Below are positions 1-34,624 of a DNA stretch of 34,624 bases, piece after piece. Position numbers and translations under genes: made by a program. The notes beneath the pieces are model-generated. The model searched no databases. It was not told where the DNA came from and saw nothing but the letters and a program-made list of their open reading frames with translations. The first letter of the stretch is position 1. Each line of letters starts with the position of its first letter. The stretch lies in NCBI GenBank assembly GCA_016213895.1, contig JACQZJ010000083.1, forward strand, positions 23,282 to 57,905, in the 5' to 3' direction. The stretch comes from Planctomycetota bacterium (lineage in GTDB: Bacteria > Planctomycetota > B15-G4 > JADJEK01).

Positions 1-36
1 CCAAGGACGAGCGCCGCGGACCGGGCGGAGGCGTGA
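1..36 (+). CDS. C-terminal tail of an upstream gene, cut by the window edge
   Basis: The frame starting at base 1 is open for eleven codons and ends with TGA at 34-36, giving a tail ending ADRAEA. The stop lies just upstream of the ATG at 39, and the GGAGG that would serve the next gene sits inside this tail, which is the usual layout of a tightly coupled operon. Because the next gene has the topology of an anti-sigma protein, the upstream gene could be an ECF sigma factor. That is inference from layout only, since eleven residues carry no identifying motif. Confidence 0.4.
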   Translation, partial: PRTSAADRAEA

Positions 37-38
37 CC

Positions 39-656
39 ATGAGCAACCAACCCGAGGAAGTCCTCATCCTTCGCGCCATCGAGCTGGAAGCGAGCGCGGC
101 AGACTGGGCCGACCTCGACGCGGCCGCGCGCCGCGATCCAGCCGTGCTCCAGCGCCTGGCGGATGCGCTCCGCGACCAGGGAGACCTGCGCCGCGGCGTG
201 GAAGCGCGGCTCGAGGCCGCGGACCGCATCGAGCTCCCGCCGGAGAAGGCGCGCCGCCTGGCCCGCGTCCCCTCCTGGCTGGGTTGGGCTGCCGCGGCCG
301 CGCTCGCCGCCTGCTGGTCCGCCTCGGGCTTCTGGGACGAGGGCGCCGGCCGCCTTCCTCCGGCCGGAGACCCGGCCACGCCCGCGCCCGATCGCGGGCC
401 GGCGCTCGCCGGGGACGGCGTGCTCTCTCTCGATGACCTGCGGCTCGTGTCGAACGGCGTGCTCGGCGAGCTGCCGAGCACCATGCTCGAAACCCGGCCC
501 TCGGCCGACGGCCAGGGATACGAGGTCATCCGCCTGCGGCGCACGCTCGAGCGCCTGCACGTGGACCGCATCTTCCGCCTGGCCGAGGACGAGCACGGCA
601 ACGCCGTGCCCGTGCCCGCCCAGTGGACCCCTCCCCTCGTTACGGAACGGATGTGA
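39..656 (+). CDS. Single-TM membrane protein, possibly anti-sigma-like
   Basis: This 205-residue protein is not recognised as a defined family. It starts with about 75 charged, helical residues (acidic first, then Arg-rich). One hydrophobic segment follows at roughly residues 79-97 (from SWLGWAAAA), then a Pro/Ala linker and a C-terminal domain of about 90 residues containing LSLDDLRLVSNG. The layout of cytosolic helical domain, one membrane span and extracytoplasmic domain is typical of anti-sigma factors, but no zinc-binding HxxxCxxC motif is visible, so the role is only a guess. The ATG at 39 is preferred over the GTG at 33 because GGAGG at 27-31 is spaced seven bases from it. The PDZ gene follows after 18 bases in the same direction, so the two are probably co-transcribed and may act together at the envelope. 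Confidence 0.7.
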   Translation: MSNQPEEVLILRAIELEASAADWADLDAAARRDPAVLQRLADALRDQGDLRRGVEARLEAADRIELPPEKARRLARVPSWLGWAAAAALAACWSASGFWDEGAGRLPPAGDPATPAPDRGPALAGDGVLSLDDLRLVSNGVLGELPSTMLETRPSADGQGYEVIRLRRTLERLHVDRIFRLAEDEHGNAVPVPAQWTPPLVTERM

Positions 657-674
657 TTCTCCAGGAGAAGCAAG

Positions 675-2051
675 ATGAAGAAGAGCATGGCAAGCATCGG
701 TCTTCTGCTCGCGGCGTCCTCGCTCTCGCTCGCGGCGATCCGCCAGGACGCGCCCGCGCCGCAAGGCGGGCCGGCAGCCATGAAGGCGCGGCCCGTCCAG
801 GAAGCGCAGGCCGAGCCACCCGAGGCGCAGGCCCCGGCGCAGGGCCGTTCCATGATCGGCGTCCACGTCGCGCCCGTGGGCGAGGCGCTCGCCGCCCAGC
901 TCGGCATCGATCCCGAAGCGGGCATCCTGGTCGAGGGCGTGGTGGAGGGTCTGCCTGCCGACCACGCGGGCATGCGACGCTTCGACGTGATCACGGCAGT
1001 CAATGGCGAGAAGGTGTCCACCATGCGCAGCCTCTCCGAGGCCATGGCCCAGGCCGCGCCCGGGAGCGAGATCACGGTAAGCCTGCTGCGCGGCGGCGAG
1101 CTGCTCGAGCTGACGGTCGGCGTGGTCGCCGAGGAGGAGGATCCCTCGTGGCGCGTGTTCGAGGACGCCGCGGGCGGGGTCCGCCTGGAGGCGGAGCTTG
1201 CGCGCCAGGAACTCGAGGTGAACGCGGCCCGGCTGCAGCACGAGGCGCAGGCGCTCAAAGCCGAGATGAACGCGCTGCGCGAGCGCCGCTTCGCCACGGC
1301 CGAGGAGAGGGAGGCCGCGCACGCGCGCGCTCGCGAGCTGGAAGAGCAGCTCGCGCAGAGGCACGCCGAACTCGATCATCTGCACGCCAGGCTCCAGGAG
1401 CTCTCGGCCGACCTCGCGCGCCGGGATATGGAGGAGCAGGAGGCTCAGCTGCGCGACCAGACGCGAGCGCGCGACGCCGAGGCGCGCATGTTCATGTTGC
1501 TGAAGGAGCGCCAGCTCGCCGCGAGCGAGGAGGGCCACGCCGGGCAGGCGCGCGCCCGCTATCTGGAGGAACTGCTCGCGCAGCGGATGGCCCAGATCGA
1601 GAACCTGCGCTCCAGGTTCCAGGGAGTCTCGCAGGACGTCATGAGCAGGCTGTCCGCGCAGTTCGCCGAGCTCGAAGCCCGGCCTGACGGCGCCCTGTCC
1701 CTGGAGCAGCGCATGCAACTGCAGCTGGCCCTCAAGAGGGCGCAGCAGGAGCTGCAGCGTGCGCTGGAGTCTCTGGGCGAGCAGCTTTCCCTGCCGCAGG
1801 TCCGCGTGATCGAGGAGAGCCCGGGGATTCGCAGCATGATCGTCGGCAATCCCTTCGCCCCCGTGCCCCCGGCGCCTCCCGCGTACCCGGCGCCGCCAGT
1901 GCCGCCCGCCGCCCCCTACGGACTCGCCGCGGAATCTGCGCCGCAAACGCCGGACGAGGTCCTGGAGCGCCTGGGGCGCATCGAGGAGCGCCTGGCCAAG
2001 ATGGAGCAGCTCCTGCACGAGCTTCTGCGCCGCGAGAACGAAAGCGACTGA
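675..2051 (+). CDS. Exported PDZ-domain protein with long coiled coil
   Basis: The 458-residue protein begins with MKK and a hydrophobic stretch ending near SLSLAAIRQDA, which reads as a Sec signal peptide, so it should act outside the cytoplasm. Residues about 59-151 form a PDZ domain (IGVHV near its start, GILVEGVVEGLPADHAG, then FDVITAVNG), of the kind that binds C-terminal peptides in HtrA-type proteins. No protease domain is attached. Residues about 160-375 are Glu/Arg/Ala/Leu-rich heptads, a long coiled coil, followed by a Pro-rich segment around 393-415 and a short terminal coiled coil. AGGAG at 663-667 supports the ATG at 675. The likely role is scaffolding or sensing at the envelope together with the preceding one-TM protein. 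Similar PDZ plus coiled-coil proteins occur in Planctomycetota, but the function is not known. Confidence 0.82.
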   Translation: MKKSMASIGLLLAASSLSLAAIRQDAPAPQGGPAAMKARPVQEAQAEPPEAQAPAQGRSMIGVHVAPVGEALAAQLGIDPEAGILVEGVVEGLPADHAGMRRFDVITAVNGEKVSTMRSLSEAMAQAAPGSEITVSLLRGGELLELTVGVVAEEEDPSWRVFEDAAGGVRLEAELARQELEVNAARLQHEAQALKAEMNALRERRFATAEEREAAHARARELEEQLAQRHAELDHLHARLQELSADLARRDMEEQEAQLRDQTRARDAEARMFMLLKERQLAASEEGHAGQARARYLEELLAQRMAQIENLRSRFQGVSQDVMSRLSAQFAELEARPDGALSLEQRMQLQLALKRAQQELQRALESLGEQLSLPQVRVIEESPGIRSMIVGNPFAPVPPAPPAYPAPPVPPAAPYGLAAESAPQTPDEVLERLGRIEERLAKMEQLLHELLRRENESD

Positions 2052-2061
2052 CCGCGCGCGT

Positions 2062-2104
2062 CCGCCCGGCGATAATGCCGCGCTGGCGGGAGTCCGCCGG
2101 GCGG
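2062..2104 (+). repeat. Inverted repeat overlapping the next gene's ribosome-binding region
   Basis: A perfect 10-base inverted repeat, CCGCCCGGCG at 2062-2071 and CGCCGGGCGG at 2095-2104, encloses a 23-base loop that itself contains GC-rich partial repeats. No T-run follows, so it is not a classical intrinsic terminator. The right arm ends four bases before the ATG at 2109 and covers the only G-rich segment available as a Shine-Dalgarno site. In RNA it could hide the ribosome-binding site of the beta-helix gene or slow transcription between the two genes. Confidence 0.5.
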
Positions 2105-2108
2105 AACA

Positions 2109-4226
2109 ATGAACGCACTCGCTGTCATCCTCCTCGCGTCGTGCGCGTCGGCGGGAGATGCCCCCGCTCCCGCGCCGAGGTTCTTCGTCGCGCCCGCCGG
2201 GAATGACTCCTGGTCCGGGACGCTGCCCGCGCCCGCGCCAAGCGGCGCGGACGGCCCCTTCGCCAGCGTGGCGCGCGCAAAGCTCGCGGTGCGCGCGCTA
2301 TCGCGCGAGGCGAAGAGCGCGGGCCCGGTCGTGGTAGCGATCCGGGGCGGCCTGTACGAGCTCACGGAGCCCCTCCTCTTCACGCCTGAGGACAGCGGCG
2401 CCGCGGCCGCGCCGGTCATCTACTGCGCGTACGGCGAGGAGCGCCCGATCCTCTCCGGCGGCCGGCGCCTGCGGGGCTGCCTCGTCGGCGAGGACGGCCG
2501 CTGGCGCCTCGCGCTGGAGGAGGCGCGCGACGGGCGCTGGATCTTCTCCCAGCTCTGGGTGAACGACCAGAGGCGCTTCCGCGCGCGCCTGCCGCTCTCC
2601 GGCTACCTGCACGTGGCCGAAGAGCTGCCTCCGCCCGCCGCCTCTTCGGCCGCCGGCTACGACCGCTTCCGCTTCCACGCGGGCGACATCGACCCGGGCT
2701 GGCGCGACCTCGACGCGGTCGAGCTCGTCTGCTTCCACTTCTGGTCGGCCTCGCGCATGCGCATCGCGCAGATCGACACCGAGGAACACACCGTCGTCTT
2801 CACGGGCCCGACGCCCACCGCGAGCCGCTGGGGCGCATTCGCGACCGGCAGCCGCTTCTTCGCCGAGAACGTACGCGAGGCGCTCGGCGCGCCGGGCGCG
2901 TGGCGCCTCGAACAGGGGGTCGGCGAGCTGACCTACCTTCCCCTGCCGGGCGAGCGCCCCGAGGACGCGGTGGTCGTGGCCCCGCGGCTCGACGTGCTCC
3001 TGCGCCTCCAGGGCGACGTACCCGGCCGGCGCTTCGTCGAACACCTGCGCTTCGAAGGGCTCGCCTTCGCACACGCCGGCTTCACGCTGCCTGCCGAGGG
3101 GCACTCGTTCCCGCAGGCGGAGGCCGATCTCGGCGCGGCCGTCGAGGCCCTGGGCGCGCGGCACGTGACCTTCGACGGCTGCTCCGTGCGCCACGCCGGC
3201 CGCTACGCCATCGCGTTCGGCCCGGGCTGCCGGGACAACGAGGTCAGACGCTGCGAGCTGGTGGACCTCGGCGGCGGCGGCGTGATCATCGGAGCGCTCG
3301 AAGGCCCGCGCTCCTTCACGGCCGGCAGGACCGCGGCCGGCGACGCCGAGAACGAGGTCCTGCGCCACACGGTGCGCGAGTGCCGCATCGCCCACGGCGG
3401 CCGCCTGCACCCGGCCGCGGTCGGCGTGTGGATCGGCCACGCCTCGCACAACACGGTCGCGCACAACGACATCTTCGACTTCTACTACACGGGCGTGAGC
3501 GTGGGCTGGACCTGGGGCTACGCCGAGCCGAGCCGCGCGCACCACAACGAGATCGCCTGGAACCGCATCCACACCATCGGCCAGGGCGTGCTCTCGGACC
3601 TGGCCGGGGTCTACACCCTGGGCGTGTCGCCCGGCACGACCGTGCACCACAACGTCATCCACGACGTCGCCGCCTTTGACTACGGCGGCTGGGGGCTGTA
3701 CACGGACGAGGGCTCCTCCGGCATCGTGCTGTCGCATAACCTCGTGTACCGCACCAAGACCGGCGGCTTCCACCAGCACTACGGCAGGGGAAACGTCATC
3801 CGGAACAACGTGTTCGCCGAGGCCGCGTGGCACCAGGTGCAGCGCTCGCGCGCCGAGGCGCACCTCTCCTTCCGCTTCGAGCAGAACATCGTCTACTGGA
3901 GCAACGACAGCCCGCTCTTGCAGGGCGACTGGAGCGGCGAGCAGTTCCTGCTCGACGAGAACGTGTACTGGAACCCGCGGCGGCCCGAGGTCCGCTTCCC
4001 GGGCGACCTGGCGCTGGCTGCGTGGCAAGAGCAACGCGGGCAGGACAAGTCCTCCCGCGTCGCCAATCCGCTCTTCGTCGATCCCGCGCAAGACGACTTC
4101 CGGCTCTGCGACGGCTCGCCCGCGCTCGACCTCGGCTTCGAGCCCTGGGACTATGGCGCGGCGGGCTCGGGCGACGCGCCGCGCCTGACGCCCGGCCTGC
4201 CTGCCGTTCCCGCCGCGTTTGAATAG
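2109..4226 (+). CDS. Secreted right-handed parallel beta-helix protein, GH141-like
   Basis: The 705-residue protein opens with a short hydrophobic leader. LASC at residues 9-12 fits a lipobox, although the leader lacks a positive charge. The mature start, [14 protein letters not shown], then [34 protein letters not shown] and the ILSGGRRL element form the conserved entry of GH141-type and DUF1565-related polysaccharide enzymes. The central part (about 330-600) carries repeated short turns with Asn at inward positions ([36 protein letters not shown]), typical of a parallel beta-helix. GH141 members include alpha-L-fucosidases and xylanases acting on complex plant polysaccharides. The substrate here is unknown. 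It converges on the minus-strand ATPase gene with 13 bases between the stops. Confidence 0.85.
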
Positions 4227-4239
4227 CGGGCGGCGCCGC

Positions 4240-5068
4240 TCAGCGCAAGCAGGAGCCGTCGCACTCGGGCCGGCGAGATGCGCCGCACGGGGTCGGCTCG
4301 CGCTCGAGACGTTCGAACACCGCGGCCGCGAGCGCCGTGAGCGCCTCCCTGACCGGAGCGCTCGCAGCGAGCACGGCCGGCCGCAAGGACGCCGTGGCCT
4401 CGACCACAGAGCGATCGTAGGGGATGCGCCCGAGCAGGGGCACGCCGCGTTCGGCAAGGCGGCGCTCGATCGCGGCCGTGTTCTCTGCACTCAGGTCGGC
4501 GCGGTTCGCCGGCACGCCGAAGTGCTGGGCGACGCTGAGCACGCGCTCGATGCCCTGCTCCCCGGCCGGAGTGGGTTCGGTCACGAGCAGCGCGAGATCG
4601 ACTCCCGCGAGCGCGGCGATCACCGGACAGCCGATGCCCGGCGCTCCATCGGCGATGACGAGCCCGGCGCGCTCGCGTTTGGCCTGCACCGCGGCTTCCT
4701 TGCGCACCGCGCTCACCAGCTTGCCCGAGTTCTCGCGGCCCGGGAGCAGGCGCGCGTGGACCAGCGTGCCGTGCTCCGTGTCCGAGATAAGCAGCTCCCC
4801 GCTCTCGGCCCTGCGCGCCTCGATCGCTTGCTGCGGGCAGACGAGCGTGCAGGCGAGGCAGCCCTCGCAGCGCAGCGCGTCGACGCCGTAGCAGCCGTTC
4901 TTGACGTACACCGCGCCGAAACGGCAGGTCGCCAGGCACGCGCCGCACTGGATGCACGCGGCCTGGTCGATGTGCGCGGTGAAGCCGGCCAGAAAGGGTG
5001 GCCGCGACCGTGGTCTTGCCCGTCCCGCCCTTGCCGCTTGCAACGCAGATCTGCCGCAACGCCGTCAT
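4240..5068 (-). pseudogene. MinD-type ATPase with ferredoxin insert, internally deleted and frameshifted
   Basis: The ATG at 5068-5066 overlaps the stop of the preceding NifX-like gene (ATGA) and starts MTALRQICVASGKGG, a deviant Walker A site (GKGGTGKTT). At about 4990-5000 the frame must shift by one base to continue with FLAGFTAHIDQAAC, two CxxCxxCxxxC clusters (ACIQCGACLATC and RCEGCLACTLVC), then IADGAPGIGCPV and VTEPTPAGEQG. The intact paralogue at 5481-6365 has about 41 residues between the P-loop strand and the first cysteine cluster, including the DCDVEDPDA switch segment. Only about ten remain here. An internal deletion of roughly 90-100 bases that is not a multiple of three explains both the gap and the frame change. 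The ATPase is therefore probably dead, unless this is an assembly error. The open frame from 5043 alone would encode a ferredoxin-MinD remnant lacking the P-loop. Confidence 0.8.
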
Positions 5069-5484
5069 TGATGCGTGTCTCCGTGGCCGCACGTGCCGTG
5101 CCCGTGGTCACAGGCGTTATCGCCCGCCACGAGCCGGCCGCTCAAGTGCGCGAGCACGGCCTCGTCGGGGGTGCCCGAGAGCACGCCGGTGACCACGGCG
5201 ACGCCGCTGTCCTCGAGGAGCTGGCGGGCGCGCATGCCCATGCCGCCGGCGAGCACCACGTGCGCTCCCTTCTCGCTGAGCCAGCGCGGCAGCACGCCCG
5301 GCTCGTGCTCGGGCGGCTCGAGGCTCTGCCGCGCCACGATGGCCCGCGCGCCGGGGTCCACGTCGATGAGCGTGAACATGCGGCAGTGGCCGAAGTGGGC
5401 GCACACGCGCTCGCCCTGGACGCCGTCGTACTCCGTGGGAACCGCGTACCGCACGCGGCCCGCGCGCCCGATCTCATTGCTCAT
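5065..5484 (-). CDS. NifX/NifB-domain (dinitrogenase Fe-Mo cofactor family) small protein
   Basis: This 139-residue protein has the compact ribonuclease-H-like fold family that binds Fe-Mo type clusters (NifX, NifY, NafY, the C-terminus of NifB and ORP). Visible elements are YAVPTEYD, VCAHFGHCRMFTLIDVD and AHVVLAGGMGMRARQLLEDSGV. The GMGMRA loop is typical of the stand-alone members found next to MinD-ferredoxin ATPases. The C-terminus is rich in His and Cys (ACDHGHGTCGHGDTHQ), suggesting metal binding. Its start overlaps the stop of the upstream ATPase (ATGA at 5484-5481) and its stop overlaps the start of the broken ATPase (ATGA at 5068-5065), so translation of all three is coupled. A role in assembling or carrying a metal cluster within an ORP-like complex is inferred from the family and neighbours. 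Confidence 0.85.
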   Translation of the reverse strand: MSNEIGRAGRVRYAVPTEYDGVQGERVCAHFGHCRMFTLIDVDPGARAIVARQSLEPPEHEPGVLPRWLSEKGAHVVLAGGMGMRARQLLEDSGVAVVTGVLSGTPDEAVLAHLSGRLVAGDNACDHGHGTCGHGDTHQ

Positions 5485-6365
5485 TCTGCATGCTCCTTGA
5501 AGCGTGAACGTGTCGGGAAGCGCTCCGCGCTCCCCGCTGCCTGGACCACCCGGTCCCAAAGCTCCTCGAACAGGGGCCGGAAGCGCGGGCCGGCCTCGAG
5601 CGCCGGCCGCCCGGCGGCGTACGCCTCGGCCAGCCCCTGATCGAAGGGAATCTCCATGAGTACGGGGACGCCGCGCGCCGCGCAGAGGCCGCGCACGCCC
5701 GAGTCGCCGAGGTCGCTGCGGTTGATCACCACCGCGGTCCTGATCTTGAGCAGCGCGGCCACGTCGAGAGCCTGCTCGAGGTCGTGGCGGCCGTAGGGCG
5801 TCGGCTCGGTCACCAGCACGCAGAGGTTGGCGCCCTCGATGGCGTGGACCATGGAACAGGCGGTGCCCGGCGGCGCGTCGATGATGACCGGCCGGTCCGC
5901 GGCGGCCCGCGCCTTCACGCGCTCGATGAGAGGCGAGGCCATGGCCTCGCCGGGGTGCAGGTTGCCGCTGATCAGGGTGACGCCCGCCCTGGCCTCGCCA
6001 CGGGTCAGCGTCCCGATCTCGCGCGCGCGCGGCGCGAGCGCCTGCTCGCCGCAGACGAGATAGCAGGCCCCGCAGTCCTTGCACAGCTCCTCGTTGAGAA
6101 AGAAGCGCCCGGCGGCGAACACGATGGCTCCGAAGGCGCACGCGGCAGCGCACTCGCTGCAGGAGGTGCAGCGCTCCGGCACGAGTTCCGGGACGAGCAC
6201 CGTGACCGGCTCGACGCAGGAGACCTGCGGATGCAGCAGCAGTGCCGCATCCGGGTCCTCCACGTCGCAGTCGAGGACCTGCACGTTCCCACGCGCCAGG
6301 GCAAGGCTCACCGCCACGGTGGTCTTGCCCGTGCCACCCTTGCCGCTGGCGATCGCGATCCTCAT
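5481..6365 (-). CDS. MinD superfamily P-loop ATPase with inserted ferredoxin domain (ORP-locus type)
   Basis: The 294-residue protein starts MRIAIASGKGGTGKTT, a deviant Walker A motif, and continues VQVLDCDVEDPDAALLL (switch I Asp), then a ferredoxin insert with CTSCSECAAAC and CKDCGACYLVC binding two [4Fe-4S] clusters. The ATPase fold resumes with VIIDAPPGTACSMVHAI and LVTEPTPYGRHDLEQ. Such ATPases are paired with NifX-domain proteins in anaerobes. In the Desulfovibrio vulgaris ORP locus they form part of a complex linked to cell division. The ATG at 6365 is chosen because the P-loop begins right after it. A TTG at 6389 overlapping the preceding stop (TTGA) would add eight residues and also fits coupling. 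It is the intact paralogue of the broken gene downstream. Confidence 0.88.
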   Translation of the reverse strand: MRIAIASGKGGTGKTTVAVSLALARGNVQVLDCDVEDPDAALLLHPQVSCVEPVTVLVPELVPERCTSCSECAAACAFGAIVFAAGRFFLNEELCKDCGACYLVCGEQALAPRAREIGTLTRGEARAGVTLISGNLHPGEAMASPLIERVKARAAADRPVIIDAPPGTACSMVHAIEGANLCVLVTEPTPYGRHDLEQALDVAALLKIRTAVVINRSDLGDSGVRGLCAARGVPVLMEIPFDQGLAEAYAAGRPALEAGPRFRPLFEELWDRVVQAAGSAERFPTRSRFKEHAE

Positions 6366-6385
6366 GCCTGGCCTGCCGCCCGCAC

Positions 6386-6754
6386 TCAAGACCGCCCGCC
6401 GCGCCCTGGCGCGGTGCTCGCCTTCGTTTCCTTCAGCTCGCCGCGCTCGAGCGCCGCGAGGGCCTCGCGCACCGTGCCCTTGGCCCCGACGTAGCAGCGC
6501 ACCTTGCAGGCGAGCAGCACCTCGATCGCCTTCGGGCCGACGCTGCCGGTCAGGACAGCCTCGGCCCCGGCGTCGACCACGCGCTGCGCCACGTTCGTGC
6601 CCGCGCCGCCCTTTGCGTCCGCGAACTCGTTTCGGCCGCCGCCAACGATCTGCCCGCTCCCGGTGTCGACGATCAGCAGGTGGGCAGAGCGGCCGAAGCG
6701 GGGGTCGATGGTCGCCTCAAGAGACGCCGCAGTTGCCGAGATGGCGACCTTCAT
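6386..6754 (-). CDS. NifX/NifB-domain small protein
   Basis: The 122-residue protein reads MKVAISATAASLEATIDPRFGRSAHLLIVD, then NVAQRVVDAGAEAVLTGSVGPKAIEVL and CYVGAKGTVREAL, the full pattern of the dinitrogenase iron-molybdenum cofactor biosynthesis family (DPRFGR near the N-terminus, GxxGPKA in the middle). AGGAGG sits seven bases before the ATG at 6754, the strongest ribosome site in this cluster, and rules out the longer frame reaching 6823. It heads a tightly packed set (NifX, MinD-Fd, NifX, MinD-Fd) in which every junction overlaps or nearly overlaps. It probably binds or delivers a metal cluster. There is no nitrogenase gene in the window, so involvement in nitrogen fixation is unlikely. 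Confidence 0.87.
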   Translation of the reverse strand: MKVAISATAASLEATIDPRFGRSAHLLIVDTGSGQIVGGGRNEFADAKGGAGTNVAQRVVDAGAEAVLTGSVGPKAIEVLLACKVRCYVGAKGTVREALAALERGELKETKASTAPGRGGRS

Positions 6755-6894
6755 CGCTCGCCTCCTGTGTCCTGTCGCGTAGAGTCCGTTGCGCCGCGCC
6801 CGCCGCGCCTCCCCTCCCCCCACCCTGTCATCGCTCCCTCTCCACGAGGTCCTGTCCTGTCTCTACCTGGCATCGTTGACTCTCCTCTTGCATC

Positions 6895-7281
6895 TCATTC
6901 GCCGAAGTTCGGCCGCGTTCTCCGGCAGCGGCGCCACCTGCGCCGTCTCGGGCACCCGGGCATGCGGAAGCGCTCGTCCGGAGCGCCCTGATCCACGATC
7001 GATCCGATCACCGCCTCGGCCTCGCCCGCGACGCCGGAAAAGACCCGCAACCGGCGGGTCAGCAGGAGCTGCTCGGCCCAGCCGCTGATCGCCCCGCACA
7101 CGACCGCCTCGGCGCCCGAGTCCGCGATCGCCCGCACCTGATCGGCGACGCCGGTGCCCGGCAGCGCGAGCAGGACGCGAGACACCTCGAGGCCTCGCTC
7201 GATCTCGACGAGCAGCGCACGCCGCGCTGCATCGAAGAGGGGGGAAACCCGCCCTTGGTGAACCGGCATGACGACCCTCAT
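6895..7281 (-). CDS. NifX/NifB-domain small protein with basic C-terminus, first gene of the ORP-like operon
   Basis: The 128-residue protein begins MRVVMPVHQGRVSPLFDAARRALLVEIE and contains ADSGAEAVVCGAISGWAEQLL, followed by RFRMPGCPRRRRWRRCRR at the end. The RMPGC plus Arg-rich tail is common in this branch of the family. The start at 7281 matches the conserved MRVVMP motif. An upstream extension to 7374 is open but unconserved. It lies nearest the divergent regulatory region, 140 bases before the second NifX-like gene, and is most likely the first gene transcribed from the candidate sigma54 promoter at 7329-7344. Like its neighbours it is expected to bind a metal cluster rather than act in nitrogen fixation. 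Confidence 0.83.
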   Translation of the reverse strand: MRVVMPVHQGRVSPLFDAARRALLVEIERGLEVSRVLLALPGTGVADQVRAIADSGAEAVVCGAISGWAEQLLLTRRLRVFSGVAGEAEAVIGSIVDQGAPDERFRMPGCPRRRRWRRCRRTRPNFGE

Positions 7282-7328
7282 GTTTCGCCCACCCACACGG
7301 ACGGGCCTGAATCGATCGACATTCACGA

Positions 7329-7344
7329 GGCACGCCGCGGGCCA
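7329..7344 (-). promoter_or_regulatory. Candidate sigma54 (-24/-12) promoter for the NifX/MinD operon
   Basis: Read on the minus strand the 16 bases are TGGCCCGCGGCGTGCC. Compared with the sigma54 consensus TGGCACGN4TTGCW, both invariant pairs (GG near -24 and GC near -12) are present at the exact spacing. Mismatches are at positions 5, 12 and 16. Transcription would begin near 7318, about 37 bases before the ATG at 7281. A divergent sigma54-dependent activator gene next door supports the call. GC-rich DNA raises the chance of a random match. Confidence 0.5.
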
Positions 7345-7433
7345 GTCGCGCGGACACGAAAGATTCGTCCACAAACTATTATCAGATAGCTTATTACGTC
7401 ATTCACATCGCTGCGCGCCGCGCTCACCGCTGG

Positions 7434-7478
7434 TTGCATTTTGCGCCGTTGTAGGTTTGAACGATTGCACAAGTGCAA
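7434..7478. promoter_or_regulatory. Paired upstream activator sites, TTGCA type
   Basis: At 7465-7478 stands TTGCACAAGTGCAA, a perfect 6-2-6 inverted repeat. A degenerate copy, TTGCATTTTGCGCC, lies at 7434-7447, exactly 31 bases (three helical turns) away. Both are roughly 90-135 bases upstream of the candidate -24 element, the normal position for enhancer sites of a sigma54 activator. The strong site is 24 bases before the regulator's own ATG at 7502, so autoregulation is possible. The AT-rich stretch at about 7365-7405 between these sites and the promoter, unusual in this window, could be the bend or IHF-type region. A second small repeat, ACGAA-AGA-TTCGT, is at 7356-7368. Confidence 0.5.
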
Positions 7479-7501
7479 CCTGTCTGCTACGGAAGCACGT
7501 C

Positions 7502-8860
7502 ATGCTTGAGCCACACCCCCATGCCTTCCTCGAGCGCGCCGCCGTGGTCCTGGACTCGATCACGGACGGCGTGTTCGCCATCGACCCGGACTTCCGCATC
7601 ACCGCGTTCAACCGCGCCGCGGAAGAGATCACGGCCGTGCCGCGCGCGGAGGCGCTCGGCCGTCCCTGCTGCGACGTTTTCCACGCCAGCATCTGCGAGA
7701 CCGCCTGCGCCCTGCGCGAGACCCTGGCCTCGGGCCGGCCGATCCAGTGCCGGCCGATCCACATCGTCCGGCCCGACGGCCGGCGCGTCCCGCTCAGCAT
7801 CTCCACCGCGCTCCTCAAGGACGGCAGCGGCCGGGTCATCGGCGGGGTGGAGTCGTTCCGCGACCTGTCGGTGATCGAGGACCTGAGGCGGGAGCTGACG
7901 CGCCGCCACTCCTTCCACGACATCGTCGCGCGCAGCCAGCCCATGCAGCGGCTCTTCGACATCCTCCCGGACGTGGCGCGGAGCAGCGCGACCGTGCTGA
8001 TCGAGGGGCCGAGCGGGTCGGGCAAGGAGCTGGTGGCGCACGCCATCCACGACCTGAGCCCGCGCGCGGGCGGGCCGCTGGTCGTGGTCAACTGCGGCGC
8101 GCTGCCGGACTCGCTGCTCGAGCCGGAGCTGTTCGGCCACGTGCGCGGCGCATTCACCGACGCCACCATGGACCGCAAGGGCCGCTTCGCGCTCGCGGGC
8201 GGCGGCACGATCCTCCTCGACGAGATCGGCGACGTCTCGCCCGCCCTGCAGGTGCGCCTGCTCCGGGTGCTGCAGGAGAAGACGTACGAGCCGGTGGGGT
8301 CGAGCCAGCCGCAGAAGGCGGACGTGCGCGTGATCGCGGCCACCAACAAGAACCTGCGCGACGAGGTCGCGGCCGGGCGCTTCCGCGAGGACCTCTTCTA
8401 CCGCATCAACGTGGTGCGCCTGGAGGTTCCCCCGCTCAGCCGGCGGCGCAGCGACATCCCGCTCCTTGCCGAGCACTTCATCGAGCGCCTGAACCGGCTG
8501 CACGACCGCGGCATCACCGGCCTCTCCGACGAGGCGCTCGCCGCCCTGGTGCGGCACGACTGGCCAGGCAACGTGCGCGAGCTGGAGAACGCCATCGAGC
8601 ACGCCTTCGTCCTCTGCCGCGGGCCGGTGATCTTCCCCGAGCACCTGCCGCGCGAGATCGCCGGCGCTCCCCTCGTTGCCGAGATCGCCGAGGCGCCGAT
8701 CGGCCGGACCTTGGCCGAGTTCGAGGCGCAGATCATCCTCGCCGCCCTGCGCCGCAACAACGGGCGGCGCACGAAGACCGCGCGCGAGCTGGGCATCAAC
8801 AAGTCCACGCTCTGGCGCAAGATGAGGAAGCTCGGGATACTGGCCGAGCCCGCGCCCTGA
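7502..8860 (+). CDS. Sigma54-dependent regulator, PAS-AAA-Fis, with Cys-rich PAS domain
   Basis: The 452-residue protein has a PAS domain (about 10-120; [30 protein letters not shown] at its end). It carries a cysteine set C57-x7-C65-x3-C69, with C56 adjacent, in a loop recurrent among regulators beside NifX/MinD genes and suited to redox, metal or Fe-S sensing. The AAA+ domain follows: Walker A GPSGSGKE near 169, Walker B ILLDEIG, and the sigma54 contact loop as GAFTDA near 216 instead of the usual GAFTGA. The C-terminus (about 405-450) is a Fis-type helix-turn-helix ([18 protein letters not shown]). GGAAG at 7491-7495 supports the ATG at 7502; the longer frame from 7268 runs through the divergent regulatory region. 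By position it should activate the NifX/MinD operon, as DVU2106 does in the Desulfovibrio ORP locus. Confidence 0.9.
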
Positions 8861-8916
8861 GCAGGATGCCGGCGCGCTTTTCTGGCGCTGGTCCGCCGGG
8901 GAGCTATTGGTTCAGC

Positions 8917-9845
<929 letters not shown>

Positions 9846-9849
<4 letters not shown>

Positions 9850-10691
9850 GAGAGGCGGCCATGAACGAAGGAACCGAGGAACCTCTGAACCTGACGCGCG
9901 TGGTGGAGAAGCTGAGCGGCTCCTCGCATGTGCTGGCGCGGCTCGGCAAGCGCGTGCCGTGCGCACATCCTCTGCCCTCGCGCGAGGCGCTGATCCGCGT
10001 GTTCGAGGGGCTGCGCGCCGTGCTCCTGCCAGGCTACTACGGCGACTCCGAGCTGACCGAGCAGAGCCTGCCGTTCCACCTCGGCGCCACACTCGACCGG
10101 CTCGAAACCTGCGCGCGGCGCGGCCGCGAGATCACGCGGCGCTTCATGGAGCGCTTGCCGGAGGTGCAGAACCTGCTGCTCGGGGACGTCCAGGCGGCGT
10201 ACGAGGGCGACCCGGCCTGCACCGCCCCGGACGAGGCGATCTTCTGCTATCCGGGCGTGCAGGCCATGGTCTGCCAGCGCATCGCGCACCTGCTCTACGA
10301 GATGCGCGTGCCGCTCCTGCCGCGCATCCTCACCGAGCACGCGCACGGCCTGACCGGCATCGACATCCACCCGGGCGCGCGCATCGGCGAGAGGTTCTTC
10401 ATCGACCACGGCACGGGCGTGGTGATCGGCGAGACGTGCATTATCGGCAAGAACGTGCGCCTCTATCAGGGAGTCACGCTGGGCGCGAAGAGCTTCCCGC
10501 TCGACGAACACGGCAACCCGATCAAGGGCATCGACCGCCACCCGATCATCGAGGACGACGTGGTCATCTACGCCGGCGCCACCATCCTCGGCCGCATCAC
10601 CATCGGCAAGGGCTCGGTCATCGGCGGCAACGTCTGGGTCACGGAGAGCGTGCCGCCTTGCAGCAAGGTCATGCAGGAGCGGCGGCGCTGA
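9846..10691 (+). CDS. cysE: Serine O-acetyltransferase (EpsC/CysE type)
   Basis: The 281-residue enzyme acetylates serine with acetyl-CoA, giving the substrate of the cysteine synthase encoded just upstream. An N-terminal helical domain (about 1-160) precedes the left-handed beta-helix with hexapeptide repeats: [34 protein letters not shown]. The catalytic His lies in FIDHGTG, and [10 protein letters not shown] and [18 protein letters not shown] follow. The length and the long N-terminal domain match the EpsC-like form common outside enterobacteria. The ATG at 9846 overlaps the cysK stop (ATGA). A second ATG at 9861 with GAGAGG before it is equally possible and would remove five residues. Confidence 0.93.
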
Positions 10692-10755
10692 CGCCGCGGC
10701 GCGGCGCCTGGCCCATCCGGCCTTCCTGCCAGCGCAGCGAACCAGGAGGTGCAAG

Positions 10756-11148
10756 TTGTTGAAGGCAGACTTGAAGAGCTTCGGGAGACCGGATGAAGTC
10801 CGAGAGTTCCCGAACGGGCGTGTCGAGCTGGTCAAGATCGGCGGCTCGATGGTCGGGCGCGCCGTGTTCGAGCCGGGCTGGAGATGGGCGACGTCCGTCC
10901 AGCCCCTGGCCAAAACGAAGAGCTGCCAGGCGCCCCACTTCCAGTATCACGTGTCCGGCGTGCTCAAGGTCCGCATGGATGACGGAACCGAGTTCGAGTG
11001 CAAGCCAGGCGACGTCACGCTCCTCCCCTCCGGACATGACGCCTGGGTCGTGGGCGACGAGCCCGTGGTAGTCGTGGACTTCCAGGGAATGATCGAATAC
11101 GCCAAGTCCCCCGCGCCAGCGGCGCCTCGTCGCGGCCGCGCGCCCTGA
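10756..11148 (+). CDS. Small cupin-domain protein
   Basis: This 130-residue protein has a single cupin barrel: HFQYHVSGVLKVRMDDGTEFECKPGD as motif 1 and LLPSGHDAWVVGDEPVVVVDF as motif 2. The second metal-binding motif is reduced to one His. It starts at TTG 10756, supported by AGGAGG at 10744-10749 with six bases of spacing, and no ATG is better placed. Cupins of this small, unfused kind are often metal-dependent dioxygenases or sugar- or ligand-binding regulators, and the specific ligand cannot be read from sequence. It lies 64 bases after the serine acetyltransferase gene, so it may belong to the same transcript. Confidence 0.82.
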   Translation: MLKADLKSFGRPDEVREFPNGRVELVKIGGSMVGRAVFEPGWRWATSVQPLAKTKSCQAPHFQYHVSGVLKVRMDDGTEFECKPGDVTLLPSGHDAWVVGDEPVVVVDFQGMIEYAKSPAPAAPRRGRAP

Positions 11149-11172
11149 TGGCCACGCGATAGGCACCGTCCG

Positions 11173-13185
11173 TCAGGGCGCGTCCAGCTCCACGGTGGCC
11201 GTGCTGGCCGTCAGCGGAACAACGCACTCGGTTCCCCTGACGACTCCGTTCGCCGTCATCTGCAGGGGTACCCAGCAGAACTCCACGCCGGAAACGGGCG
11301 CGCGGAAGCTCACGTGCGCCGCTCGATCCGCCGGAACGGCGACCATGCCCAGGCTGCGGTTCATGGAGTTCCAGCGCCAATCCACGTCTACCCAGCGCTC
11401 CTCCGTGCTGCCAGGAAATGGCATGAACGTCACGTCGTACTCCTGGTTCGGCACGCGTACGTATCTACCGTCCGCGCCGAGGCGGAACGCGTGGCTTTGG
11501 TCCGGCATGGCCAGGAGAAGAGCCCGCGCCCTCGCATCCGGCCAGGGCAGCAGACACTCCTCGCCAGACGGCCAGCGCACCGCACGCACCAGGACTGCCT
11601 GGCTCTCGGCTGACGGGTCGATCACCAGGAACACGCCCAGGGACCCGTCCTCGGCTTCCTCTCCCCCGCTCATCCTGTAGCCGAGAATCGAGCCGTCATC
11701 GGCCCACGCCAAGGACCATGCGAGCGCCTCGCCGTCGATCCCGTGTCCGGGCGCGAGCACGAAGGCCGGGCCAAGAGCCTCGAGCACCAGCGGACCCAGG
11801 TCCACGGTTCCTCCATCCGGAGGAACCTGGAACTCGCGCGCCAGCGGCAGAAATCCCTCCGCACCCATGAGGAGGCTCCCCAGCGGTGGAGGAGGATACG
11901 AGGCCGTATCCATCCTCGGAATCGTGCGCGGCAGGATCAGCGAGATCGCGCCGCTCGCATCCACCGACACGTCCACCCGTCCCGTCCAGACCGACGGGTC
12001 ATCCCGGTTGGCCTGGGCGCCGCTCCCCGAGAACCACCACTTGACGTGCAGTTGCTCGGGCTGGCGCGCGCCGCCTGGAACGACCAGCGACCCGATCACG
12101 CGAATCCCGCGCCGTAGGACCAGCTCCACGCGCGAGCCGTCGTGGGTGAACAGGACCCGCGCGTGGGCTCCGGTCTGCTCGCAAAGGCAAGAAAGGAGAC
12201 ATCTGCACCCGAGCGGCACGCTCTCGAACCGCACGTTCCGCGCGCCGTCCTCCAGGACCCTCTCCTCGGCAACCTCGGGCGCATAGACCTGGAGCCTTCC
12301 CCAGTCGAGCTCCTCGTCCACGAGCAGGCGCTCGTCTTGGGCAAGGAGCGAGCAGAGGTGGAGGCGCAGCGGGCCCTTCAACGACTCCTCCGGGCCGGAG
12401 ATCCCCACCTCCAGGCCAGAGACCCTTGCGCGACCGACGGCATCGCCCAGAGGCAGCCAGTACTCGGTGTGCCGGCCGGGCGCCAGCGCGCGTTGGACCA
12501 TGATCGTGCTCCGATCCCGGAGCTTCAACACCGCGCCGAACATGCGCGGCCAGTCCTCGTTGATACGCTGCGCTTCGCAGGCCAGGATCCAGCAATGCTC
12601 GTCGGCGAAGCCAAAGGCGCAGACGTCGTGAAAGCGCTCCTCGCAACTCGGGAGCCAGGGGACCAGATTGGCGCTCGCGGTCAGCTCGCGCAGCCCGGGG
12701 CAGTGGAGAGTCAGCACGTCGTCGCCTTCGAGATGGACCGGGTCCGCTCCTCGGCTGACCCTCTTCGGCACGTGCCCGGGAGCGTGGATCAAGGGCTCCG
12801 GGTCCTCGGTCGGGAGGTCAGCCACGCCCTGCGTAACCGGATGCCACGCTGCTGCGCCGGATCGGTCCTGCACCTCGACTCGCGTGATCTCGAGGCCCGT
12901 GAGCGAAACGATCCGCGCCTTCCAGCCTCCTTCGACGTGAGGCAGTCCAGGCGCCGGCGCTGTCTCGACCTCGCGTCGCTCCGACTCTCCTGGTTCGAGG
13001 GCAACGCCCGGGTCCGGCTCGGACCCGCGCTCGCCGCGAGCAACCTCGGCTTCCTCTGAGGGAACATCGGATTGCGGTTCATCGCGCAGAAGAGGGATGT
13101 TGAGAAGCGCGATCCCGATCGCCAGCGCCGCCAGCCCGACCGCAAAGGCAAGGCGCCAGCGACGCTTCTGAAGCGTGGTGCTCAT
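11173..13185 (-). CDS. Large single-TM protein of unknown function
   Basis: This 670-residue protein is not recognised. Residues about 11-27 (WRLAFAVGLAALAIGIA) form one membrane span or uncleaved signal anchor after a short Lys/Arg-rich start. A Glu/Ser/Pro-rich linker follows to about residue 80, then some 590 residues of beta-rich sequence with scattered Cys and Trp, presumably extracytoplasmic. The middle part (KARIVSLTGLEITRVEVQD, RRGIRVIGSLVVPGG, GTVDLGPLVLE) has the rhythm of carboxypeptidase-regulatory or Ig-like beta repeats common in planctomycete surface proteins, but this is only an impression. The start at ATG 13185 is fixed by AAGGAG, which overlaps the TAA of the aldehyde dehydrogenase gene. 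Only eight bases separate the genes, so they are co-transcribed and probably translationally coupled. Downstream it converges on the cupin gene. Confidence 0.72.
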   Translation of the reverse strand: MSTTLQKRRWRLAFAVGLAALAIGIALLNIPLLRDEPQSDVPSEEAEVARGERGSEPDPGVALEPGESERREVETAPAPGLPHVEGGWKARIVSLTGLEITRVEVQDRSGAAAWHPVTQGVADLPTEDPEPLIHAPGHVPKRVSRGADPVHLEGDDVLTLHCPGLRELTASANLVPWLPSCEERFHDVCAFGFADEHCWILACEAQRINEDWPRMFGAVLKLRDRSTIMVQRALAPGRHTEYWLPLGDAVGRARVSGLEVGISGPEESLKGPLRLHLCSLLAQDERLLVDEELDWGRLQVYAPEVAEERVLEDGARNVRFESVPLGCRCLLSCLCEQTGAHARVLFTHDGSRVELVLRRGIRVIGSLVVPGGARQPEQLHVKWWFSGSGAQANRDDPSVWTGRVDVSVDASGAISLILPRTIPRMDTASYPPPPLGSLLMGAEGFLPLAREFQVPPDGGTVDLGPLVLEALGPAFVLAPGHGIDGEALAWSLAWADDGSILGYRMSGGEEAEDGSLGVFLVIDPSAESQAVLVRAVRWPSGEECLLPWPDARARALLLAMPDQSHAFRLGADGRYVRVPNQEYDVTFMPFPGSTEERWVDVDWRWNSMNRSLGMVAVPADRAAHVSFRAPVSGVEFCWVPLQMTANGVVRGTECVVPLTASTATVELDAP

Positions 13186-13193
13186 GAAACTCC

Positions 13194-14627
13194 TTATCCC
13201 CTCGGGTCGCGGATGATCAGCAGGCGGATCTCGGTCATGTGCTCGATGGCGAAGCGGACGCCCTCGCGGCCGAGGCCGCTGTCCTTGACCCCGCCGTACG
13301 GCATGTGGTCCACGCGGAAGGAGGGAACGTCGCCGATCACCACGCCGCCCACCTCCAGCCGGTCCCAGGCGCGCTGCACCTTGTAGATGTCGCGCGTGAA
13401 GACGCCGGCCTGCAGCCCGTAGGCGCTGCGGTTCACCTCGTCGAGCGCCGCGTCGAAGTCGTCGAAGCGCTTGAGCAGCGCGACCGGGCCGAACACCTCC
13501 TTGCAGTAGAGCGGCAGGCGCTCGGGCACGTCCTCGAGCAGCGCGGCCGGCACCATCACGCCGCGCCGCGGCCCGCCCGCGAGCAGCTTCGCGCCCGCGC
13601 GCCGCGCCTCCTCGATCCACGCCTCGACGCGCACCGCCTCCTTCTCGGAGATGATCGGGCCGATGAAGGTGGCCTCGTCCTTCGGGTCGCCCATGCGGAG
13701 CGCTCGCACGGCGCTCGAAAGCCGTTCGCGCAGCTCGTCGTAGAGCGAGGCATGCGCCAGGATGCGCTGCACGCTGATGCAGCTCTGCCCGGACTGGTAG
13801 TAGGCGCCGAAGACGATGCGCGACACCGCGTCCTCGAGGTCGGTCCCCTCGTCCACGACCACGGCCGCGTTCCCCCCGAGCTCCAGGATCACCGCCTTCT
13901 TGCCGGCGCGCGCCTTCAGGTCCCAGCCGACCTCGGGCGAGCCGGTGAAGCTCAGGAGCTTCAAGCGCTCGTCCGTGGTGAACTGGGCGGCGCCCTCGCG
14001 CGGGCAGGGCAGCACGGAGAAGGCGCCCTCGGGCAGGTCGGTCTCGGCCAGGATCTCGGCGATGATGAGCGCCCCGACCGGCGTGAAGCTCGCGGGCTTC
14101 AGCACGAACGGGCAGCCCGCGGCGATGGCCGCGGCCATCTTGTGCGCCGCCAGGTTGAGCGGGAAGTTGAAGGGCGAGATGAAGGAGCACGGCCCGATCG
14201 GCACGCGTTTCCACATGCCGCGATAGCCGCGGGCGCGCGGGCTGATGTCCAGGGGCAGGACCTCGCCGTAGGAGCGCACCGCCTCCTCGGCGGCGACGCG
14301 GAAGGTGTCGATGAGCCGCGTCACCTCGCCGCGCGCGTCCCGGATCGGCTTCCCCGCCTCGATGCACAGAGCCTCCGCCAGCTCGTCGAATCGCTCGCGG
14401 AAGCGCTTGACGCAGTGCTCGAGCACCTGCTGGCGCCGGAAGGCAGGCAGATCGCGCATCGCCTCGCTCGCCGCGGCCGCGCGGCCGATGGCGCGGTCGA
14501 TGGCAGCGGCGTCCGCGAGCGCCACGCGCGTGGCCGTCTCGAGCGTGTACTTGTCCTGCACCACGAGGTCCGCGTTCGGCGCCTCGGGCCGGTTCGCCAG
14601 GTAGTAGGGGTACGCTTCCTTGAGCAT
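13194..14627 (-). CDS. NAD(P)-dependent aldehyde dehydrogenase
   Basis: The 477-residue enzyme oxidises an aldehyde to the acid. SPFNFPLNLAAHKMAAAI with N154, the cofactor-binding LKPAS with K177, LSFTGSPEVG, the general base E249 in ILELGGN and the nucleophile C283 in SGQSCISVQR are all conserved, and the end GGVKDSGLGREG is complete. The FNFPLN form of the oxyanion segment is shared with lactaldehyde and non-phosphorylating glyceraldehyde-3-phosphate dehydrogenases, so a small hydroxy- or phospho-aldehyde is a reasonable but unproven substrate. The ATG at 14627 is chosen because a GGAGG/GGAG ribosome site lies immediately upstream. It shares a 264-base divergent intergenic region with the pyruvate dehydrogenase operon and is followed after eight bases by the 670-residue membrane protein. 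Confidence 0.9.
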   Translation of the reverse strand: MLKEAYPYYLANRPEAPNADLVVQDKYTLETATRVALADAAAIDRAIGRAAAASEAMRDLPAFRRQQVLEHCVKRFRERFDELAEALCIEAGKPIRDARGEVTRLIDTFRVAAEEAVRSYGEVLPLDISPRARGYRGMWKRVPIGPCSFISPFNFPLNLAAHKMAAAIAAGCPFVLKPASFTPVGALIIAEILAETDLPEGAFSVLPCPREGAAQFTTDERLKLLSFTGSPEVGWDLKARAGKKAVILELGGNAAVVVDEGTDLEDAVSRIVFGAYYQSGQSCISVQRILAHASLYDELRERLSSAVRALRMGDPKDEATFIGPIISEKEAVRVEAWIEEARRAGAKLLAGGPRRGVMVPAALLEDVPERLPLYCKEVFGPVALLKRFDDFDAALDEVNRSAYGLQAGVFTRDIYKVQRAWDRLEVGGVVIGDVPSFRVDHMPYGGVKDSGLGREGVRFAIEHMTEIRLLIIRDPRG

Positions 14628-14891
14628 GCTCCATCCTCCACGCGCAAGGCCGCGCAGCGGCCGCACCGCGCGTCACACCATAGCCAAGAGGCGGGCTTGC
14701 GCGCTTCACCGGGAGGGACTATTCATCTCCGGTCGCGGCGCGCCGGACGCGCATCGACCCGCCTTCCGCCCGGCGCCAGGGGAAGGAACCCCGCGTTCCC
14801 TGATGGCGAATCCCGGCAGAGAACGGGAGAATGCGCGATCGACCGGCCGCGCCCGCGGCGCGGCACGTTGACCCCTTTCTTGGAGCAGGCA

Positions 14892-16040
14892 ATGAGCGTG
14901 GACAGCGCGTGTCAGGCGGCGGGCGGGCCCTCCCCGCCGGGCCGCCTGGAGCTGGCGGATCAGACCTTCCACATCGGCCACCTTCAGATCCTCGACGAAA
15001 ACGGGGCCCTGGTCGCGGGGAGCGCGGGACGCGCGCCCGAACTCAGCCCGGATCAGCTCATCCGCCTGTACCGCGGCATGGTCCTGGCGCGCGCGGTCGA
15101 CGACCGCCTGCTCAAGCTGCAGCGCCAGGGCCGCATCGGCACCTTCGCGCCCGCCACCGGCCAGGAGGCCGTGTCCTGCGCTGGGGTCATCGCCATGCGG
15201 CCGAGCGACTGGTTCGTCGGCTCGTTCCGCGAGCTGGGGGGCCGGCTGCTGCGCGGCGAGCCGATCGAGCAGGCCTTCCTTTATTACAACGGCCACGAGG
15301 AGGGAAACACCTTCGCGGGCGGCGAGCGCACCCTGCCGGTCGCGGTCATCATCGCCTGCCAGATGCTGCACGCCGTGGGCCTCGCCTACGCCATGAAGCT
15401 CAAGCGCGAGGACGCGGCGGTCGTGTGCTTCTTCGGCGACGGCGCCACCTCGGAGGGAGACTTCCACGAGGCGATGAACTTCGCGGCCGTGTGGCAGGCG
15501 CCGGTCGTCTTCGTCTGCGCCAACAACCAGTGGGCGATCTCGCTGCCGCGCGAGAAGCAGACGCGCTCGCGCACCCTCGCCCAGAAGGCGATCGCCTACG
15601 AGATGCCCGGCCTGCAGGTGGACGGCAACGACGCGCTCGCCGTGTACCAGGCGACGCACGAGGCGCTGGAGCGCGCCCGCAGCGGCGGCGGCCCGACGTT
15701 CATCGAGGCCGTCACCTACCGCCTGCGCATGCACACCACCGCGGACGACCCGAAGCGCTACCGCACCGACGAGGAGGTCAAGGCCTGGGAGCGGCGCGAC
15801 CCGATCCCGCGCCTGCGCAAGCACCTCGCGGCGCGCGGCGTGTGGAACGACGAGATGCAGGTGAACCTGGACGAGGAGATCCGCAAGGAGATCGAGGACG
15901 CCGTGAAGAAGTTCGAGGAGGCGGCGGACTTCAAGCCGGACGCGCCCTTCGACCATGTCTTTGGCGTCAGGCACCCGCGCATCGAGGAGCAGCGCGCCGA
16001 CTTCCTCGCCAACCTGAGCAGGGAGCCGCGCCATGAGTAA
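14892..16040 (+). CDS. pdhA: Pyruvate dehydrogenase E1 component, alpha subunit
   Basis: This is the 382-residue alpha chain of the heterotetrameric, thiamine-diphosphate-dependent E1 that decarboxylates pyruvate (or a branched-chain 2-oxo acid) and transfers the acyl group to E2. The ThDP motif runs from GDG at 182-184 to NN at 211-212, within GDGATSEGDFHEAMNF and VCANNQWAIS. RLRMHTTADDPKRYR is the conserved loop near the phosphorylation site of relatives. The N-terminus (FHIGHLQILDENG) matches the Gram-positive and planctomycete-type PdhA. ATG 14892 follows GGAG with normal spacing. The beta-subunit gene overlaps its last eight bases. Gene order E1 alpha, E1 beta, E2, E3 makes a complete complex. 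Pyruvate as substrate is favoured but a branched-chain acid is not excluded. Confidence 0.94.
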   Translation: MSVDSACQAAGGPSPPGRLELADQTFHIGHLQILDENGALVAGSAGRAPELSPDQLIRLYRGMVLARAVDDRLLKLQRQGRIGTFAPATGQEAVSCAGVIAMRPSDWFVGSFRELGGRLLRGEPIEQAFLYYNGHEEGNTFAGGERTLPVAVIIACQMLHAVGLAYAMKLKREDAAVVCFFGDGATSEGDFHEAMNFAAVWQAPVVFVCANNQWAISLPREKQTRSRTLAQKAIAYEMPGLQVDGNDALAVYQATHEALERARSGGGPTFIEAVTYRLRMHTTADDPKRYRTDEEVKAWERRDPIPRLRKHLAARGVWNDEMQVNLDEEIRKEIEDAVKKFEEAADFKPDAPFDHVFGVRHPRIEEQRADFLANLSREPRHE

Positions 16041-17013
16041 GCTGAACATGGTGCAGGCCATCAACCTCGCCCTGCACGAGGAGATGGCGCGCGACGGCAG
16101 CGTGGTCTGCCTCGGCCAGGACATCGGCGTGGACGGCGGCGTGTTCCGCGTCACCGAGGGGCTGCTCGACAAGTTCGGCGCGGAGCGCGTCATCGACACA
16201 CCGCTCGCCGAGTCGGGCATCCTCGGCAGCGCCATCGGCATGGCCATCGCCGGCCTGCGGCCGGTCGCCGAGATGCAGTTCTCCGGCTTCTCCTACCTCA
16301 TGCTCGGGCAACTCGAGGGGAACGCCGCGCGCTACCGCGCCCGCAGCCAGGGCCGCTTCACCTGCCCGCTGGTGGTGCGCATGCCCTACGGCGGCGGCGT
16401 GCGCGCGCTCGAGCACCACTCCGAGAGCCACGAGGCCACCTTCGCGCACGTGCCGGGCGTCAAGGTCGTAATCCCCTCCGCGCCTGGAAACGCCCGCGCT
16501 CTCTTGGCCGCCGCCATCCGCGACCCCGATCCGGTGGTCTTCATGGAGCCGAAGCGCTCCTACCGCGCCTTCCGCGAGGAAGTGAGCGAGGAGCCCGAGC
16601 TCATGGAGATCGGCAAGGCGCAGGTGGTGCAGGAAGGCGGCGACCTGACCGTGATCTCCTGGGGAGCGATGATGCGCCCGGCGCTGCAGGCCGTCGCCGA
16701 AGTCCAAGAGCAGCGCGGCGCCAGCATCGAGCTGATCGACCTCTTGACCATCTCGCCCATGGACGGCGAGACCATCGCCGCCTCGGTAAAGAAGACCGGG
16801 CGCTGCGTCATCGTGCAGGAGGCGCCGTTCTCCCTCGGCCCGGCCTCGGAGATCATCGCCACGATCAACGACAAGGCGCTCCTCCACCTCGAGGCGCCGG
16901 TCAAGCGCGTCACCGGCTACGACATCACCGTGCCCTACTTCAGCCGCGAAGACATGTACCTGCCCAGCCCGGGCCGCGTGCGCCGGGCTATCGAGGAGAC
17001 GCTCGACTTCTAG
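16033..17013 (+). CDS. pdhB: Pyruvate dehydrogenase E1 component, beta subunit
   Basis: The 326-residue beta chain completes the E1 active site. Visible family elements are LNMVQAINLALHEEM, GQDIGVDGGVFRVTEGLLDKFG, ERVIDTPLAESGILGSAIGMA, the ThDP-contact segment PVAEMQFSGFSY, then VRMPYGGGVRALEHHSES and the transketolase C-terminal domain with ELIDLLTISPMD. The length is normal. Its ATG overlaps the end of the alpha-subunit gene by eight bases in another frame, which normally keeps the two subunits in equal amounts. It is followed after 11 bases by the E2 gene. Confidence 0.95.
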   Translation: MSKLNMVQAINLALHEEMARDGSVVCLGQDIGVDGGVFRVTEGLLDKFGAERVIDTPLAESGILGSAIGMAIAGLRPVAEMQFSGFSYLMLGQLEGNAARYRARSQGRFTCPLVVRMPYGGGVRALEHHSESHEATFAHVPGVKVVIPSAPGNARALLAAAIRDPDPVVFMEPKRSYRAFREEVSEEPELMEIGKAQVVQEGGDLTVISWGAMMRPALQAVAEVQEQRGASIELIDLLTISPMDGETIAASVKKTGRCVIVQEAPFSLGPASEIIATINDKALLHLEAPVKRVTGYDITVPYFSREDMYLPSPGRVRRAIEETLDF

Positions 17014-17024
17014 GAAGGAAGCCC

Positions 17025-18311
17025 ATGTACGAGTTCAAGCTGCCCGACCTGGGCGAGGGGATCCACGAAGGGGAGATCCTCAAGTGGCACGCCGCGCCGG
17101 GAAGCGCGGTCCAGGAGGACGATCCGCTGGTCGACGTGGAGACGGACAAGGCCGCGCTGACCATACCTTCGCCGAAGAGCGGCACGATCGTCTCGCTCGG
17201 CGGAGCGGTCGGCGACACCGTGCGCACCGGCGAGGTGATCGTCGTGATCGACGACGGCTCAGCGGCGGCCGCTGCCGCGGCGCCTGCCCCGGCTGCGGCA
17301 GAGCCCGCGGCAGCGGGCGGGGACGGGGCGCGCCAGCACGCGCCGCCCCAGGGAGCGGTCATCGCCGCGCACGCGACGAGGGGGCGCGCCCGCGAGCTTG
17401 GCATCGACATCCGCCTCGTGCCGCCAAGCGGACCCGGCGGCCGGGTGACAACCGAGGACGTGGAGCGCTTCGCGCGCGGAGAGGCCGCCGCGGAGGCGGT
17501 CCCGGCCGCGCCGCACCGCACCGCGCCTGCGGCGGCCGCGGCGGCGGCGTCCAGCCACGGCATCCCGTTCCTCGACATCGAGCCCCTGCCCGACTTCTCG
17601 GCCTGGGGCAAGGTGGAGAAGGTGCCCCTGCGCTCGCTGCGCCGCAAGGTCGCGCGCCGCCTGACGACCTCGATGATCCTCGTGCCGCACGTGGCCCACA
17701 TCGACGAGGCCGACGTCACGCGCCTCGAGGAGATCCGCCTGCGCGAGCGCGCGCGGCGCGCCGGCCAGCCCGGCGAGCACCTGACGCTCCTGCCCTTCGT
17801 CATCAAGGCGGCGACCGCCGCCTTGAAGGAGGCGCCGGCGTTCAACGCCAGCCTCGACCCCTTCGCCGAGGAGATCATCTACAAGAGGTACTACAACGTC
17901 GGCGTGGCTGCGGACACCGAGCGCGGGCTGCTCGTGCCCGTCATCCGCGACACCGACAAGAAGAGCGTCATGGCGATCGCCGCCGAGCTGGAGCAGATCG
18001 CGCAGAAGGCGCGCGCCAACGAGATCACGGTCGAGGAGCTGCGCGGCGGCACCTTCACCATCACCAACGTCGGAGCGATCGGCGGCATCGCGGCCATCCC
18101 CACCATCAACTACCCCGAGGCGGCGATCCTCGGCATGGGGAGGCTTTGCGAGAAGCCGCTGGTGGTGGACGGCGCGATCGTGATCCGCAAAGTCCTGCCG
18201 ATCTGCCTGTCCTTCGACCACCGCATCGCCGACGGCATGGCGGCGGCGCGCTTCGTCACCTCGATCATCAGGCGGCTCTCCGACCCTGACCTGCTGCTCG
18301 TGGAAGCGTAG
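17025..18311 (+). CDS. pdhC: Dihydrolipoamide acyltransferase, E2 of the 2-oxo acid dehydrogenase complex
   Basis: The 428-residue E2 forms the core of the complex and passes the acyl group from lipoate to CoA. It has one lipoyl domain (residues 1-77) with the lipoylated lysine K42 in ETDKAAL, an Ala/Pro-rich swinging linker, an E3/E1-binding domain at about 110-150 (ATRGRARELGIDI, PSGPGGRVTTEDV), a second Ala/Pro linker, and the catalytic domain ending in SFDHRIADG with H399 and D403. The low-complexity linkers are normal for this protein. GGAAGGAAG upstream of ATG 17025 is a good ribosome site. Lipoylation at K42 could be performed by the ligase encoded at 21724-22395. Confidence 0.95.
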   Translation: MYEFKLPDLGEGIHEGEILKWHAAPGSAVQEDDPLVDVETDKAALTIPSPKSGTIVSLGGAVGDTVRTGEVIVVIDDGSAAAAAAAPAPAAAEPAAAGGDGARQHAPPQGAVIAAHATRGRARELGIDIRLVPPSGPGGRVTTEDVERFARGEAAAEAVPAAPHRTAPAAAAAAASSHGIPFLDIEPLPDFSAWGKVEKVPLRSLRRKVARRLTTSMILVPHVAHIDEADVTRLEEIRLRERARRAGQPGEHLTLLPFVIKAATAALKEAPAFNASLDPFAEEIIYKRYYNVGVAADTERGLLVPVIRDTDKKSVMAIAAELEQIAQKARANEITVEELRGGTFTITNVGAIGGIAAIPTINYPEAAILGMGRLCEKPLVVDGAIVIRKVLPICLSFDHRIADGMAAARFVTSIIRRLSDPDLLLVEA

Positions 18312-18337
18312 CCGCGCGCCGCGCGGGAGCCTGATTC

Positions 18338-19762
18338 ATGGTCATGGGAAGTTTGCGCCAGGAGGCCGAGGTCGCGGTCATCGGCTCGGGCCCCGGCGGC
18401 TACGTCGCGGCCCTGCGCGCCGCCGGCCTCGGCAAGGAAGTGATCCTCATCGAGGAGGAGGAGCAGCTCGGCGGCGTGTGCCTGCGCGAGGGGTGCATCC
18501 CGTCCAAGGCGCTGATCCACGTGGTCGAGCTGGCGGCGGCCGCGCAGGACGCCGCGCGCATGGGGCTCACCTTCGAGCGACTGAGCATTGACCCGCGCGC
18601 GCTGCGCGAATGGACCGCGTCGGTGGTGGCCGGCCTGGCCCAGGGCATCGCGGGCCTGCTGAAGGGCCGCGGTGTCGAGGTCGTGCGCGGCCGCGCGCGC
18701 TTCGACGGCCAGCACTCGCTGCACATCGAGGGCTCGGAGGTCGCCGGCGTCGACTTCCGCCAGTGCATCATCGCCACCGGCTCGCGCATCAACCGCCTGC
18801 CGCTCGCGCGCGACCTGCCGCTCTGGACCTCGGCCGACGCGCTCAGGATCCCCGAGGTGCCAGGGCGCCTGCTCGTCGTGGGCGGCGGCTACATCGGCCT
18901 GGAGCTGGGGCTGGTCTACGCCGGCCTCGGCTCGAAGGTGACCATGGTCGAGTACCTGCCGCGGCTCCTGATCGGGGCCGATCCCGACCTGGTGCGCGTC
19001 GTGGTCAAGAACTGCGAGAAGAAGTTCGCGGCGCTCCTGGTCGAGTCGCGCGTCATTGGCGTGGAGCGCACGTCGGCCGGGTTCGCGGTCGAGATCGAGC
19101 ACCAGGGCGCGAAGAGGAGAGAGGAGTTCGACCAGGTGCTGGTCGCGGTCGGCCGCAGGCCCAACACGGACGACCTCGGCCTGGAAAAGGCCGGCATCAC
19201 GCCGAACGAGCGCGGCCTGCTCGAGGTCACGCCCGAGGGCAAGACCACCGTGCCGCACATCTACGCCATCGGCGACGTCACGCCCGGGCCCGCCCTCGCC
19301 CACAAGGCGAGCCGCGAGGCCAAGGTCGCGGCCGAGGCGATCTCCGGCATGCACTCCGCGTTCGACAACCGCGCCATCCCGGCCGTGGTCTTCACCGACC
19401 CAGAGCTGGCCTGGGCAGGGCTCACCGAGCAGGAGGCCAAGGAGCGCGGCATCGAGGTCGACGTCGGCCGTTTCCCCCTGTCGGCGCTTGGCCGCGCGCG
19501 CACCATGGGCCGGAGCGACGGTTTGGTCAAGGTCATCGCCGATCCCGAGACCAAGCTCGTCCTCGGCGTGGGCATGGTCGGCCCGCACGCCTCGGAACTC
19601 ATCGCGGAAGGGACGCTCGCCCTGGAGATGGGCGCCACCCTCGAGGACCTCATGGTCACCATCCACCCCCACCCGACCCTGTCCGAGGCGATCATGGAGG
19701 CGAGCGAGGCGGCCGCCGGCACGGCCGTGCACGGCGCCGCGCCGCCGAAGAAGAAGCGATAG
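18338..19762 (+). CDS. lpdA: Dihydrolipoyl dehydrogenase (E3)
   Basis: This 474-residue flavoprotein reoxidises dihydrolipoamide on E2 with NAD+. The FAD site GSGPGG is at 16-21, the redox disulfide C48/C53 in GGVCLREGC, the NAD site in VVGGGYIGLELG, and the dimer-interface base pair His-Glu in HPHPTLSEA near the C-terminus. The length is complete. It lies 26 bases after E2, so it belongs to the same operon. ATG 18344 is an alternative start two codons in. Past its TAG at 19762 the gene order is interrupted by a scar of truncated genes. Confidence 0.95.
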   Translation: MVMGSLRQEAEVAVIGSGPGGYVAALRAAGLGKEVILIEEEEQLGGVCLREGCIPSKALIHVVELAAAAQDAARMGLTFERLSIDPRALREWTASVVAGLAQGIAGLLKGRGVEVVRGRARFDGQHSLHIEGSEVAGVDFRQCIIATGSRINRLPLARDLPLWTSADALRIPEVPGRLLVVGGGYIGLELGLVYAGLGSKVTMVEYLPRLLIGADPDLVRVVVKNCEKKFAALLVESRVIGVERTSAGFAVEIEHQGAKRREEFDQVLVAVGRRPNTDDLGLEKAGITPNERGLLEVTPEGKTTVPHIYAIGDVTPGPALAHKASREAKVAAEAISGMHSAFDNRAIPAVVFTDPELAWAGLTEQEAKERGIEVDVGRFPLSALGRARTMGRSDGLVKVIADPETKLVLGVGMVGPHASELIAEGTLALEMGATLEDLMVTIHPHPTLSEAIMEASEAAAGTAVHGAAPPKKKR

Positions 19763-19879
19763 GCGCAAGCGAGTACATGAAGATCGAAGCGCCGGAGGTG
19801 AGGGTGTGTGCGATGCAGGTTCTGGCTTGAGCCGGTGCGCCTTGCGGAGAGTACCGACCGCGCATAGAGGAGGCCTGGC

Positions 19880-20080
19880 GTGAGCAATGCGGCAAGTAGC
19901 GATCCGCGAATCCAGGAGGTGCGTATCACCCGGGACCAGATCATCGCCCGCCTGGTCGACGGGCGAGTCATTAGCGTTCCCCTGGCATGGTCATGGCGGC
20001 TTTCGCAGGCGAAACCCGCGGATCGAGCAAAGTTCCGGATCATAGGATGCGGACAGGGAGTCCACCTACGAGCTCTCTAA
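19880..20080 (+). pseudogene. DUF2442 protein, C-terminally truncated at a junction
   Basis: GTG at 19880 follows AGAGGAGG with seven bases of spacing. The 66-residue frame reads IQEVRITRDQIIARLVDGRVISVPLAWSWRL, then FRIIGCGQGVH, the first three quarters of a DUF2442 protein. Family members normally go on from GIHWP to an acidic tail (DEDISVEG or similar). Here the homology stops at GVH and five unrelated residues lead to TAA at 20078. At the same place the homology of a different gene begins in another frame, so the tail was lost by a deletion that fused two genes. DUF2442 proteins usually sit beside DUF4160 partners as presumed toxin-antitoxin pairs, and no intact DUF4160 gene is seen here. 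The short product might still be made, given the intact start signals. Confidence 0.7.
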
Positions 20081-20942
20081 CCGGGGAACCCTGCTCGTCT
20101 CTCTCGAGCAGTACCAGCGCGGAGGCATGAGCGAGTGCCGGAACCCGGCCCTCCAGCGGATGTTCCTGCTCATCGGCGGAGGCGAGCGGGCTGGATCCGG
20201 AGCGGACAAGATCCGGGCCGGGTGGCGCGTGCAGCACTGGCGGACGCCACGGCTGGAGGTCACCGACCAGCCCGACCGGGTGGTGCTAACCCTGCCCATG
20301 GTGAGCCTGATTCCCGAGGACGCCCTCCGCGCGCTGCGACTGCGGTTCTGGGACGCGGTGGACTCCCTCCCGCCGGCGGAGGTCCAAGCCCTGGCGACCG
20401 CCTGGTTGGAGGGCGCGGTGTCCAACACCCGCCTGCAGCAGCTCCTGGCGGACCACCCGGTCGACATCACGCACATGCTCGCCGGGCTCTGCGAGGCGGG
20501 TTACCTCGTCTCGGACAAGCGGCGCCGGTGGACGACCTACCGCCTGCCCGGCGACGGGGCACCCGAGCCGTCGCTGTTCGGGGCGGTGGACTCACCGCGC
20601 CAGGCCCCATCCGACTCCTCTCATTTGGGGATCGACTCCTCTCATTTGGGGACCGACTCCTCTCGCTCCGAAGCGGTCGAAAAGACGCTCCAGGAGATCG
20701 CCGAGCCGGTCGCCTGCCGCGGCAAGGTGAGCACCGAGCTCATGGGCCACACCGTGTGCCGGCTCTGCGGCGGGCGCTTCCTGACGGCCGAGGAGCTGGG
20801 TCGGCTCCTCAACCGGTCCGCAGCGAACCTCCGGAGCCGACACCTTTCCCGCCTGGTTCGCGACGGCCGGCTCCGCCCGCGCTTCCCGGAAGCCACGAAC
20901 CGGCCCGATCAGGCCTACACCACCGTCGAGGGCCGGGAGTGA
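20061..20942 (+). pseudogene. C-terminal half of an AlbA_2/HATPase-type ATP-binding protein
   Basis: The frame is open after a TAG at 20043-20045. Homology begins near STYELSNRGTLLVSLEQYQ and continues through GGMSECRNPALQRMFLLIGG, AGSGADKIRAGW, WTTYRLPGDG and the end TNRPDQAYTTVEG. This is the C-terminal region of the long ATP-binding proteins with an AlbA_2 DNA-binding start, a GHKL ATPase and wHTH domains, found beside restriction and other defence genes. The AlbA_2 domain and most of the ATPase are missing, so about half the protein is gone. Translation could start at ATG 20127 and give 271 residues, but without the ATPase it is unlikely to work as its relatives do. A Ser/His-rich linker with seven-residue repeats lies near residues 163-180 of that product. 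Its TGA overlaps the GTG of the next fragment. Confidence 0.75.
20613..20664 (+). repeat. 21-bp tandem repeat encoding DSSHLG(I/T)
   Basis: Two 21-base units (20613-20633 and 20634-20654) differ at one base, and a third partial copy follows to 20664. Each encodes DSSHLGI or DSSHLGT in the linker between the winged-helix domains of the ATP-binding fragment. Ser/His repeats in this linker are a general feature of the family, so their near-perfect DNA identity points to recent slippage or expansion rather than a separate element. Confidence 0.85.
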
Positions 20943-21151
20943 AGCTCCAGTTCGATCCCAATCAGCCGTTCCAGCTCGACGCCGTGGCTGCGGTGACCGA
21001 CCACTTCGACGGCCAGCCAGAGGGCCCGCGCCAGGACGTCTGGAGGGTGCAGATCAAGCACACGATCAAGAAGCACCTCGAGAAGGAGCGCGCGCAGCGC
21101 GGGCGCGGCATCAAGGTGCTGGGCCTCAGGCGTCGCATGGAGAACCCGTGA
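20939..21151 (+). pseudogene. Remnant of a type III restriction enzyme Res subunit
   Basis: The frame starts at GTG 20939, overlapping the previous stop (GTGA), and reads VKLQFDPNQPFQLDAVAAVTD with DHFDGQPEG, the standard N-terminus of type III restriction endonuclease R subunits. It then jumps directly to DVWRVQIKHTIKKHLEKE and GRGIKVL, a segment that normally lies several hundred residues further on, after the DEAD motifs. Nothing of the helicase core remains, and the sequence ends after only 70 residues. Together with the preceding fragments it records a defence locus collapsed by successive internal deletions. The product cannot be a nuclease. Confidence 0.75.
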
Positions 21152-21570
21152 GTGAGATAGAGAAACGCATCTCCGGGAGCTTCTCGGCTCAAGGGCTGAT
21201 GGGCACGCTCGGCGCCGAGCTCGTCCACGTCGCGCCCGGCGAGGTGCACATTGGCCTCTCACCGCGGCCGGGACTGTCCCAGCAACATGGGTACGTCCAT
21301 GCTGGCGCGCTCACGACCATCCTCGACAGCGCATGTGGCTACGCCGCGCTGACCGTCGCGCCGCCGGGCCATGAAGTGCTGACGGTCGAGTACAAGGTGA
21401 ACTTCGTGCGGCCGGCAGCCGCCGACCGCTTCGTAGCCGTTGGCAAGGTCGTCAAGGCAGGTAAGACCCTGACGGTGTGCCAGGGCGAGGTGGTCGGTTC
21501 TCAGGGATCGAGGCAGGAGGTCGTCGCGTTCATGCAGGCGACCATCATCAATGTCCCGATCAGCGCCTGA
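21148..21570 (+). CDS. PaaI-type hotdog-fold acyl-CoA thioesterase
   Basis: The 140-residue protein has the complete single hotdog domain of PaaI-like thioesterases. SQQHGYVHAGALTTILDSACGYAA contains the conserved HGG-type loop (here HAG) and the catalytic Asp on the following helix. LTVEYKVNFVRPA and GRTLTVC-type strands (here GKTLTVCQGEV) follow. Members hydrolyse acyl-CoA esters, often of aromatic or medium-chain acids. The substrate is not predictable. It begins with GTG 21148 overlapping the end of the restriction remnant (GTGA), so an old coupling seems preserved across the scar. It appears intact, unlike the three genes before it. Confidence 0.87.
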   Translation: MSEIEKRISGSFSAQGLMGTLGAELVHVAPGEVHIGLSPRPGLSQQHGYVHAGALTTILDSACGYAALTVAPPGHEVLTVEYKVNFVRPAAADRFVAVGKVVKAGKTLTVCQGEVVGSQGSRQEVVAFMQATIINVPISA

Positions 21571-21723
21571 CGCGCCTGCTCGTCGACGACCTCGCCGAAC
21601 TCACCGTGGAGGCCTCACACTTGTCTCAGGACCTGTCGCGACGTGGTTGTCACCCCCAGGAACCGCCGCGTTCGCAGGACATGCCGAGCGTCAGGCGACG
21701 ATCCGCATGCAGGAGGCTGATCC

Positions 21724-22395
21724 GTGGCTAGAGTGGCTGACGATCCCTTTCCCACGTACGGGCTGGACGACGACCTGCTCGAGGCGGCGCGCCGGGACGG
21801 GCGAAGCCGCGTGCGCGTGGCGCGGCCGGAGGGCGCGATGGTCGTCCTCGGCGCCGGGAGCCGTCCCGAGCGCGAGCTGTATCTCGACGCCTGCGCGCGG
21901 GACGGTGTTCCCATCCTGCGGCGCCGCGGCGGCGGCTGCGCCGTGGTTCTCGATCCGGGGAACGTGCTGGTCGCGGCGGTCGCGGTCGGCCTGCCCTCTT
22001 GCCACCGGCGCTGCCACTTCGACGCGCTCAGCGCCTGGCTCGTTTCCGCGCTCGCCCTGCTCGGGCTGCCGGGCGTCGAGCCGGCCGGGATCTCCGACCT
22101 CGCTCTGCGGGAGCGCAAGGTGGGCGGCGCCTGCCTCTACCGCCGCAAGGACCTGCTCTACTACGCCGCGAGCCTCCTCGTCTCCCCGGACGTGGAGCGC
22201 GCCAGCCGCTACCTGCGCCACCCGCCGCGCGAGCCCGCGTACCGCAGGGGGCGGCCGCACGCGGAGTTCATGGGCTCGCTCGCCGAGCACGCGCACGGCC
22301 AGGGCGCGGGCGCACTCGCCGACCCAGAGCGCTTCGCCGCCGGTTTGAGCAAGGCGCTCGGCCCCCTGCCTCTGGGCGAACGCCAGGCGAACTGA
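21724..22395 (+). CDS. lplA: Lipoate-protein ligase A family protein
   Basis: The 223-residue protein has the biotin/lipoate ligase fold: LGAGSRPERELYLDACARDGVPILRRRGGGCAVVLDPGN shows the conserved RRxGGG loop that binds the lipoyl-AMP. GISDLALRERKVGGACLYRRKDLLYY contains the catalytic Lys in a KVGG segment (KxSG in relatives). It would attach lipoate (or octanoate) to lipoyl domains such as K42 of the E2 encoded at 17025-18311. GTG 21724 is supported by AGGAGG at 21711-21716. It lacks the extra C-terminal accessory domain of E. coli LplA, so it may transfer an activated group or need a partner. No lipA or lipB is in the window. The 153 bases before it hold no convincing gene. Confidence 0.87.
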   Translation: MARVADDPFPTYGLDDDLLEAARRDGRSRVRVARPEGAMVVLGAGSRPERELYLDACARDGVPILRRRGGGCAVVLDPGNVLVAAVAVGLPSCHRRCHFDALSAWLVSALALLGLPGVEPAGISDLALRERKVGGACLYRRKDLLYYAASLLVSPDVERASRYLRHPPREPAYRRGRPHAEFMGSLAEHAHGQGAGALADPERFAAGLSKALGPLPLGERQAN

Positions 22396-22512
22396 CCCGA
22401 GTCCGCGTTCTGGACGGAACTCGCGACCGGCGCGCGCGTATGTTGCGTATGTGAAATCGTTCGGGCGACGGGGATCTCCAGAGCTGCTCGAGATCCCGCG
22501 GAGGATCCGTTC

Positions 22513-23415
22513 ATGAAGCGTCCCGTTCTCTTCGTCCTGGGTCTGGCTGGCTCCGCGGTTCTCCTGCAGGCCGGCGCTTCGGCCGCGGACAAGCCGAAGA
22601 TCAAGCCGACGGTCGCGTTCGCCACGAGCTGGGACGCTGCGCTGGAAGAGGCGCGCCTCCTGAACGTGCCGATCGTGGTGCACAGCCACGGGTTCAAGTG
22701 CCCGCCCTGCTGGGGCATGCACGCCTCCGTGCTGCAGAACAAGGACTACATCAAGTTCGCCGAGAAGAGCACCGTCGAGGTCATCTGCCTCGGTCGCCTG
22801 CAGGAAGGCATCGACGAGAAAAGCCCCAAGGCGGCCACGTACAAGAGCAAGGTGAACGGCCAGGAGGTCGAGCGCCTGGTCGAGTGGCCCAACCTCACGG
22901 TCGAGGAGATCCTCGCCCTCGGCCAGAGCAAGGCGGGGGCCTACAACGACACCGGCTTCGTGCCGTTCACGGCCGTCATCGACCCGCACACCGAGCAGGA
23001 GATGGCGCGCTTCCCGGGCAGCACCGCGGCCGGCACGCTCATGGAGGGCGTGGAGCAAGCCCGGGAGAAGCTCGAAAGCGAGCACGGCAAGGGCGTGGCG
23101 CGCAAGGAGCTGCGCGGTTTCGAGGACGCTGAGGCCGCGGCCCTCGAGGGAATCGCGGGCGGCGAGTATGGCGCGGCTCTCGACGGCCTGGACAAGCTCG
23201 CCAAGGCGTCCATGAACTGGCCGCAGCCCCTGCAGGAGCGCCTGGCCAAAGCGCGCGCGCAGGTCGTGGACGCGGCCAAGAAGGCCCTCGAGGCGATCGA
23301 GAAGACCGCGGCGTCCGACCCGGTCCAGGCGCAGCGCGAGCTGGCGAAGCTCGCGCCGCGCCTCCGCGGCACCGGCCTCGAGGAGCGCGCCGGCGAGCTC
23401 AAAGACTCGCTCTGA
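22513..23415 (+). CDS. Exported thioredoxin-like protein with CPPC motif
   Basis: The 300-residue protein starts with a Sec signal peptide (MKRPVLFVLGLAGSAVLL, cleavage near GASAA). It then has a thioredoxin-like domain: TSWDAALEEARLLNVPIVVHSHGFKCPPCWGMH with the redox pair C63/C66, and a cis-Pro candidate in FVPFTAVIDP. The CPPC centre is unusual (most thioredoxins have CGPC) and shifts redox potential in related proteins. Residues about 190-300 are helical and Lys/Glu/Ala-rich, resembling the C-terminal helices of secreted thioredoxin-fold proteins in planctomycetes. It probably works on protein thiols in the periplasm. GGAGGA upstream supports ATG 22513, and it stands alone, 117 bases after the lipoate ligase. 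Confidence 0.85.
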   Translation: MKRPVLFVLGLAGSAVLLQAGASAADKPKIKPTVAFATSWDAALEEARLLNVPIVVHSHGFKCPPCWGMHASVLQNKDYIKFAEKSTVEVICLGRLQEGIDEKSPKAATYKSKVNGQEVERLVEWPNLTVEEILALGQSKAGAYNDTGFVPFTAVIDPHTEQEMARFPGSTAAGTLMEGVEQAREKLESEHGKGVARKELRGFEDAEAAALEGIAGGEYGAALDGLDKLAKASMNWPQPLQERLAKARAQVVDAAKKALEAIEKTAASDPVQAQRELAKLAPRLRGTGLEERAGELKDSL

Positions 23416-23448
23416 TTTCTGCTCGTCCCGGATCGGCCGGCGCGCGCC

Positions 23449-24756
23449 TCACGGCTCGTTCAAGAGCTTGGCCGACGCGAATCGTCCCGAGAAGACCACT
23501 TCCTTGTCCGTTTCCCTGCGGCCGAGAATCAGCCTCCCGCCCACGCCCCGCACCACGCTGTACCAGTAGTTCTTCTCGTTGTCGGGCAGCGTGTGGTTGA
23601 TCACGACCGAGGCATTGATCGCCTCCGGAGTCAGCCTGGACTCGGTGTACATCCGCTTCACCGCATGCTGTCCGGGTCCGTCAAGAGACCACATGGACAC
23701 CTGTCCGCCTCCCTGCAGGACGATGTACCTCTGCCCCAGCCACTCGGCGCCGCCGAGCTGCCCGTGGTCGTCGAACGCCACGAACGACTGAGGGCTTCCC
23801 GGATACAGGGACAGCACGGCCTCGTCCACGACCTTCGTGCCGTGCTTGTTCTTGGGCGGCATCGCATCATCCGATAAGCCCCTCCCCCTGAGCTTCACAC
23901 GGAATCGCCACGGCGCGGTCACCACGTCCGCCGGATCAACGAGCGTCCCCTGCCCGAACACCGCCGACCCGAAGGGGCCGAACTGCTCTCGCACGAAGCC
24001 CAGCGAGGCTTCCAGGGTCACCAGCCAGCTCCGGTCGTGTGTGGAGCACAGGCCCCCCACACCTGGACCGTCCATGACTACCGTGCCGGCCAGCTCCGTG
24101 AACCCATTCGCGGTCATCACCATGTCCAGGGCCGGCAAGGTCACGAGCATCGCCCAATCCCCGAGAAACGCAAGGTCGCCAGGAGGGCTGGGGAACACGA
24201 TCGGCCCGGCGATCACCTCTCCCTCCTCGCTCAGCGCATAGAGCGCCGAGCCCTCCTCCGACGCGACCCACGTCCGCCCCGCCGGATCCAGCCCGACCGC
24301 CACCGGTCGACCGAGCCCGGCCGGGCAGGGGACGACCGACTCGGTGGCGCCGTCCAGTCCCACGACGACGACCGAGTCGTTCCCGTGAGACGCGACGAGC
24401 AGCCGCCCGCCTGCGCCTACGCACAGTCCGCGCGGGCTCAGCAGCGCGCCGTCGTTCGCTCGGCGCTCGATCTTCCCGTCGCCCGCTATGCAAAACAGGT
24501 CTCCGCTGCCCGAGGCCACGACGTTCAGGCGGCCGTCCGGCCCGAAGGCGAGCCCCCACGGCTCCGTGAAGCCCGGCTCGCCCTCGCCGAGCCTCCGCAC
24601 CACCTTGCCCAGCTCGGTGTACTCCACGACCTCGTTCCCTCCCCGGTCCGACACGAGCACGTGCCCGGCTCCGAACTCCTCCGCGCCAAACGCGAGAGGC
24701 CCGAACAGCGCCGCCCCGCCGAAGACCAGGATCAGCACGCACATTTCAGCTCTCAT
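23449..24756 (-). CDS. Exported NHL/SMP-30-like beta-propeller protein
   Basis: The 435-residue protein has a signal peptide (MRAEMCVLILVFGGAALFG, cleavage near AFGAEE). Repeated blade motifs follow: GHVLVSDRGGNEVVEYTELG, FTEPWGLAFGPDGRLNVV, LLSPRGLCVGAGGRLLVASHGNDSV, GRPVAVGLDPAGRTWVAS. These GxxxGP or DPxGRxxV units are those of NHL and SMP-30-like six-bladed propellers. The last third (about 270-435) diverges and holds VVDEAVLSLYPGSPQSF. It may bind or hydrolyse a sugar- or lactone-like ligand, but no catalytic residues can be assigned. The ATG at 24756 is preceded by GGAGG. It follows the ADP-ribosylglycohydrolase-like gene after 17 bases, so the two secreted proteins form an operon. Confidence 0.8.
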   Translation of the reverse strand: MRAEMCVLILVFGGAALFGPLAFGAEEFGAGHVLVSDRGGNEVVEYTELGKVVRRLGEGEPGFTEPWGLAFGPDGRLNVVASGSGDLFCIAGDGKIERRANDGALLSPRGLCVGAGGRLLVASHGNDSVVVVGLDGATESVVPCPAGLGRPVAVGLDPAGRTWVASEEGSALYALSEEGEVIAGPIVFPSPPGDLAFLGDWAMLVTLPALDMVMTANGFTELAGTVVMDGPGVGGLCSTHDRSWLVTLEASLGFVREQFGPFGSAVFGQGTLVDPADVVTAPWRFRVKLRGRGLSDDAMPPKNKHGTKVVDEAVLSLYPGSPQSFVAFDDHGQLGGAEWLGQRYIVLQGGGQVSMWSLDGPGQHAVKRMYTESRLTPEAINASVVINHTLPDNEKNYWYSVVRGVGGRLILGRRETDKEVVFSGRFASAKLLNEP

Positions 24757-24773
24757 TCCCACCTCCCGGCGGC

Positions 24774-26486
24774 TCACTCGGACGGCGGCGCCGTCTCGAC
24801 GGCAATCTTCGCCCAGTACCCTGCCTCGCACATCCAGCCGGTCGGCTGGTTGAGAAGCTCGAGCACGACGCCCCTGCCCGCGAAGTCGGAGAGATCCACG
24901 GTCACCTCGAGCCAGCCGTTGGTCGCCGTGGCCGTCCCGATCGTCTTCCGCAGGAGCTCCCGCGTGTCCGTCCGCACGATCAGGTCCCAGTCGCCCTCCG
25001 GGTGGTGGCCGACGATGAGACGGAGAGTCGTGCTCTTCCCGGCCGGGACCTCCACGTTCCGCCGCAGCACGCAGGGCGTGTCGCGGTCGAGGGGGTGCGT
25101 GACGAGGACGTTCCGGCGGCCGCGCTCCTCGGCGCGAAAGCCCGGGTCCATGTCGGCGCCGCACCGCGAGATCGTCCAGCCGGGGGCGACTCTCTCGACG
25201 GCCTGCCTCAGGCTCTCGGAGGGGCCGGCAACGGCGATCTGGGCCATCTCGGCCTCGCTGAAGCGGCTCTCCGCGATCGGACCCGGAGCCCAACTCAGCT
25301 CCAGCCTGCTCGGCTGCGCCGGCTTCACCGGGATGACGAAGACCTCCTCGCCGCTGGCGTCCTTCTCGATCCTGCCGCCTTCCGCGACGAGCGCCTGGCG
25401 GGCGAGCTTCTCGCAGACAGCGATGAGATCGGGCAGGTTGTAGGCAGTCTGGCTGAAGACAACTTCCTCGTCGAGCTCCCTGGTGAAACGCTCCGGGAGC
25501 CTGGAAAATCCCAGCGTGGTGAAGAGCACGCCGGCCGAGCTGGATGGGTTGCAGTCGGAATCCTGGCCGGCGCGGCACGAGATGAGGATCGTCTGGTCGA
25601 GGTCGCCCTTGCCGTAGAGCAGGCCGAGCAGCACGTAGGCGCCGTTGATCTTGCAGTCGATCCCGCCGTTCGAAGCCCTCTGGTATTCCGGGTCCTTCCG
25701 GTACTTCTCCTGGCAGAGCTGCCAGCACTCCTCCCAGGACGGCACGCCCTTCGACCACTCCAGCATGTCGCGGACCATCCCGGCATACTGGCTCTCGGCT
25801 GGAATGGCCTCGAGACCGGCTTCGATGACCTTCACGATGTCCGTCTCGAAGAAGGCCGCGCCGTACATCGCGCCCACGAACTGGCCGGCGTACAGGCCGT
25901 CGCCGTAGTTCATGAGGCGGCCGAACCTCTCGCCCAGCGCGATGGTGACGTTCGGCATGCCGGGCGCGATCAGGCCGGAGAAGTCGGCCTCGATCTGGTA
26001 GTCGATGTCGTTGGGACAGCGGTTGAACCGGGGATGGCTCGAGTCGGGCGGAGCGACTCCATCGCGCAGGTTCCTGCGGCCAGCGTCGTTGGCGCACCAC
26101 AGGGGGTAGCCGCTGTTGGCGAAGTCGATGCCCGCCTGCCGGATCGAGCAGTCGAGGCCGTGCTGCTCCATGGTGCGGAGGAAAGTCATCTCGACGTAGA
26201 GGTCGTCCTGGCCGAAGGCGTCGTTGATCATGCCGGGCCGCCACTGCGGCACGGCGCTCTCGGGCATGATCTCGTCGCGGTATCTGAACTCGGTCGGGGC
26301 GCCCCAACTGACGCCGGCCATCTGGCCGATCCAGCCGGCCTTCATCTTGTCCCGGAACTCCTGAACGGGCAGGCGCCGGCATACGGTCGTCTCCTCTGCC
26401 CGCGCGCCCGCGCTCAGGAACACCACGCAGACCAGCAGGCCGGCCGCCGCGCTCCAGGCCGTGTTCACGCCGTCACTCCGCCTCAT
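24774..26486 (-). CDS. Secreted ADP-ribosylglycohydrolase family protein with C-terminal beta domain
   Basis: The 570-residue protein carries a signal peptide (LLVCVVFLSAGARAEE) and an ADP-ribosylglycohydrolase (DraG/ARH) fold: FRDKMKAGWIGQMAGVSWGAPTEF, NDAFGQDDLYVEMTFLRTM with the acidic metal site, YAGQFVGAMYGAAFF, GGIDCKINGAYVLLGLLYG and SCRAGQDSDCNPSSSAGVL with the second Asp pair. Typical DraG proteins are cytosolic and remove ADP-ribose from proteins. Export argues against that here, and secreted members in Planctomycetota and Bacteroidota cluster with polysaccharide enzymes, so a glycosidase-like activity is a fair guess. Residues about 420-570 form a beta-rich domain (VPAGKSTTLRLIVGHHPEG). 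ATG 26486 puts the signal peptide close to the start; a longer frame to 26570 adds Arg-rich residues and is rejected. Confidence 0.83.
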   Translation of the reverse strand: MRRSDGVNTAWSAAAGLLVCVVFLSAGARAEETTVCRRLPVQEFRDKMKAGWIGQMAGVSWGAPTEFRYRDEIMPESAVPQWRPGMINDAFGQDDLYVEMTFLRTMEQHGLDCSIRQAGIDFANSGYPLWCANDAGRRNLRDGVAPPDSSHPRFNRCPNDIDYQIEADFSGLIAPGMPNVTIALGERFGRLMNYGDGLYAGQFVGAMYGAAFFETDIVKVIEAGLEAIPAESQYAGMVRDMLEWSKGVPSWEECWQLCQEKYRKDPEYQRASNGGIDCKINGAYVLLGLLYGKGDLDQTILISCRAGQDSDCNPSSSAGVLFTTLGFSRLPERFTRELDEEVVFSQTAYNLPDLIAVCEKLARQALVAEGGRIEKDASGEEVFVIPVKPAQPSRLELSWAPGPIAESRFSEAEMAQIAVAGPSESLRQAVERVAPGWTISRCGADMDPGFRAEERGRRNVLVTHPLDRDTPCVLRRNVEVPAGKSTTLRLIVGHHPEGDWDLIVRTDTRELLRKTIGTATATNGWLEVTVDLSDFAGRGVVLELLNQPTGWMCEAGYWAKIAVETAPPSE

Positions 26487-26559
26487 ACCCCGAGGAGCGA
26501 GCGCCGCACGGCCGCGCCGCCGCGGTCGCCCAGCGCATGCCGGCCGCCGGACCCGCACC

Positions 26560-26997
26560 TCACTCCTCAAGTCCCGGATACTGCTCCGGCCTCGGGCCTG
26601 CCTCCTTGATCACCCGCGGATACTTCATCCCCTTCTCCATCTGCCTCGAGTTCGTCCTCCTGGTGATCTGAAACATCCAGTCGTCGCCAAAGTCGAACCA
26701 GTAGAAGAGCTTCCTGCCCTTGGAGAGAGGGAAGACCCCGCTCACCGGCCTCTCATAGAGACCACCCATCGCGTCCTCCCCATCCTCCGCATCGACAAGT
26801 TCCACTCGCCTGCCGTGATGAGTACGACCGGTGAAGAACGTGAACATGTGGTCGTTGTCGAAGCCGGTGAGCGACTGAATCACCCCATGGAGCTCACCCA
26901 GAGTGAAGCCGTCCGGCACCTCCACGGTCCGCTCGAACGGCTCCTCGAGGCACCGGCCCCGAACGCACTTGATCGTCAGTATCTGCACCATGTGCAC
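26560..26997 (-). CDS. Plasmid pRiA4b ORF-3 family protein
   Basis: The 145-residue protein shows the family hallmarks: VEVPDGFTLGELHGVIQSLTGFDNDHMFTFF (the first beta-alpha unit) and LFYWFDFGDDWMFQI, the signature FDFGDxW motif. The family is widespread on plasmids and chromosomes and fused to many domains, but its biochemical function is not established. The ATG at 26997 (MHMVQ) or 26991 (MVQIL) could serve. No strong ribosome site is seen, and the superoxide dismutase gene ends 30 bases upstream, so it may depend on read-through from that gene. It is complete in length. Confidence 0.82.
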   Translation of the reverse strand: MHMVQILTIKCVRGRCLEEPFERTVEVPDGFTLGELHGVIQSLTGFDNDHMFTFFTGRTHHGRRVELVDAEDGEDAMGGLYERPVSGVFPLSKGRKLFYWFDFGDDWMFQITRRTNSRQMEKGMKYPRVIKEAGPRPEQYPGLEE

Positions 26998-27027
26998 GAT
27001 TCCAGTCCGGTCCCGCGCCGCCTTCCG

Positions 27028-27747
27028 TCAGTTCGCTCTGCGCAAAGCGAAGTCCCAGTCGATGAGCTTGTCCAGCACGGCGTCCACGTAGTCGCCCCGC
27101 CGGTTCTGGTAGTCCAGGTAGTAGGCGTGCTCCCAGACGTCGATGGTCAGGAGCGGCTTCAGGCCCGACGTGAGCGGCGTCTCCGCGTTGCTGGTCTTCA
27201 CCACCTTGAGCTTCTCGCCGTCGAGAACGAGCCAGGCCCAGCCGCTGCCGAACTGCGCCAGGGCCGCGCTGGCCAGCTCCTTCTTGCACTTGTCCACGCT
27301 CCCGAACGAGGCCTCGACCTTCTGCTTCAGCGCTCCGGGCGGCCCGCCGCCCCCCTGCGGCGTCAGGCTCTTCCAGTAGAACGTGTGGTTCCACACCTGC
27401 GCCGCGTTGTTGAAGATCGCCGCCTTGTCGGCCTGTCCCGCCGTGGCCGTGATGATCTCCTCCAGGGACCGCTTGGCGAACTCGGTGCCCTGGATGAGCT
27501 TGTTCAGGTTCTCCACGTAGGCCTTGTGGTGCTTGCCGTAGTGGAACTCGATCGTCTTGGCCGAGATGATCGGTTCCAGCGCGTTCCCCGCGTAGGGAAG
27601 CTCGGGCAGTTCGTGCTGCGGCGCAGCCGCCCGCGCCGGCCGGCAGAGCCCTCCGGCGGCCAGGGCGACGACGCCGCCCACGGCCGCGACCAGAATCTCG
27701 CGGCGGCCAAGCTCGCCCGAGGAATGCTCCGTGTCTCTCTTGTCCAT
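27028..27747 (-). CDS. sodA: Tat-exported Fe/Mn superoxide dismutase
   Basis: The 239-residue protein begins with a twin-arginine type leader ([21 protein letters not shown], arginines at 15-16) ending near ARAAAPQ. The mature domain is a standard Fe/Mn [22 protein letters not shown]69 in [11 protein letters not shown]121 in WNHTFYW, D203 and H207 in [11 protein letters not shown]. All four metal ligands are present. It converts superoxide to peroxide and oxygen and, by the leader, acts outside the cytoplasm already folded. GGAGG before ATG 27747 makes that start better than the upstream ATG at 27759. Metal preference (Fe or Mn) cannot be assigned safely. It is divergent from the large glycosidase-like gene with 196 bases between. 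Confidence 0.92.
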
Positions 27748-27943
27748 TTCGACCTCCATCCGCTGGCGTGCCGCGGGCAATCCGCGTCTTCCCGAACTGC
27801 ACCCGGCGAGCGCCGCCACCCTACCTTCTTACCAGGATTCCCGCGGCGCGCGCCGGTGATTCGCGCGGCTGATAGAGTCAGCGCGCCGCCAGCGTCCCGC
27901 GCGGGCCGTCCGCGCGCGGCGAAGCGGCCACAGGAGATCGCCG

Positions 27944-30742
27944 ATGATCCGCCTTCCCTCCCGCGCCGGGGCCTGCCTCGCGCTCGCGGCAATCCTCGGC
28001 TGCGCCGCGCCGCGAGCCGGCGCCCTGCGGGAACTCGCGCGCTACGAGCCCTGCTTCTCGTCTCCCGGCGGCGACCCGTCCGGCTCCATGCCCATCGGCA
28101 ACGGCGAAGTCGGCCTCAACGTCTGGGTCGAGGGGAGCGGCGACCTCTGCTTCTACCTGGCGCGCACCGACGCGTGGAGCGAGGCGAACCGCCTGCTCAA
28201 GCTCGGGCGCATGCGCGTGCGGCTCACGCCCAATCCCTTCGCCGGCGGCGCGCCCTTCCGCCAGACGCTCTGCCTCGCCGAAGGCGCGATCGAGATCGAG
28301 GGCGGCCTGCCCGGCGCGGAAGCGGCGCTCGCCGTGTTCGTGGACAGCGAGCAGCCCGTGGTGCGCGTCCTCGGGAGAAGCGCGCGGCCGGTCGCGGTCG
28401 CCGTCGAGCTGGAAGTCTGGCGGCGCGCGCGGCGCGTGCTCCGCGGCGAGGAGCTGTCCTCGTCATGGACCATGCACGACGCGCCCGCGTCCCTCGAGGT
28501 GCGGGAGTCGGCGGACGTGCTGCTCGACGCGCCGGACGCGCTCGAGTGGTGCCACCGCAACGAGCACTCCATCGTGCCGCTGACGCTCGCGCATCAAGGG
28601 CTCATGGCGGCGCGCGACGCGGCGCGCGACCCGCTCCTGCATCGCACCTTCGGCGGTCAGGTTCGGGCCGCCGGCTTCGCGCGGCAGGGCGCGACACGCC
28701 TGGTCTCGGCGAGCCCGAGGCGCGACTTCGACATCGTCATCGCCACGCACTGCGCGCAGACGGAGAGCGTCGCGCGCTGGCAGGACGAGCTGCATGCGCT
28801 CGCCGCCGGCGCGCCGAGCGCGAGCGCCGCTCGTGCGCGAACCGCCGCCTGGTGGAGCGAGTTTTGGTCGCGCTCGTGGGTGTTCGTCGAGGGTGACGTG
28901 GCTTGCGGCGCGCCAGCGAACGCGCACCCCCTGCGCGTCGGCGCGGATGGAGACGGCGCGAACCTGTTCCACGGCGCGCTCGGAAGAGCGAGCGTGTACT
29001 CGCGCGCGCTCGCGCCCGAGGAGATCGCCGCGCTCGAGGGCGCCGCCCCCGGCGCGGAGGCGCCGCGCGCCGCCGGCTGCGTCGCGACCTTCCGCCTCGG
29101 CGAGATCCCGGCCGGCGGCTTCGTCGAGGTCGCGGGCGAGGTCGCGCTCGAACTCCCGAGCTTCACGCTCGAGGCGTGGGTCCTGCTCGACGCGGAGCAC
29201 CCGGTCGGGCGCATCTTCGACAAGATCGCGGCGGGCGGCGCGGACGGCTTCCTTCTCGACACCCACCCGGGCCGCGCGCTGCGCCTGCTGGTGGGAGACC
29301 AGTCGCTGATCGCGGAAAACGCGCTTCTCGACGCAGATTGGCATCACGTGGCCGCGACCTGCGACGCGCAGAGCGGCGCTCTCGCGCTCTACCTCGACGG
29401 CGAGCTGCTCGCGGCCTCGGCGCCGCCCCTCGACCCCGCTCCTCCCTCGCGCGTGACGCAGGCATACGTGCTGCAGCGCTTCGTCCAGGCCTGCGCCGGC
29501 CGTGGCGCCTTCCCCATCAAGTTCAACGGCTCGATCTTCACGGTCGATCCCAGGTACAGCGGCGGACCCGACCTCGACGCCGACTGGCGCAAGTGGGGCG
29601 GCGACTACTGGTGGCAGAACACGCGCCTGCCCTACCACCCGATGCTCGCCTCCGGCGACTTCGAGATGCTCGCGCCGCTCTTCCGCTTCTACCGCGACGT
29701 GCTGCCGCTCTGCGAGGCGCGCGCGCGGCTCTACCACGGCGCGCGCGGCGCGTACTTCCCGGAGACGATGACCAGCTTCGGCACGTACGCGAACGGCGAC
29801 TACGGCTGGGACCGTACCGGGCGCCAGCCGCACGAGGTGCTGTGTCCGTGGTGGTGCTACGCCTGGAACCAGGGCCCGGAGCTGGTCGCGCTCATGCTCG
29901 ACTACCACGCCTACACGCAGGACGAGCGCTTCGCGCGCGAGGAGCTCGCGCCCATGGCGAGCGCGGTGCTCGCCTACTTCGACTCGCGCTTCCCGCGCGA
30001 CGCGCGCGGCAAGCTCGTGATCCAGCCCGCGCAGGCACTCGAGACCCACTGGCACGGCGTGGTCAACGACGCGCCCACGGTCGCCGGACTCATCGACGTC
30101 GGGACGCGGCTCTGCGCTCTCCCGGACGCGCTCGGGTCGGCCGAGGAGCACGCGCTCTGGCGGCGCATGCGCGACGCTGCACCCGCGCTGCCACGCGCGG
30201 AGCAGGACGGCGTGGAGTTCCTCACCGCGGCCGAGACGTTCGATCCGAGCCGCCAGAACGTCGAGACGCCCGAGCTCTACGGCGTCTTCCCCTTCCGGCT
30301 CGTGGGCCTCGGCAAGCCCGGGATCGAGGCCGCGCGCGTGGCCTACTGGCGCCGCGCCGACCGCTGTGACGTGGGCTGGGCGCAGGACGGCCACTTCGCG
30401 GCGCTCCTCGGCCTCGCGGGCGAGGCGCGGCGCGTGCTGCTGGCGAAGACGCGGAACTCGCACCCCGGCCACCGCTTCCCCGCGATGTGGGGGCCGAACT
30501 TCGACTGGCTGCCCGACCAGGACCACGGCTCGAACCTGCTGGGACTCACGCAGCTCATTCTCATGCAGTGCGACGGCGACGCGATCCGCCTGCTGCCCGC
30601 GTGGCCCAGGGAATGGAACGTGTGGTTCCGCCTGCACGCGCCGAGGAACACCGTGGTCGAGGTCCGCTGGCAGGACGGCCGCCTCGCCGAGCTGCGGGTC
30701 GACCCGCCCGAGCGCGCGCGCGACGTCGTGCTGCCGCCCTGA
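27944..30742 (+). CDS. Large DUF5703/GH95-like lipoprotein with LamG insertion
   Basis: The 932-residue protein has a lipoprotein leader (LAAILGC, lipidation Cys at 20). Residues about 30-305 match the DUF5703-type N-terminal domain: GDPSGSMPIGNGEVGLNVWV, FYLARTDAWSE and LLKLGRMRVRL. Residues about 505-900 form an (alpha/alpha)6 toroid as in GH95 and related glycosidases: FPIKFNGSIFTVD, YWWQNTRLPYHPMLASGDF, WNQGPELVALMLDYH, PAWPREWNVWFRLHAP. Between them, about 312-500, sits a concanavalin/LamG-type region (GALGRASVYSRALAPEEIAALEG, FTLEAWVLLDAEHPVGRIFDK, WHHVAATCDAQSGALALYLDGEL) interrupting the normal junction of WWSEFW and the toroid. Probable action is on an exported polysaccharide, the LamG part supplying carbohydrate binding. 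The substrate is unknown. Confidence 0.85.
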   Translation: MIRLPSRAGACLALAAILGCAAPRAGALRELARYEPCFSSPGGDPSGSMPIGNGEVGLNVWVEGSGDLCFYLARTDAWSEANRLLKLGRMRVRLTPNPFAGGAPFRQTLCLAEGAIEIEGGLPGAEAALAVFVDSEQPVVRVLGRSARPVAVAVELEVWRRARRVLRGEELSSSWTMHDAPASLEVRESADVLLDAPDALEWCHRNEHSIVPLTLAHQGLMAARDAARDPLLHRTFGGQVRAAGFARQGATRLVSASPRRDFDIVIATHCAQTESVARWQDELHALAAGAPSASAARARTAAWWSEFWSRSWVFVEGDVACGAPANAHPLRVGADGDGANLFHGALGRASVYSRALAPEEIAALEGAAPGAEAPRAAGCVATFRLGEIPAGGFVEVAGEVALELPSFTLEAWVLLDAEHPVGRIFDKIAAGGADGFLLDTHPGRALRLLVGDQSLIAENALLDADWHHVAATCDAQSGALALYLDGELLAASAPPLDPAPPSRVTQAYVLQRFVQACAGRGAFPIKFNGSIFTVDPRYSGGPDLDADWRKWGGDYWWQNTRLPYHPMLASGDFEMLAPLFRFYRDVLPLCEARARLYHGARGAYFPETMTSFGTYANGDYGWDRTGRQPHEVLCPWWCYAWNQGPELVALMLDYHAYTQDERFAREELAPMASAVLAYFDSRFPRDARGKLVIQPAQALETHWHGVVNDAPTVAGLIDVGTRLCALPDALGSAEEHALWRRMRDAAPALPRAEQDGVEFLTAAETFDPSRQNVETPELYGVFPFRLVGLGKPGIEAARVAYWRRADRCDVGWAQDGHFAALLGLAGEARRVLLAKTRNSHPGHRFPAMWGPNFDWLPDQDHGSNLLGLTQLILMQCDGDAIRLLPAWPREWNVWFRLHAPRNTVVEVRWQDGRLAELRVDPPERARDVVLPP

Positions 30743-30765
30743 GGGCCGCGCCCGACCGCCGCGTC

Positions 30766-31212
30766 CTACTCCTCGCCGAGAGCCTCGATGTCCGCGAGGT
30801 CCCTCTTGCGGCCCGTCGCCCGCTTGTTGGCGAGGAACTCCCCGCGCCCGATGAAGAACACCGGGACGTCGCCGTAGCTGCCGCCGGCCCGGGACGCCGC
30901 CGATCGAGCCCGCGAGACTCCGGTCAGCGACGTGAGCAGGTCCGCGCACGCGGTGGACACCCCAAGCTGGACGACCTTCCCGGGAGACGAGAAATCGCTG
31001 GCCGTGAGGCCAAGGGAGCCGAATCCGAACTCGCGGAGCGCATCGAGCAAGCGGGCCGCGTTCCCGCCGTCCGGGCGCACGAAGAGGTCCAGGTCTCCCG
31101 TGAAGCGCGGCGCCCCGTCGAAGGCCCATGCGTAGCCTCCGACGATCAGGTACTCAACCCCGTGCTTGTTGAACGACGCGAGTAGTTCTCTGAAGTCTGC
31201 CTGAACATCCAC
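30766..31212 (-). CDS. Nucleotidyltransferase-like protein (DUF6036/MNT type), probable TA partner
   Basis: The 148-residue protein reads FRELLASFNKHGVEYLIVGGYAWAFDGAPRFTGDLDLFV, with the GG helix and the paired acids (DLD) of minimal nucleotidyltransferases, then VDLLTSxxG-type sequence (here ADLLTSLTGVSRA), VPVFFIGRGEFLANKRATGRKRDLADIEAL at the end. The pattern is that of small stand-alone NTases that accompany another small protein and are regarded as toxin-antitoxin or housekeeping pairs. The target of nucleotidyl transfer is unknown. The start ATG at 31212 lies inside the upstream small gene (59-base overlap). It converges on the LamG glycosidase gene with 23 bases between stops. Confidence 0.85.
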   Translation of the reverse strand: MDVQADFRELLASFNKHGVEYLIVGGYAWAFDGAPRFTGDLDLFVRPDGGNAARLLDALREFGFGSLGLTASDFSSPGKVVQLGVSTACADLLTSLTGVSRARSAASRAGGSYGDVPVFFIGRGEFLANKRATGRKRDLADIEALGEE

Positions 31213-31342
31213 GGCTCAATCTCCTGAGCGCTTCGACCGCCGCAAGGCGCTCCGCGGGCGATCGCCCCAGCCAATAGGTCAGATCCCTGCGCGCGGCCGC
31301 CGGATCCTCGAGGTCGTGCTTCTCCATGACCCTCTCAATCAT
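31154..31342 (-). CDS. Small protein overlapping the nucleotidyltransferase gene
   Basis: This 62-residue protein contains DLTYWLGRSPAERLAAVEALRRL and ends RLQRTTRVVQQARG. The YWLxRSPxERLxAVExLR pattern is typical of the small protein encoded just before DUF6036-type nucleotidyltransferases. The expected partner position and the conserved tail LQRxxRVVQ make it real despite its size. Its last 59 bases overlap the start of the nucleotidyltransferase gene in another frame, which couples their translation. The ATG at 31324 (MEKHD) is a possible later start. Function is unknown; by analogy it is the antitoxin-like or regulatory member of the pair. Confidence 0.7.
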   Translation of the reverse strand: MIERVMEKHDLEDPAAARRDLTYWLGRSPAERLAAVEALRRLSRGCSGRLQRTTRVVQQARG

Positions 31343-31668
31343 CGCTGCATTCTACCGTCCCCCCGCAGGCCCGGCCTACCCTCTCCACCAACGCCCGCAG
31401 TCCTAGCAGCCGCGCCGTATCCGCCTGCGGCACGAGCTACTCGACCCCGCCGATCGCCGCCCGATGTCACGGGTCCCGGGCAGCGTAGTTCTCATCCGCC
31501 ACGAACGCCTCGATGCCCTCGGACATGAGGCGCGCCCGCGCCCTGCGCGGAATCCGCCGCCTCGCAAGGTTCTCGGTTCGATTCGGCGCACATCGCGGCG
31601 ACGGCGGCCTCACCCAGTCCGAACCCAGATCACCGTCGCAGCCGCAAGCCCTTCCCGAGACACCTCCT
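31343..31668. other. Gene-free stretch
   Basis: No supported gene is seen in these 326 bases. Short frames exist on both strands, one on the minus strand containing GIEAFVADENYAARDP before a TGA near 31483, but each is under 65 residues and has no ribosome site. The stretch may hold debris of an older gene. No repeats or hairpins stand out. Confidence 0.5.
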
Positions 31669-31956
31669 TTAGTCCACCGGGAAGCAGCCGTCCAGCCTCA
31701 CGTCGATCACTTTGTCCCCAGACACGATCACCACGTAGATGTCCGCTCGCTCCACGCTGCTGTCCCCGTTCAAAGGCACTCGCCTCGACTCCATTCCTTC
31801 CCGAATGACCGTCTGGACGCGGGAAAGGCGTGCGCTCGACCTCTCGCATCCGCTCGCGACCAGCAACCCGCGAATGTCGTAGAAAGTCCGCCTGGCGGAT
31901 CCCACCGCGCGAGCACAGGCACCACCGACGGCCCCCTCCCACTCGCCCTCCGCCAT
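31669..31956 (-). CDS. Small hypothetical protein
   Basis: The frame encodes about 95 residues from ATG 31956 (or 31980) to TAA at 31671-31669. It is not recognised. The C-terminal half (RVQTVIREGMESRRVPLNG, SVERADIYVVIVSGDKVIDVRLDG) has strong alternating hydrophobic beta pattern and GC-rich third positions like real genes in this window, whereas the N-terminal 30 residues look less coding. It may be the 3' part of a larger decayed gene, in line with the truncated genes to its right. No signal peptide or catalytic motif is visible. Confidence 0.45.
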   Translation of the reverse strand: MAEGEWEGAVGGACARAVGSARRTFYDIRGLLVASGCERSSARLSRVQTVIREGMESRRVPLNGDSSVERADIYVVIVSGDKVIDVRLDGCFPVD

Positions 31957-32370
31957 GCTCTCGTCACCGCCTCCGGTCATCCCGCGGGACCGCGCCACGC
32001 GCGCCGGTCACGAACGCCGCGAACGCCACCCTCGGCAGGTCCGGCTCCTTCGGCCCGCCAAACAGCCACAGCCCGGCGGCGCCGCGCCAAACCGGTCGGC
32101 GCTTGCTGGTCGAGTCCGGCCGGCGCCACCGGTTCGAAGTCCGAAGTCCGAAGTTGGAAGCCCCAAGACCGTTCGGCCGACTGCAGGCCGCACCGCGTTC
32201 GAGTTCCTCGGGTTCTCGGTGAGGAAGCTCGGGATCTTTGCGCCGTGCGAAGATCCTCGCGGTTAGTGGCACAGACCACGCCCGGCGCCGCGGCAAGCGC
32301 CGCCCGGCGCACCGCCCGCCGCAACCGGCTGTTCCCCGGCCGCTCTCGTCCCCGCCCTCCGGCTCGGTCA
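31957..32370. other. Gene-poor stretch with short tandem repeat
   Basis: Long open frames run through these 414 bases on the minus strand, including an extension of the DUF1697 frame to 31977, but none shows a recognisable domain or ribosome site, and GC-rich composition alone explains them. A tandem 8-base repeat, GAAGTCCG at 32136-32143 and 32144-32151, with further degenerate copies on both sides, is visible. It is read here as intergenic or as remnant DNA of lost genes. Confidence 0.45.
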
Positions 32371-32789
32371 GTCGCACCGCCATCCACCACCTTGCCGATC
32401 GCCGTGGCGCCGCCGCCATGCAGCCCACAGATCTTGCCGAGGTAGCCGATGACCTTCATACGGCGCCGGCACACGCCGAAGATGAACCGCCCTTCTCTCG
32501 CGAGGATCCTAGTAGCCACCGGCCGCTCGGGCTGGTTCGCCAACTGGCGCCGAGACAGCACTCGGACCATCTCGCGGCCCCCGCACATCATGATCTCCGC
32601 ATCGAAGGCAAGACTGCCTGCCAGCTCGGCGCCGAGCTTCGCCCGGGTGACTCGCCGCCGGATCCCAAACGTCCCAGCCGTCCAGATGTTCACCGCATCA
32701 GGCTGCGTCAGCTGCTTGGCCAGCATCGCAGGTCTGAAGGTGCGATGACCGCCCACATTGATTCCCCTCAGAAGAACCACGAGCGCCAC
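32371..32789 (-). pseudogene. DUF1697 family gene with internal deletions
   Basis: GTG 32789 is supported by AGGAGG six bases upstream and gives MALVVLLRGINVGGHRTFRP, then LAKQLTQPDAVNIW, AGTFGIRRRVTRAKLGAEL and FDAEIMMCGGREMVRVLS, the conserved first half of DUF1697. After NQPERP about 30-35 residues usually present are missing before RILAREGRFIFGVCRRRMKVIGYLG. A second gap of some ten residues precedes TAIGKVVDGG, where the family ends. The frame then runs on without a stop to 31977. Gap sizes are estimated from memory of the family, not from an alignment. The in-frame deletions and missing stop suggest decay. The function of DUF1697 is unknown. Confidence 0.55.
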
Positions 32790-32809
32790 TTGCATCCTCC
32801 TGCTGGCGT

Positions 32810-32863
32810 CGCCAACATCTGATTGCTTCGGGCGGCAAGAAGCAGATCTCCGTCCCGTTGTGC
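32810..32863 (-). mobile_element. Weak, possibly degraded attC-like site
   Basis: On the minus strand the segment starts GCACAAC and ends GTTGGCG, with CAAC/GTTG able to pair. Inside lies an imperfect stem (ATCTG and GCTTC pairing with GAAGC and CAGAT, three bases bulged) around a nine-base loop. It lies between the end of the GyrI-like gene and the start of DUF1697, where a cassette site would be expected, but neither box fits RYYYAAC or GTTRRRY well. It may be a degraded site or an unrelated hairpin. Confidence 0.25.
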
Positions 32864-32878
32864 GCCTGCCGCTCCCCG

Positions 32879-33402
32879 TCAGCGGCGGTGCGAACTCCTC
32901 TCGGCCAAATGCTGTTCCTGGGCACGTTCGATTGGCACCCAACCCTCGCTTTCCTCCGGGCAGCTCTGTGATCCTCGACATTGCAGTACTTCTCGAAGTC
33001 CATTGGCTGTGCCACCCGGCAGCCGTTGCGCGGGACGACCTCGCCTTACAGCTACCCAATCACCTCGTCGCCTCCCGCCACGCCACCCTTCACCCTCCGT
33101 ACCGCGTAGCCGCACTCAGGTGCCAGCTTCGAGATCATTCGCATCGGCGTTGCCATGCTCCGCTCGCGGAGCAAGCAAGCCATATACGTCAACTCACGGC
33201 CGGCGGGCAACCGCCCGTGCTGCATCTGCAGACCGCAAACGTCTCTCCCGATCTTGGGGATCGACGCCTCATCCGCAACTTCCCGGAAGGGCTCCCACGC
33301 ACTACGCAGGTCAGTGGCCAAGGGCTTGCCATACACGGTCAATCCGATGAACTCCAACGGACTACGGGTCATAATCCGCGGCTCGGTGTCTATTCCTGCC
33401 AC
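32879..33402 (-). pseudogene. GyrI-like (AraC effector-binding) domain gene, two nonsense codons and a frameshift
   Basis: From GTG 33402 the frame reads PRIMTRSPLEFIGLTVYGKPL, then GLQMQHGRLPAGRELTYMAC and RVKGGVAGGDEVIG, the GyrI-like small-molecule-binding domain. At 33052-33054 TAG and two codons later TAA stand where relatives have Tyr (YxY). The same frame then continues convincingly as RNGCRVAQPMDFEKYCNVEDHRAA. Near 32972 one C appears missing from a run, because the expected ending PEESEGWVPIERA lies in another frame and stops at 32879. Two point nonsense changes plus one single-base loss make this a recent pseudogene. TAG and TAA end intact genes elsewhere in the window, so codon reassignment is not the explanation. 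Its start is seven bases past the attC at 33410-33469, as in a gene cassette. Confidence 0.75.
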
Positions 33403-33409
33403 CCTCTAT

Positions 33410-33469
33410 GCCGAACGGTCTGGGCCAGCGGCGACCCGCAGCGCCGTCCGCTGCATGCCGCTGTTAGGC
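33410..33469 (-). mobile_element. attC-like cassette recombination site 1
   Basis: Read on the minus strand, the 60-base site begins with GCCTAAC (33469-33463, perfect RYYYAAC) and ends with GTTCGGC (33416-33410, one mismatch to GTTRRRY). The two pair at six of seven positions. Inside, CAGCGG on one arm meets the complementary CCGCTG on the other at equal offset, as L-box stems do. The TAA stop of the DoxX gene lies within the GCCTAAC box, a classic feature of integron gene cassettes. The inner CAGCGG arm is shared with the second site. Confidence 0.7.
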
Positions 33470-33898
33470 GGCGCCTGCTCCAGGCGTTTGCCTCTTTCGC
33501 CCGACGAGACCGTCCAGGCTCCAGCTCCCCGCGCCGTGCGAGGCGAGAAGCAGGAAGATGAAGCAGAGGAGAACGGCGGGCTCCCCGTGGTTTTGGATTG
33601 GCCAGGCGCCCCCAGGCTGATGGAACTGAAAATAGGCCACTGCCATCTCCCCCGACAGGATGACCGCGACCGGTTGCGTGAACAGCCCGAGCAGGATCGC
33701 GGCGCCGCCGTAGAACTCCAGCACGCCCCCGATCCACGTCTGGGACATCATCGCCGGGTGCCCTCCGTACTGGGCGGGGACTCCACCGAACCAATCGAAG
33801 ATCTTCATGCCTCCGGCTTGGAGAAACAGCAGCCCAGCAACGACGCGTAATAGGAACAAGGTAATCTGCCTTGTGCGCTCCATGTTCATGGATTTCAT
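33464..33898 (-). CDS. DoxX family membrane protein in a gene cassette
   Basis: The 144-residue protein has four predicted membrane spans: ITLFLLRVVAGLLFLQAGGMKIF, WIGGVLEFYGGAAILLGLF, AVILSGEMAVAYFQFH and AVLLCFIFLLLAS. GGMKIFDWFGG and the LEFYGGAAILLGLFTQPVA segment are typical of DoxX. Some DoxX proteins take part in thiol stress or quinone-linked oxidation; the role here is open. ATG 33898 is preceded by GGAGGAG at suitable distance; ATGs at 33889 and 33883 are alternatives. Its TAA falls in the attC box at 33463-33469, and another attC lies 52 bases before its start, so gene and site form one cassette of about 541 bases. It is the only gene in the array that looks fully intact. Confidence 0.87.
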   Translation of the reverse strand: MKSMNMERTRQITLFLLRVVAGLLFLQAGGMKIFDWFGGVPAQYGGHPAMMSQTWIGGVLEFYGGAAILLGLFTQPVAVILSGEMAVAYFQFHQPGGAWPIQNHGEPAVLLCFIFLLLASHGAGSWSLDGLVGRKRQTPGAGAA

Positions 33899-33950
33899 GA
33901 TGGATGCTCCTCCTCTTTGAGGCATTGTGATTCATCTCCGCTTTCAGGTC

Positions 33951-34010
33951 GCCGAACCGCTCAGCATCAGCGGCGGCGCGGAGCGCGGCCGCTGCGTGCT
34001 GTTGTTAGAC
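33951..34010 (-). mobile_element. attC-like cassette recombination site 2
   Basis: On the minus strand the 60-base site starts GTCTAAC (34010-34004, fits RYYYAAC) and ends GTTCGGC (33957-33951). Internal CAGCGGC and its complement form the second stem, displaced by one base between arms, as expected from the unpaired bases that orient attC. The TAA of the DinB-like gene lies inside GTCTAAC. Length, boxes and the CAGCGG arm match site 1, so the two sites are related and bound the DoxX cassette. Confidence 0.7.
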
Positions 34011-34447
34011 GCCACCAGTCTCTGAACGAATGGCGCGTATTTGCTTCACGTGATGCTCGACATGGTCAGCTTGCATCGCAACGACGGCACCCACCGGCAG
34101 CCGCACGGTCTCTCCATTGGACTTTCGGAATCCGACAGAACGATGCCATCCATCCGGCACCCGCCTCAGGAGTTGATGGATATGGCATCTGTTGGCCTTG
34201 AGTAGAGCCAGTGACACATCGAGGGACCGGTTGACATAGGCCCAACTCTCGGCCCAGACCTCTTGCGGTTGCGTCTGGTACCACTCAAGCGAGAACTCAG
34301 CCTGCTGGTTCCCCAGTGCCATCAGCCTCCTGGCGCTGGATGGGCATCAAGGTCAGGGTCCTGAATGCCCGCAAGGGCGTGCTCAAGCAATGCTGGCCCC
34401 TCCATGTACCGGGCCAAAACCGCATCCTGGTCGTCTGGTGCCTTCAT
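34005..34447 (-). pseudogene. DinB-like gene with internal deletion and frame change
   Basis: From ATG 34447 the frame reads MKAPDDQDAVLARYMEGPA, LLEHALAGIQDPDLDAHPAPGG and then hits TGA at 34324-34322. In another frame the family continues immediately with MALGNQQAEFSLEWYQTQPQ, ANRCHIHQLLRRVPDGWHRS and MQADHVEHHVKQI, ending with TAA in the attC box. Relatives have about 21 residues between GG and MALGN (WTIRQIVHHIVDG and on), including the first metal-ligand His of the DinB fold. Deletion of those codons plus one base explains both loss and frameshift. The C-terminal HVEHH ligands remain. The missing length is estimated from family knowledge. DinB proteins are metal-binding thiol S-transferase-like enzymes, and this copy is probably inactive. 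Confidence 0.72.
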
Positions 34448-34489
34448 GTTGATAGCCTATCGCTACAGAAATCAAGTGGCGTCTGTGAG

Positions 34490-34531
34490 TTCCGGAAAGT
34501 CTGGCAGTAGGCATTCCGGAAAGTCTGGCAG
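34490..34531 (+). repeat. Direct repeat of 18 bases, period 24
   Basis: TTCCGGAAAGTCTGGCAG occurs at 34490-34507 and again, identical, at 34514-34531, separated by TAGGCA. The unit contains the palindrome TTCCGGAA. It lies upstream of the DinB-like gene at the right edge of the window, where the cassette array would meet flanking DNA. It could be a recombinase or regulator binding array or the edge of a mobile element; the window ends too soon to tell. Confidence 0.8.
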
Positions 34532-34556
34532 AGGACGTAAGCATACCGAAGGGGGA

Positions 34557-34624
34557 GCCGCCCCGAGCCTGCCGTTCAGGCAGGCGAGGCGAGGGGCGGC
34601 GGTCCGGGGGAGGCGAAGCCTCCC
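34557..34624. repeat. Nested and adjacent hairpins at the window end
   Basis: GCCGCCCC at 34557-34564 pairs with GGGGCGGC at 34593-34600, enclosing a second perfect stem, GCCTGCC at 34567-34573 with GGCAGGC at 34579-34585 (five-base loop). Seven bases on, GGGAGGC-GAA-GCCTCCC forms a third perfect hairpin at 34608-34624, reaching the last base of the window. The dense, GC-rich, non-coding structure resembles REP-type elements or a mobile-element terminus. No T-tract follows within the window, so terminator function is not shown. Confidence 0.65.

Follow-up and report, generated by a model that had tools for sequence, protein, structure and literature searches.

A lineage-specific insert between lpd and the lipoate ligase gene of a planctomycete carries probable relics of a type III Res operon and a toxin-antitoxin pair beside a complete thioesterase gene

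The window, a 34,624-nucleotide stretch of DNA, corresponds to positions 23282-57905 of contig C35 in genome G000, a 5.5-Mb draft genome of 218 contigs that is 95.5% complete. On the + strand, the order around the site of interest is lpd, DUF2442 head, ATP-binding protein tail, Res stub, thioesterase and lipoate ligase (Table 1). The three defence fragments are real, with matches that stand well above chance level. We consider it very probable that an insert entered the gap between lpd and the lipoate ligase and was then whittled by deletions to dead defence relics and one intact thioesterase gene. In the mechanism that we propose, a foreign segment would have entered the gap in this lineage, and deletions would then have whittled it down to three leftovers: a DUF4160/DUF2442 junction consisting of a toxin tail and an antitoxin head, the C-terminal end of an AlbA_2/HATPase protein together with the start and a single internal fragment of the type III Res behind it, and the thioesterase gene.

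Table 1. Features of the insert and its neighbours, in positions of the window
Feature	Position	Strand	Basis or remark
lpd (dihydrolipoamide dehydrogenase)	18338-19762	+	left neighbour of insert
Lineage-specific insert between lpd and lipoate ligase	19755-21729	+	comparison with sister contig G001:C420 (L032)
DUF4160 toxin-type gene, probable 3′ tail, ~16 codons	19832-19898	+	frame reading, resemblance to C3
DUF2442 (DhiA-like antitoxin), 5′ part	19880-20080	+	Pfam PF10387, 2.4e-10; DNA identity to C92
Junction 1, DUF2442 to ATP-binding protein	20065-20066		base-level comparison with C92 and G001 C402
SLFN AlbA_2/HATPase_c_4 ATP-binding protein, C-terminal ~300 residues	20066-20942	+	HATPase_c_4, 6e-6
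21-bp tandem repeat coding DSSHLG units	20612-20665	+	repeat scan, sister alignment
Res remnant, residues 1-30 joined in frame to ~395-423, ending in foreign residues and a stop	20939-21151	+	
Junction 2, in-frame 1,101-bp deletion inside Res	21023-21030		comparison with sister
Junction 3, Res homology ends, 3′ half of Res lost	21119-21121		base-level comparison
Complete PaaI-type hotdog thioesterase	21148-21570	+	Pfam 4HBT, 1.7e-15; TIGR00369, 2.5e-18
Lipoate ligase	GTG start at 21733		start placed by comparison with sister

The empty site is found in G001, a sister genome from the same genus, where lpd directly adjoins the lipoate ligase gene on contig C420 (L032). The lpd match stops at window position 19754 and L032 position 2236, and the ligase match restarts at 21730 and 2243, leaving just 6 bp between the two matches in the sister. 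By this alignment, the ~1,975 bp that separate them in the window are an insert specific to its lineage. A reading made earlier from the sequence alone (the sequence-only reading) had described a scar of 1.3 kb, which falls short, as the insert does not end at 21151 and includes the whole thioesterase gene. The two insert edges have a 3-bp TAG in common and nothing else. No flanking direct or inverted repeats were found at the edges, a tRNA search at the insert returned nothing, and an Rfam search of the insert gave no match above chance and no integron-type or known RNA element. Entry as a transposon, as an integron cassette or by tRNA-targeted insertion is rejected for lack of repeats, tRNA and attC-like matches; such an entry would be marked by terminal repeats, an integrase or transposase, or an attC site with target duplication. 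Elsewhere in the same operon neighbourhood, the sister carries an intact DUF4143-type ATPase (L032:4055-5440) and a probable MNT/HEPN pair (L032:10186-10937) in intergenic spaces, both named from sequence only; the window genome has no accessory modules at the matching spaces.

An intact ATP-binding/Res locus, which the sequence-only reading had proposed to look for in relatives, is present in the sister genome, with a methylase in the same locus. The contig in question, C402 (L007, deposited as Phycisphaera mikurensis FI88_71_9), holds a DUF4143 ATPase, an N6_N4 methylase, TcmP, DUF5131, a 674-aa ATP-binding protein (L007:6891-8915) with AlbA_2 and HATPase_c_4 domains, and a Res of 992 aa carrying both a ResIII and an RE_endonuc domain. 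The window resembles this type III restriction-modification accessory locus (L007 3379-11890) closely in the parts that remain. Homology to the sister ATP-binding protein begins at 20066, the stretch 20066-21029 is collinear with C402 at 84% DNA identity, the ATPase tail (residues from 20067 on) is 84% identical in amino acids, and the window keeps the stop/start overlap into Res. It differs in having no methylase, TcmP, DUF5131 or AlbA_2 half and in lacking >90% of Res; the combination of a Mod methylase with a Res helicase-nuclease that makes a type III restriction-modification system is not found. A search of the window's own genome for the missing parts of Res, for the AlbA_2 half and for the methylase of that locus found none of them, and translocation instead of deletion is rejected on this ground. 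In a scan of the genome contigs, the locus was intact once, in the sister; besides this there was a copy at a contig end and a weak partial match.

Within Res, positions 20939-21029 correspond to residues 1-30 of the 992-aa protein and positions 21023-21120 to residues ~395-423, the latter matching the sister contig 1.1 kb further on at 91% identity. The joining of a Res start of about 30 residues to a segment from deep inside the protein, which had been proposed near 21035, is confirmed and resolves to 21023-21030. The stub has ~70 codons, and ~60 of the 992 Res residues remain in the genome. The truncation removed the helicase motifs and the RE_endonuc domain, and a Pfam domain scan of the stub found no family; the piece matches the PADLOC REase_III model (4.3e-9) and is 86-90% identical to Res with ResIII and RE_endonuc domains, which identifies it as homologous to type III Res. 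The two sides of junction 2 show an imperfect 9/12 direct match (GGCGCGCCCGAG / GGCCTGCGCGAG), a micro-similarity that is suggestive only, as ~2% of in-phase pairs drawn at random agree equally well. The short direct repeats that the sequence-only reading had suggested looking for come down to this imperfect match, and junction 1 has none. Of the two GTGA overlaps that had been read as still linking the fragments, the one at 20939 reads ATGA in the sister and is an inherited coupling, while the one at 21148 looks incidental, with the thioesterase start falling on the Res-stub stop. In a Nitrospiria genome, a second, truncated copy of the Res 5′ end (L006 1107-1615) lies ahead of an intact Res, with ~330 bp between them.

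The likeliest origin of the DUF2442 piece is not the Res operon but a DUF4160/DUF2442 (DhiTA-like) toxin-antitoxin pair distinct from it, and the sister ATP-binding/Res operon carries no DUF2442; the earlier placement of DUF2442 in one ancestral locus with the ATPase and Res is therefore unproven. DUF4160/DUF2442 is the DhiTA toxin-antitoxin system, which has been validated in Dickeya dadantii (PMC8198452), and such pairs are found on contigs C3 and C163 of the window genome and C126 and C449 of the sister. In the toxin-first order of dhiTA, the DUF2442 head is preceded by an overlapping DUF4160-like tail: the frame that overlaps the DUF2442 start ends in EYRPRIEEAWREQCGK and a stop, and resembles the DUF4160 tail EHEDEIRAAWRSHFAR, likewise before a stop, on the genome's own contig C3. 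This stretch is short and is probably the tail of a DUF4160 toxin-type gene; the DUF4160 model, searched against contig C35, gave no match. DhiTA comprises a complete DUF4160 toxin followed by a complete DUF2442 antitoxin, whereas in the window the toxin is reduced to ~16 codons and the antitoxin is without its C-terminal part. The PF10387 match spans model positions 1-55 of 72 and misses positions 56-72; 62 native codons remain, and the conserved HWPDVDEDISVEG tail, which belongs to the best-conserved part of the family, is gone.

The nearest relative of the DUF2442 piece is the intact gene at 68184-68383 of contig C92 in the same genome (87% amino-acid and 85% DNA identity), and the identity ends at 20065. 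Recent copying from C92 is rejected, since the DNA identity is only 85%. The C92 locus (L034) resembles the window in that its DUF2442 adjoins an AlbA_2/HATPase protein, but there the ATPase gene comes before DUF2442 (the reversed order), with a type I-like HsdM/GmrSD on the other side, and all genes are intact. As the sequence-only reading had noticed near 20065, the DUF2442 tail is lost exactly where the ATP-binding protein half starts, a join that the two references place at 20065/20066. No microhomology or overlap is seen there in present-day C92 and G001 C402. A 161-bp probe across the junction matched in 392 phylum genomes only as separate halves, at G000:C92 and G001:C402, and the junction itself occurs in no other of them.

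The blunt form of junction 1 would also suit a different route, in which the toxin-antitoxin scrap, the ATPase/Res scrap and the thioesterase were joined from unrelated broken ends, for example by end-joining, at or before insertion. We regard this route as possible though doubtful. The pieces would be equally dead under it, so that it departs from the relic reading only in their route, with no one long defence island ever having stood at this site. It is in keeping with the sister operon, where DUF5131, TcmP and a methylase, and no DUF2442, precede the ATPase and Res, and with the position of the nearest DUF2442 in a different, type I-like locus on C92. The ATPase/Res locus has moved, too, the sister C402 site corresponding to the island-free contig C133 of the window genome. 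The Res break argues the other way, being a simple collinear in-frame deletion of the kind typical of post-insertion erosion, as does the single orientation shared by all of the pieces. We infer that junction 1 was made by deletion rather than by piecewise insertion, and that the toxin-antitoxin pair and the Res operon once lay side by side at this site. The large deletions of the sequence-only reading hold for the 1,101 bp lost from inside Res; loss of the methylase from this site is unproven, and it was perhaps never there.

A metagenome contig could also be mis-assembled from defence-gene reads, and the genome is a draft known here from its assembly alone. We consider this very unlikely, because three separate breaks lie within 1.1 kb, the window contains no N, the sequences differ from all further copies in the genome, the internal deletion is in frame, and the insert is bounded by intact operon genes; chimeras are rarely so built.

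The defence pieces are almost certainly dead leftovers, a view that follows from the domain content lost: the end of DUF2442, the AlbA_2 domain, which binds DNA, and the N-box, and the helicase and nuclease of Res. The ATP-binding protein piece covers HATPase positions 14-83 only and has neither the AlbA_2 domain nor a HATPase with its N-box. The pieces would thus be expected to restrict no DNA, to hydrolyse no ATP via the lost N-box and to neutralise no toxin, and may be passenger relics, transcribed at most within the PDH operon. It is improbable that the short frames are functional, with the truncated DUF2442 and a 271-aa ATPase C-terminal/winged-helix protein serving as small antitoxin-like or anti-restriction regulators. 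Such a role would fit frames that are open, have low dN/dS and show no excess of amino-acid change, and an ATG at 20127, new relative to the sister, stands after a GGAGG and could start the 271-aa protein. However, the GGAGG is just 1 nt from this ATG, a promoter-like site was looked for and not found, and an NPG to NRG change beside the break affects a site kept in readable homologues; what is left of DUF2442 and of the ~70-residue Res stub also speaks against it. A conserved short fused form, the alternative to remnants, was sought and not found: it is absent from 198 relatives, in which the other matches have an ORF of at least 631 aa, and from the viral contigs. Domestication of the ATPase winged-helix part with its DSSHL repeats, or of the DUF2442 head, as a small regulatory or antitoxin-like protein in the PDH operon is quite improbable.

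Compared to the sister, the ATPase piece has a dS of 0.38 and a dN/dS of 0.26, and this dS lies within the range of the neighbouring vertical genes (0.26-0.43), lpd having a dS of 0.26 (dN/dS 0.19) and the ligase 0.43 (dN/dS 0.46). With L006 as outgroup, 7 unique amino-acid changes fall in the window piece versus 16 in the intact sister copy. All pieces are open, with no stop or frameshift besides the breaks and no accelerated decay, so either the collapse is young compared with the species split, or one of the pieces is under constraint to this day. Since there is no conserved short form, a recent collapse is more likely and a still-working piece less so. The DSSHLG repeat has fewer copies in the window than in the sister protein, and DSSHL-coding repeats of 21-24 bp differ in copy number among relatives (window 20612-20665, L007 ~8547-8639, L006 ~1390-1520); in L006, similar repeats also occur in the short stretch that separates the truncated Res copy from the complete one.

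The thioesterase is the one complete gene in the insert (PF03061 positions 1-74 of 79, TIGR00369 positions 2-106 of 117). It has its own Shine-Dalgarno, a GGAG 5 nt upstream of its start, from which a functional protein is probably translated. Strong homologues are rare, occurring in 4 other genomes of a 294-genome phylum set. The gene was considered as an old operon member and rejected as such: neither the sister nor G037 has it in the gap between lpd and ligase, and it was therefore gained. A histidine-kinase-like scrap at 21571-21620 amounts to a weak match of ~40 bp, with no family match.

The ATPase/Res locus has changed place within the genus. In the sister, the defence locus on C402 is bracketed by 542-bp direct repeats that are 98.5% identical (L007:1209-1750 and 11929-12470) and correspond to a small SecDF_P1-head-like gene, and it looks like a Campbell-type integration or a recombination-excisable island. 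A dispersed repeat of 75-200 bp (73-87% identical) lies beside DUF4143/defence loci (L007 1661-1866) and matches many contigs, including C68, C27, C103, C207, C211 and C88 of the window genome. At C133 (L092 4824-5118), only two scraps are left of a DUF4143 AAA ATPase that the sister has in full (428 aa); its Walker-A Lys has become Arg, and one of the breaks shows an overlap of 5 bp. This second collapsed gene suggests repeated erosion of such genes in this lineage; across the genus, accessory genes arrive, change place and decay.

Across prokaryotes, restriction-modification genes undergo loss and degradation at a high rate (Oliveira et al., 2014, PMC4176335), and the decay of these systems as such is already well known. 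In contrast to the degraded or solitary components described there, the remnants in the window are pieces smaller than a gene rather than whole genes standing alone, and their breakpoints are mapped. This is an ordinary yet unusually well-resolved case of defence-gene decay, with the empty-site and the intact-site references both available in one sister genome. It shows at base resolution how a phage-defence operon and a toxin-antitoxin pair are lost once they have entered a housekeeping operon, leaving fragments that an annotation would otherwise list as small hypothetical proteins or include among the defence genes.
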